Assembly: GCF_003691585.1 (NCBI RefSeq)
Contig: NZ_CP033169.1
Location: forward strand, 868,001 to 932,000
Direction of reading: 5' to 3'
Source: Biomaibacter acetigenes
GTDB taxonomy: Bacteria > Bacillota > Thermosediminibacteria > Thermosediminibacterales > Tepidanaerobacteraceae
Length of the DNA stretch: 64,000 nt
Each line of letters opens with the position of its first letter. The stretch's first letter is position 1. The position numbers were made by a program, and so were the translations under genes. Positions 1-64,000 of this stretch are shown here, piece after piece. The notes under the pieces were generated by a model. The model had not been told where the DNA came from, searched no databases, and was given only the letters and a program-made list of their open reading frames with translations.

Positions 1-2251
1 CTGGGCGGTATCGTGCTTCATCAGGGACGCATAGCCGAGATGAAGACAGGTGAAGGAAAAACCCTGGTGGCCACCATGCCCGCCTATTTAAACGCATTAA
101 CCGGAAAAGGTGTGCATGTAGTAACGGTCAACGATTACCTGGCTAGAAGAGACAGCGAGTGGATGGGGAAGATTTATAATTTCCTGGGCCTTGAAGTTGG
201 CCTCATAGTCCACGACCTGGATTATGAAGCCAGAAAGAAGGCCTATAATGCCGATATAACCTACGGCACCAACAATGAATTCGGCTTTGATTACCTGAGG
301 GACAACATGGTGCTGTATAAAGAGCAGATGGTTCAAAGACCCCTGAACTATGCCATCGTTGACGAGGTTGACAGCATACTCATAGATGAAGCCAGGACCC
401 CCGCTGATCATTTCCGGTCAGGCGGAGGAATCTACGGATATTTACTACAGGTTTGCAAGATTCGTTCCCAGGTTGAAAGAGGGCGAAGACTACAACGTGG
501 ATGAGAAGGCTCACAGCGTTATGCCCACGGAAAAAGGCATCAAGAAAGCCGAAAGTTTCCTCGGTGTTGAGAACCTGTATGATGAGGAAAACATGGAACT
601 ATTGCACCATTTCCAGCAGGCACTGAAAGCCCATGCCCTCATGAAGATCGATAGAGACTATGTGGTAAAAGACGGCCAGGTTATTATCGTAGATGAATTT
701 ACCGGAAGGCTCATGTTCGGAAGAAGGTACAGCGACGGCCTGCACCAGGCTATAGAGGCCAAGGAAGGCGTTAAAGTAGAGCATGAGAGCAAGACTCTTG
801 CTACAATAACCTTCCAGAACTATTTCAGGATGTATAAGAAGCTTTCCGGCATGACAGGTACCGCTGCCACCGAGGAAGAGGAGTTCAGGAAGATATACGG
901 GCTGGATGTGGTGGTCATACCCACAAACAAGCCCATGATAAGGGTTGATTACCCCGATGTGGTCTACAAGACCGAAAAGGGCAAATTTGAAGCCGTGGTC
1001 AATGAAATTGTGGAGTGTCACAAAAGAGGTCAGCCGGTGCTGGTAGGTACAGTTTCCATAGAAAAATCCGAGCTTTTGAGCAGTATGCTCAAAAGGAGGG
1101 GAATACCTCACCAGGTTCTGAATGCCAAGTACCACGAAAAGGAAGCCGAGATCGTGGCAAAGGCCGGCCAGAGAGGGGCAGTTACCATAGCCACGAACAT
1201 GGCCGGTAGGGGAACCGACATTGTGCTGGGTGAAGGGGTGGCAGAACTGGGAGGCCTTCATATTATAGGTACAGAGCGCCATGAGGCTCGCCGCATAGAC
1301 AACCAGCTCCGAGGCCGTTCCGGACGCCAGGGAGATCCGGGTTCTTCAAGATTTTATGTGTCTCTGGAAGATGATCTCATGAGGCTTTTCGGCTCCGATA
1401 ACATAAAGAGCATCATGGACCGCCTGGGTCTGGAGGAAGACCAGCCCATCGAGCACTCCCTGATTACAAAGGCCATAGAAAATGCGCAGAAAAAGGTGGA
1501 AGCCAGGAACTTTGACATAAGAAAACATGTGCTGGAATATGACGATGTCATGAATACCCAGAGGGAAGTCATATATTCCCAGCGCCGCAAGGTTCTGGAA
1601 AAGGAAGACCTCAAAGAAAGCATAAAACAGATGATAGTGGATGTGGTCGACAGGCTTCTGGAAATATATGCCGGAAAGGAGATCCATCCTGAAGAGTGGG
1701 ATATCAAAGGCCTTTCCGAATATATGGCGGATATATTCCAGATAAGGGATGTCATCGATTCCGCTTCTCTGGAGAACATGTCCAGGGATGATGTGCGGGA
1801 TACCCTCATCGAAAAAGCCCAGGCAGCCTATGAAAAGAAGGAAGAGGAACTGGGCAGCGAAACTATGCGGGAATTGGAAAGGTTCATCATGCTCAAGGTA
1901 GTGGACCAAAAATGGATGGACCACATCGACGCCATGGACCAGCTTCGGGAGGGCATAGGTCTTCGGGCTTACGGCCAGAGGGACCCGGTTATTGAATATA
2001 AAATCGAAGGATATGATATGTTCCAGGAGATGATAAAAAACATCCAGGAAGATACCCTGCGCTACTTGTTCAGGGTCCAGGTCAAGGCCGCTCCTCAAAT
2101 GCAGCAGAGAGCTTACAATGTTTCTTATTCCCACGGAGGGAGCGAGGAGAAAAGGCAGCCCATAAGGAAGGAAAAGAAGATAGGACGAAATGATCCGTGC
2201 CCCTGCGGTAGCGGTAAGAAATACAAGAAGTGCTGCGGACGCAATGCGTAA
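1..2251 (+). CDS. secA: SecA preprotein translocase ATPase (5' end cut by window; one frame break)
   Basis: SecA is the ATP-driven motor that pushes unfolded preproteins through SecYEG at the cytoplasmic membrane. The window opens inside the gene; the first visible residues lead into the Walker A motif ([11 protein letters not shown]). [32 protein letters not shown] and the zinc-binding tail [14 protein letters not shown] follow in the normal order. About 85 N-terminal residues are missing compared with the family. The frame breaks at a run of five C (398-402); removing one C restores ARTPLIISGQ and gives 749 visible residues, so a sequencing error is likely. prfB follows directly, as in many Firmicutes. 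Confidence 0.96.
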
Positions 2252-2327
2252 CGATGGGGGCAACACCCGAAAACCAACCGTTCGACTTTCAGATTTTTAC
2301 CAATAAAGAATTTAAGGTGGGATATGA

Positions 2328-3441
2328 ATGATCGAAGAATACAAAGTAGAACTTGAATCCTCAAGACAGATCTTATCAGAACTGAGGGATTCTCTTTGAA
2401 ATCGAAAAATTGCATGATGAAATAAAGGAGCTGGAGCAAAAAACATTGGTCCCTGGTTTTTGGGACGATCAGGAAAATGCCCAGAAGATACTCCAAAAGC
2501 TCAATGGTCTTAAAGAAAAGGTAGAAAAATTTGAGAGGCTAGAGCACAAACTTGAGGATGTGGAAACTCTAATAGAACTATATGAGGAAAGCCCCGATGA
2601 TGAGCTGGCGGAAGAAATAAAACAAGAAGTCATAGCCCTAAAAAACATGTTGGAAAAAGCCAGGCTGGAGACCCTGCTTTCGGGAAAATATGACAGCAAT
2701 AATGCCATAGTTTCCCTCCACGCCGGGGCCGGTGGCACAGAAGCCCAGGATTGGGTTCAGATGCTTCTTCGGATGTATACCCGTTGGGCTGAAGGCAGAG
2801 GATATAAAGTTACAACTCTAGACATACTGCCCGGAGAGGAAGCAGGTATAAAGAGCGTTACCATTCTGGTGGAAGGCCTCAACGCCTATGGATATCTGAA
2901 ATCCGAAAAAGGCGTCCACCGGCTTGTGCGCATATCGCCCTTTGATGCAGCCAACCGCCGCCATACATCTTTTGCTTCTGTTGATGTGATGCCTGAAATC
3001 GATGACGATGTGGAAATAGAAATAAAACCCGAAGACCTTAAAATAGACACCTTCAGGGCCAGCGGGGCCGGCGGCCAGTATGTAAATAAGACCGAATCGG
3101 CAGTGCGCATTACTCATATACCTACGGGCATTGTAGTGGCCTGTCAGACCGAGCGCTCCCAGCAGAGCAACCGTAATACCGCCATGAAGCTTCTGAAAGC
3201 TAAACTGTTTGAACTGCATCAGGAAGAGCAGCAAAAAGAACTGGATAAACTCCGGGGGGTTCAAAGAGAGATAGCCTGGGGCAGCCAGATAAGGTCCTAT
3301 GTATTCCATCCTTACAGCCTGGTGAAAGACCACAGGACCAATGTAGAGGTGGGAAATGTCCAGGCCGTCATGGACGGGGAAATTGATGAATTTATAAATG
3401 CATATCTGAAGTTAAATATCCAAACGGCCTATGAAAAATAG
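2328..3441 (+). CDS. prfB: Peptide chain release factor 2, programmed +1 frameshift
   Basis: RF2 releases finished peptides at UGA and UAA. Translation starts at ATG 2328 after a GGTGGG ribosome-binding site, reads 23 codons and meets an in-frame TGA (2397-2399) preceded by CTT. A +1 slip on CTT-T continues at GAA 2398 into the long frame ending at TAG 3439, for 370 residues. An internal Shine-Dalgarno-like GAGGGA (2384-2389) lies just upstream of the slip codon, as in the E. coli site. The GGQ peptidyl-hydrolysis motif is present ([12 protein letters not shown]). The frameshift autoregulates RF2: low RF2 gives slow UGA decoding and more slippage. The base after UGA is A rather than the common C. 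Confidence 0.96.
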
Positions 3442-3452
3442 GTCTTTTTTTT
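3426..3452 (+). terminator. Rho-independent terminator overlapping the prfB stop
   Basis: GGCCTAT (3426-3432) pairs with ATAGGTC (3438-3444) with one G-U pair and a 5-nt loop, followed by eight T. The hairpin contains the last prfB codons, and it separates secA-prfB from the comF/flagellar operon. Confidence 0.8.
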
Positions 3453-3571
3453 ATCGACAAAAAGAGGAAAAATGGCTTTTATGGTAGAATATTGTAAAAT
3501 AATATCAACCTATTTGCCGAATAGGAAGGCCGTTGCAAGAAAATCATGGCATTACAGTACGGTGGTCGCTT

Positions 3572-4348
3572 ATGAGCATTGTTCATGAAATCACAAACGG
3601 AATACTGGACCTCATTTTTCCCCGGCAGCCTTACTGCCTTGTGTGCAATAACAAACTTGAGCCGGGGAAGGCACTGATTTGCCTTTCATGTGAAAACAAG
3701 GTGAAACCTGTAAGCCCGCCTTTATGTCGAAAATGTGGCAGGTCCCTCATGGCACCGGGTCCCACCACAGCCGGAAACACGGACTTTTCAGTCCCAGGCT
3801 TTTTCCGAAGTCAGGTGTATCATCTTTGCCGCGACTGCAGGGCAAGAGAACACTATTTTGTCGAAGCTCGTTCTTTCGGATACTATGAAGGCGTTTTAAG
3901 AGAACTAATACACCGGTTCAAATATGGTGGGAGACGGGAACTTGCCGAATTTCTTGGCGGCAGGATGGTCCAAACCCTGGAGCATATTTCCTGGCCGGCC
4001 TTCGACTATATTGTGCCTGTACCCCTTCATATAAAAAGGGAGCGGGAGCGGGGGTTTAATCAGGCATATCTACTGGCTTTTGTTGTGAACCGTCATACCG
4101 GTGTTCCCATTTTCAGGGGCTTTATAAGGATAAAACCCACTGAACACCAGACCCTGCTTGATAAATCTTTAAGGGAACAAAACCTTACAGGCGCTTTTGA
4201 AGTGGTGGATAAAGCCAGATTAAAGGGCAAAACACTGCTTTTGATAGATGACGTCTATACTACCGGCTCCACTGCAGATGAGTGTTCCAAAACTCTTATA
4301 AATGCCGGAGCCGATAGCGTGTTCGTATTGACCTGTGCCCGGGGATGA
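3572..4348 (+). CDS. comF: ComF family phosphoribosyltransferase-like competence protein
   Basis: ComFC-type protein: an N-terminal zinc ribbon (CxxC pairs in CLVCNNKLEPG, LICLSC, PLCRKCG, HLCRDC) and a C-terminal PRTase fold with the PRPP-binding signature LLIDDVYTTGSTADEC. It is a cytosolic accessory factor for DNA uptake in competent relatives. ATG 3572 is chosen for its GGTGG site six bases upstream; TTG 3533, 13 codons earlier, follows AGGAAGG and is possible. It heads the comF-yvyF-flgM operon as in Bacillus subtilis. A sigma-D-like GCCGAATA (3516-3523) with TAAA 17 bases upstream lies before it, but the spacing is poor. Confidence 0.88.
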   Translation: MSIVHEITNGILDLIFPRQPYCLVCNNKLEPGKALICLSCENKVKPVSPPLCRKCGRSLMAPGPTTAGNTDFSVPGFFRSQVYHLCRDCRAREHYFVEARSFGYYEGVLRELIHRFKYGGRRELAEFLGGRMVQTLEHISWPAFDYIVPVPLHIKRERERGFNQAYLLAFVVNRHTGVPIFRGFIRIKPTEHQTLLDKSLREQNLTGAFEVVDKARLKGKTLLLIDDVYTTGSTADECSKTLINAGADSVFVLTCARG

Positions 4349-4362
4349 GAGGAGGTGGAACA

Positions 4363-4768
4363 ATGGAGCTTAGAAATTGTCCAGTATGCGGGAAACTTTT
4401 CGTATATACCGTTAGAAATCTGTGCCCGGAATGTGCTAAAAAGGATGAAGAAAACTTTGAAAAGGTGCGGCAGTATCTCTATGATGTTCCTCAGGCGACA
4501 CTCGAAGAAATAGCGGAAAAAAACCGGCGTTCCCGCAAAGAATGTTCTGGAATATTTAAAAGAAGGCCGGCTTATGCTGAAAAAGAACAACCTGAACATT
4601 CTGAGCTGTGAGATGTGCGGCTCACCTATACTTACGGGCAGATACTGCGAAAAATGCGCCAAAGAAATGAAAGAGAAAATGGATAGTTTGAAGCACAGGG
4701 CTATAGGGGTAAATGAAGACATGCGGGGAACACTTCACCTTTCAAAGTTGCGAAAACGTGAAAAATAG
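4363..4768 (+). CDS. yvyF: Flagellar operon protein YvyF (TIGR03826 type), one frame break
   Basis: Small two-ended zinc-ribbon protein encoded in late flagellar operons; its biochemical role is not established. ATG 4363 has GGAGGTGG upstream. The N-terminal half has CPVCGKL and CPECAKK; the C-terminal half has CEMCGSP and CEKCAKE. The halves lie in two frames: a run of seven A (4517-4523) needs six to read EIAEKTGVPAKNVLEYLKEG and join them into 134 residues, the usual family length. The break is therefore probably a base-call error. It lies between comF and flgM, the position of yvyF in B. subtilis. Confidence 0.85.
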
Positions 4769-4848
4769 AAAAAGCACCCATAAAACCTTAGAAATACAGA
4801 GATATTGAGACATAAATTAGTTCTGATGCCGTATATAATGCTCACTTT

Positions 4849-4876
4849 TTGACAGGATATTTCCGATAAATATAAC
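4849..4876 (+). promoter_or_regulatory. Sigma-A-type promoter upstream of flgM
   Basis: TTGACA (4849-4854), 16-base spacer, TATAAC (4871-4876), in the 136-base gap before flgM. The spacer contains TTCCGATAA, resembling a sigma-D -10 element, but no TAAA sits at the matching -35 distance, so only the sigma-A reading is supported. Confidence 0.55.
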
Positions 4877-4904
4877 AGCAGAAGAAATAATAGGGGGCAT
4901 TGGT

Positions 4905-5201
4905 ATGAATATTTCCCGAAGCCAGTTGAATAGTTTTATACGCATATATTCTGAAAACGGCAAGGAAATCCATAGCAAAGACAAAGAAAAATCTAAAACT
5001 ACTCATGCTGACAGCATAAGTCTCTCTGCAGAGGCAAGGGAATTATTAAAAGCCGCAAAATCCGTGATGACCAATCAGGAAATAAGAGAAGAAAAGGTTG
5101 CTCTGTTAAAGGAAAAAATAAACAGGGGCACTTATAATATCGACGGCCAACTGGTAGCTGAAAAGATAATAGAGGAGCATTTTAACGGTAAAATGATTTA
5201 G
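4905..5201 (+). CDS. flgM: Anti-sigma factor FlgM
   Basis: FlgM binds and inhibits the flagellar sigma factor (sigma-28/SigD) until the hook-basal body is finished. At 98 residues with a basic, Ser-rich N-terminus, DSISLSAEAREL and a C-terminal helical half (REEKVALLKEKINRGTYNID), it fits the family well. The start follows AGGGGGC. flgN follows 34 bases later, and the whole run to csrA is probably one operon. Confidence 0.93.
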   Translation: MNISRSQLNSFIRIYSENGKEIHSKDKEKSKTTHADSISLSAEARELLKAAKSVMTNQEIREEKVALLKEKINRGTYNIDGQLVAEKIIEEHFNGKMI

Positions 5202-5235
5202 GGGCAAAACGATAAGGGAAAATGGGGGCTTTAAA

Positions 5236-5745
5236 ATGGAAACCGCAGATAATGTATATTTTGCGGAACTCATTGATGAATTAAATAATGAGCTGTCCAT
5301 ATATAAAGAGCTTTTATCCATAGCCGGAAAGAAAACCGATATTCTCATCAAAGGAAATGTAAAAGTTCTGTCGGAGATTACCGGTATCGAGCAAGATCTG
5401 GTTTTAAAGCTAGGCAGGATAGAGGCAAGAAGATTTGATATAGTAAAGCAGATCGCATCTTTTTACAAAAAAGATGTGTCCGATGTAAACGCCAGTTTCT
5501 TTGAAAGCATTTTGCCTCCGGAAGAACTTGCAAGATTCACCCGGGTATTTCATGAACTTAAAAACGTTTTAGCTGAGCTTGAGCATAAAAACAATACCAA
5601 TGAGAAATTGATAAAGCGGGCTCTTGACTATATAAAATTCTCTCTTGAGGTCATAACCGAAGCGGGCAAGGAGACATCGGTATATGATGCCCGGGGAAAA
5701 AATTCTGGAGAAGGAGCGCTGCGCCTGATAGACAAAAAAGCATAA
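5236..5745 (+). CDS. flgN: FlgN flagellar hook-filament junction chaperone
   Basis: FlgN is a cytosolic type III export chaperone for FlgK and FlgL. The 169-residue protein is almost entirely helical (ELIDELNNELSIYKELLSIA near the start). Identity rests on this pattern and on its place between flgM and flgK, because the family diverges in sequence. A GGGGGC-like site precedes ATG 5236. Confidence 0.85.
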   Translation: METADNVYFAELIDELNNELSIYKELLSIAGKKTDILIKGNVKVLSEITGIEQDLVLKLGRIEARRFDIVKQIASFYKKDVSDVNASFFESILPPEELARFTRVFHELKNVLAELEHKNNTNEKLIKRALDYIKFSLEVITEAGKETSVYDARGKNSGEGALRLIDKKA

Positions 5746-5757
5746 GGCGGTGAAGTA

Positions 5758-7173
5758 ATGTATTCGAGTTTTTTCGGCATAGAGATTGCTAAAAAAGCCC
5801 TTTTTGCCCAGCAGCGGGCCCAGGAAAATGTGTCGCACAACATTGCCAATGCCAACACCCCGGGGTATTCCCGGCAAAGGGCAATAATGGAATCGACCTA
5901 TGTGAAACCTTACGGCGGTACTAATCTGGCCGGGACCGGCGCCTATCAGCTTGGGTCTGGCGTGAAGGTAGAAGACATCGCCAGAGTGCGGGATGCCTTT
6001 AAAGACATGCAGTTTCGCGAGGAAAACTCAGGCCTGGGATTCTGGCAGTTCCAGGCGGATTCATTGAAACAGATCGAAGCGGTCTTCAATGAACCTTCCG
6101 ATATAGGTGTGTCATCGGTACTGACCGAATTTTGGAAATCCCTGGAGGAACTTTCCAAAAATCCCGAGGCCGTGGAAATAAGGGAAACGGTTAAGGAAAG
6201 GGCCGTTACCCTGACCAATACCATAAATCATACGGCAAACCAGCTTCAGCAGATCATAAATGACGTGAACTTCAGGCTTTCCATTAAAGTCGATGAGGTA
6301 AACAACCTTGCAAAGCAGATTTCCGAGCTCAACGCCCAAATACAACAAACGGAAATAGTGGGCGTTACCGCCAGTGACTTAAGGGACAAAAGAGACCTTT
6401 TGCTTGATGACCTTTCGAAACTGGTCAACATAGACACCTACGAGGACCAGAACGGCATATTTACGGTAACCGTCGGTGGGGCCATAATGATAAAAGGTTC
6501 CGACTATGAGGCCATGAAATTTGACATTGATAACCCTTCAGATGGTGTAAGATGGTCAGGTTATAATACCGATGTAAACTTATCAAAAGGGGAATTGAAG
6601 GGACTTTTGGAATTAAGGGATAACAAAATAAAGGTATATCAGGATAAGCTCAATAGTTTTACAACCGCTTTTGTAAGTAATTTTAATAGCATTCATAAAA
6701 ATGGTTATGACCTTGACGGCAATCCAGGTGTAGACTTTTTCCGCCAGCCTCCAAATGCAGGCGAAATAATTTCGGTTAGTGGTGATATCTTAAACGATAT
6801 TAGGAAAATAGCAGCTGCAGGTAGTAGTACAGGTGTGCCCGGCGACAACGAAAATGCCCTGGCCCTGGCAAATCTTAAATATGACAAGGTCTTGATCGAC
6901 GGTCAAAATATCACCCTGGACGACTATTACGGATCACTCATCTCGAAACTGGGCGTGGATTCCCAGGAAGCCCAGCGCATGGCAGCCAGCCAGGAAGTAA
7001 TGGTGAGCCAGCTCGACGAGCAGAGAAAGGAAATTTCCAGTGTTTCCCTGGATGAAGAAATGGCCAAAATGGTCATGTACCAGCATGCCTATAATGCCGC
7101 TGCCAGGATGGTTACCACCCTGGATGAGATGATAGATACCATTGTAAACAGAATGGGCATAACAGGAAGGTAG
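5758..7173 (+). CDS. flgK: Flagellar hook-associated protein 1 (FlgK)
   Basis: FlgK is the first hook-filament junction protein, exported through the flagellar channel. The N-terminus FFGIEIAKKALFAQQRAQ and the rod-hook motif NIANANTPGYSRQ are diagnostic; the C-terminus has the matching helix (MVMYQHAYNAAARMVTTLDE). At 471 residues it is a normal minimal length. The central part (about 6480-6900) is richer in A/T than the ends, the segment expected to form the exposed domain. ATG 5758 follows GGCGGTGA just after flgN. Confidence 0.95.
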   Translation: MYSSFFGIEIAKKALFAQQRAQENVSHNIANANTPGYSRQRAIMESTYVKPYGGTNLAGTGAYQLGSGVKVEDIARVRDAFKDMQFREENSGLGFWQFQADSLKQIEAVFNEPSDIGVSSVLTEFWKSLEELSKNPEAVEIRETVKERAVTLTNTINHTANQLQQIINDVNFRLSIKVDEVNNLAKQISELNAQIQQTEIVGVTASDLRDKRDLLLDDLSKLVNIDTYEDQNGIFTVTVGGAIMIKGSDYEAMKFDIDNPSDGVRWSGYNTDVNLSKGELKGLLELRDNKIKVYQDKLNSFTTAFVSNFNSIHKNGYDLDGNPGVDFFRQPPNAGEIISVSGDILNDIRKIAAAGSSTGVPGDNENALALANLKYDKVLIDGQNITLDDYYGSLISKLGVDSQEAQRMAASQEVMVSQLDEQRKEISSVSLDEEMAKMVMYQHAYNAAARMVTTLDEMIDTIVNRMGITGR

Positions 7174-7180
7174 TGAAATC

Positions 7181-8065
7181 ATGCGCATAACTCAGGGAAT
7201 GATAACCGAAGCTTTCATGCGAAACCTTTCCTACAATCTAAAAAGGCTCAATGATAAAGAGGACATGCTGTCATCGGGCAAAAGGGTGAGGCGTCCCTCC
7301 GATGATCCGGTGTCCGCCATTCTTGCCATGAGACTAAGGAATACCCTTTCCGGCATTGAGCAATACAACAAGAATGTAAACGATGCCCTCACCTGGCTTA
7401 AGAACACAGAGTCGGCCCTGGCCAATACCGGCGACATCCTCCAGCGCATCCGGGAGCTTACGGTCAATGCGGCCAACGACACCCTTACTCCTGAAGACAG
7501 ACAGACTATACTCGACGAGGTATCCCAGCTCAAACTCCAGATATTGCAGGAAGCCAACACCAGCTATAACAACAGATACCTCTTCGGCGGGTATGCCACA
7601 GACCAGCCGCCTTTCTATATTGATAGCATTACAGGCAAAATAACAGCAAATACCAGCGCGACGGGGACTTTAAAATACAACCTTGGCATGAACAATAATA
7701 TGGATGTTAATGTACTGGGCACTGATGTCTTCTCAGATTTATTTACCACTGTGGAATCCATAGAATCCGATCTTAAATTAAACGATGCCTCTGCCCTGTC
7801 GGGCAGACTAACCGACCTTGACAACGCCATCAACATCGTATTAAAATACCGCTCCCAGATAGGCGCCAAATCTAACCGTCTCGATGCCACCAAATCAAGG
7901 TTGGAGTCCAATGAGATAGATTATACCGACCTTCTTTCCAAAACCGAGGATGTGGATGTGGCAAAGACTATCATGGACCTTAAGATGGACGAAAACGTCT
8001 ACAGGGCATCCCTTGCCGTAGGTGCCCGCATCATCCAGCCCACGCTGGTGGATTTTCTAAGATAA
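7181..8065 (+). CDS. flgL: Flagellar hook-associated protein 3 (FlgL)
   Basis: FlgL is the second hook-filament junction protein, flagellin-like at both ends. Family signatures are MRITQGMITEAFMRNL at the N-terminus, SSGKRVRRPSDDPV, and the C-terminal helix DLKMDENVYRASLAVGARII. At 294 residues it has the normal length. It starts eight bases after the flgK stop with GGAAGG upstream, so the two are translated from one message. Confidence 0.95.
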   Translation: MRITQGMITEAFMRNLSYNLKRLNDKEDMLSSGKRVRRPSDDPVSAILAMRLRNTLSGIEQYNKNVNDALTWLKNTESALANTGDILQRIRELTVNAANDTLTPEDRQTILDEVSQLKLQILQEANTSYNNRYLFGGYATDQPPFYIDSITGKITANTSATGTLKYNLGMNNNMDVNVLGTDVFSDLFTTVESIESDLKLNDASALSGRLTDLDNAINIVLKYRSQIGAKSNRLDATKSRLESNEIDYTDLLSKTEDVDVAKTIMDLKMDENVYRASLAVGARIIQPTLVDFLR

Positions 8066-8192
8066 AGAGGGCGGGCAGCGGATTCAATTTATACTATTTT
8101 TGAAGCCGGAAGAGCCCTAGGACGTCATGAACCGCCGGCGATGCGTTATTAAACCAGTATCAATGATGGTAATGTTAAAAAAGAGTGATCAT

Positions 8193-8771
8193 ATGCTTTT
8201 ATATGACCTGGACATAAAATTCGGTTTCGGTCAGATCGGAATAAATATTTATCCCGGGGATTTTTCTTTGAAAAAAGCTTCGGATTCGGGCTTTGACATG
8301 AAGATAAAAAAGCCCGAAATTATTATTTCCACCCGATATCCCGAAATAAACATTGATTTTTCCCGCTGCCGGTCGGAAATGGGATATCCTTCCCTGCCTG
8401 AAGCGGCCATCCAGTGGCAGTATGATGGCAAACAGACGGTCTCGGACTATATCGATAAAAAAGTTGCCGAGGGCAATGCACTGGCTGATATCCATAAAGG
8501 AGTATCCATCCAGGAAATAGCCTATAGCGATGCCTTTCCCGAACCTCCGGAGACCAATGTAGATTTTATCCCCAAATCCCGGCCTGAAATAACCGTGCAG
8601 CCGGGGCAGGCAAGTGTAGATTTTACCCCTGGGGATATAACAGTTTCCGTAAACCCCTTACCTGTAAAATTCAACTACGACCGGGCTAGGGTAAATGTAT
8701 TTCTCGAGAAAAAACCATACATAAATATAAATGCCGTTTACGTGGGGAGAAAATTTGATTTAAAGGTATAG
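8193..8771 (+). CDS. DUF6470 (YviE-like) flagellar operon protein
   Basis: This protein has no known activity; its match is to YviE of B. subtilis, which occupies the same place between flgL and fliW. It consists of short beta-like repeats with alternating hydrophobic residues (KPEIIISTRYPEINIDF, SRPEITVQPGQASVDFTPGD). ATG 8193 gives 192 residues and the family-like start LLYDLDIKFGFGQIGINIYP. ATG 8127, 22 codons upstream, is in frame but lacks a good ribosome-binding site. Confidence 0.72.
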   Translation: MLLYDLDIKFGFGQIGINIYPGDFSLKKASDSGFDMKIKKPEIIISTRYPEINIDFSRCRSEMGYPSLPEAAIQWQYDGKQTVSDYIDKKVAEGNALADIHKGVSIQEIAYSDAFPEPPETNVDFIPKSRPEITVQPGQASVDFTPGDITVSVNPLPVKFNYDRARVNVFLEKKPYININAVYVGRKFDLKV

Positions 8772-8855
8772 CACCTTTAAAATTTTTGTGACATTGATAG
8801 AGATTATAAAGGTACTAATAAGTTGTAAATAATTAATGAGGGGGGGCTGCCTTAC

Positions 8856-9311
8856 ATGCTCATAAATAGCAAAAGGTTTGGCCAGCTTGACATAGATGAA
8901 ACAAAAATAATCACCTTTATTAATGGCCTTTTGGGCTTCGAACACCTAAAAAAATACATCATCCTCGACCATCCTGGAAGCGACTTTTTAAAATGGTTGC
9001 AGTCCATCGATGACCTCGATATATCCCTTCCGGTCGTGGACCCAACAGCTTTTTTCCCCGATTACTCTCCTCGCATCAGCCGAGATGACCTTGATACCAT
9101 AGGCATAAAAAACATCGAAGATGCCATAGTCCTCTGCATCATAACCGTTCCTTCCGACATCCAAAAAGCCACCATAAACCTCAAAGCTCCCGTAATCTTA
9201 AACCCCGCATGCCGCCTGGCGGACCAGATGATAGCCGAAAACTCTGAGTATAAAGTAAAACATCCTCTCACACTAAACGAAAAGCCGGAGGGACGGTGCG
9301 CCGGATGTTGA
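8856..9311 (+). CDS. fliW: Flagellar assembly factor FliW
   Basis: FliW binds cytosolic flagellin or, when flagellin is low, CsrA, relieving CsrA repression of hag translation. The 151-residue protein has the family hallmarks FINGLLGFEHLKKYIILDHP and LNPACRLADQMI. It starts after a run of seven G and overlaps csrA by seven bases, which couples their translation. A plausible CsrA target is visible 10 kb downstream in the hag leader. Confidence 0.94.
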   Translation: MLINSKRFGQLDIDETKIITFINGLLGFEHLKKYIILDHPGSDFLKWLQSIDDLDISLPVVDPTAFFPDYSPRISRDDLDTIGIKNIEDAIVLCIITVPSDIQKATINLKAPVILNPACRLADQMIAENSEYKVKHPLTLNEKPEGRCAGC

Positions 9312-9514
9312 TACTCTCGAGAAAAAAGGGCCAGAGTTTCTCCATCGGCAAACACATAACCATAAAAATCCTCGAAATAGAAGGCGACAGAGTGGGGCTC
9401 GGAATAGAGGCTCCGAAGGATATGAAAGTTCTGCGCACGGAGCTTTATGAGGAAATCATAGATGAAAACAAACAGGCGGTGAATGTTTCGGACGATGCGC
9501 TGAAAAATTTATAA
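9305..9514 (+). CDS. csrA: Carbon storage regulator CsrA
   Basis: CsrA is a dimeric RNA-binding repressor of translation that recognises GGA in hairpin loops. The protein begins MLILSRKKGQSF and carries GLGIEAPKDMKVLRTELYEE with the RNA-contacting Arg. ATG 9305 gives the canonical start at 69 residues; GTG 9296 is in frame but only two bases from the GGAGGGA site. It lies inside the fliW stop region. In B. subtilis hag is next; here 9.7 kb of other genes intervene. Confidence 0.95.
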   Translation: MLILSRKKGQSFSIGKHITIKILEIEGDRVGLGIEAPKDMKVLRTELYEEIIDENKQAVNVSDDALKNL

Positions 9515-9585
9515 GTACGTAATTCGCAACCATAAGCCGATGATGTTTCGCAGCCTGGATTTTTTTTGTGCTTTCGTCATCAATA

Positions 9586-9615
9586 TTGATATATAATTTT
9601 AAAATGTGGTATGAT
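9586..9615 (+). promoter_or_regulatory. Sigma-A promoter of the MNT/HEPN pair
   Basis: TTGATA (9586-9591), 18-base spacer, TATGAT (9610-9615), about 37 bases upstream of the nucleotidyltransferase start. The short leader suits a self-contained toxin-antitoxin unit. Confidence 0.55.
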
Positions 9616-9651
9616 AACAAAAAGGGTTGCTAAAAAATGGAGGATATATAT

Positions 9652-10014
9652 ATGCCTTCAACAGAAATGGCAAGCTATAGAGAATACATGAAAAAGATGA
9701 TAGATATAGAAAAACAAAAATTGAATATGAGATATGAGAAAGCGTGGGAAGTCGCAAAGCAAATAGCCTGCCTTCTCCGCCAAAAATACAGTGCAAAGAA
9801 GGTATGGGTTTTCGGCTCCCTTGCAAAAAAAGAGATGTTCAACCCATGGTCTGACATTGATATAGCTGTCGAAGGAATACCACACGAATTATATTATAAA
9901 GCTATTGCTGAAGTTATATCCCTCTCACCGGAATATAAAATAGACATTGTAGATATTTGGGACTGCAGTCCTTTGTTTCGAGAAAATATTCAAAAGGAGG
10001 GGATATTAATATGA
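9652..10014 (+). CDS. MntA-like nucleotidyltransferase antitoxin
   Basis: Minimal nucleotidyltransferase of the MNT family, 120 residues. The signature VWVFGSLAKKEMF followed by SDIDIAV is the GS-x-DxD catalytic core, and IDIVD supplies the third acid. In studied HEPN/MNT pairs the MNT protein neutralises the HEPN RNase toxin by adding AMP groups. ATG 9652 is preferred because GGAGG (9639-9643) is correctly spaced before it; ATG 9637 overlaps that site. It overlaps the next gene by four bases (ATGA). Confidence 0.82.
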   Translation: MPSTEMASYREYMKKMIDIEKQKLNMRYEKAWEVAKQIACLLRQKYSAKKVWVFGSLAKKEMFNPWSDIDIAVEGIPHELYYKAIAEVISLSPEYKIDIVDIWDCSPLFRENIQKEGILI

Positions 10015-10481
10015 TTAACAAATATTTAACACTGTCTGCAAGGATAAAACAGGAATTGTCAGAAATAAATTTGAGCATTGAACGGGCAAAAAAAGCATGG
10101 GAAAAAGCTCATATTCAATCAGATTCGTTATTTTTAGATAGTGTTGCTTTAAATCTTCATGATTTTTATGGAGGGCTTGAGCGAATTTTCGAACTGATAG
10201 CGGAAAGTCTTGATGGAGTAAAACCTGTAGGAGCAAACTGGCATCAGGAATTACTCCGACAAATTACTGTCGAAATACCTAAAATAAGGCCCGCGGTCAT
10301 AGATGTCGATTTAAGAAAAGAGCTGGATGATTACAGGGCATTCCGGCATATAGTGAGAAATGTTTATGCTCATAATTTTCTTCCTGAAAAAATGAAACCT
10401 TTAGTAGAAAAAATAGATGATATTTACAGCAAACTCAAGGAACAGCTGGAAAAGTTCTGTAATTTTTTGGAGAACATATAA
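10011..10481 (+). CDS. HepT-like HEPN ribonuclease toxin
   Basis: All-helical HEPN-fold protein of 156 residues, translationally coupled to the MNT gene. The HEPN active-site motif RX4H appears as RNVYAH. The following residues are NF, so the Tyr of the classical RX4HXY motif, which the antitoxin AMPylates in studied pairs, is not at that place. ATG 10011 has a strong AAGGAGGGG eight bases upstream. RNA cleavage as the toxic activity is inferred from the family. Confidence 0.78.
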   Translation: MINKYLTLSARIKQELSEINLSIERAKKAWEKAHIQSDSLFLDSVALNLHDFYGGLERIFELIAESLDGVKPVGANWHQELLRQITVEIPKIRPAVIDVDLRKELDDYRAFRHIVRNVYAHNFLPEKMKPLVEKIDDIYSKLKEQLEKFCNFLENI

Positions 10482-10612
10482 AATCCATTGCCAGAAAGAC
10501 TGGATATGCTATTTTTCTTATTTCAAAGGATGACCTTGATCCTTTTTTTAATCTTCTTTCTAAGAATGTACCTAAACAATATAAAAATGTTCGGAATATG
10601 AGGAAATCTTAA
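10478..10612 (+). pseudogene. C-terminal fragment of an unidentified protein
   Basis: A reading frame with plausible amino-acid usage (ARKTGYAIFLISKDDLDPFF, then KNVPKQYKNVRNMRKS and a stop at 10610) begins inside the HEPN stop region with no start codon or ribosome-binding site. It reads like the tail of a larger lost gene. The family was not recognised. Confidence 0.35.
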
Positions 10613-11419
10613 ACTCATTTGAAGTTATACCATCTTAATCTTCTAATCATAATCTGATAAGATATTTATCTTGTAATGGATATAATTGATAATCTAATAC
10701 ATTAGATATTATCCTACTAACTGATAGTTTTGGAACATTTTACAAAAAAGTGTTCACTCCCACCCTATTGCCTTCTTTCTGCTCATACCATAGATGTAAT
10801 ATAAGAGTATTCCGGAGGTTTTTCAAGAAAGATAAACAATGTATGTCTTGCCTCTTTGCTTTCGGCATTATGCATTACCCCTCCATAAACTTTATTACCT
10901 ATCTAGAGCATACTACATTTTTTGAAAAAGTCCTATGATATATACGGGATATAATATTAATAGGAATATATTAACAAAAGATATTAACGAATATAGAAAT
11001 GAACCAATATCACAGAAATCCGATGGAAGCTGGTAAAATAAATAGTAAAGGTAGTGTTAACCCTCATTACCCTTTAATATGCGTCGCTTTTAGCAGCAGC
11101 TCAAGAAACGTAAGAAAAACAACTTATGCATTAAATGTTGTTAAAAAGAGTCATATATTGAGCGAAATCTAATTTAATCAAACTAAAAACAATTTATTGA
11201 AGTAATATAAATGACAATAACAATAAATTATTGTCTCAATCAATTCGAAAATAATATTAGATAGATATACGAATCCGGACTATCCGATTATATATTATAT
11301 ATTAAAATAAACTCCTAGGTGTTTCGGCATCCTGGAGTGATGGATGCAAATATTTTATGGAAGGTTTGAAGTACGGTTCAAATTAAATGGTGAAGCTATG
11401 TACATAAAGGATGGTGAAA
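10613..11419. other. AT-rich gap without a convincing gene
   Basis: About 800 bases of strongly AT-rich DNA between the HEPN gene and rmlA. Short open frames on both strands lack ribosome-binding sites and recognisable domains. GAACATTTT/AAAAGTGTTC (about 10733-10756) form an imperfect inverted repeat, and ACTCCTAGG/CCTGGAGT (about 11311-11338) another about 80 bases before rmlA. No insertion sequence could be identified. Confidence 0.5.
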
Positions 11420-12190
11420 ATGAAAGGAGTTATATTGGCAGGGGGAACAGGCTCGAGACTATTTCCTTTGACAAAAGTTACAAATAAGCATTTACTTCCG
11501 GTAGGGAAATACCCAATGATTTATTACCCCATATACAAATTAATCGAAGCCGGTATACGTGAAATACTTATTGTTACAGGAAAAGAACATATGGGGAGTG
11601 TGGTAAACCTACTGGGCAGTGGGTATGAATTCGGAGTAGAATTTACATATAAAATTCAGGATCAGCCAGGTGGTATTGCCCAGGCGCTGGGATTAGCAGA
11701 ACACTTTGTAAATGGTGACAGATGCGTGGTCATTTTAGGTGATAATATTTTTGAAGATAATATAAGACCATATGTTGATAATTTCAAAAAACAACTAAAT
11801 GGCGCTAAGATTTTATTAAAACAAGTGCCTGATCCCCACAGATTCGGAGTGGCTGAATTAGTAGAGGATAAAATTGTGTCCATTGAGGAGAAACCCAAAA
11901 ATCCTAAAAGTAATTACTGCGTAACAGGCATTTACATGTATGACAGTAAAGTATTTGATATAATTAAAACATTAAAACCTTCCGGTAGGGGAGAACTTGA
12001 AATAACAGATGTCAACAATGAATATATAAAGGAAGGGATATTGACATATGACATTTTAAAAGGTCCATGGTCAGATGCGGGCACATTTGTATCTTTAAGA
12101 AGGGCTAATGAACTATCATATAACATAGAACTGAACTTTACCGAAGCTTTGAAATACGCCGCAGCAACAAGGGATATGGAGGCAGAATAA
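11420..12190 (+). CDS. rmlA: Glucose-1-phosphate thymidylyltransferase (short RmlA type)
   Basis: This enzyme makes dTDP-glucose from dTTP and glucose 1-phosphate, the first step to dTDP-L-rhamnose. The nucleotide-binding start GVILAGGTGSRLFPLT and KHLLPVGKYPMIYYP are canonical; VILGDNIFED and SIEEKPKNPKS follow. At 256 residues it is shorter than the about 290 of E. coli RmlA and lacks part of the C-terminal region. ATG 11420 has AAGGATGG upstream; ATG 11411 is also in frame. rmlC overlaps its stop by one base. Confidence 0.9.
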   Translation: MKGVILAGGTGSRLFPLTKVTNKHLLPVGKYPMIYYPIYKLIEAGIREILIVTGKEHMGSVVNLLGSGYEFGVEFTYKIQDQPGGIAQALGLAEHFVNGDRCVVILGDNIFEDNIRPYVDNFKKQLNGAKILLKQVPDPHRFGVAELVEDKIVSIEEKPKNPKSNYCVTGIYMYDSKVFDIIKTLKPSGRGELEITDVNNEYIKEGILTYDILKGPWSDAGTFVSLRRANELSYNIELNFTEALKYAAATRDMEAE

Positions 12191-12654
12191 TGGGTGAACT
12201 GATTGAGGGTGTTCAAATAAAAAATCTTATTAAGCATGTTGACGACAGAGGATTTTTCATGGAAATACTGCGGGATGATGACAATCTTTTAAAGAGGTTT
12301 GGACAAGCATCAATGTCCTTTACATATCCTGGCGTAATAAAAGCATTTCATTATCATAAATTGCAGGATGATTTATGGTTTTTCCCCAAAGGCAATGCCC
12401 AGGTGGTGTTATATGATTTGAGAGAAGATTCGCCTACAAGGGGAATGACCAATGTATTTTATATGGGTGAAAACAATCCCATACTTCTCTTTATACCTGT
12501 AGGTGTCGCCCATGGCTATAGGGTTTTAGGCAATGAACCGGCCATAATTACATACTTTACTACAATAGCATATAACAGGGAAAACCCCGATGAATATAGG
12601 ATACCCTGGGATGACCCGGAAATAGGATTTGATTGGGCTACAAAGAACAGATGA
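12190..12654 (+). CDS. rmlC: dTDP-4-dehydrorhamnose 3,5-epimerase family protein
   Basis: Cupin-fold sugar-nucleotide epimerase, the third step of dTDP-rhamnose synthesis. Visible signatures are GVIKAFHYHKLQDDLWFF, carrying the catalytic-type His, and VPVGVAHGYRVLG. At 154 residues it is shorter than the about 180 of enteric RmlC and resembles the compact Firmicute/archaeal form. Some close homologues epimerise only one carbon, so the product could be a rhamnose isomer. Confidence 0.82.
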   Translation: MGELIEGVQIKNLIKHVDDRGFFMEILRDDDNLLKRFGQASMSFTYPGVIKAFHYHKLQDDLWFFPKGNAQVVLYDLREDSPTRGMTNVFYMGENNPILLFIPVGVAHGYRVLGNEPAIITYFTTIAYNRENPDEYRIPWDDPEIGFDWATKNR

Positions 12655-12663
12655 GGTGCAGCA

Positions 12664-13674
12664 ATGAAAATATTAGTGACAGGTGGAGCAGGCTTTATCG
12701 GCAGCAATTTTATAAGATACATGTTAAAACAGCACAAAGATTATAAAATAATAAACCTCGATAAGCTTACATACGCAGGGAATCTTGAGAATCTTAAAGA
12801 TGTAGAGGATAATCCAAATTATATTTTTATAAATGGTGACATTACCGATAAAAACCTGGTTGAAAGCCTATTTTTTTCCTATGATATCGACTACGTAATA
12901 AACTTTGCGGCAGAATCCCATGTAGATAGGAGCATAGAAGATCCGCAAATATTTCTAAAAACAAATGTTATTGGGACACAAGTTTTGCTGGATGCTTCAA
13001 AGAAAGTCAATGTTAAAAAGTTTTTGCAGGTTTCTACAGATGAGGTTTATGGCTCCTTAGGGCCAACAGGCTATTTTACAGAGCAGTCGCCGCTATCCCC
13101 AAATAGCCCATACTCTGCTAGTAAAGCATCTGCAGACTTATTGGTAAAGGCATATGCTCATACTTATGGATTGCCGGTAAATATAACCAGGTGCTCAAAC
13201 AATTACGGCCCACATCAATTTCCCGAAAAACTCATACCCCTTATGATTATCAATGCAATGAATGATAAGGATTTACCTGTATATGGCGATGGGCTAAATA
13301 TAAGGGACTGGATTTATGTAGAAGATCATTGTAGGGCTATTGATATGGTAATACATCATGGTACGGTCGGCGAGATTTATAATATTGGGGGCAATAATGA
13401 AAAGACAAACATAGATATAGTAAAATACATATTAAAAGAAATCGGCAAACCTGAATCTCTGATAAAATACGTAAAAGATCGGCCGGGCCATGACAGGCGC
13501 TATGCCATAGATTCTACTAAGATACAAGAGGAATTAGGTTGGAAGCCTTTATATGGTTTCGAAGAGGGAATGAAAAAGACAATCAAATGGTATTTAGACA
13601 ACAAAGGATGGTGGCAAAAGATAATCACCGGAGAGTACCGAGATTATTATGCAAAAATGTATGCAAACAGGTAG
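12664..13674 (+). CDS. rmlB: dTDP-glucose 4,6-dehydratase
   Basis: Extended short-chain dehydrogenase/reductase that converts dTDP-glucose to the 4-keto-6-deoxy sugar using bound NAD+. VTGGAGFIGSNFIRY is the dinucleotide-binding loop, STDEVYGSLG carries the dehydratase Asp-Glu pair, and SPYSASKASADLL holds the YxxxK dyad. At 336 residues it is full length. It lies nine bases after rmlC behind GAGGTG. Confidence 0.95.
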   Translation: MKILVTGGAGFIGSNFIRYMLKQHKDYKIINLDKLTYAGNLENLKDVEDNPNYIFINGDITDKNLVESLFFSYDIDYVINFAAESHVDRSIEDPQIFLKTNVIGTQVLLDASKKVNVKKFLQVSTDEVYGSLGPTGYFTEQSPLSPNSPYSASKASADLLVKAYAHTYGLPVNITRCSNNYGPHQFPEKLIPLMIINAMNDKDLPVYGDGLNIRDWIYVEDHCRAIDMVIHHGTVGEIYNIGGNNEKTNIDIVKYILKEIGKPESLIKYVKDRPGHDRRYAIDSTKIQEELGWKPLYGFEEGMKKTIKWYLDNKGWWQKIITGEYRDYYAKMYANR

Positions 13675-13683
13675 GTGCTTTAC

Positions 13684-14524
13684 TTGAAAGTGCTGATTAC
13701 AGGGAAAAAACGGGCAGTTGGGTTTTGACTTATATCAATTATTAAAAGGAAAGGAAGATGTTATAGCGGTCGGTAGAGATGATTTTGATGTAACCGATTT
13801 AAACAGCGCAAAAAAATTTATAAGAGAATATATGCCTGATATTGTAATACATTGTGCCGCATATACAAAAGTGGATGACAGCGAAAAACATATCGATATT
13901 GCTTACAAAGTAAATGCTATAGGTTCCGGCAATATAGCATCTATATGCAGTGATATTGGTGCAAAGATGGTATACATATCGACAGATTATGTCTTTGATG
14001 GAGAAAAATCGATGCCGTATAACGAGTTTGATATCCCGAATCCCATCAATGTTTACGGCAAAAGTAAATTGGCGGGTGAAAATATTGTAAAAGAAATACT
14101 TGACAAGCATTATATAGTTCGAACATCCTGGTTATACGGCAAAAATGGCAACAACTTCGTAAAGACGATGTTAAGATTAAGCAAGATGAAAGACGAAATA
14201 AAGGTTGTAAATGATCAACATGGTACACCTACTTATACCAAAGATTTAGCAGAAGGTATTTATTTTTTGATAAAGACAGGTGCATACGGCACATATCACA
14301 TAACAAATAGTGGTAATACCACATGGTATGGATTTGCTAAAAAAATATTTAAGTTATCAGGTATAAAGATACAAATAATGCCAATCAATTCAGAAGAATA
14401 CAATGCTCCGGCAAAAAGGCCCAAGTATTCGGTGCTTGATAATTTTATTTTAAGACATAGATTTGATTATAAATTAAGGAATTGGGAAGATGCGATAGAA
14501 GAATTTTTAATAGGGCTAGATTAG
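13684..14524 (+). CDS. rmlD: dTDP-4-dehydrorhamnose reductase (one frame break)
   Basis: Final NAD(P)H-dependent reductase of dTDP-L-rhamnose synthesis. The gene starts at TTG 13684 (AGGTAGGTG upstream) as LKVLITGKNGQLG once a run of six A (13705-13710) is read as five; the rest runs 13718-14524. The repaired product is 279 residues, the family length. Visible motifs are YISTDYVFDGE, NVYGKSKLAGE (YxxxK) and RTSWLYGKNGNNFV. The break is in the Rossmann loop and would destroy the enzyme if real; a sequencing error is more likely. Confidence 0.88.
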
Positions 14525-14565
14525 CAATACGTTATTTATATCACAATATGGAATTGGGTGAGCAA

Positions 14566-15537
14566 ATGAAAATAATATATATAAGTTCAGGATTCCCATG
14601 GCCTCATAATAATATAGATTATTCCATCATAAATGGATTTCTAAAATTAGGACAAGAAATAATAGCGGTTGATGTCAAGGAAGTATATAATAAAGAATTT
14701 TATAATGTATTAAATCAATTTCATCCGGATTTTATATTAACACTACATGGATTAAATTTAGATATCAACAAAGTTATTGAAATAAAAAATATGGGTTATA
14801 AAATAGGAGTCTGGTTGGTCGATGATCCTTATGAAATCGATAATAGCATAAAGTATGCAATAAATTATGACTACATTTTTAATACTGAAAGAAGTGTTAT
14901 AGATTTATATAAAAAATATGTAATAAATTCATATTATCTTCCATTAGGAAGCAACGAAGATGTTTTTAATAAAACTCATGATAGCAGATATTATTCTGAT
15001 ATATGTATCATTGGCTCAGCATTTCAAAGCAGATTAGATATAATCGACGAATTATATGATATTATTGTTCAATACAATGTAAAAATTATAGGTCAATGGT
15101 GGGAAAAACTCAAATGCTATGATATGATAAAAAATAAAGTTTTATCTCAAATAATAACAGATGAAGAAGCAGCGAGATATTATTCCAATTCTAAAATTAA
15201 TCTCAATATACATAGAAGTTTCGATGATAGAACATTTGATTTAAACAAGTCAAACCTTAAGGCAATTTCACCAAATAACAGGACTTTTGATATATCAGCA
15301 GCCGGGGGATTTCAAATTGTTGATTATCGAGAGGATTTAGAGAGGTTTTATAAAATAGGCGAGGAAGTAGTCGTTTATGATGGGATTGATGACTTAATAA
15401 ACAAAATTCAATATTATTTAAAACATGATGATGAAAGAACAAAGATTGCGGAGAAGGCATACCAAAGGACTTTAAAAGAACATCTCTTTACAAATAGATT
15501 AGGGAAAATGTTGGAAATAGTAAGTAAAAAGAGTTAA
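14566..15537 (+). CDS. CgeB-like glycosyltransferase
   Basis: GT-B type glycosyltransferase, 323 residues. The N-terminal half follows the DUF3880/CgeB pattern (HPDFILTLHGLNLD, GYKIGVWLVDDPYEID, DYIFNTERS); the C-terminal half has the nucleotide-sugar region NNRTFDISAAGGFQIVDYRE. CgeB-type proteins occur in spore-coat and flagellar or surface glycosylation loci. Between rmlD and the large glycosyltransferase fusion, it probably transfers rhamnose or a related sugar to flagellin. It is strongly AT-rich. ATG 14566 has GGGTGAG upstream. Confidence 0.75.
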   Translation: MKIIYISSGFPWPHNNIDYSIINGFLKLGQEIIAVDVKEVYNKEFYNVLNQFHPDFILTLHGLNLDINKVIEIKNMGYKIGVWLVDDPYEIDNSIKYAINYDYIFNTERSVIDLYKKYVINSYYLPLGSNEDVFNKTHDSRYYSDICIIGSAFQSRLDIIDELYDIIVQYNVKIIGQWWEKLKCYDMIKNKVLSQIITDEEAARYYSNSKINLNIHRSFDDRTFDLNKSNLKAISPNNRTFDISAAGGFQIVDYREDLERFYKIGEEVVVYDGIDDLINKIQYYLKHDDERTKIAEKAYQRTLKEHLFTNRLGKMLEIVSKKS

Positions 15538-15663
15538 AAATGGAGTAATAAAATAAAGTATTCTTCATCTGAAGATAAATCAAAACCAGAAGGAAAAGAA
15601 TGGAATTTGTTTAGATATATTGGATAATCGTTAAAATAAATTTTATGAGGGAGTAAAAAAGTT

Positions 15664-18600
15664 ATGATTAAAGAGTTTAGCAGTATTATTATATTGACAC
15701 ATAATCAATTGGAATATACAAAGCAGTGCCTTGAAAGTATACGACAGTATACAAATGTGCCGTATGAAATTATTGTTGTAGATAATGGTTCTACCGATGG
15801 TACTGTGGATTATCTCGATAAGCAAGAGGATATTATACTTATTAAGAATGATGAAAATTTGGGATTTGCTAAGGGATGTAACCAGGGAATCAATGTTTCT
15901 AAAGGAGAGTTTATTGTATTACTAAATAATGATACAATAGTTACAAAAAATTGGCTCAAGAATATGGTTGACTTTATGACTACCCACAAAGATGCCGGTA
16001 TTGTAGGACCTGTAACGAACAATGTTTCCGGGATGCAAAAAATAAATGTGGATCTAAAGACTATCGAAGATATTCATAAATTTGCAGATAAATATAACAG
16101 CAATAATTTAAAGTATAAGAAGACATTAAGACTTGTGGGTTTTTGCATGATGATAAGAAAGGAATTATTAGATGAAATTGGTAAATTGGATGAAAAATTT
16201 GGGATCGGGAATTTTGAGGATGATGATCTTTGTATAAGGACAATTTTAAATGATAAATTTCTTTATATATTAGAATCTACCTTTATTTATCATTACGGAA
16301 GTGTTACATTTAGAAATAATAATTTAGACTATAAAAAAATAATGGAAGAAAATATGGATTATTTTATGAAAAAATGGGGATTAAATGCAGATTATTATAG
16401 GAACTTTAATCCTTTCTTTATATCAAAAATTCCTAAAACGGTTAAACGAATACTAGATATTGGATGTGGAATGGGAGCACTAGGATTAGAATTAAAAAAT
16501 CATGGAAATGTATATGTAGATGGTATTGAGATAAATGACAAAGCTGCCCAAATAGCTTCTAAGGTTTTGGATAAGGTATACATAGGAGATGCCGAAAAGA
16601 TAATCAATGAGCTCCCAAAAGGTTATTATGATGTTGTAGCATTAGGTGATGTAATAGAACATCTTTTTAACCCGTGGGAGTTCATAAAAAAAGTAAAGAA
16701 AGTATTAAAGAAAAATGGCATTATCTTATCAAGCATTCCTAATATAAGCAATATAAGCATTATTAAAAGCCTTTTATCTGGCCAATGGGAATATGTCGAT
16801 TCGGGATTATTAGATAGGACACATATAAGATTTTTTACTTATAATTCCATTAAAAAAATGTTTGACGATGCGGGATATTATATAAAAGATGTTACTAAAT
16901 TAGTCTCAGGAATTAAATCATCGAGAGATAATACATTATTATATTATCTAGACAACATCTCAAAGATTCTAGGTTATTCCTACAATTATAAAAATGAGGG
17001 AGATGCATATCAGTATGTTATAGTTGCAGCCAAGAAAGTACCTTCCACCCTCTCCCTATGCCTCATCACAAAGGACGAGGAAAAAAACATTGCCCGGTGT
17101 ATAAATAGTGTCAAGGATATCGTGGATGAGATCGTGGTGGTAGATACTGGCTCGAAGGATAAGACGGTGGAGATAGCGGAAAGTTTTGGGGCGAAGATAA
17201 TACATGCGAAATGGGAGGATGATTTCAGCAAGGCCCGGAATATCGCTATAGAAAATGCCAAGAGTGACTGGATTCTTTTCCTTGATGCCGATGAGGAGAT
17301 AGCCAAAGAGGATGTGGGGAAAATACGGCCATTGCTCAATGATGACACCGTAGAGGCATATATATTGAAGTTTGTAAACTACGGCGGCACCAATGTTTCT
17401 AACGGTATGACCGAGATCCATTACAATTTCAGGATATTCAGGAACAATGGCAAGCTAAAATACATTTATCCCATACACGAAAATCTGAGAAACGTTAAAG
17501 ACAACAGGGTTCCTGTGTTTAAAAATGCCGATGTAACGATACTGCATTATGGTTATTTGAATGAAACGAGAATAGAGAAGAAAAAGACCGAAAGGTATAT
17601 AAACATACTGTTAAAATATCTTATGGATCATCCTAATGATAAGTTCCAGCATGGCAACCTCGCAGTAGAATATTTTAACACCGGGGATTATCATAAGGCA
17701 CTGAAGCATCTATTGATAGCGACAAAGGGCATGGATGTAAATTCATATGCCGCCACGAGGCTCTTAAGATACCTTATATCCACATATACGGCCTTGAAGG
17801 ATTATGACACGGCATTAAAGATTATAAATGATGCTAAAGCATATTATGCAGATGTGCCTGACTTTAAATTCCTCGAGGGCATGATATATATTGATCAGAA
17901 AAGATATAATAAAGCTATAGAACTGTTCAAAGAATGCCTTTCCATGGGAGAATATAAAGGTATATTTGTAACTATGGGTGGAACAGGGAGCTATAGAGCC
18001 AGGTACATGATTGGACTTTGTTATGAGAAGCTAAACCGCCTTAATGATGCTGTAAAAGAATATATGGAGCTATTGAAGGAAAATCCGAATTACCAGGAAG
18101 TGTTTATAAAGCTCTTTGATACTTTTGTGAAAAATGAAAAGCCGGAGGATGTAAATGAGTTTTTCAATAAATATGTAGATAAAAAGTCACCCATGAACTA
18201 TGTTATTTTGGCAAGGCTTTATATGAATGTTGGTAGATATGATATCGCAAAAGGATATCTTGACAGTATCAATATAGATATTGAAGGGTTGAATAACTTA
18301 AGGGGATTAGCAGATATGGGGATGAAGGATTTTGAAAATGCTATAAAACATTTTGGAATGGAATATGGCAAAGCCAGGGAAGAAGCCATTTATCATGAAG
18401 TCTTATGCCATATAATATTGAAAGATACGGATAAGGCAAAAGACCTGCTGTGGAAGATACCGGATTCGTCGGATAAGAAGCTCTATATGACGATGATAGG
18501 CGAAATGAGGGCAAAATATGATGATATCAAGGACAGTTTCTTCAATCTGCTGGATACCCTCATCAAGATAAAGGAATATGATTTATACAATGATGTTTTA

Positions 18601-18954
18601 AATCTGTATGTGGGCCGATTTGCCAGAGCGGATTATGAAAGATACGGGCAGATGATGATAAACTACGGCCTGGAGGAGCTAGCGGTGGAAGCCTATATAA
18701 AAGCTGCCGATCTAAAGAGCCGGAATCCCGAAGTCTATAGATACCTTGCCCAAAAAGCATTAGAAAAGGAACTATATGATGAGGCACTGTCTTTTGCGGC
18801 AAGAGCTTTTGAAATAGATAAGACAGATGTTGATAACTATATATTAATATATAAGATCTACAGGGTGATGGGGAAAGAAGATGATGCCGAAGAAGTAAAT
18901 ATGATGATAAAAGAGATATATCCGGAAATGGACCTCGAAGAAGTTACGGTTTAA
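15664..18954 (+). CDS. GT2 - methyltransferase - GT2 - TPR fusion glycosyltransferase (1096 aa)
   Basis: Four modules in one frame. Residues about 5-235: GT-A family 2 glycosyltransferase (SIIILTHNQLEYTKQCLESI, DNGSTDGT, NNDT). About 255-440: SAM methyltransferase (RILDIGCGMGALGLELKN). About 460-640: a second GT2 (LSLCLITKDEEKNIARCINS, VDTGSKDKT, LFLDADEEI). About 640-1090: TPR-like helical repeats. The third and fourth modules together resemble the free-standing GT2-TPR proteins found beside flagellin genes. DNA before about 17035 is AT-rich and DNA after is clearly richer in GC; the switch coincides with the start of the second GT2. Likely role: building or methylating the glycan on flagellin. 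It is immediately upstream of hag. Confidence 0.85.
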   Translation: MIKEFSSIIILTHNQLEYTKQCLESIRQYTNVPYEIIVVDNGSTDGTVDYLDKQEDIILIKNDENLGFAKGCNQGINVSKGEFIVLLNNDTIVTKNWLKNMVDFMTTHKDAGIVGPVTNNVSGMQKINVDLKTIEDIHKFADKYNSNNLKYKKTLRLVGFCMMIRKELLDEIGKLDEKFGIGNFEDDDLCIRTILNDKFLYILESTFIYHYGSVTFRNNNLDYKKIMEENMDYFMKKWGLNADYYRNFNPFFISKIPKTVKRILDIGCGMGALGLELKNHGNVYVDGIEINDKAAQIASKVLDKVYIGDAEKIINELPKGYYDVVALGDVIEHLFNPWEFIKKVKKVLKKNGIILSSIPNISNISIIKSLLSGQWEYVDSGLLDRTHIRFFTYNSIKKMFDDAGYYIKDVTKLVSGIKSSRDNTLLYYLDNISKILGYSYNYKNEGDAYQYVIVAAKKVPSTLSLCLITKDEEKNIARCINSVKDIVDEIVVVDTGSKDKTVEIAESFGAKIIHAKWEDDFSKARNIAIENAKSDWILFLDADEEIAKEDVGKIRPLLNDDTVEAYILKFVNYGGTNVSNGMTEIHYNFRIFRNNGKLKYIYPIHENLRNVKDNRVPVFKNADVTILHYGYLNETRIEKKKTERYINILLKYLMDHPNDKFQHGNLAVEYFNTGDYHKALKHLLIATKGMDVNSYAATRLLRYLISTYTALKDYDTALKIINDAKAYYADVPDFKFLEGMIYIDQKRYNKAIELFKECLSMGEYKGIFVTMGGTGSYRARYMIGLCYEKLNRLNDAVKEYMELLKENPNYQEVFIKLFDTFVKNEKPEDVNEFFNKYVDKKSPMNYVILARLYMNVGRYDIAKGYLDSINIDIEGLNNLRGLADMGMKDFENAIKHFGMEYGKAREEAIYHEVLCHIILKDTDKAKDLLWKIPDSSDKKLYMTMIGEMRAKYDDIKDSFFNLLDTLIKIKEYDLYNDVLNLYVGRFARADYERYGQMMINYGLEELAVEAYIKAADLKSRNPEVYRYLAQKALEKELYDEALSFAARAFEIDKTDVDNYILIYKIYRVMGKEDDAEEVNMMIKEIYPEMDLEEVTV

Positions 18955-19036
18955 AGCAGTTTTTCAAATTAAATATAAAAATCGATAAAATAGGTGAATA
19001 TAGAAAGTAAATTACGATATATGCAAATAATAGCAA

Positions 19037-19075
19037 TTAATGGCGAAAAGGGATGTTTTTTCGCCATTAATTTTT
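19037..19075 (+). terminator. Rho-independent terminator after the glycosylation genes
   Basis: A perfect 13-bp stem, TTAATGGCGAAAA (19037-19049) with TTTTCGCCATTAA (19058-19070), 8-nt loop, then five T. Its last bases also form the -35 element of the putative flagellin promoter. Confidence 0.88.
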
Positions 19076-19093
19076 GTGAGCATATATCGATAA
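19067..19093 (+). promoter_or_regulatory. Putative sigma-D (sigma-28) promoter of hag
   Basis: TTAA (19067-19070), 14 bases, TATCGATAA (19085-19093), close to the sigma-28 pattern TAAA-N15-GCCGATAA. The position, about 95 bases upstream of the flagellin start, leaves room for the CsrA-binding leader. Confidence 0.55.
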
Positions 19094-19143
19094 TATAAAT
19101 GAAAACAAAATTACGGGACCGGCCGGACCGAAAGATTGGTTTA

Positions 19144-19177
19144 TCCGCAGGGAAGCGGAAAAATAAATCAGGGAGGA
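19144..19177 (+). promoter_or_regulatory. Two putative CsrA-binding sites in the hag leader
   Basis: Site 1 is a hairpin with stem TCCGC (19144-19148)/GCGGA (19155-19159) presenting AGGGAA in a six-base loop, the ideal CsrA target form. Site 2 is AGGGAGGA (19170-19177), which is the hag Shine-Dalgarno. The GGA cores are 21 bases apart. B. subtilis hag has the same two-site arrangement, where CsrA blocks ribosome binding and FliW relieves it. Confidence 0.75.
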
Positions 19178-19184
19178 TAAAGAA

Positions 19185-20036
19185 ATGATTATCAACCATA
19201 ACATCAGTGCTTTGAATGCTTACAGGCAACTGACTGTTAACAACACAGGCATGCAAAAGTCGTTGGAAAAATTATCATCAGGTTACAGAATCAACAGAGC
19301 CGGAGACGATGCAGCAGGTCTTGCCATCAGTGAAAAGATGAGAGGCCAGATTAGAGGTTTAAATCAAGCCCAGAGAAATGCACAGGATGGTATTTCCCTC
19401 ATCCAGACAGCTGAAGGTGCATTAAACGAAACCCATGCGATACTTCAGAGAATGAGAGAACTTGTAGTTCAGGCTGGAAACGATACAAATACAACACAAG
19501 ACAGAGCAAATATTCAAGCTGAAATTAACGAACTAAATCAAGAAATAGATAGAATTTCTGATCAAACTCAATTTAATACAAAGACGTTGCTAGACGGAAG
19601 TTTAAAATCAGGAACTGCTACATTATCGTTCCAAATAGGTGCAAATGGTAATCAGATTGTTTCATTAAATATTGGAGAAATTCATACTTCAGTTTTAGGA
19701 ACAACTTCATTATCTCTTGCACAGGTAAATGTAAGCGTTGATAATTTGAGTGCAGCAAGTGTAGCTGATGCTTTAAGTGCTATTGATGCAGCTATACAGA
19801 CCGTATCAGCAACAAGAAGTAACCTTGGTGCTTTACAGAATAGGCTCGAGCATACCATCAATAACCTCGGCACTGCTTCCGAAAACCTAACAGCTGCTGA
19901 ATCCCGTATCCGTGACGTAGACATGGCAAAAGAAATGATGGAATTCACCAAGAATAGTATATTGAATCAAGCTGCTACTGCCATGCTCGCTCAGGCTAAT
20001 ATGCTTCCCCAGTCGGTACTGAAGCTTTTGGGTTAG
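19185..20036 (+). CDS. hag: Flagellin
   Basis: Filament subunit, 283 residues, exported by the flagellar type III system. The conserved D0/D1 ends are present: IINHNISALNAYRQL, KLSSGYRINRAGDDAAGLAI, GISLIQTAEGALNE, and at the C-terminus RIRDVDMAKEMMEFTKN and MLPQSVLKLLG. The central variable part (about residues 110-205) is Ser/Thr/Asn-rich, AT-rich and short, and could carry O-linked glycans made by the upstream genes. ATG 19185 is eight bases after GGAGG. Confidence 0.97.
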   Translation: MIINHNISALNAYRQLTVNNTGMQKSLEKLSSGYRINRAGDDAAGLAISEKMRGQIRGLNQAQRNAQDGISLIQTAEGALNETHAILQRMRELVVQAGNDTNTTQDRANIQAEINELNQEIDRISDQTQFNTKTLLDGSLKSGTATLSFQIGANGNQIVSLNIGEIHTSVLGTTSLSLAQVNVSVDNLSAASVADALSAIDAAIQTVSATRSNLGALQNRLEHTINNLGTASENLTAAESRIRDVDMAKEMMEFTKNSILNQAATAMLAQANMLPQSVLKLLG

Positions 20037-20108
20037 ATTTAAGTAAAGTATAGGAAACGCTAGTTTATCCAATTTCGAGGATTAATCCGAGAAAAAATAT
20101 CTTTTACT

Positions 20109-20133
20109 TGCCCGGCGGATTTTCCGCCGGGCA
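20109..20133 (+). other. Strong hairpin between hag and flaG
   Basis: TGCCCGGCGGA (20109-20119) pairs perfectly with TCCGCCGGGCA (20123-20133) around TTT. No T-run follows, so it is not a standard terminator; it may stabilise the hag message or limit read-through into flaG-fliD. Confidence 0.65.
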
Positions 20134-20155
20134 GTAAAATATGTGGGGTGATAAA

Positions 20156-20527
20156 GTGAGGGTCGAGGGTATAGCAAACAGCGGCGGTTATATGCCTATG
20201 GCGGATAGCATGGCAAAGGAAACAGCGGCAAGTTCGGAAGTAGAGGTAACCAATACAAAAGAAAGTAACGGCGGTTCCATTGATTTTAAAAAAGTCATTG
20301 GGAAAAAAGATTTCGATACCATAGTTCAGGGCCTCAAGAATATCGCAAAAGAATTGAAAGAGACCAGGTTCGAGTTTTCCATACATAAAGCAACTAAAAG
20401 GGTCATAGTAAAAATATTTGATAAAAACACAGATAAGCTCATCACAGAAATACCGCCGGAAAAGATTCTGGACCTCATCGCATCCATATGGGAGCAAGCA
20501 GGATTTATAGTGGATAAGAAGGTTTAA
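20156..20527 (+). CDS. flaG: FlaG family flagellar protein
   Basis: FlaG-type protein of 123 residues, linked in several bacteria to control of filament length. The conserved C-terminal half is clear: LKETRFEFSIHKATKRVIVK, NTDKLITEIPPEKILDLIAS. The N-terminal 40 residues are low-complexity. GTG 20156 is chosen because GGGGTGAT lies just upstream; ATG 20141 overlaps that site. It stands between hag and fliD, as yvyC does in B. subtilis. Confidence 0.85.
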   Translation: MRVEGIANSGGYMPMADSMAKETAASSEVEVTNTKESNGGSIDFKKVIGKKDFDTIVQGLKNIAKELKETRFEFSIHKATKRVIVKIFDKNTDKLITEIPPEKILDLIASIWEQAGFIVDKKV

Positions 20528-20555
20528 AGGTTATGATATACGGAGGTGAGATACA

Positions 20556-22439
20556 TTGATCAATCCCATAAGCAGCAATCTAAGATTTAGCGGCCTTGCG
20601 TCAGGGATAGATGTGGACAGCATTGTTTCCCAGCTCATGAAAGTCGAGCGCATGAGGGTAGACAAGCTCTACCAGCAGAAACAGCTAGTAGAGTGGCAGC
20701 AGCAGGATTACCGAGACATGAACCTAAAGCTAAAGGCGTTATATGATAATGTATTCAACATGAAGTTACAGGGAACATACTTGAAGTATAAAGCTACTGG
20801 GACCATGCCTTCGGGCGTTTCATCGGATAATTACTTTACTGCGATTGCAGGCTCCACTGCTATACCGGGAGATTATAGTGTAAAAGTTACAGCTTTGGCA
20901 ACCAGTGCCAAAAAAGAAAGCTCCGGTTCTATTTCAAAGATACTGCAGGGTACTTCACTTAATTACCCTATTGATACTACCACCAATAATCAATTCATCA
21001 TCTCTGTTGATGGCATTGAAAAAACAGTTGTACTTACACAGAAAAATTATGATGGAACCGCGGGGAATACATTAACTGATCTGAAAAATGATATTCAGGC
21101 TAAAATTGATGCCTTGTTTGGAGCAAATCAAGTAACGGTAGGATTAAATGGATCGAGCCTAACTTTTCAACCTGCCGGCGACTATAAACCTTCCATAGTT
21201 CTTAAGGATTCTCCAACAGCGAATGTTTTAGAAAGCCTGGGCTTCCAAAATGGAGATTATTATAAGATAAATCCTAATGCTCCGCTTAGGACGGAATATG
21301 CGAAATTTACAAATAATCCATTTGGTGCCGATTACATAATAGCATTTACTATAAACGGAAAACAGTTTAGTTTTGATTTAAGTGATACCGGGGCCGAAAA
21401 AAACTATACATTAAATGACATTTTATCAAAAATAAGTTCGGATCCGGATGCCAATGTGAATGCGTATTATGATTCCATTACAGATAAAGTTGTTATAAAA
21501 TCAAAAGATACAGGTATAAGTTCTTCAGTAAGTATCGTAAATACATCAGGCAACTTATTTGGATCATCAGGGGCTTTGCAGGTAGATACTACTAATACTG
21601 TCTATGGAACAAATGCCAAAATCACTTTTAACGGCATTGATATAGAAAAAACGACAAATAGCTTTACTTTAAACGGTATTCAGTTTAACCTCAGGCAAAC
21701 AATGACAGATACTGCAACCCTTAGGGTGGAGTCCGACATCGACGGTGTCGTAGCCAACATTAAGGGCTTTATAGACAAGTATAATGAGACCATCGATGCC
21801 ATAAATGCAAAGCTTTCCGAAGAGCGCTACAGGGATTATCTTCCTCTCACCGACGAGCAGAAAAAGGATATGAAGGATACGGATATAAAGCTGTGGGAGG
21901 AAAAGGCTAAGAGCGGGCTTTTGCGGTCGGACTCGTTGCTTTCGGGTATCGTCGATAAGATGAGACAGGCTTTATACACTCCTGTCAGCGGCCTTCGGTC
22001 GGATATGGATTCATTGAGTGAGATAGGTATAACTACAGGCGGCTACTGGGAAAAAGGCAAGCTTCATCTTGATGAGAGCAAGCTAAGAGATGCTCTGGCA
22101 AAGGACCCAAATGCTGTAGCCAAGTTATTTACCGTTTTTTCGGATGATAAAAATACAGACAATGACGGTATTGCCGTAAGGTTATATAATGTTATAAAAT
22201 CCGGTATGGACAGCATCACCGACAAGGCAGGTGGCGGAGATTACCAGTTGTATGACAACAGCCTTCTGGGCAAGCAGGTCCGGGATATAAATGACAGGAT
22301 AAGCATCATGGAGGACCAGCTAAAGAGTATCGAGGACCGCTACTACCGCCAGTTTACCCAGATGGAACAGGCCATAGCGGCCATGAATCAGCAGAGCATG
22401 TGGCTTTCCCAGCAGCTAGGTATGGGCGGTCAAGGATAA
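20556..22439 (+). CDS. fliD: Flagellar filament cap protein FliD
   Basis: FliD caps the filament and folds incoming flagellin. The N-terminal signature LRFSGLASGIDVDSIVSQLM and the C-terminal coiled coil (DINDRISIMEDQLKSIEDRY, then FTQMEQAIAAMN) are diagnostic. At 627 residues it is longer than the about 500 of B. subtilis FliD; the extra length is in the central exposed domains, whose DNA (about 20800-21720) is more AT-rich than the ends. TTG 20556 follows GGAGGTGAG. Confidence 0.94.
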   Translation: MINPISSNLRFSGLASGIDVDSIVSQLMKVERMRVDKLYQQKQLVEWQQQDYRDMNLKLKALYDNVFNMKLQGTYLKYKATGTMPSGVSSDNYFTAIAGSTAIPGDYSVKVTALATSAKKESSGSISKILQGTSLNYPIDTTTNNQFIISVDGIEKTVVLTQKNYDGTAGNTLTDLKNDIQAKIDALFGANQVTVGLNGSSLTFQPAGDYKPSIVLKDSPTANVLESLGFQNGDYYKINPNAPLRTEYAKFTNNPFGADYIIAFTINGKQFSFDLSDTGAEKNYTLNDILSKISSDPDANVNAYYDSITDKVVIKSKDTGISSSVSIVNTSGNLFGSSGALQVDTTNTVYGTNAKITFNGIDIEKTTNSFTLNGIQFNLRQTMTDTATLRVESDIDGVVANIKGFIDKYNETIDAINAKLSEERYRDYLPLTDEQKKDMKDTDIKLWEEKAKSGLLRSDSLLSGIVDKMRQALYTPVSGLRSDMDSLSEIGITTGGYWEKGKLHLDESKLRDALAKDPNAVAKLFTVFSDDKNTDNDGIAVRLYNVIKSGMDSITDKAGGGDYQLYDNSLLGKQVRDINDRISIMEDQLKSIEDRYYRQFTQMEQAIAAMNQQSMWLSQQLGMGGQG

Positions 22440-22605
22440 AAATAGATCGGTTCGGTTAAAGAAAGATTCTGCAATATATTACCAGGAGGGCAATTTAACT
22501 TTTCTTTGCTACTTGACTAACGACATAATTGCAAAAAGTACCCAATAGCAGTAATGATAGGTATATTTATGATAAATATGTAAATGCTTATCTGGAGGGA
22601 TATGT

Positions 22606-22983
22606 ATGATCAATGCATATCAGCAGTATCAGCAAAATTCCATCTTGCTGGCATCCCCGCAGAAATTGCTAATCATGCTCTACGATGGTGCCATCCGGTT
22701 CATAAAAGCAGCCCGGAAGGCCATGGAAGAAAAGGACTTTGAGCAAGCCAATTACAATCTGGTCAGGGCGCAGGATATATTCTCGGAGCTCAACTGCAAT
22801 CTTGATATGGATATCGATATTTCAAAAAATCTTCGGAGCCTGTATAATTTTATAAACGATAAACTTATCCAATCCAACATTAAAAAGAGCGTTGAAATAT
22901 TGGATGAGATAGAACCAATGGTGGAAGACCTGAGAAATACATGGTATGAAGCATCCAAAAAAGTCAAGGTACCACAACAATGA
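22606..22983 (+). CDS. fliS: Flagellin chaperone FliS
   Basis: FliS binds the C-terminal helix of flagellin and delivers it for export. The 125-residue helical protein starts MINAYQQYQQNSILLASPQK and has LLIMLYDGAIRFIKAARKAM, both typical. A 166-base non-coding gap precedes it, with no recognised signal beyond the ribosome-binding site GGAGGG. Confidence 0.95.
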   Translation: MINAYQQYQQNSILLASPQKLLIMLYDGAIRFIKAARKAMEEKDFEQANYNLVRAQDIFSELNCNLDMDIDISKNLRSLYNFINDKLIQSNIKKSVEILDEIEPMVEDLRNTWYEASKKVKVPQQ

Positions 22984-22996
22984 TGAGGAGAAAAAA

Positions 22997-23439
22997 ATGC
23001 TGGAAACTTTAAAAGGGCTTTTACATAAAAAAATGAGATGTTAAAAGATATGTTTGAGCACACTTTAAACATAAGTACAGCTCTTGAAAAAAATGATGTC
23101 GAGCAGGTTTTAATGATCCTCAAGCTCCGGCAACAGGAGATGGGAATGATCGATGAAATAGATAAAAAGATCCTATCTTCCTTTGCCGGGGATTTCACTG
23201 TCCTATGGAAAAATATTAAAGATGATGAAGAGTTAAAAATTATTTATAGCGAAATACAATCAATTCTTAAGAAAATAAAAGCCCAGGATGATGAGAACAT
23301 GGAAAAAGCCCGAAAGGAAAAGCTTAAACTTTCGGATGATATAAAAAGTGTAAGGCATACAGGGCAGGCCATGCGGGGTTATGGTGTCGTCGATGGTCGG
23401 TCCCCCAATTTCGGTGCCTTTATAGATACAAAAAAGTAA
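22997..23439 (+). CDS. FliT-like flagellar chaperone (one frame break near the start)
   Basis: Small helical protein in the fliT position after fliS. A well-placed GAGGAG precedes ATG 22997, which reads MLETLKGLLHKK and then hits a stop; reading the run of seven A at 23027-23033 as eight joins it to the frame continuing MLKDMFEHTLNISTALEKND and ending at 23439, for 147 residues. If no base is missing, translation would start at ATG 23038 without a ribosome-binding site. Assignment to FliT rests on position and helical pattern, not on a strong motif. Confidence 0.62.
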
Positions 23440-23447
23440 TTTTTTTC

Positions 23448-23476
23448 TTGCATTTTTTAACAAATGAGTGTATAAT
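23448..23476 (+). promoter_or_regulatory. Sigma-A promoter for the leader RNA and zinc-ribbon gene
   Basis: TTGCAT (23448-23453), 17-base spacer, consensus TATAAT (23471-23476). The predicted start, about 23483, falls at the first base of the structured leader. Confidence 0.78.
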
Positions 23477-23483
23477 GATATAT

Positions 23484-23608
23484 GGCATAACTTAGGTCTG
23501 TGGTTGAAAGTCGATGCCAGGGCCGTAGGCAAAGCGACTCCCAGGAGTGGCGTTCCACTCGCAGTGTGCGGCGTTTTTGGGGAAAACCAGGTCAGCTAAG
23601 GAAATGCC
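23484..23608 (+). ncRNA. Candidate structured leader RNA with three-way junction, unidentified
   Basis: The 5' and 3' ends pair through three collinear helices: GGCAT 23484-23488/ATGCC 23604-23608, CTTAG 23491-23495/CTAAG 23596-23600, TGGTT 23501-23505/AACCA 23585-23589. Inside are two arms: AGTCG 23509-23513/CGACT 23535-23539 continuing with TGCC 23515-23518/GGCA 23528-23531, and GAGTGG 23545-23550/CCACTC 23555-23560 with loop CGTT. GTTTT/AAAAC (23573-23587) could compete with the third closing helix, which would give a switch. It matches no riboswitch class I know. It ends 32 bases before the zinc-ribbon start codon. Confidence 0.6.
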
Positions 23609-23640
23609 GATAAAATCATTTAAAGTGAGGGGTTTTTTTA

Positions 23641-23946
23641 ATGGCATTTCAGGACAAAACATTGGTATGTAAAGAGTGTGGGAACGAGTTTGTTTTCACC
23701 GCCGGCGAGCAGGAATTCTACGCGGAAAAGGGCTTTGAGAATGAGCCTACCCGCTGCAAAGCCTGCAGAGACGCCCGCAAGAGGAGAATGAGCGACGGCG
23801 GTTCCAGAAGGCAGTCAAGACAGATGTATGATGCTGTTTGCGCCGACTGCGGAGCACCCACACAGGTTCCCTTTAAGCCCAGAAACGATAGACCCGTATA
23901 CTGCAGCGCTTGCTACCAGAACCATCGCATGGCCCAGAACGCTTAA
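23641..23946 (+). CDS. Zinc-ribbon protein (zf-trcl / CxxC-x17-CxxC family)
   Basis: A 101-residue basic protein with two zinc ribbons: VCKECGNEF with RCKACRDARKRR, and VCADCGAPTQVPF with YCSACYQNH. This family is widespread in anaerobic Firmicutes and of unknown function; nucleic-acid binding is suggested by the basic linker (residues about 45-60). ATG 23641 follows GTGAGGGG by eight bases. It has its own promoter and a long structured leader, so it is probably regulated apart from the flagellar genes. Confidence 0.85.
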   Translation: MAFQDKTLVCKECGNEFVFTAGEQEFYAEKGFENEPTRCKACRDARKRRMSDGGSRRQSRQMYDAVCADCGAPTQVPFKPRNDRPVYCSACYQNHRMAQNA

Positions 23947-23959
23947 AAAAGGGAAAATG

Positions 23960-23990
23960 AGGCCCGGTTTATACCGGACCTTTATTTTTT
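23960..23990 (+). terminator. Rho-independent terminator after the zinc-ribbon gene
   Basis: AGGCCCGGT/ACCGGACCT stem with one internal mismatch and a TTAT loop (23960-23981), followed by TTATTTTTT. Confidence 0.8.
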
Positions 23991-24078
23991 AGTTATAAAT
24001 TAGATATTGCAATAATATACTTTTTAATGTATAATTATACCCAAATTTAAATTTTAGAGGCTAAGAGAGGGGACCAAA

Positions 24079-24981
24079 ATGTTTAAGTTTAATAAGACAG
24101 TAATATTCGCACTGGTCATTCTAATGATTTTGAGCGTTCTCGCAGGCTGCGGAAATAAGACAGCTTCCACTGAACCAAAACAGGACCAAAACAGTCAGAC
24201 CAATCAAGGTCAATCATCCCAGCAGGGAACGGATAACAGCGGTCAAAATACCGCCAGCGAAGATGATATAATTCAAAAAATAAAGAATTCAGGCAAACTG
24301 GTCATGGCCACCAGTGCCGATTATCCGCCCTACGAATTTCATGACATTTCCGGCGGCAAGGATGAAATCACGGGTTTTGACGTAGATATAGCCAGGGCCA
24401 TTGCCAAGGAATTGGGCGTTCAGCTTGAAATAAAGGATATGGCTTTTGACGGTGTGCTGCCGGCACTGCTTGCCAAAAAAGTTGATATAGCTATCGCTGC
24501 TTTCACTATCACCGAAGAGCGCAAAAAAAGCGTGAATTTCTCCGAACCATACTTAGATGGCGGTCAGCAGATAGTGACTTATAAGGGAAGCGGTATTAAG
24601 GGCAAGGAAGATCTGAAGGGTAAGACCATAGGCGTTCAGCTCAGCACCACCGGCGAGGCGGAGGCCAAGAAGATCGAGGGCGCAAAACTGAAACAGTTCG
24701 ACAGGGTGGATGCGGTAATGCTGGACCTCATGAATAAGCGCGTTGATGCGGCCATTGTGGGCAGTGTCGTAGCCGACGCCTATTTAAAGCTGAATCCCGA
24801 CAAATTTGAGAAGGCCGGCGATAAGCTGAATTCCGAACAAAACGGTATACCTGTAAGGAAAGAAGATACCAAGCTCCTGGAAGTTGTGAACAAAGTTCTT
24901 AAAGACCTTAAAGACAGCGGCGAGTATGACAAGCTGGTGCAGAAATGGTTTGTGGACTTTAAACCCGTAGAAAAGAAGTAA
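24079..24981 (+). CDS. Amino-acid ABC transporter substrate-binding lipoprotein
   Basis: Family 3 solute-binding protein for polar amino acids, 300 residues. The signal peptide ends in the lipobox LAGC (Cys about residue 24), so the protein is lipid-anchored outside the membrane; a Gln/Ser/Thr/Asn-rich linker follows. The mature part has MATSADYPPYEFHD, GFDVDIARAIAKELGV and AAFTITEERKKSVNFSEPYL, typical of His/Gln/Arg binders; the substrate cannot be read from sequence. Permease and ATPase genes follow. Confidence 0.92.
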   Translation: MFKFNKTVIFALVILMILSVLAGCGNKTASTEPKQDQNSQTNQGQSSQQGTDNSGQNTASEDDIIQKIKNSGKLVMATSADYPPYEFHDISGGKDEITGFDVDIARAIAKELGVQLEIKDMAFDGVLPALLAKKVDIAIAAFTITEERKKSVNFSEPYLDGGQQIVTYKGSGIKGKEDLKGKTIGVQLSTTGEAEAKKIEGAKLKQFDRVDAVMLDLMNKRVDAAIVGSVVADAYLKLNPDKFEKAGDKLNSEQNGIPVRKEDTKLLEVVNKVLKDLKDSGEYDKLVQKWFVDFKPVEKK

Positions 24982-24989
24982 GGCGCATT

Positions 24990-25009
24990 AGGGCTCTTTG
25001 CAGAGCCCT
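24990..25009 (+). terminator. Attenuator-like hairpin between binding protein and permease
   Basis: AGGGCTCT (24990-24997) pairs perfectly with AGAGCCCT (25002-25009), loop TTGC, with only a short T-rich tail. Such hairpins commonly raise binding-protein output relative to the membrane subunits. Confidence 0.6.
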
Positions 25010-25036
25010 TAATCTTTGAGAGGAGCAGTTGCGGAC

Positions 25037-25696
25037 ATGAATCTGGACTTTTCCATTATAAAACCGTATTTCAATCTTTTTGTGGTGGGAGCCTTTGTAA
25101 CGGTTAAAATAACGGCCCTGGCGGTTCTCATGGGGATCGTCATAGGGCTTTTTGTGGGGATGGGCAAGATGTCCCGCATAAGCATCATTAGATGGCTGTG
25201 CACTGCCTATGTAGAAGTCATCAGGGGGACACCTTTATTAGTGCAGATATTTATTTTTTATTTCGGCCTACCACAAATAATTGGCATTAATATACCGGAA
25301 TATCCGGCGGCTGTAATCGCTTTGGGCATCAACAGCGGCGGATATGTGGCGGAGATAATCCGCGGTGGCATCCTGGCGGTGGAGAAAGGCCAGATGGAAG
25401 CCGCCCGTTCTCTTGGAATGAGTCATGCTATGGCTATGAGGTATATCATTTTGCCCCAGGCTTTTAAAAAGATGATACCGCCCCTGGGCAATGAATTTGT
25501 CACACTTCTAAAAAATTCTTCTCTTGCTACAACCATCGGTTTTGGCGAGCTAACCAGAGCGGGACAGATTGTGGCAGGCAACACCTATAAGCCCTTTGAA
25601 CCGTATTTTGTGGTGGCGGCCTTTTATCTTATTATGACATTGGCATTTTCCCGGCTAACGAATATATTGGAAAGGAGGCTGGCGGAAAGTGATTGA
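25037..25696 (+). CDS. Amino-acid ABC transporter permease (HisM/GlnP family)
   Basis: Inner-membrane subunit of a polar amino-acid importer, 219 residues, with about five membrane helices ([20 protein letters not shown] is the first). The cytoplasmic EAA loop that docks the ATPase is [23 protein letters not shown] 25037 gives the family start; an upstream in-frame TTG at 25016 is less likely. It overlaps the ATPase gene by eight bases. Confidence 0.93.
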
Positions 25697-26411
25697 AGTT
25701 AGGGACCTTTATAAGAATTTCGGGCATCTGGAAGTATTAAAAGGCATAAACAATAAGGTGGAAAAAGGTGAAGTTGTGGTAGTCATAGGTCCCAGCGGTT
25801 CCGGCAAGAGCACGTTTTTGAGATGTTTGAACTTGCTGGAGGAGCCCACCAGAGGTGAGGTTTATATTGAAGGCAAGAATCTCATGGACCCCAGGACCAA
25901 CGTAAACCAACTGCGGCAGGATGTGGGCATGGTGTTTCAGCATTTTAACCTGTTCCCACATAAAAGGGTCATAGAAAATATCACCCTGGCCCCCATAAAG
26001 GTGAAGGGTGAAAATCCAAAAGAAGCCTATGAAAAGGCCATGCAGCTTTTGAACCGCGTGGGACTGGCGGATAAAGCCAACAGCTTCCCGTCTCAGCTTT
26101 CCGGCGGCCAGAAGCAGAGGGTGGCCATAGCCCGGGCTCTTGCCATGAACCCCAAGATAATGCTTTTTGATGAGCCCACATCAGCCCTGGACCCGGAGAT
26201 GATCAAGGAAGTGCTGGATGTTATGAAGGACCTTGCCCGGGAAGGCATGACCATGGTGGTGGTGACCCATGAGATGGGATTTGCCCGGGAAGTAGGCGAC
26301 AGGGTCATATTTATGGATGAAGGCAAGATTCTGGAAGAAGGATCCCCCGATGAAATATACAACAGGCCCCAAAACCCGCGCACAAAAGATTTCCTCAGCA
26401 AAATATTATAA
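25689..26411 (+). CDS. Amino-acid ABC transporter ATPase (GlnQ/HisP family)
   Basis: Cytoplasmic ATPase of the importer, 240 residues. Walker [11 protein letters not shown]-loop in [12 protein letters not shown], signature [15 protein letters not shown], Walker [16 protein letters not shown] and the H-loop VTHEMGFA are intact. GTG 25689 has GGAGG upstream. Closest in pattern to glutamine/histidine/arginine importer ATPases. Confidence 0.95.
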
Positions 26412-26445
26412 CGACTTTAATCTTTGAATCAAATCTCTCCCCCAT

Positions 26446-26470
26446 AAAGGTCCGATTATACCGGGCCTTT
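26446..26470 (+). terminator. Terminator of the amino-acid transporter operon
   Basis: AAAGGTCCG (26446-26454) pairs with CGGGCCTTT (26462-26470) using one G-U pair, followed by a weak AAATTTATATTTT tract. Confidence 0.7.
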
Positions 26471-26501
26471 AAATTTATATTTTATCAAAATATGCCGGGC
26501 A

Positions 26502-26636
26502 TCATAGTCCAAAAACTGTTTTTAAATCAATGGTCAAATCTTCAAAAAGACCCACTTTTACCGTATCATCCTCGGACCAGCTCAAATAATCCTTATAAGT
26601 ATATAATCTATCCTGCCTGTTCAATTGTACCGACAT
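26502..26636 (-). pseudogene. Uma2-family (DUF820) endonuclease remnant
   Basis: On the minus strand a strong AGGAGGG and ATG (26636) start a 44-codon frame. It begins RQDRLYTYKDYLSWSEDD, the typical Uma2 N-terminus, then jumps to TVKVGLFEDLTIDLKTVFGL, which resembles the Uma2 C-terminus, and stops at 26502. The roughly 100 or more residues with the PD-(D/E)XK catalytic core are missing, so this is an internally deleted relic. Uma2 genes are often multicopy and short-lived in such genomes. Confidence 0.65.
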
Positions 26637-26829
26637 TTCGAATCCCTCCTTATTTGATTTTACCAGAAAATTAAGGCATATAAAAGTAATTATTTATTAT
26701 TTTTTTGGTGTTATACATGTGTTATAATCAAGATTGGGCAGGAAAAACAGGATGTTTTTTCAAAAAGGCGCTGTATTTTCACAATTGGATGTATAGAAAT
26801 ATATTTTTATATTTTTAAGGAGAGAATTT
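26637..26829 (+). other. Intergenic region with extended -10 promoter of the PHP gene
   Basis: TGTTATAAT (26720-26728) is an extended -10 element without a clear -35 box. Downstream GAAAAAC and GTTTTTTC form a small A/T hairpin (about 26743-26762), and AAGGAGAG precedes the start codon. Nothing else was recognised. Confidence 0.4.
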
Positions 26830-27654
26830 ATGGAGTTCAGAGACTATCATGTACACCTTGAACAGGGTCCTTACACACTGGAATGGATAAAAAGATTCTT
26901 GGAAGAAGGCGTAAAGAAAGGGGTGGTGGAAATCGGGTTTTCCGAACACGGGCACAGGTTTGTCCAGGCCAGGGACTTATGGAAGAGTGAAGGCTTTAGG
27001 GGACAGTGGACCCTAAAGGAGGCCACCGAAGATATAGACGAATATGTGAAAATAGTGGAAAAGGCTAAGGGCCTGGGTCTTCCTGTGAAGCTCGGCATAG
27101 AGATGGACTACATACCCGAATATGAAGACGAGATCCGGGATTTTATAAATAAATACTCCTTTGATTATGTGCTGGGGGCCGTCCACTGGATCGGTGACTT
27201 CGGTTTCGACCATCCTGCGCTAATAAATGAATGGAATTTGCGGGATGTGGATGATACTTACCGCGAATATTTCGATATTTTGCTGAAGGCTATAAAATCG
27301 GGGATATTCGATTGTATAGTCCACCCCGATGTCATAAAGGTTTTCGGCCACAGGGCCAGATGCGACTTGAGTCAAATGTATGAGGAAGCGGCAAAGACTA
27401 TGAAGGAAATGGGCCTTTGTGCCGAAGTCAGCACCGCCGGATTCAGGAAACCTGTCGGAGAACTTTACCCTGCACCTTTAATGTTGGAGCGCTTCAGGAA
27501 ATGGGATGTCCCCGTCATGATAAATTCCGATGCCCACAGGCCGGAAGATGTGGGCAGGGATTTTGACAAAGCACTGGATTTTGTAAAGAGTTATGGTTAT
27601 GACAGATTCTGCTTTTTTGATAAAAGGCAGAAAAAGTTTTACAAAATTCGCTGA
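26830..27654 (+). CDS. PHP-domain phosphatase (histidinol-phosphatase-like)
   Basis: Metal-dependent PHP-fold phosphoesterase, 274 residues. Metal ligands are visible in order: DYHVHLEQG (HxH), GFSEHGHRF, LGIEMDYIPEYED, GAVHWIGD, CIVHPD and INSDAHRPEDVG. The family includes HisK-type histidinol phosphatases, but no other his genes are nearby, so the substrate is open. The stop codon is inside a REP-like hairpin. Confidence 0.82.
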   Translation: MEFRDYHVHLEQGPYTLEWIKRFLEEGVKKGVVEIGFSEHGHRFVQARDLWKSEGFRGQWTLKEATEDIDEYVKIVEKAKGLGLPVKLGIEMDYIPEYEDEIRDFINKYSFDYVLGAVHWIGDFGFDHPALINEWNLRDVDDTYREYFDILLKAIKSGIFDCIVHPDVIKVFGHRARCDLSQMYEEAAKTMKEMGLCAEVSTAGFRKPVGELYPAPLMLERFRKWDVPVMINSDAHRPEDVGRDFDKALDFVKSYGYDRFCFFDKRQKKFYKIR

Positions 27655-27678
27655 GTCAGGTGACGGTTCTTTGACTCA
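27652..27678 (+). repeat. REP-like hairpin, copy 1
   Basis: TGAGTCA (27652-27658) and TGACTCA (27672-27678) form a 7-bp stem around a 13-base loop with the core TGACGGTT. Related elements occur at 28199, 32167, about 49711 and 59165. Confidence 0.6.
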
Positions 27679-27714
27679 ATCGCAAAATCGATTTGGTTGC
27701 AAAGGAAGATGCGA

Positions 27715-28197
27715 ATGTTCAATATCGTACTGGTTGAACCCGAGATTCCGCAGAACACCGGAAATATCGCCAGAACCTGTGCCGCCACCGGTGCGGTCCT
27801 GCACCTGGTGGGTCCTCTGGGGTTTTCTCTGGAGGATAAATATTTGAAACGGGCGGGTCTGGATTACTGGCCTCTGGTGAGTGTGAAATATTATGAAAAC
27901 TACCGGGAGTTTGAAGACAAAAACCCGGATGCCATCATGTACTTTCTCACCACTAAAGCAAAAAAATGCTATACGGATGTAAGCTACGAATCCGGCTGCT
28001 ATCTGGTTTTCGGCAGGGAAACCACCGGCCTTCCGTTGGAACTTTTAAAGGCGCACCATAACAGCTGTGTCAGGATTCCCATGGTGGATGACGCCAGGTC
28101 CTTGAATCTTTCCAATTCCGTTGCCATAGTGGTATATGAGGCCCTGAGGCAAAATGGGTTCAAAGGTTTGAAGATCCAGGGCCCATCCAAAAGCTAA
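27715..28197 (+). CDS. trmL: tRNA (cytidine/uridine-2'-O-)-methyltransferase TrmL
   Basis: SPOUT-fold methyltransferase that methylates the ribose of the wobble base (position 34) in leucine tRNAs. MFNIVLVEPEIPQNTGNIAR, GRETTGLP and the knot region RIPMVDDARSLNLSNSVAIV are characteristic. ATG 27715 is six bases after AAAGGAAG; ATG 27709 is also in frame. At 160 residues it has the normal length. A stretch TGAGTCAGGGGATGAGTCA followed by ten T lies just past the stop and may help terminate. Confidence 0.92.
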   Translation: MFNIVLVEPEIPQNTGNIARTCAATGAVLHLVGPLGFSLEDKYLKRAGLDYWPLVSVKYYENYREFEDKNPDAIMYFLTTKAKKCYTDVSYESGCYLVFGRETTGLPLELLKAHHNSCVRIPMVDDARSLNLSNSVAIVVYEALRQNGFKGLKIQGPSKS

Positions 28198-28246
28198 GTG
28201 AGTCAGGGGATGAGTCATTTTTTTTTTGAAAAAACCGACATGACTA

Positions 28247-28275
28247 TTGACAAAGCGCAGAAACACAAGTATAAT
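28247..28275 (+). promoter_or_regulatory. Consensus sigma-A promoter upstream of the homocitrate-synthase-like gene
   Basis: TTGACA (28247-28252), 17-base spacer, TATAAT (28270-28275): a full match to consensus at both boxes, 38 bases before the start codon. Confidence 0.85.
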
Positions 28276-28313
28276 TGTATACAATAATACATATGAGCAA
28301 GGGAGAGATGTAA

Positions 28314-29468
28314 ATGGCTGCGGATTTGATGGGGAAGAAAATAAAATTTGTGGATACTACTCTGAGAGATGGAGAACAAACGGCAGGAGTGGTCTTCGCC
28401 AACCATGAAAAGCTGGAGATTGCAAGGATGCTGGATGAATTAGGGGTAGATCAGCTGGAAGTCGGAACCCCGGTAATGGGGGGAGATGAAAAAGCAGCTA
28501 TAAAGACGATAGTAAAATCAGGACTTTCAGCCAGTATTATGGCATGGAACAGGGCTAATATAGAAGATATTAAAGAATCCATAGAATGTGGTGTGGATGC
28601 GGTAGCCATATCCATTTCTACTTCCGACATTCACATCAAGAACAAGCTGAAAAAGAGCCGGGAATGGGTTATGGAGCAGATGGTTAAAGCTGTGGAATTT
28701 GCCAAAAGCCAGGGAGTATATGTTTCCGTAAATGCCGAAGATGCTTCCAGGACAGACATGGATTTCCTGGTAAAATTCGGTCAGGAAGCCAAAAAGGCCG
28801 GAGCTGACAGACTCCGGTTCTGTGATACCCTGGGCATATTAAATCCCTTTAAAACCGCCAAAATGGTAGAGGAACTCATAACCAAAACGGAGATCAATGT
28901 GGAAATGCACACCCACAATGACCTGGGAATGGCCACAGCCAATGCCCTGGCGGGCATAGAGGCAGGAGCGTCTTATGTGGGCGTCACAGTAAACGGCCTC
29001 GGCGAAAGGGCTGGCAATGCTCCTCTGGAAGAGGTGGCTATGGCTTTGAAATACACCATGGGCTGTGATGTAGACTTGAAGGTTCCTATGTTGAAAGAAA
29101 TCTGTGAATATGTGGCAAAAGCCTCGGCAAGGCCCCTTTCCGTCAACAAGACCATAGTGGGTGAGAATATATTTGCCCATGAATCGGGCATTCATGCCGA
29201 TGGTGTCATAAAAGACCCATCTACCTATGAGTTTTTAGATCCGGTGGAATTGGGCCTTAAGAGGAAAATCATTATAGGAAAACATTCGGGCACTGCTTCC
29301 ATTAAAGCCAGGTTGAAAGAATACGGCATCTTTATAGATGAAGAACTGGCAAAAGACATACTGCAAGAAGTGCGAAGCATGGCAGTAGCCCTGAAAAGGC
29401 CGCTTCTTGACAGGGAGCTCATTTCCATTTACAAAAATATGTTGAATTTAGACCAAAAAGCGGTATAA
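28314..29468 (+). CDS. Homocitrate synthase (NifV-like), LeuA/DRE-TIM superfamily
   Basis: DRE-TIM metallolyase that condenses acetyl-CoA with a 2-oxoacid. DTTLRDGEQTAGV contains the DRE catalytic signature; MHTHNDLGMATANALAGIEA supplies the metal-binding HxH; VNGLGERAGNAPLEEV follows. The 384-residue length without a LeuA regulatory domain, and HKSGTASIK-like HSGTASIKARL, favour homocitrate synthase over isopropylmalate synthase. No nif genes are visible, so the route it serves is unknown; citramalate synthesis is the main alternative. A consensus promoter suggests high expression. Confidence 0.82.
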   Translation: MAADLMGKKIKFVDTTLRDGEQTAGVVFANHEKLEIARMLDELGVDQLEVGTPVMGGDEKAAIKTIVKSGLSASIMAWNRANIEDIKESIECGVDAVAISISTSDIHIKNKLKKSREWVMEQMVKAVEFAKSQGVYVSVNAEDASRTDMDFLVKFGQEAKKAGADRLRFCDTLGILNPFKTAKMVEELITKTEINVEMHTHNDLGMATANALAGIEAGASYVGVTVNGLGERAGNAPLEEVAMALKYTMGCDVDLKVPMLKEICEYVAKASARPLSVNKTIVGENIFAHESGIHADGVIKDPSTYEFLDPVELGLKRKIIIGKHSGTASIKARLKEYGIFIDEELAKDILQEVRSMAVALKRPLLDRELISIYKNMLNLDQKAV

Positions 29469-29563
29469 GGTCGAAGGTTAACCTGGATAAAATGCAAAAA
29501 TTTCCCCCTTTCTTGTTAAAAACATGCTATAATGGACATGAAATTGCTGAAGGGGGACTTTGA

Positions 29564-29923
29564 ATGGAAGAAATATTAAAAAAGATTTTAGAAAAAGTCG
29601 ATGGTATTGAAAATAGCGTAACGGAATTAAAAGAAGGGCAAAAAAGGCTTGAAGAAAGGCAGGCAAATTTAGAGGAAGGCCAGAAGAGACTTGAAGAAAG
29701 CCAGAAGAGACTTGAGGAAGGCCAGAAGAGACTTGAAGAAAGCCAGAAGAGACTTGAAGAAAGCCAGAAGAGACTTGAAGAAAGACAGAAGAGACTTGAA
29801 GAAAGACAGGCAAAATTAGAGGAAGGCCAGAAGGAGATAAGAAAAGAAATAAAATTTATCTGGGATGACATAAGGAAGCTTGATAATAGGCTCTTTGCTC
29901 AGGAAAAAATACATCAAATTTGA
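29564..29923 (+). CDS. Coiled-coil protein built from perfect heptad repeats
   Basis: A 119-residue protein whose middle (residues about 24-92) is nine tandem seven-residue units of the type E-E/S-G/R/S-Q-K-R-L, flanked by MEEILKKILEKVDGIENSV and a C-terminal helix KEIKFIWDDIRKLDNRLF. It should form a long parallel coiled coil. No enzymatic domain or signal peptide is visible. Similar short heptad-repeat proteins vary in length between strains because the 21-bp DNA units expand and contract. TGCTATAAT (29525-29533) is a possible extended -10 promoter; ribosome-binding site AGGGGGA. Confidence 0.75.
   Translation: MEEILKKILEKVDGIENSVTELKEGQKRLEERQANLEEGQKRLEESQKRLEEGQKRLEESQKRLEESQKRLEERQKRLEERQAKLEEGQKEIRKEIKFIWDDIRKLDNRLFAQEKIHQI
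29630..29830 (+). repeat. 21-bp tandem repeats inside the coiled-coil gene
   Basis: About nine in-frame copies of a 21-base unit resembling GAAAGCCAGAAGAGACTTGA. Neighbouring units are nearly identical, which suggests recent duplication by slippage or recombination. Confidence 0.85.
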
Positions 29924-29941
29924 ATTGCAGATAGAAGTTAT

Positions 29942-29970
29942 AAAAAAGCCCGGAGATACCGGGCTTTTTT
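29942..29970. terminator. Bidirectional terminator between convergent genes
   Basis: AAAAAAGCCCGG (29942-29953) pairs with CCGGGCTTTTTT (29959-29970), five-base loop. The A/T ends supply a T-run on either strand, so it can end both the coiled-coil gene and the minus-strand chemoreceptor. Confidence 0.9.
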
Positions 29971-29992
29971 GTTCTTTATTAATTATATTATA

Positions 29993-31963
29993 TTACACTT
30001 TGAACTTGTTTACCAATGATGTTAGGTTTTCCGCCAGTTTTGCCAGTTCCTGAGCTGATGCGGCGATGTTTTCCATGGTGGCTGTCTGTTCTTCCGAGGA
30101 AGCAGAAACTTCTTCGGTGCCGGCGGCGGTCTCCTGGGCTATGCTTGAGATACTCTGGACCATTTCTACAATGTGTTCCACATTTTGATATTGTGATGAA
30201 AGTTCAGTTGAGATTTCTCTGGAGCGCAGGGCTGCCGCATCGATTCGTGCCATCAATCCGTCTATTCTCTCATTGATTTCTTTGATGAGGACCTGGCCTT
30301 CATTCACCTGCTTATTGCTTTCCGCCATGGCATTTACTGCGATCCTGCTACTGTTTTGAATCAACTTGACAATTTCGGCTATCTGCTTGGCGGCTTCTCC
30401 TGACTGCTCTGCCAGTTTTCTTACTTCATCCGCCACCACTGCAAAACCGCGGCCGTGCTCACCGGCCCGGGCTGCTTCTATGGAAGCATTCAGCGCCAGA
30501 AGATTGGTCTGATCTACAATATCACGAATGATTCCCGAAATTTTACCGATTTCCGTGACTTTAGAATCCAGTTCCTGCATTATTGCATTTGTCTTGTCCA
30601 CCGTTGATTTTATGGTATTCATCTTTTCCGTAGCAATCTCTATCTTTTGCCGGCTTTCTTTCGCGTTTTGAGCCATTTCTTCGGCTGAAGAGGCTGTTGA
30701 ATGGGCATTTTCCTCAACCTTACCGTTGGAAACCACCAGTTTGTCCACTAAACTTGAGATTTCGGCAAGTTTTCTGGCCTGTTCGTTAGCCCCTGCCGCT
30801 ATCTGCTCTATGGCTCCTGCTACCTGCTGAGTAGACTGGTTGCTCTGCTCGGCACCGGCGGCCAGTTCTTCGGCTGAAGCAGACATGTTTTCTGCTGCCT
30901 TAATGACCTCTTTCACAAGCTCTTTTAGACTTGATACCATTGAATTAAAAGAGGATGCCAGTATTCCAATTTCTGTTGAATCCTTTATATTGATGCTTTC
31001 CATTAGGTTTCCGGATGCGACGCTGTTGGAAACTTTCACCATGCGGCTTATGGGTTTTGCAATCAAATTTCCTATAAAAAGACCCATGCCCAGGCAAAGA
31101 AGCGCTATTACGATGGCTGTTATGTATATGGTCCCTGTTACCCTGTTTACATGGGCAAATGCCTCACTAACCGGTTGCTGCACGAATATACCCCATCCTA
31201 TGGATTTTTGCCTTCCGTATGCCACGAATCTTTTGGCCCCACCTATTTCATATGTTGTAAATCCGGATTTTCCGGACAGTGCCGCCTTGACAAAATCATA
31301 TTTTGAACGATTTTCGCGGGATTTTACAATCTTATAATCCTTATGGGCTATAATATACCCGTCGCTGTCGGTTATGTACGCATATCCTTCGTTGCCGACT
31401 TTCATATTCATGACTATTCTTGTTAAACTCACCAGGGAAACGTCCGCACTGATGACGCCCACAGGCTGACCGGTGTCGGATAATATGGTGTTGGATATGG
31501 ATATGATGGAGTTGCCAGACATCTGGTCTACTTTGACTTTGGTCACATAGAGGCCTTTTGCATCCATAGCCCCGGTGTACCATGGTTCACTTTTTACATC
31601 ATAGTTATCGGGAAAAGAGGCAAACGGTACAGCAAAAACTTTACCTCTGGTATCTACCACATATATCCGCAGTATCTGGGGATTTTGCTGGGTCATGTCA
31701 TAAAGAAACGGGGTAATCTGGTCCTGGTCCATGGTCCTCACAACTTTAGTGGTGGCCAGGAAGGTCACAAGATTTTTATTTTGCTCTATAAAAAGGTCTA
31801 TATTGTCATTTAGATTATCTACGATAATACTGGCTTTTTCCCGGACTTCCTGCATCATGGAGTCCTTGACGAGATAGTTGATAATGACCCCCATAACAAC
31901 GAGAGGAATCAGAGCCATTGCGGTGAGATATACCGCAAGACGTGTTTTTAAACTTGTTTTCAA
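29993..31963 (-). CDS. Methyl-accepting chemotaxis protein (dCache sensor)
   Basis: Membrane chemoreceptor of 656 residues. TM1 about residues 10-32 ([15 protein letters not shown]), extracellular double-Cache sensor about 35-280 ([25 protein letters not shown]), TM2 about 282-304, HAMP about 303-358, then the cytoplasmic signalling hairpin with tip [19 protein letters not shown] and [20 protein letters not shown]. The ligand is unknown; Cache domains usually bind amino acids or carboxylates. Its message starts with a c-di-GMP-I riboswitch and terminator, linking receptor level to c-di-GMP. Confidence 0.95.
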
Positions 31964-32001
31964 ATGAATACCCCCCTGATAAAATTATATGTGCAACAAA
32001 T

Positions 32002-32019
32002 AAAAAAGCCCTTCCGGGC
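32002..32019 (-). terminator. Riboswitch-controlled terminator before the chemoreceptor
   Basis: On the minus strand GCCC-GGAA-GGGC followed by TTTTTT, directly after the c-di-GMP aptamer and about 40 bases before the start codon: the expression platform of the switch. Confidence 0.85.
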
Positions 32020-32025
32020 GAATAG

Positions 32026-32117
32026 TATAGTTGCAACCTGGCAGCCATAGCATGTTCAATGCCGTAGGCCCATGGCTTTGCGCCCGCCCCTTTCGGGGAG
32101 TTTGCCAAAAAACTATA
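32026..32117 (-). promoter_or_regulatory. Cyclic di-GMP-I (GEMM-I) riboswitch aptamer
   Basis: Minus strand, in order: closing strand TATAGTT (32117-32111), GGCAAAC, a CCCC-GAAA-GGGG tetraloop hairpin, GGGCGCAAAGCC, GGGCCTACGG, then GGCTGCCAGGTTGC and closing strand AACTATA (32032-32026). These are the conserved elements of the c-di-GMP-I class, including the GAAA tetraloop and its receptor arm. The terminator that follows directly indicates transcriptional control. I cannot tell from sequence alone whether ligand turns the gene on or off. Confidence 0.93.
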
Positions 32118-32126
32118 TTTTATCTA

Positions 32127-32155
32127 ATTATACCTAATTTTGTCAAAAAATGCAA
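32127..32155 (-). promoter_or_regulatory. Sigma-A promoter of the chemoreceptor transcript
   Basis: Read on the minus strand: TTGCAT (32155-32150), 17-base spacer, TATAAT (32132-32127). Transcription would start near 32120, at the 5' end of the riboswitch. Confidence 0.78.
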
Positions 32156-32166
32156 TAAAATTTTAA

Positions 32167-32194
32167 GGAAGCAGGGGACGGTCGTATTGCTTCC
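32167..32194 (+). repeat. REP-like hairpin, copy 2
   Basis: GGAAGCA (32167-32173) pairs with TGCTTCC (32188-32194); the loop carries GGGGACGGTCG, matching the loop core of the copy at 27652 although the stem differs. Confidence 0.6.
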
Positions 32195-32390
32195 ATCTCA
32201 AAAAAATGTTTTTTCATTCATCTGAGAGTATCATGATAGTAATGCGGCATTTATTGGTAACAATAAAAATGATATAATAACGGTAACAAATTATCAAGGA
32301 TCCGATGCTAAGGACTTGACTATCACCGAAAGTAACTTTTTACACCACAACCATAGTTGAAGGCGATCACATAAAACGGAGGGCGCAATA
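32195..32390 (+). other. Gap with a possible short coding relic
   Basis: The frame from about 32227 to 32362 reads FIGNNKNDIITVTNYQGSDA and ends in TITESNFLHHNHS, resembling the end of a beta-rich surface or adhesin-like protein, but has no start codon or ribosome-binding site. CGGAGGG at 32376 belongs to the next gene. Family not recognised. Confidence 0.25.
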
Positions 32391-33767
32391 TTGAAGGAGC
32401 AAAGTAAAATAAAGGTAGGACAAAGTATAAAAATCGACATAAACGGCATGGCCCACGAAGGGCAAGGTGTGGGTAGGATAAACGGCATGGCCGTTTTTGT
32501 AGAAGGAGCGTTGAAGGGGGAAAAGGTAAAAGCGCGGGTGGACAAAGTGGCCAGAAATTATGCCATAGCCCATGCGGAAAGTATCCTGGAGCCTTCTCCG
32601 GAGAGGACAACGCCTCCCTGCCCTTATGCCGAAAGGTGCGGCGGCTGTATGCTGCAACACCTCTCCTACAAGGGACAGCTGGAGTTTAAAACCCAAAAGG
32701 TAAGGGACAGCCTGGAAAGGATCGGCCATATACAGACTGTGGTTCACGATACTATAGGCATGCCCGAGCCATGGAGGTACCGAAACAAGGCCCAGTATCC
32801 GGTAGGAGAAGATAAAGACCAGGCGGTGCTAGGATTTTATGAAAAGAGGACCCATAATATAGTTCCCTCCGGTTCCTGTATGATACAAAATGAGTTCAGT
32901 GATAAAGTCGCCGGAATTGTTAAGGAATGGGCGGATCGTTATCATGTGCCCATTTATAATGAGATAAAGCATAAAGGCCTTTTGCGCCATGTTGTCACCA
33001 GGGTTGGCATAAAGACCGGAGAGGTCATGGCCATCCTGGTGGTAAACGGAAGTAAAATTCCCTATGAACAGGAACTGATAGAGCTTTTGCAGCATCGGAT
33101 AAAGGGATTTAAAAGCCTCATATTAAATATAAACGATAAGAAGACCAATGTGATACTCGGCGAAAAAAACACCGTTATCTTCGGAAGCCCTTACATCTAT
33201 GACTACATTGGCGATATAAAGTTCGGTCTTTCTCCTCTTTCCTTTTTCCAGGTAAATCCCGTGCAGGTGGAGGTGCTCTATAACAAAGCCCTGGAATATG
33301 CCGGTTTAACCGGAGAGGAGACCGTTATCGACACCTACTGTGGTATCGGGACCATCACGTTATTTCTTGCTCGAAAGGCAAAAAAAGTCTACGGTATCGA
33401 GATAGTAAAGCCCGCAGTGGAAGATGCCCGGCACAACGCCCAAATAAACGGCATAGCAAATGTGGAGTTTATCCATGGTGCTGCCGAAGAAGTGATGCCT
33501 CAGCTTCTCGAAAAAGGCATAAAAGCCGATGTTATAGTCATGGACCCTCCCCGCCGGGGCTGTGATCAAAAGCTCCTGGAAGCCGCCATCGGCATGTCTC
33601 CCCGGACCATTGTCTATGTTTCCTGTAATCCCGCCACCCTCGCTCGGGACCTGCGCTTTTTAGAAGACCACGGCTACAAAGCAGAAGAAGTTCAGCCGGT
33701 GGATATGTTTCCACATACACATCACGTTGAGTGCGTGGTATCGCTTAAAAGAAAACCCATCACTTAA
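32391..33767 (+). CDS. rlmD: 23S rRNA (uracil-5-)-methyltransferase, RlmD/TrmA family
   Basis: SAM-dependent RNA m5U methyltransferase, 458 residues. Order: N-terminal TRAM RNA-binding domain (VGQSIKIDINGMAHEGQGVG), iron-sulfur cysteines CPYAERCGGCML, catalytic Rossmann domain with FFQVNPVQ, VIDTYCGIGTITLFLA, MDPPRRGCD and the nucleophile motif VSCNPATLARDL. The exact uridine cannot be assigned; Firmicute paralogues modify U747 or U1939. TTG 32391 follows CGGAGGG by eight bases. A GCCGC-TT-GCGGC palindrome just after the stop could be a weak terminator. Confidence 0.9.
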   Translation: MKEQSKIKVGQSIKIDINGMAHEGQGVGRINGMAVFVEGALKGEKVKARVDKVARNYAIAHAESILEPSPERTTPPCPYAERCGGCMLQHLSYKGQLEFKTQKVRDSLERIGHIQTVVHDTIGMPEPWRYRNKAQYPVGEDKDQAVLGFYEKRTHNIVPSGSCMIQNEFSDKVAGIVKEWADRYHVPIYNEIKHKGLLRHVVTRVGIKTGEVMAILVVNGSKIPYEQELIELLQHRIKGFKSLILNINDKKTNVILGEKNTVIFGSPYIYDYIGDIKFGLSPLSFFQVNPVQVEVLYNKALEYAGLTGEETVIDTYCGIGTITLFLARKAKKVYGIEIVKPAVEDARHNAQINGIANVEFIHGAAEEVMPQLLEKGIKADVIVMDPPRRGCDQKLLEAAIGMSPRTIVYVSCNPATLARDLRFLEDHGYKAEEVQPVDMFPHTHHVECVVSLKRKPIT

Positions 33768-33909
33768 AGCCGCTTGCGGCAAGGGTTAGACGGTATTTGG
33801 TAGGATGTGGGTATGTTCCCGTGGACGAGGGGAGAAAACACATGAAATTTTACCTTCTGCTGACCGGCATATTCTGCCGAATTAATGGAAATAAAAGGGC
33901 AATTGTTAC

Positions 33910-33938
33910 TTGAAATTATTCGCATTTACGAATATAAT
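33910..33938 (+). promoter_or_regulatory. Promoter with embedded operator at the head of the defence island
   Basis: TTGAAA (33910-33915), 17-base spacer, TATAAT (33933-33938). The spacer holds the inverted repeat TATTCG (33917-33922)/CGAATA (33929-33934), six bases apart and touching the -10 box, a natural operator position for the small HTH protein encoded 37 bases downstream. Confidence 0.6.
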
Positions 33939-33974
33939 ATTTTGGGGTAATTATGTACTATGAGGTGTGAAATA

Positions 33975-34160
33975 ATGGAGTATATGACCGCAAAAGAAGC
34001 TGCCCAAAAATGGAATATCACCGTCCGCCGAGTGCAGATCCTATGTGCGCAGGGACGGATTCAAGGGGCAATGCGCCTTGGCAATATGTGGGTTTTGCCT
34101 ATTGGTGTCAAGAAGCCAGAAGATAAGCGGTATACTCATAAGAATGTAGAAGATAAATAA
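33975..34160 (+). CDS. Small excisionase/MerR-type helix-turn-helix protein
   Basis: A 61-residue DNA-binding protein: YMTAKEAAQKWNITVRRVQI is the winged-helix HTH and MRLGNMWVLP the wing. Such proteins are common as the first gene of restriction-modification cassettes and mobile islands, where they act as regulators or excisionases. ATG 33975 follows GAGGTGTG. Its likely operator is in its own promoter. It precedes the SNF2 helicase by 32 bases. Confidence 0.78.
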   Translation: MEYMTAKEAAQKWNITVRRVQILCAQGRIQGAMRLGNMWVLPIGVKKPEDKRYTHKNVEDK

Positions 34161-34192
34161 TTCAATTGCTTTTGGGGTGGGGGAGATTATAT

Positions 34193-37029
34193 TTGTATAC
34201 ACCTTATCACTCAAAGTACTATGCAACTCAGTTAACATTGAAACGTCCGAGCAATAGCATAGAAAAAATTGCTTCGTCATTGTCCGGAGCAAAGGTGGAT
34301 TTGAATCCGCATCAAATTGATGCAGCTTTGTTTGCGCTCCGCTCGCCGCTGTCTAATGGTGTTTTATTAGCGGATGAAGTTGGTTTAGGAAAAACTATCG
34401 AAGCGGCCATAGTTATTGCCCAGTACTGGGCGGAACGTAAACGACGGATACTGCTAATTGTCCCTGCTTCACTTCGTAATCAGTGGTTATCTGAGCTTGA
34501 TGAGAAGTTTTATATAAAGTCCGTCATACTGGAAAGCAAAAATTATAACCAGATGAAACGTGCGGGTTGTATACGTCCATTTGAAATAAAGGATAAGGTT
34601 GTGATCTGTTCTTATCACTTTGCAGCAAAAATGGCAGACGAAATTGCGTCTGTTCCTTGGGACTTAGTAGTGATGGATGAGGCGCACCGGTTACGCAACG
34701 TATATAAACCATCTAATGTCGTCGGCAATACTCTAAAAATTGCCCTGGCTAACAGAAAAAATTGCTGCTTACTGCTACTCCCCTCCAAAACTCGTTGATG
34801 GAGCTATACGGTCTGGTAAGTATTATTGATGAACACGTCTTTGGTGATGTTAAGACTTACCGCGACATGTACATAAACATTGAAAATGAGGAAATCAGAA
34901 ATATTTTCCTGCGCCAAAGGCTACAGCAATTTTGCAAACGAACACTCCGCAAACAGGTGACAGAATATGTCAGATATACGAGGCGCGTTTCCATATTGCA
35001 GGAATACGCTCCAACCAAAGAAGAAGAATTGCTCTATAATAAGGTTTCAGAATACCTTTTAAGTCCTAAACTTTATGCATTGCCGGCCAGTCAGCGCAAA
35101 CTTATGACTCTTATACTGCGCAAACTCCTGGCGTCTTCATCCTTTGCTATATCCGGTACATTGCAGGCACTGATAGTTCGTCTCCGGCACATGTTAGACG
35201 GATACGATGCGGAACTAGATATTGATGATTATGATGTACTTCCTGAGATAACCGACGAATGGGATGATGAAAAAGTCGAAGATTTTACCGAAATGCTCAA
35301 AGACAGGCAAGGGATATCTGAAGAACTGCAGAAATTGACTGAATACCTGGAACTTGCTCAAAGTATCAAATTTAATGCTAAAGGAGAAAATCTACTCATA
35401 GCGCTTAAGAAAGGGTTTGAAAAAAGCACAGAACTGGGGGCACAGAGAAAGGCGGTTATCTTTACCGAATCAAAACGGACGCAAGATTATCTGGTAAATT
35501 TATTAACGAATAACGGCTATGACGGTCAAGTTGTCGTTTTAAACGGTTACAACAATGACCTGAATTCAAAACGAATTTATAATGAATGGTTAGCCCGTCA
35601 CCAGGGCGAGGATGTTATTTCCGGATCAAAACAGGCCGACATGAAGGCGGCCATTGTTGAAGAGTTCAGGGACAGGGCCAGCATATTAATCGGGACTGAG
35701 GCTGCGGCCGAGGGAATCAACCTGCAGTTTTGTTCGTTGGTTGTAAACTATGACCTGCCCTGGAATCCCCAGCGCATCGAACAGCGTATTGGCCGCTGTC
35801 ACAGATATGGACAGAAGAACGATGTTGTCGTGATTAACTTTTTAAATATTGCCAATGAAGCGGACAAGCGTGTTTATCAACTGCTCGATGAGAAATTCCG
35901 CCTGTTTGACGGCATATTCGGCGCATCTGATGAAGTGTTGGGCGCCATCGAATCGGGCATCGATTTTGAAAAACGCATTGCTGAAATTTACCAGACATGC
36001 CGTACCAGCGAAGAAATACAAGCGGCATTCGATGAGATCCAACGCGAACTTGAAGAAAAAATTCAAAGCAACATGGCACAAGCACGCCGGGTGCTGTTGG
36101 AAAACTTTGATGAGGAAGTTGCCGTGCGCTTGAAAACCTGTGAAAATGCTGCCAAAGAGACACTCTCCTTATATGAAAGATGGCTTTTTAACCTTGTCCG
36201 GTCAGAACTGCACGCCGATATTGAGCTCTGCGCCGGAGAACCCAGATTTTATTATTACGGCAACCTTGCCGACAAAGGATACTACCATCTGGACTGGAAA
36301 AAGGCGGAACAGTTAAAAGACCATTTTTTGCGCAAAGAGCATCCTCTTGCAGAAATGATTATCCAGCGGGCTCTTGAAAGAAAACTGCCTTATGCCAGGT
36401 TGACATTTGACTATACAAATTCAGAGCACAAGATAATTTATTTTGAGGAAATGAAGTCAAAATCCGGCTGGCTGATTGCTGATAAACTTACCAGCGAGGC
36501 CTTTGAGATTCAGGAACACCTGCTGTTGACATGTGTGGCCGATGACGGGACGGTAATTGACGAAGAACTTGCGGCAAAACTTTTTGAACTGCCTGTCAAA
36601 GAAAGTATAGAATTGGCAAAAGTAGAACTTACACAGGAGTTACAGGATAAACGTGCGAAGATAAAAGAAGAAATGCTCGCAAGAATCAGAAGGAATGACC
36701 TGGAGTATTTTCGCGAAGAATGTTCTAAGCTCGATGCCTGGGCGGATGACTTAAAACAGGGCCTGGAGCGGGAAATCAAGCTGATTGACCGTGAAATCTC
36801 ACAGCTTAGAAAAGATGAACGTACGGCGGTGACTCTTGAACAGACCCTGGAAATAAGAAAACAGATTAATGCGTTGGAAAAGAAACGCCGCGAAAAAATA
36901 CGGGATTTATACAAAGAACAAGACAGAATCGATGAAAAACGCGACGAATTACAGGCGAAAATCGAGCGCCAGTTACAGGGCAGGAGCTTTACCGAGGAAC
37001 TGTTTGTAATTCGCTGGGTTTTAGAATAA
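34193..37029 (+). CDS. SNF2-family helicase of the defence island (one frame break)
   Basis: Superfamily 2 DNA translocase of 945 residues. Walker A LLADEVGLGKTIEA, DEAH box VVMDEAHRLRN, motif III LLLTATPLQNSLMEL, and the C-terminal helicase motif NYDLPWNPQRIEQRIGRCHR are intact; the last 150 residues are a charged coiled coil. TTG 34193 follows GGGGGAG. The frame breaks at a run of six A (34756-34761); seven A restores RKKLLLTATP. It lies 14 bases before the methyltransferase gene. DISARM systems also pair an SNF2 protein with an adenine methylase, but the other DISARM genes are absent here. Confidence 0.88.
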
Positions 37030-37043
37030 CGGAGGTAATTGTG

Positions 37044-38621
37044 ATGAACGGAAAGCAAAAATTGGAACTGACCTGGATAGGGAAATATGATGAGATAAAG
37101 GTGGAACCAAGGATACTTTTAGAGGACAAGTCAAAAGGTTACGGCGACCCGAATACGGAGAACATGCTTATTCATGGGGATAACCTGCTTGCCCTGAAGG
37201 CTCTTGAGCAGGATTTTGCCGGTAAAATAAAATGTATATATATCGACCCGCCATATAATACGGGAAACGCCTTTGATCATTATGATGACAACTTGGAGCA
37301 TTCAATTTGGCTGAATCTGATGAAACCGAGATTGGAGATTATTTATAATCTACTTGCGGATAACGGCAGCTTGTGGATATCCATTGATGACGACGAGTGC
37401 CATTATCTTAAAGTGCTTTGCGATGAAATATTCGGAAGGAGAAATTTTGTAGCAAATGTAATTTGGGAAAAAAAGTATTCCCCTCAGAATGATGCAAAAT
37501 GGCTTTCGGATAGCCATGATCATATTTTGATTTACGCGAAAAATAAGGATGTATGGCGTCCTAACCTATTGCCGAGAACTGCCGAAATGGACAATAGATA
37601 TAAAAACCCTGACAATGATCCAAGAGGGCCTTGGAAGTCGAGTGATTTATCTGTAAAAACGCCCAACCCACGTGATATTTATCCGATTACTACACCATCA
37701 GGAAGGATAGTAATGCCTCCTGAAAGTAGAAGCTGGGTTGTATCAAAGGAACGTTTTGAAGAATTGCTTAAAGATAATAGAATATGGTTTGGCCAAAATG
37801 GTAATAACGTACCTTCCCTAAAACGATTTTTATCTGAAGTTCAAGAAGGGATAGTATCAAAAACTATATGGTTCCGTTCTGAAGTTGGCGACAATCAAGA
37901 GGCAAAACGTGAGGTAAAAGCTTTTAACAATGACGACGTTTTTACAACTCCTAAACCCGAACGTCTTATCCAGCGTATTCTCACACTGGCCTCCAATCCC
38001 GGGGACTGGGTTCTTGACTCCTTCCTCGGTTCCGGTACCACCGCTGCTGTTGCCCACAAAATGGGTCGACGGTGGATAGGCATTGAGCTTGGCGACCACT
38101 GTTACACGCACTGTCTGCCCCGGCTTAAAGCGGTTGTGGACGGGGAACAGGGCGGCATATCCAAAGCCGTCAACTGGAAGGGCGGCGGGGGTTTCCGTTT
38201 CTTTGAACTTGCCCCGTCCCTGCTGAAAAAAGATAAATACGGCAACTGGGTTATCGATGAACGTTATAATGCCGATATGCTTGCGGCGGCCATGGCCAAA
38301 CATCAGGGCTTTACTTATGCGCCTGATAGTGAAGTGTTCTGGAAACAGGGTTATTCTTACGAAAAGGATTATATTTTCACAACCACGCAATTTGTAACCC
38401 TGGAATACCTTGACCTCATCCACCAGGAGATGGCAGAGGATGAGTCGCTGTTAATCTGCTGCAAGGCATTTCAGGACGGAGCCGACCAGCGCTACGACAA
38501 CATCAATGTCAGGAAAATTCCTCAGGTTCTCTTAAATAAATGTGATTTCGGCGTTGAGAGTTATAGTCTGAACATAGTCGGTCTTCCCGAAATAGACGAG
38601 GAGGCGGATGATCATGAATAA
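37044..38621 (+). CDS. Type III-like adenine DNA methyltransferase (Mod)
   Basis: N6-adenine or N4-cytosine methyltransferase of the beta class, 525 residues. Motif IV IYIDPPYNTGNAF (about residue 70) precedes motif I LDSFLGSGTTAAVAHKMGRR (about 330), the beta order used by type III Mod subunits. The stretch between them should hold the target-recognition domain. ATG 37044 follows GGAGG; GTG 37041 is possible. It overlaps the Res gene by eight bases, so the two subunits are translated together. Confidence 0.9.
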   Translation: MNGKQKLELTWIGKYDEIKVEPRILLEDKSKGYGDPNTENMLIHGDNLLALKALEQDFAGKIKCIYIDPPYNTGNAFDHYDDNLEHSIWLNLMKPRLEIIYNLLADNGSLWISIDDDECHYLKVLCDEIFGRRNFVANVIWEKKYSPQNDAKWLSDSHDHILIYAKNKDVWRPNLLPRTAEMDNRYKNPDNDPRGPWKSSDLSVKTPNPRDIYPITTPSGRIVMPPESRSWVVSKERFEELLKDNRIWFGQNGNNVPSLKRFLSEVQEGIVSKTIWFRSEVGDNQEAKREVKAFNNDDVFTTPKPERLIQRILTLASNPGDWVLDSFLGSGTTAAVAHKMGRRWIGIELGDHCYTHCLPRLKAVVDGEQGGISKAVNWKGGGGFRFFELAPSLLKKDKYGNWVIDERYNADMLAAAMAKHQGFTYAPDSEVFWKQGYSYEKDYIFTTTQFVTLEYLDLIHQEMAEDESLLICCKAFQDGADQRYDNINVRKIPQVLLNKCDFGVESYSLNIVGLPEIDEEADDHE

Positions 38622-41301
38622 AAATACCCGCTATATCACCAACCGTCTGAAACTGCGCGAGCCCCAGGCCGAAAGTCTGGAGTTGTTTGAGCAACTATGT
38701 GACCGGCTGGAACTTAAAAAGGATATAAACCTTGAGATTGAGGCTGCTAAAGTCCATTATTTATGTCCTACTTTCAAGAGCTTTGAGCGTGATTTTCCGT
38801 CTATTTGCTTTGCGCTCGCCACCGGTGTGGGCAAAACAAGACTGATGGGTGCTTTTATTGCCTATCTTTATTATGAAAAAGGGATTAAAAACTTTTTTGT
38901 TATGGCGCCGAATCTTACTATTTACAACAAGCTTATTAAAGATTTTGGGGATATAAATAACCCGAAGTATGTTTTTCGTGGGCTGGATGCTTTTGTTACA
39001 CCGCCCCGGATCATCCATGGCGAGAACTATGAATATTACCGCCAACAGGAATTGGGAACCAGTGGGATAACCATTAATGTCTTCAATATATCCAAACTCA
39101 ATGCCGAAACCCGCAGCGGCAGGGAGCCGCGCATGAAGCGCCTTAACGAAGTGCTGGGGGACTCGTACTTTAACTATCTGGTCGAATTACCCGACCTTGT
39201 TCTGCTGATGGATGAGTCCCATCATTACCGCGCCGACCGGGGCATGGCGGTTATCAATGAATTGAAGCCGGTGCTCGGCATTGAAGTTACCGCTACTCCA
39301 CAGGTTGAGAGGAGCGGCAGGAGTATTAAGTTCGAAAACGTTGTGTACGAATACTCTCTTGCTCACGCCCTGGAGGACGGAAAATTTGTCAAAGTGCCTG
39401 CAGTCGCTACCCGTAAAAACTTTGACCCGGAACAGTATTCTGACGATGAACTTGACCGTATTAAACTGATTGACGGTGTGAGGATACATATTGAGACCCA
39501 GGCCGAGCTCGAAAAATACGCCCGGGAAAACGGCAGGAAAATCATCAAGCCTTTTGTGTTGGTCGTTGCCAAGGATACTAATCATTCGGGCAAACTCAAA
39601 GATTTTATCTGTTCCGATGCCTTTTTTAAGGGATATTACAAGGATAAGGTATTGGAAATCCACTCCAACCAGACCGGAGCAGAAAAAGACGAGAATATAG
39701 AACAGTTGCTTTCGCTGGAAGAACCGGATAACAAAATTGAGATAGTTATTCACGTCAATATGCTGAAAGAGGGTTGGGACGTAACCAACCTTTATACCAT
39801 CATTCCTTTACGCCGTTCCGCTTCGGAAACTTTAACCGAGCAGACTATCGGCAGGGGGCTACGTTTGCCATACGGTGAGCGTACAGGCGTGGATGCGGTG
39901 GACCGCCTGAATATTGTGCACCATGACAAATACGATGCTATTATCAATGCTGCTAATGATCCTAATTCCATTATCCGCAAATTAAATATTATTGAAGTAG
40001 ATGATTCTACAACTCAAGACCGCAAAACAATTGTAGAATTGCCTTCAAGGGTAGAGGAAACCATAGGCGGCTATTCTTTTATGGAACAGATTAAACTTGG
40101 CATTCCGGATGACGCCGTGCCGACAGATGAACGAAAAAGCGAAGTTGCCAAAACTATTGCTCAGACTGCTTATAAAACGGTTATGGAATTGAACAAGCAT
40201 GTCAAAACCTTTAGCGATGTCAAAAAACCGGAATACCGGAATTTAATCGTGGCAGCCGTTGTTCAGAAGACGAAGGAGTCGTTTCCCACAGTTGATTTCA
40301 ATGATGAAGTAAAAAAGTGTATTGAAAAAGCTGTTGAGGAAGTTACACAGCTTGTGACTAATATCGTCATCCCTGTGCCGCGCGCTACTGTCCAGCAGGT
40401 GTTGGAGATTAAAGAAGGTTATTATGACTTCGACCTTGATACCAGAAACTTGAATTACCGTCCTTCTGACGACACTATCATTATAAAGGACTTAAAAGAC
40501 GGAAAAATTGCCGTAATTAATTCCGATGGCAGCATAGGAAAAGAAGATACGCCCGAAAACATGATTGTGCAGGAAATCGTAATGACAAAGTCTGATGTTG
40601 ACTACGAAAAGAATGCCGATTTATTGTTTAAGCTGGTCGGACAGGCAAAGGCCAAGTTTGCTACATATTTAAACCAGGATGAGATTAAAAAGGTTATGGT
40701 TACGAGAAAGCGAGACATTGCAGAATTTATTTACCTGCAGATGAGGGAGCATTTCTACAAGGAAGAAACCAGGTTTGAGGCATCCGACATGCTTCCGTTT
40801 ACTAAAATTGAAGTCGGCTTCGGGGAAAAATATTCTGCCGATGAACTGTATGATTTCAGGACATATGTCCCGGCTGGAGAAATAAGGAGCAGAGTATTCA
40901 AGGGCTTTAAGAAGAGCTGTCATTCCCTTTACAAATTTGACAGCAGTACTGAAAAACAATTTGCTGTTATTTTGGAAGATGACGATTCGGTTGAAAAGTG
41001 GATGCGTCCGGCGAAAAAGCAGTTTAACATCTGGTGGGATAAATACAGCCGTCAGCAATATGAGCCTGATTTTGTAGTCGAAACCGCAGACTGCATTTAC
41101 ATGATAGAGATCAAAATGAGCGGTGAGATTGAGAGTGAAGTAGTACAGTTAAAAGCCCAAGCGGGCAAAAAATACTGTGCTGCGGCGACAGAGTTTAATG
41201 CTAAGCATGGCGGCAAGCCATGGAAATATCTGCTTATTCCGCATGATGTTGTTAAAGAAGGTGTCTTCTTTAACTGGCTGGCTAAACAGTTTGAAGTGTA
41301 A
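38614..41301 (+). CDS. Type III-like restriction endonuclease (Res)
   Basis: ATP-dependent restriction subunit of 895 residues. Helicase motifs: ALATGVGKTRLMGAFIAYLY, LLMDESHHYRAD, VNMLKEGWDVTNLY and LTEQTIGRGLRLPYGE. The C-terminal PD-(D/E)XK nuclease is visible as YEPDFVVETADCIYMIEIKM. Type III enzymes cleave only after meeting an unmodified site in the right orientation and need Mod to recognise it. ATG 38614 is chosen for its spacing from GAGGAGG; ATG 38608 is too close. Confidence 0.92.
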   Translation: MNKNTRYITNRLKLREPQAESLELFEQLCDRLELKKDINLEIEAAKVHYLCPTFKSFERDFPSICFALATGVGKTRLMGAFIAYLYYEKGIKNFFVMAPNLTIYNKLIKDFGDINNPKYVFRGLDAFVTPPRIIHGENYEYYRQQELGTSGITINVFNISKLNAETRSGREPRMKRLNEVLGDSYFNYLVELPDLVLLMDESHHYRADRGMAVINELKPVLGIEVTATPQVERSGRSIKFENVVYEYSLAHALEDGKFVKVPAVATRKNFDPEQYSDDELDRIKLIDGVRIHIETQAELEKYARENGRKIIKPFVLVVAKDTNHSGKLKDFICSDAFFKGYYKDKVLEIHSNQTGAEKDENIEQLLSLEEPDNKIEIVIHVNMLKEGWDVTNLYTIIPLRRSASETLTEQTIGRGLRLPYGERTGVDAVDRLNIVHHDKYDAIINAANDPNSIIRKLNIIEVDDSTTQDRKTIVELPSRVEETIGGYSFMEQIKLGIPDDAVPTDERKSEVAKTIAQTAYKTVMELNKHVKTFSDVKKPEYRNLIVAAVVQKTKESFPTVDFNDEVKKCIEKAVEEVTQLVTNIVIPVPRATVQQVLEIKEGYYDFDLDTRNLNYRPSDDTIIIKDLKDGKIAVINSDGSIGKEDTPENMIVQEIVMTKSDVDYEKNADLLFKLVGQAKAKFATYLNQDEIKKVMVTRKRDIAEFIYLQMREHFYKEETRFEASDMLPFTKIEVGFGEKYSADELYDFRTYVPAGEIRSRVFKGFKKSCHSLYKFDSSTEKQFAVILEDDDSVEKWMRPAKKQFNIWWDKYSRQQYEPDFVVETADCIYMIEIKMSGEIESEVVQLKAQAGKKYCAAATEFNAKHGGKPWKYLLIPHDVVKEGVFFNWLAKQFEV

Positions 41302-41377
41302 TTCTGTACTCCAAACAAATACGACCCGGTGGAATAGTACAGCTTGTTTTTTTATAACTCAAATTGTATGAAAATTA

Positions 41378-41386
41378 TGGTATAAT
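41378..41386 (+). promoter_or_regulatory. Extended -10 promoter before the DUF4268 gene
   Basis: TGGTATAAT with no good -35 box, 63 bases upstream of ATG 41449. It suggests the genes from here on can be expressed apart from the helicase-Mod-Res operon. Confidence 0.45.
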
Positions 41387-41448
41387 TTAGGTGTACCTGT
41401 TAAATAAAGGTGCATTTTATTTTATTTTCAGGGGGTATTAAAACGATA

Positions 41449-42552
41449 ATGTACCTTATCGATAAGAAAAACAACCGGATTTCCAAAATTGAAGAAAAAA
41501 CCTTTTCAGAACTCGGATTTAAAGAGAGGGAACATCTGCAGGAGTGGCTGGCAAATGAACCAGCAATATTTGGGGAAGATTTGCTCATAATTCAAAAAGA
41601 ATTTGACGGCTTTTCTGATACAAAGGAACGGCTTGACCTTTTAGCTCTGGATAAAGACGGCAACCTGGTGATTATTGAAAACAAGCTGGACGATTCCGGT
41701 CGGGATGTAACCTGGCAGGCGTTGAAATATGCATCTTATTGTTCCAGCTTATCCAAGGAAGAAATCAGAGTTATATTTCAGGACTACCTTACCAGTTGCG
41801 GAAGCGGAGAAACAGCGGAAGAAAAGCTTTGTGAATTTTATGGAAAGGAATACGATGAAATATCACTGAACAAAGGTACTGGACAACGAATTATTCTGGT
41901 TGCTGCTAAATTCAGGAAAGAGGTTACTTCCACTGTTTTATGGCTTATGAACTATAATATCCGTATCCAGTGTTTTCGTGTGACTCCTTATAAAAAAGAT
42001 GACAAGTTGTTCCTTGATATTGAACAGATTATTCCAATGAAGGACGCTGAGGATTATGTGATTAAAATGGCCGAAAAAGCCCAGGATGATATCATGATTG
42101 AGAATAAATTAAAAAGTTCCGATGCGTTACGCTTAGAGTTCTGGACTGCTTTGCTCAAAGAGATGGCGAAGAAAAGTGACTTATTTAAGAATATCAGCCC
42201 CAAAAAAGATAATTGGATAAATGCAGGTTCAGGCATATCAGGAGTACCTTTCACATTCGCTATTTCAAAAGCGTATGCAAGAGTGGAACTTTACATAGAT
42301 ACAGGTGATAAAACTGAGAATAAGAAGCTGTTCGATTATTTACACCAAAGCAAAGAGGCTATCGAGACAGCTTTTGAAGAAGCATTGACCTGGGAACGGT
42401 TGGATGATAAAAGGGCAAGCCGGATAAGCTCCAGTATTGACAAAAACTCTTATGACAGGGAGAATTGGGATTTTATCATACCAGAACTAACGGAACGGAT
42501 GGTGCGTTTTGAAAAGGCTCTGAGGGATTATCTGAAGAAATATAAGAAGTAA
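41449..42552 (+). CDS. DUF4268 protein with DUF91-like nuclease fold
   Basis: A 367-residue protein. Its N-terminal half has a PD-(D/E)XK-like core: ERLDLLALDKDGNLVIIENK contains the D and E-x-K pattern of DUF91/NucS-type nucleases. The C-terminal half is DUF4268 (GISGVPFTFAISKAYARVEL, then a helical end). Such proteins recur in restriction-modification islands; their action is not established. ATG 41449 gives the family start MYLIDKKNNRISKIEE; an in-frame GTG at 41410 is possible. AGGGGG upstream is 13 bases away, which is long. Confidence 0.8.
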   Translation: MYLIDKKNNRISKIEEKTFSELGFKEREHLQEWLANEPAIFGEDLLIIQKEFDGFSDTKERLDLLALDKDGNLVIIENKLDDSGRDVTWQALKYASYCSSLSKEEIRVIFQDYLTSCGSGETAEEKLCEFYGKEYDEISLNKGTGQRIILVAAKFRKEVTSTVLWLMNYNIRIQCFRVTPYKKDDKLFLDIEQIIPMKDAEDYVIKMAEKAQDDIMIENKLKSSDALRLEFWTALLKEMAKKSDLFKNISPKKDNWINAGSGISGVPFTFAISKAYARVELYIDTGDKTENKKLFDYLHQSKEAIETAFEEALTWERLDDKRASRISSSIDKNSYDRENWDFIIPELTERMVRFEKALRDYLKKYKK

Positions 42553-42584
42553 ATGGATTTAGTGATATCAGGAGTGAAGAAAAA

Positions 42585-44003
42585 TTGAGAATTGCTTTGA
42601 TTTCATGCACCAGCAGAAAAAAAGCATATAAATGCCCGGCAAGAGACTTATATTCAGAAAGCCCGCGGTTTCGGTTGGCATATGCTTTGGCAAAGCTTGT
42701 TGCAGATAATATATTTATTCTTTCCGCAAAGTATGGCTTAGTGCCGGAGCATATGATTATTGAACCTTATAACGAAACCTTAAAAGAGAAAAGTGCCCAG
42801 GAACGTCGGGAATGGGGAGACATGGTACTAAACGAATTACGAAAAGTTTCCGACTTAAAACGCGATGAGTTTATTGTTTTGGCCGGCGAAGTTTATCAAG
42901 AAAATCTGCTGCCCCATTTGATTCATTTTTGGCTTCCTCTCAAAGGCAAGAGGCAAGGAGAATGGATTCCGGAGTTGGAGAGATTGATTAGCCTAGAAAA
43001 AGAAACAGAAAAAGTAGACGTTCTTCACATGATCTTCAATGGTCTACCACGACTTGATTGGACAATGATACACCGGATTCCCTATCGAAATGGGATATAT
43101 ATCATGTTTGAAAAGGGTGAAAGCTACCATGGCATGGACAGGATAGTTCGCGTAGGTACCCACCGAGGTCAAGACCGTTTGAAGAAAAGGTTAAGAGACC
43201 ATTTTGTGAAAGAAGACGCTGATGGCAGTATTTTCCGTAAAAACATCGGTCGTGCTTTTTTGAATATGACTTCGGATCCATATTTACAAGTGTGGGAAAT
43301 TGATATGCACAATTCTAAAAATGATAGAAACTATGGACACTTAATAAATGAAGAGCTTGAAACTGAACTTGAGGCAAAAATTAGCCAGTATTTAAGGGAC
43401 AACATCACTTTTGTTTGTTTTCCGGTGGATGAAGAAGTGGAAAGGCTAAGGTTGGAAGAAGGTATTATTGCAACGCTTAACAGGAACCCATCGTTTGGTC
43501 CGAGTAACAATTGGCTGGGCTTGAAGAGCCCTGTGCCGGAGATTGCGAGTAGTGGTCTTTGGAATAGACAGGGTTTGGAGGGACAACCATTATCAGCTGA
43601 GGAATTAGGGCGAGTTAAGTGGCTTGCCAGATTTGGAAACGATAGTTACAGAAACAATACGGGGAGTAGGGCACGAGTACAAAGAGCGGTGAATCGTGTC
43701 AGAACGGTTGGAAAACCTCCTGATTCGGGGCGGAAAACGGCTGATGATGTAAGGCAGTACATAGATAAATTGTTTCAAGAAGCAAAGATGAGAGGCGAAG
43801 ATTATATTGATTTGGTTTCAGGGGATATTCATAAGCAGTTGGGTATGAAAAACAGGATGCCGCAGGTGTGTAGAATTATGTATGAGAAAATGATACCAGG
43901 TGATGAAGTTTTACATACAACCCCGAGTGGTAAGAGTTCGACTATAAAAATCAGGTATAACTTAAGTAGAGGGGAGTGGTTATGTGAAACAAATAATGAA
44001 TGA
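42585..44003 (+). CDS. DUF6884 domain fused to GIY-YIG-like and C-terminal domains
   Basis: A 472-residue multidomain protein of the defence island. Residues about 1-140 are DUF6884 (RIALISCTSRKKAYKCPA, ILSAKYGLVPEHMIIEPY), related to YaaA/transglycosylase-like folds. About 150-320 resemble a GIY-YIG arrangement (NGIYIMFEKGESYHGM, VRVGTHRGQDRLKKRLRDHF, with a Glu in LRLEEGIIATLN). About 385-470 is a small domain seen at the end of some restriction-associated proteins (YIDLVSGDIHKQLGMKNRMP). TTG 42585 follows AGGAGTG. The nuclease reading is inference. Confidence 0.6.
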   Translation: MRIALISCTSRKKAYKCPARDLYSESPRFRLAYALAKLVADNIFILSAKYGLVPEHMIIEPYNETLKEKSAQERREWGDMVLNELRKVSDLKRDEFIVLAGEVYQENLLPHLIHFWLPLKGKRQGEWIPELERLISLEKETEKVDVLHMIFNGLPRLDWTMIHRIPYRNGIYIMFEKGESYHGMDRIVRVGTHRGQDRLKKRLRDHFVKEDADGSIFRKNIGRAFLNMTSDPYLQVWEIDMHNSKNDRNYGHLINEELETELEAKISQYLRDNITFVCFPVDEEVERLRLEEGIIATLNRNPSFGPSNNWLGLKSPVPEIASSGLWNRQGLEGQPLSAEELGRVKWLARFGNDSYRNNTGSRARVQRAVNRVRTVGKPPDSGRKTADDVRQYIDKLFQEAKMRGEDYIDLVSGDIHKQLGMKNRMPQVCRIMYEKMIPGDEVLHTTPSGKSSTIKIRYNLSRGEWLCETNNE

Positions 44004-44153
44004 TATCAATGATTTTTTATCTGGTAATAAAATGCCTGAATTTTATAATGCTTACAATTGGGGAAATGACAATAGTGGCATTATTTGCTTATAGTTCAGG
44101 CATTTTAAAACAAGGGTAGTTATTAAATTGTTAAATGCATTGAAGGTGGTTGT
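43983..44153 (+). other. Intergenic stretch with long-armed inverted repeat and tiny frame
   Basis: AAAATGCCTGAA (44029-44040) and TTCAGGCATTTT (44095-44106) are perfect 12-base inverted arms around 54 bases. A short frame from GTG 43983 (VKQIMNDINDFLSGNKMPEF and on to TAG 44092) runs through the loop and could be a gene tail. No T-run follows, so it is not a standard terminator. Confidence 0.45.
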
Positions 44154-45386
44154 GTGGATTTTAGATTTATTACAGCAGATGAAAGAGAAGCATTATATAA
44201 TGAAGTATGGGCGGAGCCTGTAACTACTGTTGCAAGAAGGTATGGTATGTCCGATAACGGGCTACGGAAACATTGCAAGAGGCTTGGGATTCCATTGCCG
44301 CCAAGTGGATATTGGGCGAGAGTTAAAGCCGGACAAAAGGTATCGAAGCCCGCTTTGCCAAAAGTAACTGGAGAACTTAAAAAGCATGTCCGCAATTATG
44401 CCATAAAGTACAGGACAGATCTTGAACAGTTAACGGACGCTGAGTTGATGACTGATGAAGAGCTTAGCTTACTAAGAGAAGAAACAAAAACGTTTATTAG
44501 GGAAACATGCTCTCAAATCCAAGTAAAAGACAAGCTTAGAAACCCACACCATTTAATTACCGAGCATAAGGAAGAAGTGATTTACAGAAAAAAGAGGGAT
44601 AAAGCATTAAAACAGGCCAGCTTCAGTTCAAGCTATTATACAAGTGTAAATAGTAAATATCGAGATAATAAACCCATTCTTCCAATAAATGTTTCAGAAT
44701 CAAATATGAACAGGGCATATAGAATACTGGACACAATTATGAAAACGCTTGAGGATATGGAGGCTTATACTCAGGTTAGCATTGATTCAGGTAAGGACAC
44801 AGCATATTTTGTTGTTATGCACTCAGCTTTTTATTTTGAATTGAAAGAAGAAACTAGAAAAAAACGAGGTTCACAAAACAACGTTGAAGCCCAGACTTAT
44901 TTTGTCTTGTCAATGTCTGCAAAAAGCTGGTTTAGTAATAGCACCCAATATAAGATGGAATACAAAGATAATGACGATGAGCCTTTAGAAACTCAAATAG
45001 GAAGAATTATTTATGATATGTTTGTTGTTGCAAATAAGCTCCGAGCTATAGATGAACTGAAAGAAAGAGAAGAAAAAAGACAATGGGAAGAGCATGAAAG
45101 GCAGCGGCGTTTAGAACAAATGAGAAAAGGAGAATTAGAAGATGTAAGGCTGTTGGAACAGGCTGCTTCGGATTGGGATAAGGCAGAGAAAATTAGAAGG
45201 TTTGCTGACTGTATGGAAAGAAAAATAGCTGAGGTTGCAAATGAAGAAAAAAGAGAAAAGCTTTTAAAATGGTTAAAATGGGCGCGTGATAAAGCTGACT
45301 GGCTTGATCCCCTGACCGAAAAAGAAGATGAGCTTTTGGGAAAAAGCAAACATATATTTGACCTCATAGAAGATGAAGATTTCTAG
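44154..45386 (+). CDS. HTH-containing protein of unknown function (defence island)
   Basis: A 410-residue protein. The N-terminus has a sigma-region-4-like HTH (PVTTVARRYGMSDNGLRKHC) followed by LGIPLPPSGYWARVKAGQKV, a signature shared by a family often found in mobile or restriction islands. The middle is mixed alpha/beta, and the last 100 residues are a charged coiled coil rich in Glu, Arg and Lys. No catalytic motif was recognised. GTG 44154 follows GAAGGTGG. Confidence 0.65.
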   Translation: MDFRFITADEREALYNEVWAEPVTTVARRYGMSDNGLRKHCKRLGIPLPPSGYWARVKAGQKVSKPALPKVTGELKKHVRNYAIKYRTDLEQLTDAELMTDEELSLLREETKTFIRETCSQIQVKDKLRNPHHLITEHKEEVIYRKKRDKALKQASFSSSYYTSVNSKYRDNKPILPINVSESNMNRAYRILDTIMKTLEDMEAYTQVSIDSGKDTAYFVVMHSAFYFELKEETRKKRGSQNNVEAQTYFVLSMSAKSWFSNSTQYKMEYKDNDDEPLETQIGRIIYDMFVVANKLRAIDELKEREEKRQWEEHERQRRLEQMRKGELEDVRLLEQAASDWDKAEKIRRFADCMERKIAEVANEEKREKLLKWLKWARDKADWLDPLTEKEDELLGKSKHIFDLIEDEDF

Positions 45387-45505
45387 GCAAATTGGTAACC
45401 TTAAACTTGGTAATGTGGAAACATATCAAGTGTTTTCTTTTAAGCGCTTTTCGCCGCTCGAAGCACGTGGAGTGCGTGGTATAACTCAAACTTTACTTAT
45501 GACCC

Positions 45506-45534
45506 TTGAAGAATCGGACAACATTAGATATAAA
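45506..45534 (+). promoter_or_regulatory. Sigma-A promoter of the COG3044-type ATPase gene
   Basis: TTGAAG (45506-45511), 17-base spacer, TATAAA (45529-45534), leaving a leader of about 20 bases before the gene. The remaining 45387-45505 gap holds no recognised signal. Confidence 0.55.
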
Positions 45535-45562
45535 AGGAGAAATACAGTAAGGAGAGAGTATA

Positions 45563-47269
45563 TTGAAATCATTTCAAGAGCTTGAGAAAATATTAAATCA
45601 GATTGATGGGAAGGGATATAAGGCCTATAAGGAACTACAGGGTCAATACCAATGGAGTAACTTCACCCTATCTATTGATTATGTACAAGGAGATCCCTTT
45701 GCCTCTCCCTCCAGAATTCGCGTAATTGTACCTGGGGAGAAGGGGGGATTTCCCTCGGAATTATATAACACTCCCTATAAACGAAGGGCAGTGATAGATT
45801 TTTTGAGTAGAACTGTGGCGAAAAATATAAGCCGAATTTACCATCATGTGGGTGGCTCTGGAAAAAGCGGACTTATTTCTATTGGATACTGCGGGCAGGA
45901 GATTTTGGAGAGAAACTATATTGTGATTGACCAGAATCGGGTTGAAGCAAGACTTGAGGTAGGGCTCCCGGCAGCTGGAAGAAGAATTCTTGGGAAGGAG
46001 GCGAAGTATATTTTCCTTGTAGCCATTCCCAAAATCGTAGAAACCTCTCTATTTTTTAATGCCATTTCAAAGGAAAGTCTTTTTAGCCAGGTAAAGCTGG
46101 TGGAAGATCAGTATTTTTTACGTCAGGAGCTAAAAAGGAGAAAGCTGGTGGCCTTTGTTGCCAATGGAAGTATACTCCCGCGGGAAAGCGGAGTATCCCA
46201 ACGGCCCATGGTAAAGGGAGCCGTGCCCTTTCAAAGCCCAAAGGAATATGAAATAGAGATTCAGCTTCCAAATTACGGTCCCATCAAGGGAATGGGGCTT
46301 CCCCAGGGGGTTACCCTTATTGTTGGGGGAGGCTTCCACGGCAAATCCACTTTACTCCAGGCCCTGGAGCTTGGTGTCTATGATCATATTTTGGGGGATG
46401 GAAGGGAATACCTTGTCACCCGGGAAAATGCCGTTAAAATAAAAGCTGAAAACGGTAGATATGTGGAAAAGGTCAACATTTCACCTTTTATTAATAACCT
46501 TCCTATGGGACAGGATACGGTAAGATTCTCTACAGAAAATGCCAGTGGAAGTACTTCCCAGGCAGCAAATATTATGGAGGCATTAGAAATAGGAACAGAT
46601 TTACTGTTAATCGATGAAGATACCAGTGCCACCAACTTTATGATTCGAGACGGAAGAATGCAACAGCTTGTTCAAAAAGAAAAGGAACCTATTACACCAT
46701 TTATTGACAGGGTACGAACCCTCTATGAAGAAAAGGGAGTCTCCACAGTGCTTGTAATTGGAGGATCCGGAGATTATTTTGAGGTTGCAGACCATATAAT
46801 CATGATGGATGAATATACTCCGAGAGATGTAACCCAAAGGGCCCAGGAGATTATTAAAGGAATTCAAAATCCCAGAAAAATAGAGGCAGTCTCCACGGTG
46901 CAGGAAAATCCTCCTAGAATTCTATTAAAATCTACATTCTCCATGGGTAAAAGAGGAGTCAAAATAAAGCCAAGGGGAATCCATCAAATTACCTTCAATA
47001 AAACCGATATCGACCTTCGGGATCTGGAGCAGTTAATTGATCCCAACCAAACCAATACCATCTGCTTTATGCTCCAATACATTATGGAACGGGTAGTGAA
47101 CGATAAAATGGCCCTGAAAGAGGTGGTGGAAAAGGTGTACAAGGATGTAATCGAAAAGGGGTTGGATGTGGTATCTCCCTATAAAGGCCACCCGGGGAAC
47201 ATGGCCCTTCCCCGAAAATATGAAATTGCGTGCACCTTAAATCGGTTTAGGAATTTGAAAATAAAATAG
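45563..47269 (+). CDS. ABC-class ATPase of the COG3044 / PF09818 family
   Basis: Soluble predicted ATPase, 568 residues. The P-loop is unusual: TLIVGGGFHGKSTLLQALEL. ENASGSTSQAANIMEALEIG replaces the ABC signature, and DLLLIDEDTSATNFMIRD is the Walker B region; VLVIGGSGDYFEVADHIIMM follows. The family is related to the trypanosome RNA-editing protein MRB1590, and its bacterial role is unknown. It closes the island and has its own promoter, so it may or may not belong to the defence genes. TTG 45563 follows AAGGAGAGAG. Confidence 0.82.
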   Translation: MKSFQELEKILNQIDGKGYKAYKELQGQYQWSNFTLSIDYVQGDPFASPSRIRVIVPGEKGGFPSELYNTPYKRRAVIDFLSRTVAKNISRIYHHVGGSGKSGLISIGYCGQEILERNYIVIDQNRVEARLEVGLPAAGRRILGKEAKYIFLVAIPKIVETSLFFNAISKESLFSQVKLVEDQYFLRQELKRRKLVAFVANGSILPRESGVSQRPMVKGAVPFQSPKEYEIEIQLPNYGPIKGMGLPQGVTLIVGGGFHGKSTLLQALELGVYDHILGDGREYLVTRENAVKIKAENGRYVEKVNISPFINNLPMGQDTVRFSTENASGSTSQAANIMEALEIGTDLLLIDEDTSATNFMIRDGRMQQLVQKEKEPITPFIDRVRTLYEEKGVSTVLVIGGSGDYFEVADHIIMMDEYTPRDVTQRAQEIIKGIQNPRKIEAVSTVQENPPRILLKSTFSMGKRGVKIKPRGIHQITFNKTDIDLRDLEQLIDPNQTNTICFMLQYIMERVVNDKMALKEVVEKVYKDVIEKGLDVVSPYKGHPGNMALPRKYEIACTLNRFRNLKIK

Positions 47270-47323
47270 TTGGGCCAAGTCTCCGGGCTCTATCGGAACG
47301 AATATGGCAGGGGAAAAATGTGT

Positions 47324-48556
47324 TCATTGCTGCAGTTTTACCAGATGGTAGACTTTTTTCCCCTTTCTTATCAGGAGATTTTTATTATCATCAAAGTCAT
47401 GCTCATAAATCTTGAAGTCTATATCGTCCACCCGCATGTCCCTTACGTATATGCCGCCCTGTTGAATAAGCCTTCTGCCTTCGCTTTTGGAAGAGGTAAG
47501 GCCGGTGAGCATTAAAAGTTCGAGTATCCCCATCCCGCCTTCAAGTTCCTTTAACGTTATATCGGTAGACGGAACCGAAGAAATATCCGAACCGTTATAA
47601 AAAAGGGCTTTTGCCGCCGCCTCGGCTTTTTTGGCTTCCTCTTCTCCATGGATCATCTTTGTAAGTTCAAAGGCCAGGATTTCCTTTGCCTTGTTGATCG
47701 CGGCACCTTCTAAAGAACCTAAACGCCGCACTTCTTCCATCGGCAGGAAGGTAAGGAGAGAAAGGCATTTCTCTACATCTTTATCATCTACATTTCTCCA
47801 GTATTGGTAAAAATCGTAGCATGAAGTCTTTTCGGGGTCCAGCCAGATGGCGCCTGCTTCGGTCTTGCCCATTTTTTTGCCTTCACTGGTGGTAAGGAGG
47901 GTAAATGTCAGGCCATAAGCCTCGGCACCTTCCACCTTTCTGATCAACTCAACACCGCCTATAATATTTGACCACTGGTCGTTACCGCCCATCTGGAGCC
48001 TGCATCCATATTTGCGATAAAGCTGCAGAAAATCGTACGACTGCATCAGCATGTAGTTGAATTCAAGAAAAGTCAAGCCTGTTTCCAGGCGCTGCTTGTA
48101 GCATTCGGCGGTGAGCATCCTGTTTACGGAAAAATGCTTGCCGATATCCCGCAAAAAGGAAATGTAGTTTAAGTCTAAAAGCCAATCGGCATTGTTTACC
48201 ATGATGGCTTTATCATCGGAAAAATCGATAAGTTTTTCAAATTGCTTCTTAAACTTCCGGGCATTGTTCTCTATCTGTTCCTGACTGAGCATCATGCGCA
48301 TTTCAGACTTTCCGGAAGGGTCACCCACCATTGCAGTGCCGCCTCCTATCAAGGCTATGGGTATATGGCCTGCTTTTTGCATATGGGTCATGGCGATCAT
48401 CTGGAGGAGATGACCCACATGAAGGCTATCGGCGGTGGGGTCAAATCCGATATAAAAGGTAACTCTTTCCTTGCCCAAAAGCTCTCTTATTTCTTCTTCG
48501 TGGGTAGCCTGCTCTATAAAACCTCTTTCCATTAAAATGTCATATACGTTCTTCAT
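47324..48556 (-). CDS. tyrS: Tyrosyl-tRNA synthetase
   Basis: Class I synthetase that charges tRNA-Tyr, 410 residues. The HIGH box appears as LHVGHLLQM (residues about 46-54), the KMSKS loop as [11 protein letters not shown], and the C-terminal S4 RNA-binding domain has [17 protein letters not shown]. The longer 3' domain fits the TyrZ/TyrS-2 type as much as TyrS-1. ATG 48556 follows GGGAGGTA. Controlled by a T-box leader. Confidence 0.95.
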
Positions 48557-48594
48557 TATGTGTACCTCCCATTTCTTTGTTAAACCGATCGTTT

Positions 48595-48827
48595 AAAAAA
48601 ATCAAAAATAGAGCCTCCTGTCTTTAAGGACGAAGAGGCTCGTGGTACCACCTTAATTCGCATCGTAGGATGCCTTTAGGCCCTTTAACGGTGGCGGCCG
48701 CCGATTTGCGGAAACTCCTGAGTGTAATTCGCCTTCCGGGTACTGCAGCCCTTTCACCTGCCGGACCGCTCTCTTTATTGTAACCCCGGGTAGCTACTTT
48801 CTCATTCATCGTAATACTTTTGATTAT
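48595..48827 (-). promoter_or_regulatory. T-box riboswitch of tyrS
   Basis: Minus-strand leader with the T-box bulge TGGTACCACG (48650-48641) and a terminator GAGCCTC (48641-48635)/GAGGCTC (48617-48611) followed by TATTTTTGATTTTTTT. Upstream Stem I elements include GAATTACACTC, where TAC (48726-48724) is the expected tyrosine specifier codon. Uncharged tRNA-Tyr binding would favour the antiterminator and tyrS expression. Confidence 0.93.
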
Positions 48828-48832
48828 ATATT

Positions 48833-48861
48833 ATACTATCAAAATCTTTATATTATGGCAA
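48833..48861 (-). promoter_or_regulatory. Promoter of the tyrS T-box transcript
   Basis: Minus strand: TTGCCA (48861-48856), 17-base spacer, TAGTAT (48838-48833). An overlapping TATAAT lies three bases further on. Confidence 0.55.
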
Positions 48862-49051
48862 GAGGGTGTATATAAATTAAAAATCAATAAGCACTAATTA
48901 AAATGTTCTTTAAAAGTAATGAGTTGCTAGGAGAAAATCGATTTATCCTGCCGAGGGATCGGCCATGCAAAATGTATTGACGAAACTTTGATTTCCAGAT
49001 GAAATTCGTCTCTTTTGATTGGAAATGTTGGAGAAGACGACAGAATCAATA
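48862..49051. other. Intergenic region, no gene recognised
   Basis: About 190 bases between the tyrS leader and the end of the phosphoesterase gene. No conserved frame, hairpin or promoter beyond those listed could be supported. Confidence 0.5.
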
Positions 49052-49600
49052 TCAGACAAGTAAAGATGTCTCGATGACGTTTTTGTTTTCAATATTTATT
49101 AATTTTATTTCTCTTTCATCCATTACCGCCGCCGAGGGAATACCATCCTTGGGAAGGGCGCAGGAACCAGGGTTCACCATGATTATGCCGTTCTTTTTCT
49201 CAAGGCGCTTTACATGGGTATGGCCTGTCACAAGGATATTTATCCCCCACTTTGCCGAAAGGCCTAAAAGTTCCTCTTCACTTTTTTCATGGCCGTGATT
49301 TACCAGCACCCTAAACTTATTCGTGCAAAACAGCGCATAGGGGGACTGGATGGGCACACAAATCAACACCTGGTCTATGGGGGCATCGCAGTTTCCGGCA
49401 GCGGCTATGAAGGGGACTTCCAACCGATTTATGGCTTCGGCCAGCTCCCGGGGGTTATAACCATCCGGCAGGGGATTCCTTGGGCCATGATATAACACAT
49501 CTCCTGCGTGCAATATGAAGTCACATGGGCCGAACGCATCCAGCACCTTTTGAAATGCAGTCAGACTTCCATGGGTATCACTCATTATGCCGATCTTCAT
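49052..49600 (-). CDS. YfcE-type metallophosphoesterase
   Basis: Calcineurin-fold phosphodiesterase, 182 residues. All metal motifs are present: IMSDTHGS, LHAGDVLYHGP, AAGNCDAPID, VNHGHEKS and TGHTHVK. The E. coli homologue hydrolyses artificial phosphodiesters and the natural substrate is unknown. ATG 49600 follows AGGAGG; an earlier in-frame start at 49621 lacks a site. Confidence 0.92.
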   Translation of the reverse strand: MKIGIMSDTHGSLTAFQKVLDAFGPCDFILHAGDVLYHGPRNPLPDGYNPRELAEAINRLEVPFIAAAGNCDAPIDQVLICVPIQSPYALFCTNKFRVLVNHGHEKSEEELLGLSAKWGINILVTGHTHVKRLEKKNGIIMVNPGSCALPKDGIPSAAVMDEREIKLINIENKNVIETSLLV

Positions 49601-49892
49601 AAGAGACCTCCTATATAGCATATGCTAAAGACAATATACCATCCCATTCTTAAAAATACAAGATACCGAAGAAAAAGAATAATTCAAGCCTTACCTTTTC
49701 AGGCTATAAAAAGGAAGCAAATGAACCGTCACTGAAGATCTTGTCGGCCATGGCAAGATTAAAAATATGGCGGATGCGATTGCTCTTTCCTCACAAAAGA
49801 AATAATACCCGCAAGGGAAAAATTGTTTTTTATTGCTAATCATGGTACAATATACCATAGAACCACAAAGATATATACGCATCTAAAAAATA
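49601..49892. other. Intergenic region with a degenerate REP-like copy
   Basis: On the minus strand TGACGGTTCATTTGCTTCC (about 49730-49712) repeats the loop core and right arm of the hairpin at 32167 without a matching left arm. No complete gene was recognised in this stretch. Confidence 0.45.
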
Positions 49893-50195
49893 TTGTTCAG
49901 AAGTTTTGAGGCCTGTCGGGAATTTGCCAGGGCCGGTAAGCCTGTTGGAGAAGCTGTTGAGCTAATAAATGAATTGTCTGCGGAATTTAAGATTTTTGTT
50001 CTGACATCGGATACCTATGGCACTGCCGGCCAGCTGAAAACGCAATTGAGAGCGGAAATACACATAATTCAGGATGCCGAAGAAAAAAAAGGGATTCGTC
50101 GGCAATCTCAAGTCCGATATTGTGGTCGAAACATCAGAGAAGCTCTAGAACTTTTCAAATATCCGGAGAGATTGAAAGCTACGTTAAGACGGTAA
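49893..50195 (+). pseudogene. HAD-type soluble phosphatase remnant (COG4087-like)
   Basis: The frame encodes NELSAEFKIFVLTSDTYGTA, typical of the middle of COG4087 HAD proteins, and ends [18 protein letters not shown], their usual C-terminus. The N-terminal DxD nucleophile region is missing and the GNGxND motif is not readable; around 50090-50150 a second frame (GFVGNLKSDIVVETSEKL) continues the homology, so a deletion or frameshift is present. It is non-functional as written. Confidence 0.6.
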
Positions 50196-50241
50196 AAATC
50201 ATACCTATTATAATAAGGGAAAGCCGGAAAGGAGAAGGGAT

Positions 50242-50772
50242 ATGTCTTTTGTATCAGATGACAGGATAAAGCTTATAAAGGGTGATATTACCAAGGTTAA
50301 AGTTGATGCCATCGTCAATGCGGCAAATAGTAGTCTTCTGGGCGGCGGTGGTGTAGATGGTGCCATTCATCGGGCAGGCGGTCCGGAAATTCTGGAGGAG
50401 TGCAGGAAAATACGAAGTAAGCAGGGAGGCTGCAAAACAGGTGAAGCCGTGATTACAACGGCAGGCAAGTTGCAAGCCAGGTACGTCATACATACGGTCG
50501 GGCCTGTATGGAATGGAGGGAGAAGCAATGAGGAATATCTTTTAAGAAGTTGTTACCGGAAAAGTTTAGAGCTTGCTGTTAAAAACGATGTAAAGAGCAT
50601 CGCTTTTCCCAACATCAGCACAGGTGTATACCGATTTCCCAAAGAGTTAGCTGCTAAAATTGCTATTGACGAGGTTTCTAACTTTCTAAAGGAAAATAAC
50701 AGTATTGAACAAGTCATATTTGTTTGCTTTGATAATGAAAACTATGAGATATATTCTAAATTATTGAAGTAG
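50242..50772 (+). CDS. Macro-domain protein (O-acetyl-ADP-ribose deacetylase type)
   Basis: Single macro domain, 176 residues, expected to bind ADP-ribose and hydrolyse O-acetyl-ADP-ribose or ADP-ribosyl esters. [36 protein letters not shown] and [17 protein letters not shown] are the ligand-binding loops of the YmdB/TM0508 group. GGAGAAGG precedes ATG 50242. Confidence 0.93.
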
Positions 50773-50918
50773 TTCAAGTTACATTAATTTTAAAAAGGAA
50801 GGTGTGAACATGAGAAGAGAATACGGCCCAGGAAGAATTGAATAGTTCTTTTCCTCAGGAGCTGTTATCCTGTGCCGTTACAAAGGAATGCTTCGGGGGA
50901 GAATTTATATTTAGTAAG

Positions 50919-51800
50919 ATGAATTTTTTGGATATTATAATTTTTTGTACATTAATTGTTATATACGGCATTGCTGTAATCTTATTGTCTGGAGGGAACA
51001 CGTCTATGAGAAAAATGTTTTTATCTGAAGTGCAGACCGAACTTGATAAATCCAAAGTGACAAATGAAGTATTTACCGAAGAAGACATATCAAATCTTCC
51101 TGAACCGGTCCAACGATATTTTAGGTATTGTGGTTATATCGGCAAAGAAAAAATGACGAATGCTAAATTTGTATGGGATGATGTCAATTTCAAAATGAGT
51201 CCCGATAAACCATGGTTTAAAATAAAATACGAGCAGTATAATTTTGTTTCCGAACCGTCGAGATTCGCATATATTTATTCAAAAATGTTCGGCGTAATAC
51301 CCTTTGAAGGCAGAGATAAGTTTCTAGACGGAAAGGGTAATATGATAGGCCGACTTGCTAAAATAAAAACCGTATTTGATGTAACAGGGGCTGAAATGGA
51401 CGTGTCTGCTGCCGTAACGTACTTGTCCGAATCTTTGATAGTGCCTGCCTGTGCTCTGCAGAAATATATAAGATGGGAGGCCATAGACCAAAATCATGCT
51501 AAAGCAAGTATTGAATACATTGGAACAAAAGCAGAGGGCATATTTACCTTTAACGACAAGGGTGAGTTCACCAAGTTTGAGACTGATGAGCGATACATGG
51601 ATATCGGCAACGGTAAAACCGAAAAACACAGGTGGACAGCAGTGGTAGACAGTTATATTGAAAAGAACGATATAAAAATACCGTCTAAAATGAGGGCAAT
51701 CTGGAACTTGCCTGAAGGAGACTATGAATATTTCAACGGTAGTATAACCGATATTATGTATAATAACAAATTAAAAATAAAACACCAGAATAGGGTTTAA
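50919..51800 (+). CDS. DUF6544 membrane-anchored protein
   Basis: DUF6544/DUF6920-type protein of unknown function, 293 residues from ATG 50919. One N-terminal membrane helix (FLDIIIFCTLIVIYGIAVIL), then the conserved LPEPVQRYFRYCGYIG and a beta-rich domain (WFKIKYEQYNFV, WTAVVDSYIEK). The frame extends upstream to TTG 50838 with sequence not typical of the family; ATG 50811 starts a frame that ends after 11 codons. The upstream 150 bases may be scarred by a deletion. Its 3' end is fused to a TetR relic. Confidence 0.68.
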   Translation: MNFLDIIIFCTLIVIYGIAVILLSGGNTSMRKMFLSEVQTELDKSKVTNEVFTEEDISNLPEPVQRYFRYCGYIGKEKMTNAKFVWDDVNFKMSPDKPWFKIKYEQYNFVSEPSRFAYIYSKMFGVIPFEGRDKFLDGKGNMIGRLAKIKTVFDVTGAEMDVSAAVTYLSESLIVPACALQKYIRWEAIDQNHAKASIEYIGTKAEGIFTFNDKGEFTKFETDERYMDIGNGKTEKHRWTAVVDSYIEKNDIKIPSKMRAIWNLPEGDYEYFNGSITDIMYNNKLKIKHQNRV

Positions 51801-52081
51801 CGATCAAGGTTTTCGAAGGGTCGGTATCGAAGTGTCCGTAAATGATATCGTAAAAGTGGTGGGTATTACCAAAGGAGGCTTTTATCATTATTTTAACAGT
51901 AAGGATGAATTGTTTTCCCATGTGGTAGAAGATTTTATCAATAGATATTTACAGATGTTCCTGGCATTTTATAGGGATGATACATTTATATATTGATGAG
52001 GAGAGGTTGGAAAGAAACGTAAAAACATTTATGGATAATTTCTGGCGGGGGATTCAAGCCGGGGAGGCTTTGACAAAATGA
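51796..52081 (+). pseudogene. TetR-family regulator remnant
   Basis: The frame beginning at the DUF6544 stop reads FNDQGFRRVGIEVSVNDIVK, VVGITKGGFYHYFNSKDELF and VVEDFINRYLQ, the TetR HTH and following helix, then stops at 51994. A +1 frame continues RLERNVKTFMDNFWRGIQAG to a stop at 52079. The first helix, start codon and most of the ligand-binding domain are missing. An intact copy would probably have controlled the exporter genes directly downstream. Confidence 0.75.
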
Positions 52082-52158
52082 GTCACTGGAACGTTTGATG
52101 AGTATAAAGGTCAGTAAAGATAGAATTGGTCCGATATGAAATGGAGAGGAGGAGAGCC

Positions 52159-52863
52159 ATGGATATTATCTTAAAAGCCCGGAAGCTCACCAAGTTTTAT
52201 CAGATGGGGGAAGTGAGGGTGGAAGCATTGAAAGGGGTAGATTTCGATATCTATGCCGGAGAATTTGTGGTGGTGCTGGGGCCCAGTGGTTCCGGCAAAA
52301 GCACCATGTTAAACCTCATTGGCGGTATGGATACGGCAAGTTCCGGGGAGATTTATTTTAAGGATAGGCCCCTCCACGGCGCTCCGGAAAAAGTTCTGAC
52401 AGAGTACAGGAGAAATGCGGTAGGTTTTGTATTTCAGTTCTACAACCTTATGCCAAATTTGACCGCCTATGAAAATGTAATGCTTTCGGTGGAGATTGCA
52501 AAAAATCCTTTGAAAGCTGAAGATGTCCTGGAACAGGTAGGCCTTGCCGACAGAACGGACCGCTTTCCTGCACAGATGTCCGGGGGTGAGCAGCAGAGGG
52601 TAGCCATTGCCAGGGCCGTGGCCAAAAATCCTGAGATACTTCTGTGCGACGAACCCACCGGAGCGTTGGATTCTTCTACGGGAATACAGGTACTTAAGGT
52701 GCTGAGAGATTTTAACCGGAGGTATAAAAAGACGGTAATCATCATAACCCATAACGCAGCCATCGCTCAAATGGCAGACAGGGTATTTTATCTAAGGGAT
52801 GGTAGAGTAAACCGCATCGAAAAGGTAGCTAATCCCGTGGCACCTGAGGAGGTGTCGTGGTGA
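52159..52863 (+). CDS. ABC exporter ATPase (MacB/LolD type)
   Basis: ATPase of an FtsX-type ABC exporter, 234 residues. Walker [20 protein letters not shown], signature [20 protein letters not shown], Walker B LLCDEPTGALDSSTG and H-loop ITHN are intact; LPTN-type ATPases of this group drive antibiotic, peptide or lipid export. ATG 52159 follows GGAGGAG. The permease start overlaps its last codons. Confidence 0.93.
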   Translation: MDIILKARKLTKFYQMGEVRVEALKGVDFDIYAGEFVVVLGPSGSGKSTMLNLIGGMDTASSGEIYFKDRPLHGAPEKVLTEYRRNAVGFVFQFYNLMPNLTAYENVMLSVEIAKNPLKAEDVLEQVGLADRTDRFPAQMSGGEQQRVAIARAVAKNPEILLCDEPTGALDSSTGIQVLKVLRDFNRRYKKTVIIITHNAAIAQMADRVFYLRDGRVNRIEKVANPVAPEEVSW

Positions 52864-55223
52864 TACTTAGAAGAAAAATGTGGCGAGATATAGGTGAAAA
52901 TAAAACGGCATATATCGCCTGTGCCATCGTGATGATCATAGGACTTATGACGTACACTTCCATGCAGATGGTTAAAGATAACCTTTTTATTGCAAGAGAC
53001 AGGTTTTATGAGGATTATCACCTGGCGGACGGTTTTGCAAAGGTGAAGTTAATGCCCTATTCTCAAGTAAAAAGATTGGAAGGTATCCGGGGTATAGACC
53101 TGGCCCAGGGACGGTTGGTCAGGGATGTGCGGGTCCTTAATCTGGATAAAAACAAGAACATATATTTAAGGTTGATATCCATGGATAAGCCGAAGCCATA
53201 TCCTTTAAATGAAATAAAATTATTGGAAGGTTCCTTCCCAGAGGCAAAAGGCAGGGAAGTGCTCCTGGCCGAAAAGTTCTTTAAAGCTCATAAACTTTCT
53301 ATAGGTAGTCCTATCCAAGTTCTTATAGAAGGTAAAAAAATTGATTTTAAGGTCGCAGGTGCCGGGCAAAGCCCTGAATTTGTCTATGCCATGAGGGATG
53401 GACAAAATATTCTCCCCGATCCCGGGGCCTTTGAAGTGGCATATATGCCTTACGATGTAATGGAAAGCCTTTTTAAACAGAAAGGAATGATAAATGACAT
53501 ATCCTTTACATTGGAACCGGGGTACAAGTTTGAAGATGTTGAACAAGCACTGAAGATGGAGCTTAAAAAGTATGGCCTCGAAAGCCTGGTCTCCAGAAAA
53601 AACCAGGCCAGCAATGCCATGCTTTCCGAAGAGTTAAAACAGTTAGAAAAAACGTCCCGGAGTGTGCCCATATTGTTCCTGACCATTGCGGCCATTATTT
53701 TATACATCATGCTCAAAAGATTGGTGGAATCCCAAAGGATACAAATAGGCATTCTGAGGGCTTTTGGTTACAGACCCGGCGAAATTCTTGCTCATTATCT
53801 TTCCTACGGTTTAATGCTGGGTCTGGCGGGAGGCATACTGGGCGGATTATTGGGTACCGCTCTTTCGGTTTCAATGACAGGGTTATATCAAAACTATTAC
53901 AGTTTGCCTGATCTTACCGGCAGGTTCTCTCCAAGATATTTTTTGTCCGGTATATTATTGTCGGTAGGCTTTAGCTTAATAGCGGCTTATCAGGGAGTAA
54001 GGGGGGTACAGAAACTACAGCCTGCAGATGCTATGCACCCCTCGATACCCGTGTTCAAAAAGAAATCCCGGTTAGAACAAATACCGGGATTCTGGGCGGC
54101 TTTTACGGTTCAGGGGCGCATGGCCATAAGAAACATGTTGAGAAACAAAGGCCGTAGTTTTTTTACTTTTATAGGAATTGTATTTACCTTCAGTATTATG
54201 GCGTCTTTGTTGTCCATGTACAGTCTCATGGATATTATGATCCTGGATCAGTTCACCAAAGTTCAAAAATATGATATAAAAACTACTTTTACGAGGCCTC
54301 TGCCTTTAAATGAAGTAATAAGGGAGTTAGAGGGCAAAAAAGGAATTAAACGTATAGAACCTGTAATTGAAGTCCCTGTGACCCTACAAAAACAATACCG
54401 CAAAACAGATGTGATAGCCCAGGGGTTGATGAGGTATTCGGAACTTTATACCCCCCTGGATAAACAGGGAAACAGGATACAGATACCTGAAGATGGAATG
54501 CTGTTATCGGAACAGGTGGCAGGCAAGCTGAAAGCCGGAGTAGGTGACAGATTGCAGGTGGAAAGTATATGGGCCAGGGAATCGCCTGTCTATGTAAATG
54601 TAGCGGGAATCATACCACAGTATCTTGGCTCTAATGTATATATGAGCAATGAAGCACTTTTTGAATTGCTGCATCAAGGTGAAATGGCCACTTCGGCGCT
54701 GGTTTCCATAGATAAAGAACAGATACCGGCATTTAAAGAAAGATACAATACATCAAAATATGTAGGCAACCTGGAGGAAAGACAGCAAACCATTGATCTG
54801 TATAAAAAACTTATGGGTTCATCCAGGTTTATGATATGGGTCATGGCATTTATGGCAATAATCACTGGTTTTGCCATAGTCTACAATTCCAGCATTATAA
54901 CACTTTCGGAGAGGAAAAGGGAGCTGGCTTCTCTGCGGGTCCTGGGGATGCGTCCCGGGGAAGTGCTGGAAGTGATCTCGGTGGAACAATGGTGTATTGG
55001 AATATTGGGCATGCTGGCCGGCATACCCCTGACCTTTGCCATAAATAAGGGAATATCCGCCAGCATGAGTAGCGACCTTTTTTTTCTTCCTGCGGTGACG
55101 GCACCTTCGGCATTGCTCCTGGCTTTGCTGGGGACGATGCTGGCTATTAGCCTTGCCCAGTTATGGGTAGCCCGCAAGGTAGCGGACCTGGACCTCGTGG
55201 AAGTATTAAAAGAAAGAGAGTAA
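52857..55223 (+). CDS. FtsX-type ABC exporter permease
   Basis: A 788-residue membrane protein with two FtsX units: an N-terminal TM helix (YIACAIVMIIGLMTYTS), a large extracellular domain, three TM helices near residues 270-390 (FLTIAAIILYIMLKRL, LAGGILGGLLGTALSV), then a second copy with TM helices at about 430-455 and 660-780. The architecture is that of MacB-like or YknZ-like mechanotransmission exporters. GTG 52857 overlaps the ATPase gene by seven bases. Confidence 0.9.
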   Translation: MVILRRKMWRDIGENKTAYIACAIVMIIGLMTYTSMQMVKDNLFIARDRFYEDYHLADGFAKVKLMPYSQVKRLEGIRGIDLAQGRLVRDVRVLNLDKNKNIYLRLISMDKPKPYPLNEIKLLEGSFPEAKGREVLLAEKFFKAHKLSIGSPIQVLIEGKKIDFKVAGAGQSPEFVYAMRDGQNILPDPGAFEVAYMPYDVMESLFKQKGMINDISFTLEPGYKFEDVEQALKMELKKYGLESLVSRKNQASNAMLSEELKQLEKTSRSVPILFLTIAAIILYIMLKRLVESQRIQIGILRAFGYRPGEILAHYLSYGLMLGLAGGILGGLLGTALSVSMTGLYQNYYSLPDLTGRFSPRYFLSGILLSVGFSLIAAYQGVRGVQKLQPADAMHPSIPVFKKKSRLEQIPGFWAAFTVQGRMAIRNMLRNKGRSFFTFIGIVFTFSIMASLLSMYSLMDIMILDQFTKVQKYDIKTTFTRPLPLNEVIRELEGKKGIKRIEPVIEVPVTLQKQYRKTDVIAQGLMRYSELYTPLDKQGNRIQIPEDGMLLSEQVAGKLKAGVGDRLQVESIWARESPVYVNVAGIIPQYLGSNVYMSNEALFELLHQGEMATSALVSIDKEQIPAFKERYNTSKYVGNLEERQQTIDLYKKLMGSSRFMIWVMAFMAIITGFAIVYNSSIITLSERKRELASLRVLGMRPGEVLEVISVEQWCIGILGMLAGIPLTFAINKGISASMSSDLFFLPAVTAPSALLLALLGTMLAISLAQLWVARKVADLDLVEVLKERE

Positions 55224-55242
55224 CGTGAAGGAGAAGAGAAAC

Positions 55243-56541
55243 ATGAAAAAATCTGTAAAATTGGCATCCATAATCATCATCATTGCGATAGTAACGGCAT
55301 ATACGGTAATAAATGCGAGAAAACCCCTTAAAGCCGATATAATCGAAGTGAAACCCCAGACAGTGTCCCAAAATATTAAAGAAGAGGGGATCGTGGAAGC
55401 GGCGCAGGACCGCCCTATTTATAGTGTTATCAGCGGAAAAATCACAAACCTTGCAGTAAAGGAAGGACAATACGTATCCCGGGGGGAACTGCTGGCACAA
55501 ATAAATACAAAATATTTAGAATATCAACTGGCTCAATTGAAAGCCCAGCGCAAAAGCATGGAAGGGCAACAAGAAAAATCTCTCCAGGAAATTAATCAGC
55601 AGATAAATCAGCAGCAGCTGGCCATTGAAGAGATAAACCGAAAGTTGGAGAAAAGCTGGGAAAATTATGAAAAAGTCAGATCTTTATATGAAGCCGATGC
55701 GGTGTCTAAAACCGAACTTGATGATGCCGAAAGTGCGGTAAAACAGCTTGAAAACGAGCTTTCCCAGCAGAGGTCCAGGCTTGAGCTTTTGCAGGAACAG
55801 GCGACCAGTGAAATAGCCGTTGCCTCCGAAGACAACATTTCCCGGGCTAAAGTCGGAAGCTCCGCTACAAGACAGTATTTCCAGGGGCAGATCGAAGCAT
55901 TGGATGCTCAAATAGAGCAATTGGAGTACCAGATCGAAAACAGCCGAATTACCGCTCCTATAGATGGAGTGGTGCTGGAGCTTGATGCAAAACCGGGAAT
56001 GGTGGTTTCGCCCCAGGCACCGCTTATGAAACTCATGGCAACAAGTGGTTATGAGATAAATGCATATCTTCTTACCGAAGATGTGATTTATATCAGGGAA
56101 GGGATGAAGGTTAATCTCATTCAAAAAAGAAAGGACCAGGACTATAAATTTGGCGGGATCGTAAGATCCATTGCTCCTGCCGCAGAAGAAAAAGTGTCGG
56201 CCCTGGGGCTTGTGGAGCGCAGGGTAAAAGTTACTATCGAGCCGGAGGGAAAACTCCCCGAGCTTCGGCCGGGATATGCCCTGGACGTGGAATTTCAGGT
56301 GCTTACCCAGCAAAACAAGCTGGCGGTGCCCAAAACATGCCTTTTCCCATATGAAGACGGGGACGCCCTGTGGGTTATAAGAGACGGTAAAGCCCAGATA
56401 CAAAAAGTGACAAAGGGCATGGAGACCGATGAACTGGTCGTCATCGAGCAGGGCCTAGGCCCCGGGGACAAGGTAATTAAAAACCCCCAACTCGAAGGCT
56501 TGAAGCCGGGGAAAAAAGTATGTCAGAACAAAAGACGATAA
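55243..56541 (+). CDS. HlyD/MFP-family adaptor of the exporter
   Basis: Membrane-fusion/adaptor protein of 432 residues with an N-terminal membrane anchor (LASIIIIIAIVTAYTVINA). Split lipoyl halves (VISGKITNLAVKEGQYVSRG and NSRITAPIDGVVLELDAKPG) flank a coiled coil (about residues 95-210). In monoderms such proteins work with MacB-type exporters such as YknWXYZ. ATG 55243 follows AAGGAG; GTG 55225 is in frame. It completes an ATPase-permease-adaptor operon. Confidence 0.9.
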   Translation: MKKSVKLASIIIIIAIVTAYTVINARKPLKADIIEVKPQTVSQNIKEEGIVEAAQDRPIYSVISGKITNLAVKEGQYVSRGELLAQINTKYLEYQLAQLKAQRKSMEGQQEKSLQEINQQINQQQLAIEEINRKLEKSWENYEKVRSLYEADAVSKTELDDAESAVKQLENELSQQRSRLELLQEQATSEIAVASEDNISRAKVGSSATRQYFQGQIEALDAQIEQLEYQIENSRITAPIDGVVLELDAKPGMVVSPQAPLMKLMATSGYEINAYLLTEDVIYIREGMKVNLIQKRKDQDYKFGGIVRSIAPAAEEKVSALGLVERRVKVTIEPEGKLPELRPGYALDVEFQVLTQQNKLAVPKTCLFPYEDGDALWVIRDGKAQIQKVTKGMETDELVVIEQGLGPGDKVIKNPQLEGLKPGKKVCQNKRR

Positions 56542-56649
56542 AATGGTATCAGAAAAATTTAAAGTAATATCGATATAAAAATTTAGCGACAAAGGGAATT
56601 TTATTAATATTATAGAATATATATTATTAATGTACTGTCACAAAATTTA

Positions 56650-56735
56650 ATTATCCTCCGAGCCCATGAAACCCCTCGGGCTTTATGGGCCGAAAGGGTA
56701 TGGGGAGTGATCCTCATGCCTGCCAGTGTGCAAAG
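56650..56735 (+). promoter_or_regulatory. Moco/Tuco-type riboswitch aptamer (candidate)
   Basis: TTATCCTCCGAGCCCAT, GGGCTTTATGGGCCGAAAGG and GTATGGGGAGTGATCC with CATGCCTGCC, in order, resemble the Moco RNA motif, which senses molybdenum or tungsten pterin cofactor. GCCCAT/ATGGGC forms a helix and CTCC/GGAG a second. Context supports it: the operon downstream encodes a tungsten-pterin-type enzyme and a MoaD. Recognition is from memory of the consensus, without a covariance search. Confidence 0.68.
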
Positions 56736-56736
56736 G

Positions 56737-56779
56737 AGTTCATTTGCTTTTAGACTTATAAAAGCAGATGAACTTTTTT
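56737..56779 (+). terminator. Intrinsic terminator after the pterin-sensing leader
   Basis: AGTTCATTTGCTTTT (56737-56751) pairs over 15 bp with AAAAGCAGATGAACT (56760-56774), one G-U pair, followed by TTTTTT. It lies between the aptamer and the first gene, so the operon requires read-through. Confidence 0.9.
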
Positions 56780-56794
56780 ATTGAATGGCTGTTA

Positions 56795-56836
56795 CATCTT
56801 TCAGGAAGGCACGGCACTGTGCACAAATGAAAGATG
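56795..56836 (+). other. Second leader hairpin before the ferredoxin gene
   Basis: CATCTTTCA (56795-56803) pairs perfectly with TGAAAGATG (56828-56836); the loop contains a smaller GCAC/GTGC element. It has no T-run. It may protect the processed message or modulate translation. Confidence 0.5.
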
Positions 56837-56871
56837 ATAGGCAGAAATTAAAATAAAGAGGAGGCGGAGTA

Positions 56872-57351
56872 ATGGGTAAGATCCTGACCATTTCCCCAGA
56901 TAAATGTATCGGCTGCAGGAGCTGTGAACTCATATGCTCCTTCAGCAAGATCCAAGCATTTAACCCCAAAAGCGCCAGGATATCGGTGTTGGCCTTCGAC
57001 GATGTGGCGGTATCGGTGCCGGTGATGTGCATGCAGTGCGACGAACCCTCCTGCATGAAGGTATGTCCCGTTTCAGCCATTGCCAAAATACCTGATGGAA
57101 CAGTGCTCATCGACGACAAAAAATGCATAGGCTGCAAGATGTGTATAAGCGCATGTCCTCTGGGCAACATCAGCTACAGCTTCCAGGAGCGCAAGATCGT
57201 AAAGTGCAATCTGTGTGACGGGGAGCCCAAATGTGCGGAATTTTGCCCCTCGGGAGCCATTCAGTTCAAGGAGGCCACACCTGCTAACCTTGCCAGAAAG
57301 AAAATGATTGCCGAGAGATTCAAAGAATTATTCGGGGAGGTGACTGAATAA
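56872..57351 (+). CDS. Polyferredoxin-like 4Fe-4S subunit of the aldehyde oxidoreductase
   Basis: A 159-residue iron-sulfur protein with 16 ligating cysteines in four CxxCxxC-type groups (CIGCRSCELICS, CMQCDEPSCMKVCP, CIGCKMCISACP, CNLCDGEPKCAEFCP), enough for four 4Fe-4S clusters. It resembles the small electron-transfer subunit of AOR-family complexes. It overlaps the AOR gene by one base (TAATG), and should pass electrons from the tungsten site to the NuoEFG-like subunits. Confidence 0.92.
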   Translation: MGKILTISPDKCIGCRSCELICSFSKIQAFNPKSARISVLAFDDVAVSVPVMCMQCDEPSCMKVCPVSAIAKIPDGTVLIDDKKCIGCKMCISACPLGNISYSFQERKIVKCNLCDGEPKCAEFCPSGAIQFKEATPANLARKKMIAERFKELFGEVTE

Positions 57352-59153
57352 TGTTCGGATGGACCGGAACATTGCTTAGGGTGAATCTTACCGACGGCAG
57401 CATTAAAAAGAGACTCTCAACTTGAAAGATGCATCATTATATCTTGGCGCCCGGGGCCTCGGCACCAAAATAATGATGAATGAAGTGGACCCCAAAGTAG
57501 ACCCCCTGAGCCCTGACAACAAGCTCATCTTCATGACGGGTCCTTTGACGGGAACTTTTGCCACCAGCCCCGGTAGATACGTGGTGGTATCAAAAGGACC
57601 TCTAACGGGTGCTATAGGGTGCTCAAACTCCGGCGGTCACTTTGGTCCGGAACTAAAATATGCCGGTTATGACGGCATCATCTTTGAAGGCAGGGCGGAG
57701 AAGCCGGTATATCTATGGATAGAAGACGATAAAGTGGAACTTAAGAGCGCCGAACACCTCTGGGGAAAGAGCGTATTTGAGACCACGGACGAACTTTTAA
57801 AGGAAACTGCAGAGGATGCCAGGATTGCATGTATAGGGCCTGCGGGCGAGAAGCAGGTGCTCTTTGCCAGTGTAATGAACGATAAGAATAGAGCTGCCGG
57901 AAGGTCGGGCCTGGGTGCGGTAATGGGCTCCAAAAACCTGAAGGCCGTGGTAGTAAGAGGCTCAAAATCGGTGGAAGTATCCGACCCCAAAGCCTTTATT
58001 GAGGCTTGCACTGATGCCAGAAGAAAATTGAAAGCCCATCCGGTGACGGGAGCAGGCCTTCCTACCTACGGGACCGAAACTTTGATAAATGTCATCAATC
58101 AATCGGGTGCCTTACCCACCAGGAATTGGAGGGACGGCGGCGTCTTCGAGTATGCCGATGAGACCGGCGGAGAAACTTTAAGGGAAAAATATCTGGTCAG
58201 GAACAAGGGATGTTTCGGTTGCTCCATTGGCTGCGGTAGGATCACAAGAATAACCGAAGGTAAGTTCAAGAGTTTTGGAGAAGGCCCGGAATACGAGACC
58301 GGCTGGGCCTATGGAGCCGACTGCGGTGTGAGGGACCTGGCAGCCATCAGCAAAGCCAACTTCATATGCAACGAACTGGGTTTGGACCCCATTACCATGG
58401 GCTCCACTATAGCCTGTGCCATGGAACTTTTTGAAAGGGGAATCATATCCAGGGATGAAGTGGGGATGGATCTTAGATTCGGCAATGCCGACGCCATAGT
58501 GGAAATGACGAGGCTTACCGGTATGCGGGAAGGATTTGGGGATAAACTTGCCAAGGGCTCCTATAGGCTCGCGGCAAGTTATGGCCATCCGGAGCTTTCC
58601 ATGTCGGTGAAAAAAGCAGGAAATGCCGGCCTACGACGGCAGGGGAGTTCAGGGGATGGGTCTTGAATATGCCACCTCCAACCGGGGCGCCTGTCATGTG
58701 AGAGGTTACATGACTTCACCTGAAGTCCTGGGCATACCCCAAAAGCTCGATCCCCTGGTGACCACAGACAAGGCCGCATGGCTCAAGACATTCCAGGACC
58801 TCACCGCCGTGGTAGATTCTACCGGTATATGCCTTTTCACCACCTTTGCCATAGGCCTTCCTGATATATCCTCCATGCTAAGGCTTGCCGTGGGGTTGGA
58901 ACTTTCAGATGAAGAAATTTTAAAAGCCGGAGAAAGAATCTGGAACCTGGAAAGGTTGTTCAACATAGGTGCAGGATTTACTGCTGCCGACGATACGCTG
59001 CCGCCAAGGCTTTTAAAGGAGCCTCTGCCTTCAGGTCCTGCTAAAGGTAAAGTGGTCGAACTTGACAAGATGCTTCCGGAATATTACCAGGTGAGGGGAT
59101 GGAGTGAAGAAGGCATTCCCACCGAAGAAAAGTTGTCGGAACTTTCCATATAG
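57351..59153 (+). CDS. Aldehyde:ferredoxin oxidoreductase, tungsten-pterin type (two frame breaks)
   Basis: Catalytic subunit that oxidises an aldehyde to the acid at a tungsten bis-pterin. ATG 57351 reads [16 protein letters not shown]; a missing T near 57422 and an extra A in 58610-58615 split the gene, and correcting both gives 600 residues, the family length. [20 protein letters not shown] and the cluster motif [10 protein letters not shown] with a later Cys (STGICLFT) are present, and [17 protein letters not shown] is restored across the second break. Substrate range is not readable. Confidence 0.88.
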
Positions 59154-59164
59154 AAGTGTTTCAC

Positions 59165-59229
59165 GGGGACGGTTATCTTGGTACATTATTCGAACGCTAT
59201 TTTTCATTCAAGACGGAAGAACCGTCCCC
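59165..59229 (+). repeat. GGGGACGGTT inverted repeat (REP-like)
   Basis: GGGGACGGTT (59165-59174) and AACCGTCCCC (59220-59229) are perfect inverted arms around 45 bases, in the 111-base gap between AOR and moaD. The arm equals the loop core of the other REP-like copies. Confidence 0.65.
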
Positions 59230-59264
59230 CTGTCAACCTACTAAATCATACGGGAGGCAGCGAC

Positions 59265-59534
59265 ATGAAGGTAATGTTTTTCGGTTATATACGGGACATA
59301 ACAGGAGCAAAAGAAACATCGATGCAGGGTCCCACAAATCTAAAACAACTATTACATAAACTCTGTGATATCTATGGTAAAAACCTTAAAAGTAGAGTCT
59401 TTGATAATGACGATATCGGCAGGGAAGTCATAATTTTAATAAATGGCCGAAACGCTGCCTTTACAGGAGGCGCTGAAACCACCCTTTCGGAAGATGACGA
59501 GATTTCCATATTTCCCGTTATGGCAGGAGGATAA
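59265..59534 (+). CDS. MoaD/ThiS-family sulfur carrier
   Basis: Ubiquitin-fold sulfur carrier, 89 residues, ending in the essential Gly-Gly (FPVMAGG) that is thiocarboxylated for dithiolene formation in molybdopterin. MKVMFFGYIRDITGAKE is the usual MoaD start. AOR operons often carry a private MoaD. ATG 59265 follows GGGAGG by seven bases. Confidence 0.9.
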   Translation: MKVMFFGYIRDITGAKETSMQGPTNLKQLLHKLCDIYGKNLKSRVFDNDDIGREVIILINGRNAAFTGGAETTLSEDDEISIFPVMAGG

Positions 59535-59538
59535 TCCT

Positions 59539-60012
59539 ATGGTCTTACATGATTACACTTACACCAATACCATTTTGAAAAAATACCCTCGGGAACAACG
59601 GCACCTCTTGGCCATCCTGCAGGATATCCAGAGGCATTACAATTATCTGCCCCGAAAATCCCTGGACATGGTAAGGGATTATCTGGATATTCCCTTGAGC
59701 AAGCTTTATAGTATGGCGACCTTTTACAGGGCTTTGAGCTTAAAGCCAAAAGGGGAATATGTCATAAAAGTGTGTGATGGCACCGCATGCCACATAAAGT
59801 CATCTCAGAGTATTATAGATGAAATCAGGAAGGTTTTAAATATAGATTCCGGTGAAACCACTGGAGATGGCAAATTCTCCCTGGAAACGGTAAATTGTCT
59901 GGGTTCCTGTGCCGCATCGCCGGTGATGGTGATAAATGATAAATTTTACGGTAAAGTGATACCTTCTATGGTCGGTGGCATTCTTTCGGAATACGGCGGA
60001 CCTGAAAATTAA
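59539..60012 (+). CDS. NuoE/HydC-like 2Fe-2S subunit
   Basis: Thioredoxin-like [2Fe-2S] protein of 157 residues, the 24-kDa-type partner of NuoF. Cluster ligands are CDGTACHIK (C-x4-C) and VNCLGSCAASP (C-x3-C); the N-terminal helical part (LLAILQDIQRHYNYLPRKSL) is typical. GGAGG at the end of moaD serves as its ribosome-binding site, so the two are coupled. Confidence 0.92.
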   Translation: MVLHDYTYTNTILKKYPREQRHLLAILQDIQRHYNYLPRKSLDMVRDYLDIPLSKLYSMATFYRALSLKPKGEYVIKVCDGTACHIKSSQSIIDEIRKVLNIDSGETTGDGKFSLETVNCLGSCAASPVMVINDKFYGKVIPSMVGGILSEYGGPEN

Positions 60013-60039
60013 AAAAGGACGTATTATCTGATTGCATGT

Positions 60040-60086
60040 ATCCCGGCAAAGAACATTTTGCAATAAACAAGAGGAAGAGCCGGGAT
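60040..60086 (+). other. Inverted repeat between the NuoE- and NuoF-like genes
   Basis: ATCCCGGC (60040-60047) and GCCGGGAT (60079-60086), 31-base loop, without T-run. Possible RNA processing or stability element. Confidence 0.45.
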
Positions 60087-60114
60087 TTATTTACTTAATG
60101 CAGGAGGCGTTAGG

Positions 60115-62016
60115 ATGAACCGGAATGTTAAAAGGACCGTGCTGATATGCTGCGGCCCCGGATGCCTGTCCAATCAAGGTATGGATGTATATGAGGAATT
60201 TAAAACAAAAATTTTAATATCCGGGCTGGATGTGGACTTGAGGAGCGCGGTTGAAACTGAAAACGCATGTGTTACCGATACCCTACACCCCGGTATAAAA
60301 ACCGACCTGGAAACCATGGTCTCACCCGCCGTTAAAGCCACGGGGTGTCAGGGACTCTGCGAGATGGGCCCACTGGTGAGGATAGAGCCTGACAGTATTT
60401 TTTACACAAAGGTTAAAGTCTCGGATGTTACGGAAATAATAGAGAAAACCCTCATGGAAAACCGAGTGGTGGAAAGGCTTCTATATAAAGACCCCGTTCA
60501 GGGTCGAAAGGTGAGGGCCCGTGAAGAAGCAGAATTTTATAAAAGTCAGCTGAAGGTTGCCCTCCGGAATGTGGGGGAGATAGACCCCGAAAGCCTGGAT
60601 GATTACATAGAAAGAGACGGCTACCGGGCACTGAAGATAGTTCTATCTCAGAAAACTTCAGAAGATGTTTTATCGGAGATAGAAAAGTCAGGTCTTCGAG
60701 GCCGGGGAGGAGCCGGGTTTCCTACCGGACGCAAATGGAGACAGTGCGCAAGAACGGGAAATTACCCCAAATATGTCATATGCAACGGAGATGAAGGAGA
60801 CCCCGGGGCATTTATGGACAGGAGCATTATGGAAGGGGACCCTCATAGTGTCATAGAGGGCATGATAATCGGCGCCTATGCCGTAGGTTCTCATGAAGGT
60901 TTTATGTATATACGGGACGAGTATTTTCTGGCAATCCAAAACATGACAAAGGCTCTGGAACAGGCCCGCCGGGAAGGATTTCTGGGCAAAAATATATTGG
61001 GCTCCGGGTTCGATTTTGACATACAGATTGTCCGGGGCGGAGGAGCCTTTGTGTGTGGGGAATCCACCGCCCTCATGGCGTCCATTGAAGGTAAGGTAGG
61101 AGAGCCGCGGGCCAAGTATATCCGCTCCGTAGAAAAGGGACTCTGGGGAAAGCCGACGGTGCTCAACAATGTAGAAACCTGGGCCAATGTGCCGGTGATT
61201 ATAAATAAAGGCGCCGACTGGTTTTGCTCCATAGGTACTGAAAGGAGCAAAGGGACCAAGGTGTTTTCACTGGTGGGCAAGGTCAGGAACACCGGACTCA
61301 TCGAAGTGCCCATGGGGGTGACGCTGCGACGGATAATCTTCGACATCGGCGGTGGCATAGCCGGAGGCAGAAAATTCAAAGCGGTCCAGACCGGAGGTCC
61401 CTCGGGAGGATGCATCCCCGAAAGCCTGCTGGATTTAAAAGTAGACTTTGATACCCTGGATGAAGCCGGTTCCATGATGGGATCCGGTGGCATGATAGTC
61501 ATGGATGATAGGACCTGCATGGTGGATGTGGCTCGGTATTATCTCAACTTTCTTTCGGAGGAATCCTGCGGCAAGTGCGTGCCATGCCGGGAAGGCATAA
61601 GGCGGATGCTGGAGATATTGAATGATATCTGTGAGGGCAGGGGTAGACAGGGGGATATTGAGTTGCTGGCCGAACTGGGCGAAACGGTAAGGGAAGCCTC
61701 CCTATGCGGCCTGGGCAAAACCGCCCCTAACCCGGTACTTACCACTATAAAATATTTCAAAGATGAATACCTGGCCCATATAGAAGACAAAACATGTCCT
61801 GCAGGCGTCTGTAAAAACCTGACTACCTATTATATTGATAAAACCCTGTGTAAATCCTGCGGCCTATGTAAAAAGAATTGTCCGTCGGAAGCCATTGAGG
61901 AAAAGCTGGAGGGTTATTTCATAAATCTTTTAAAATGTATCAAATGCGGAAGCTGTATGAATGCCTGCAGGTTTGGTGCCGTGAAAATCCTGGCCGGTAT
62001 AATGCGCAAATTATAA
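60115..62016 (+). CDS. NuoF/HydB-like FMN iron-sulfur subunit
   Basis: A 633-residue flavoprotein that exchanges electrons with NAD(H). Order: N-terminal thioredoxin-like 2Fe-2S domain ([21 protein letters not shown]); FMN and NADH site [13 protein letters not shown] and [18 protein letters not shown] domain; 4Fe-4S motif [13 protein letters not shown]-terminal two-cluster ferredoxin ([24 protein letters not shown]). This layout is that of HydB in electron-bifurcating hydrogenases and related Bfu-type modules, more than of complex I NuoF. ATG 60115 follows GGAGG. Confidence 0.93.
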
Positions 62017-62060
62017 AGACCTTTGCGTTGCCGACAATTTAATCCAGGAGGAAATTAATT

Positions 62061-62810
62061 ATGGTAATCACTATAGACGGAATAAAATGCCAAGCCCATA
62101 AGGGAGAATATATCCTCGATATAGCCAAAAGAAACAACATCCATATTCCTACCCTCTGCCATTCGGATGCCCTGCCGGGCCAGGGAAACTGCAGGCTTTG
62201 CATAGTGGAGGTAATAGAAAAAGGGAGAAAAAAAGTGGTTACCTCCTGCATTTTTCCCGTAACAGGGGAAATAGAGGTGGTAACAAACTCCGAGAAAATC
62301 CGGGGTATAAGAAAGACTCTTATAAGGTTGCTTTCCGCCAGGGCTCCCAAGAATGAATATATAGATAAATTGAGGCAGGAATATAACATCCCACCGGAAA
62401 CCCGCTTTAAAACGGATGACAATGAAAATTGCATCCTGTGCGGCTTGTGTGTCCGGGCCTGTGAGGAAATGGGCATATATGCCATTTCCACCGTAAATCG
62501 GGGCATCACCAAAAAAGTATCTACACCTTTTGATGAAGCTTCAGATGTTTGCATAGGGTGTGGGGTCTGTGCCTATGTGTGCCCCACTTCGGCCATAAAG
62601 GTCCTGGATGAAGGCGGAAAGCGGCATCTATGGAATAAAACCTTTGAACTAATGAAATGCGTAAAGTGCGGCGAATATATCACAACCCGGGAACACTTTG
62701 AATACATAAGAAAAAAAATAGCGGCCGAAGGGACCGAAATCATCGAGCCCCTGTGCGATAAATGCAAGAAAAAAACACTAGGAGAAAACATGGCACAAAC
62801 TTATAAATAA
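62061..62810 (+). CDS. NuoG-N-terminal-like iron-sulfur protein
   Basis: A 249-residue electron carrier. An N-terminal plant-type 2Fe-2S domain (CHSDALPGQGNCRLC and a later Cys) is followed by two 4Fe-4S motifs (CILCGLCVRACEE, CIGCGVCAYVCPTSAI) and a CxxC-x(n)-CxxC tail (MKCVKCGEY, PLCDKCKKK) that may bind zinc or iron. The His-Cys cluster of true NuoG/HydA is absent. It ends the AOR-Nuo operon and probably links ferredoxin-level electrons to the flavin subunit. ATG 62061 follows AGGAGG. Confidence 0.88.
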   Translation: MVITIDGIKCQAHKGEYILDIAKRNNIHIPTLCHSDALPGQGNCRLCIVEVIEKGRKKVVTSCIFPVTGEIEVVTNSEKIRGIRKTLIRLLSARAPKNEYIDKLRQEYNIPPETRFKTDDNENCILCGLCVRACEEMGIYAISTVNRGITKKVSTPFDEASDVCIGCGVCAYVCPTSAIKVLDEGGKRHLWNKTFELMKCVKCGEYITTREHFEYIRKKIAAEGTEIIEPLCDKCKKKTLGENMAQTYK

Positions 62811-62844
62811 TCCTGAAAAGTAATACCATTAAAACGATAATGTA

Positions 62845-62868
62845 AACCCTATATTAGGGTTATTTTTT
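62845..62868 (+). terminator. Terminator of the aldehyde oxidoreductase operon
   Basis: AACCCTA (62845-62851) pairs with TAGGGTT (62855-62861), three-base loop, followed by ATTTTTT. Confidence 0.8.
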
Positions 62869-62984
62869 ATTTAATTTTTTGCCCTAAAAATTTTTTTCTA
62901 AATAAAGCAGGATTTTTAAAAAATATATAGAATTACATTATTAAAGATTGTTGGTTGGATAAACAAACAAGAGGAGGAATTGCA

Positions 62985-64000
62985 TTGCAAAGAGAAATTA
63001 AAAACAGTGTGGGTATTTGGGCTTTTGGTGCTAATGCTACCAGGTTTGTTCCAGGAGGCTATCACGTCGATGCCAGAGATGAATCCATGGAGGCCAAGAC
63101 CGAAAGAGCGGTAAAAGGATTGGAGGATTATGTAGACGGTTACGAGTACCATTATCCGAATGAAATAAATGAGAAAAATGTTGATTCCATCACAAATATT
63201 TTGAAAAGTGCAGGAAAGGACATTTATTGTATAGCCCTTGGGCACCATGTAAATGAAAGATATGCGTTAGGTTCTTTCATAAACCCAGACCCTACTCTAC
63301 GCCAGGAAGCCATAGATGTGGCAAAAGCGGGCATTGACCTGGCATCATCCCTGGGAGCTAATTTCATCATTTGGCCCGGCGGAGAAGGTTACAATTATCC
63401 GTTCCAGACAAACTATGAAGACATGTGGAACAATTTTATAAATGCCATTGCCACTTTGACAGAACATGCCAATAAAAAGAATGTAACGATTTTTCTGGAG
63501 CACAAGAACAGCGAACCTGCCATGAAGATAGCCATGAGGAACATCGGTATGGCGCTTTTTGTGATAAATAAGGTAAAAGAAAAGGGTATCGATACCACCA
63601 ACCTCAAGGTCAACATGGACTGGCAGCACCTCATCATGAACGGTGAGAATCTGGCCGAGTATGCAAGGTTGCTCTTCATAGAAGGTAAGATGGGCCATCA
63701 CCATGCCAACAGCGGCTGGGGCCTCTTCGATGACGACAACATGGTGGGAGCATTGTGCTTCATGCAGACACTGGAACTTGCCAAAGAACTGCAGCTCATA
63801 GGCTACGGCAAGAATGGTGAGAGAATAGGCTATGACCTGTTCCCATACACCGAAGACCAGGTGGAAGCTGTAAAGCAGAGTGTATTAAACTGGGAGTTCA
63901 TATGGGAACTGGCAAAGAAAATTGATAGTGAAGAGCTTGCAAAAGCCAAGAGTAAGAAAGATGCAGTAAAGGCCTGCAGGGAAGTATTTAAGGCTATGGG
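62985..64000 (+). CDS. Xylose-isomerase-like TIM-barrel sugar isomerase (3' end cut by window)
   Basis: The frame is open from TTG 62985 (GAGGAGGAA upstream) to the window end, 338 visible residues. Xylose-isomerase superfamily features: a His in IALGHHVNER, FIIWPGGEGYNYPF, the metal-ligand strand TIFLEHKNSEPAMK, KVNMDWQHLIMNGENL and GKMGHHHANSGWGLFDDDN, each resembling a metal or substrate loop of sugar isomerases. It is divergent from standard XylA; rhamnose or another aldose could be the substrate. Separated from the AOR operon by a terminator. Confidence 0.8.
   Translation, partial: MQREIKNSVGIWAFGANATRFVPGGYHVDARDESMEAKTERAVKGLEDYVDGYEYHYPNEINEKNVDSITNILKSAGKDIYCIALGHHVNERYALGSFINPDPTLRQEAIDVAKAGIDLASSLGANFIIWPGGEGYNYPFQTNYEDMWNNFINAIATLTEHANKKNVTIFLEHKNSEPAMKIAMRNIGMALFVINKVKEKGIDTTNLKVNMDWQHLIMNGENLAEYARLLFIEGKMGHHHANSGWGLFDDDNMVGALCFMQTLELAKELQLIGYGKNGERIGYDLFPYTEDQVEAVKQSVLNWEFIWELAKKIDSEELAKAKSKKDAVKACREVFKAM

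Follow-up and report, generated by a model that had tools for sequence, protein, structure and literature searches.

A compact form of raiA (ModT) RNA as a candidate translational leader of the zf_Tbcl zinc-finger gene in Thermosediminibacterales-type bacteria

What is the structured RNA that lies between a promoter and a small zinc-finger gene in Biomaibacter acetigenes, and does it act on that gene or independently of it? The locus is in a 64,000 nt stretch of DNA (contig NZ_CP033169.1, 868,001 to 932,000; the window, by whose numbering positions are given here), and all of its features described below are on the + strand. The promoter (TTGCAT, 17 nt, TATAAT; 23448..23476), from which transcription is expected to start near 23483, was taken for a consensus promoter in a sequence-only reading of this DNA. 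The −10 is indeed a perfect TATAAT (23471-23476), the spacing is 17 nt and, in relatives with the same RNA, the position is constant and the sequence near-identical. ‘Consensus’ is nevertheless too strong, as the −35 matches at 3 of 6 bases, which is why a simple promoter scan did not list it. The gene, zf_Tbcl (23641..23946), encodes 101 aa with two treble-clef zinc fingers (PF13451, PF23477 / TIGR04272). Its ribosome-binding box, GUGAGGGG at 23625..23632, is part of a conserved AAAG(U/C)GAGGG(G), found ahead of zf_Tbcl whether the raiA leader is compact or full-length.

An Rfam search at the gathering threshold reported nothing at the leader. By E-value, a search of the leader stretch gave a single match, to RF03072 (raiA RNA) at 23487-23604 with 47.1 bits and E 1.1e-10, less than half of the RF03072 gathering score of 101.3 bits. 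The alignment spans the whole model (positions 1-209) and takes in the conserved raiA core; the low score goes with missing domains and not with divergence of the core. The R1 model gives 137.6 bits for the element at 23484..23608. A model from 18 compact sequences alone detected full-length raiA RNAs in another 35 genomes from the phylum sample, scoring them at up to 63 bits versus 119-140 bits for compact ones. That the leader RNA is raiA RNA is near-certain. From the Rfam match, the order and phylum survey and the reciprocal model search together, it is assigned as a compact, previously unannotated form of raiA (ModT) RNA, homologous to the full-length one and distinct from it.

The suggestion that no known class has this form was thus mistaken, and a new RNA class was rejected on the match at E ~1e-10 and the reciprocal search. 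The score under the Rfam gathering threshold and the zinc-finger gene downstream are what might still point to a riboswitch with no relation to known RNAs, perhaps a zinc-sensing one; the raiA core aligned from end to end and the full-length raiA RNAs that precede the same gene, in the same place, in sister families make this highly improbable. Nothing supports the earlier guess of metal sensing. Given the base composition, the folding energies are unremarkable (element z = −0.85, leader z = −1.28, neither significant) and were dropped as evidence for structure, so the structured-RNA case rests on homology and conservation. On those grounds the earlier proposal of a structured RNA ahead of a small two-zinc-finger gene was borne out.

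The helices described from the letters, a three-part closing stem and two inner hairpins making a three-way junction, are present and conserved in the compact RNA (~125 nt, 23484..23608; known from 19 order members). Its outer P1 helix, GGCAU/AUGCC (23484..23488 / 23604-23608), has 90 of 90 cells paired across 18 distinct sequences, two of them as U-G. The 5′ strands of P1a (CUUAG/CUAAG), P1b (CUG/CAG) and P1c (UGGUU/AACCA) lie at 23491..23505 and their partners at 23596-23600, 23593-23595 and 23585-23589. P3 (AGUCG/CGACU and GCC/GGC; 23509..23539) is paired in all 18, with one G-C changed to G-U, and has a conserved internal loop, AAAG (23531-23534). P1, P3 and P4 have standard pairs throughout in 18/18, and since the pairs of P1 and P3 are almost invariant they give little covariation evidence. 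In P4 (CCCAG/UUGGG; 23540-23544 / 23577-23581, span 23540..23581) both strands change together, from CCCAG with UUGGG or CUGGG to CCCUC/GAGGG in the sister family and CCCAC/GUGGG in full-length RNAs, the register having been set for maximal pairing so that the count leans towards P4. The P5 hairpin (GAGUGG/CCACUC; 23545-23550 / 23555-23560) is retained in the compact sequences with a differing stem sequence. Two cores, of 20 nt and 14 nt, are invariant in the 18 distinct sequences (34 nt in all). These sequences come from two families, between which the zf_Tbcl proteins share only ~75% identity.

Two pairings are additional to the helices seen earlier, a pseudoknot and a pairing of the RNA 3′ end with the start codon. 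The pseudoknot, pk-1, joins GCCGUA in the P3 loop (23522..23527) to UGCGGC (23567..23572). It is 4-6 bp long, and its core 4 bp are kept in 18/18 compact sequences. At the fifth position 14 of the 18 have U-G, U-A or C-G and four have a mismatch, a partial covariation. The MAFFT columns for pk-1 and P4 are off by one between the two compact families, and pairs were therefore counted segment by segment, with the pk-1 3′ half of two sequences (L014 and L015) placed by hand. An alternative GTTTT/AAAAC pairing, proposed earlier as one that would open the third closing helix, does exist in the window. Only 6 of 18 distinct relatives have it in full, so that it is probably not functional, and it was rejected as not conserved.

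The published raiA RNA has helices P1-P8, a 7 bp pk-1 between the P3 loop and the pk-loop, and a 2 bp pk-2 between the pk-loop and J4-1c; its cryo-EM variants have either a short P6 hairpin (variant 1, 32% of sequences) or a P6-P8 domain (variant 2, 68%) (PMC11751092). With RF03072 the compact form shares the invariant GGUCUGUGGUUGAAAGUCGA and CCAGGUCAGCUAAG cores, P1a-c, P3a/b with its A-rich internal loop, P4, P5 and pk-1, so that a P1-P3-P4-P5-pk-1 core is common to it and both variants. Its pk-1 occupies the position of the cryo-EM one, though in C. acetobutylicum raiA RNA it is longer, at 7 bp. The differences are of size (~118 nt versus ~165-308) and of parts. There is no pk-2: J4-1c is shortened, and neither its CA nor the pk-loop CAUGG, both of which can be made out in most of the 32 full-length loci, occurs in any of the 18 compact sequences. 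(In full-length loci pk-2 covaries, being usually G-C but A-U in L075 and U-A in L088.) The GUAAG/CUGAGCAUGG base of P5 is also absent, and since in most compact sequences pk-1 is followed by 3-5 nt and then by the 3′ strand of P4, there is no room for P6 or P6-P8. With pk-2, the P5 base and P6 all missing, the compact form fits neither published variant and, judged by its sequence, is a third, smaller raiA variant.

This form, at 113-121 nt, is the sole raiA RNA in 19 of 22 genomes of the order; two of the three without it are incomplete assemblies. None of the 22 reaches the RF03072 gathering score, and as the RNA is sub-threshold in every order genome searched, Rfam-based annotation misses it. 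A genome search gave no second raiA RNA in the host, and compact copies beside a full-length one were looked for and not found, there being a single raiA RNA per genome. Other raiA RNAs in a 398-genome sample of the phylum are ~165-308 nt, bar one partial match. A pattern scan of about 85,000 species, for exact core ends with a 52-82 nt gap, returned 13 loci, all of them order sequences (Thermosediminibacter, Tepidanaerobacter, Fervidicola, Thermovorax and metagenome genomes); neither this exact-core scan nor the 398 phylum genomes gave a compact form outside the order. In same-class sister families (L004, L006, L008) the corresponding place, between a similar promoter and a zf_Tbcl gene, is taken by a full-length raiA RNA, and because of this the compact form most likely arose through internal loss at this locus.

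Traces of such RNAs were also seen by eye; neither the RF03072 nor the compact covariance model detected them. An order member, G014, has ~110 nt upstream of zf_Tbcl (L064) the same promoter, an outer stem GGCAUUCUAA/UUAGGAAUGCC and a P3-like UCGAUGCUUUGCGUAGGCAAAG, with the raiA core gone; it is likely what decay has left of a raiA RNA, and the genome, which is nearly complete, has no further copy. In G060 (L044), ~100 nt before zf_Tbcl, a 3′ end with the sequence AAAACCAGGUCGGCUAAG is very like the raiA 3′ core, and the 5′ core is missing. Such decay raises the question of whether the whole order has lost raiA function, leaving a relic whose structure is merely that of a stable 5′ untranslated region. 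The disappearance of pk-2, the P5 base and P6-P8 from the order would agree with this, as would G014, where further loss was tolerated with promoter and outer stem retained. However, 34 core nucleotides invariant across families with such diverged zf_Tbcl proteins, and P4 and pk-1 pairs maintained through changes, are not what a relic leads one to expect, and we consider it an unlikely explanation.

Position relative to the gene is the next consideration. The RNA ends 40-50 nt before the zf_Tbcl ATG, on the same strand, in 26 of 27 relatives with a compact or full-length raiA RNA (for the compact RNA, a fixed 45 nt). Over nine families, zf_Tbcl is found at this distance downstream of 19/19 compact and 17/32 full-length loci examined. 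A terminator between RNA and gene was looked for in these 36 loci (19 compact, 17 full-length) and found in none, versus 7 of 15 loci not followed by zf_Tbcl that have one after the RNA, an approximate comparison as the stretches searched were 70 nt and 110 nt, respectively.

The usual neighbours of raiA RNA are comFC (74%) and the raiA gene (66%) (PMC11706538). A literature search, the reach of which did not extend to the main synteny paper, found no paper linking raiA RNA to the zf_Tbcl family. In one family (f37) zf_Tbcl stands between the RNA and hpf, the gene of the raiA protein, and in several others hpf comes next after the RNA. Here this hibernation factor gene (PF02482), found directly after the RNA or zf_Tbcl in other families, is 29 kb upstream of the RNA, at G000:C1:862478-862747, 5.3 kb before the window start. 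[Two further RNAs in the window are above the Rfam threshold: a c-di-GMP-I riboswitch (32029-32116, − strand), directly upstream of a 656-aa ORF (29993-31963, − strand) resembling a methyl-accepting chemotaxis protein, and a Moco/molybdenum riboswitch (56644-56754, + strand).] Those zf_Tbcl genes that are without raiA RNA (L042, L054, L063, L066) often seem to have a ~100-nt leader behind a promoter-like sequence, which suggests that leader regulation may be general for the family; at L063 (2071-2410) the neighbour of the zf_Tbcl gene is a cold-shock gene that matches the cspA thermoregulator below threshold.

How might the RNA act on the gene? The 3′ strand of outer P1, GAAAUGCCG (23601..23609), has its complement where zf_Tbcl starts, in UGGCAUUUC (23642-23650), a stretch that takes in the second and third bases of the AUG. 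This anti-start helix can be 8-9 bp in 19/19 compact loci; in full-length zf_Tbcl leaders it is 9 bp in L004, of the same class, and 4-7 bp in others. The minimum-energy fold of the leader uses it, so modelled, the compact RNA apparently can hide the start signal of zf_Tbcl. In compact leaders, no more than ~4 kcal/mol separates the state with P1 closed from the one with the start sequestered (−4.1 to +2.2 at 37 C, as computed without pk-1 and tertiary contacts); by the same calculation the closed state is favoured by ~4 kcal/mol in full-length L004 and L006 and by ~2 kcal/mol in five of eight sequences of the sister family. Between the two compact families a single base of the P1 3′ strand differs (GAAAUGCC, GGAAUGCC), and a synonymous codon differs to match it (UUU, UUC); on the RNA side the cause is a length change of one base, and this match is accordingly counted as one event. 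In the mechanism proposed, the ribosome-binding site and AUG would be free when outer P1 is closed, with GGCAU paired to AUGCC. On its opening, the freed 3′ strand would pair with the start region and mask the U and G of the AUG, lowering translation. A ligand, a protein, temperature or the zinc-finger protein itself are candidates for shifting the balance. Translational riboswitches that sequester the start codon or Shine Dalgarno sequence likewise have a closing-helix 3′ strand that pairs with either its 5′ strand or the start-codon region; they differ in that compact raiA is not known to have a ligand and in that its parent family was shown to act in trans.

The choice left by the earlier description, of a regulatory or a stand-alone RNA, is thus between evidence of two kinds: position and start-codon pairing favour action in cis, and the published work on full-length raiA favours action in trans. 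That the compact core was kept as a cis-acting translational 5′ leader of zf_Tbcl is put forward as the best reading, though tentatively and at slightly under an even chance. Besides the RF03072 homology, reciprocal recovery and invariant core, it accounts for the fixed spacing to the gene with no intervening terminator and for an anti-start helix available in every compact locus at nearly the same energy as P1 pairing. Several points weigh on the other side. Trans-complementation in C. difficile and C. acetobutylicum has been taken to exclude a cis function of full-length raiA (PMC11706538), and most full-length zf_Tbcl leaders are without the anti-start helix. Half of that helix is fixed by the conserved protein N-terminus, MAFQDK, and the order members are related, so that 19/19 represents few independent events. 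The energies leave out pk-1 and tertiary contacts, and the majority of sister-family sequences computed favour the closed state.

The main competitor is a smaller trans-acting ModT, processed from the zf_Tbcl leader transcript and acting on the growth transition as in C. difficile. In functional terms, ModT is defined as an abundant RNA that acts in trans on sporulation and the growth transition. The synteny would then reflect co-expression, zf_Tbcl being possibly an RNA-binding partner, and the start-codon pairing would be incidental. For ModT/raiA, action in trans has been published, along with great abundance and the ability of distant orthologs to stand in for it (PMC11706538); a strong −10 promoter is directly upstream here, and retention of invariant core nucleotides in genomes with no other raiA RNA is as expected if the core function persists. 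But neither a terminator nor an obvious processing site separates RNA from gene, a start-codon distance constant over nine families is needless for a stand-alone RNA, and the domains lost include P8, P6 and pk-2. We regard it as a real possibility, if a somewhat doubtful one. The cis leader that we prefer and a trans role could coexist, and the authors of the full-length study leave open an origin of ModT from an ancient riboswitch (PMC11706538).

While the raiA RNA family itself is known, its compact variant is new. The raiA/ModT RNA is widespread, and among clostridial RNAs it is one of the most abundant and most intricate. A natural version of about half the size suggests that pk-2 and P6-P8 can be dispensed with and that P1, P3 and pk-1 cannot; its smallness also suits it to ligand screens, structure work and a reporter test. 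Part of the ground for dismissing a cis role was that raiA RNA is often hundreds of nt from the next gene or in the opposite orientation (PMC11477304); by contrast, in nine bacterial families it is the fixed leader of one gene family, and the consistent leader position of the compact variant may well revive the question of cis regulation. A broader proposition, which is rather unlikely, is that raiA RNA is or was a cis translational switch of zf_Tbcl. The compact form would then be its minimal natural version, a three-way junction and pk-1 with a start-codon-sequestering platform, and the clostridial trans-acting ModT would be a derived or additional use of this fold.
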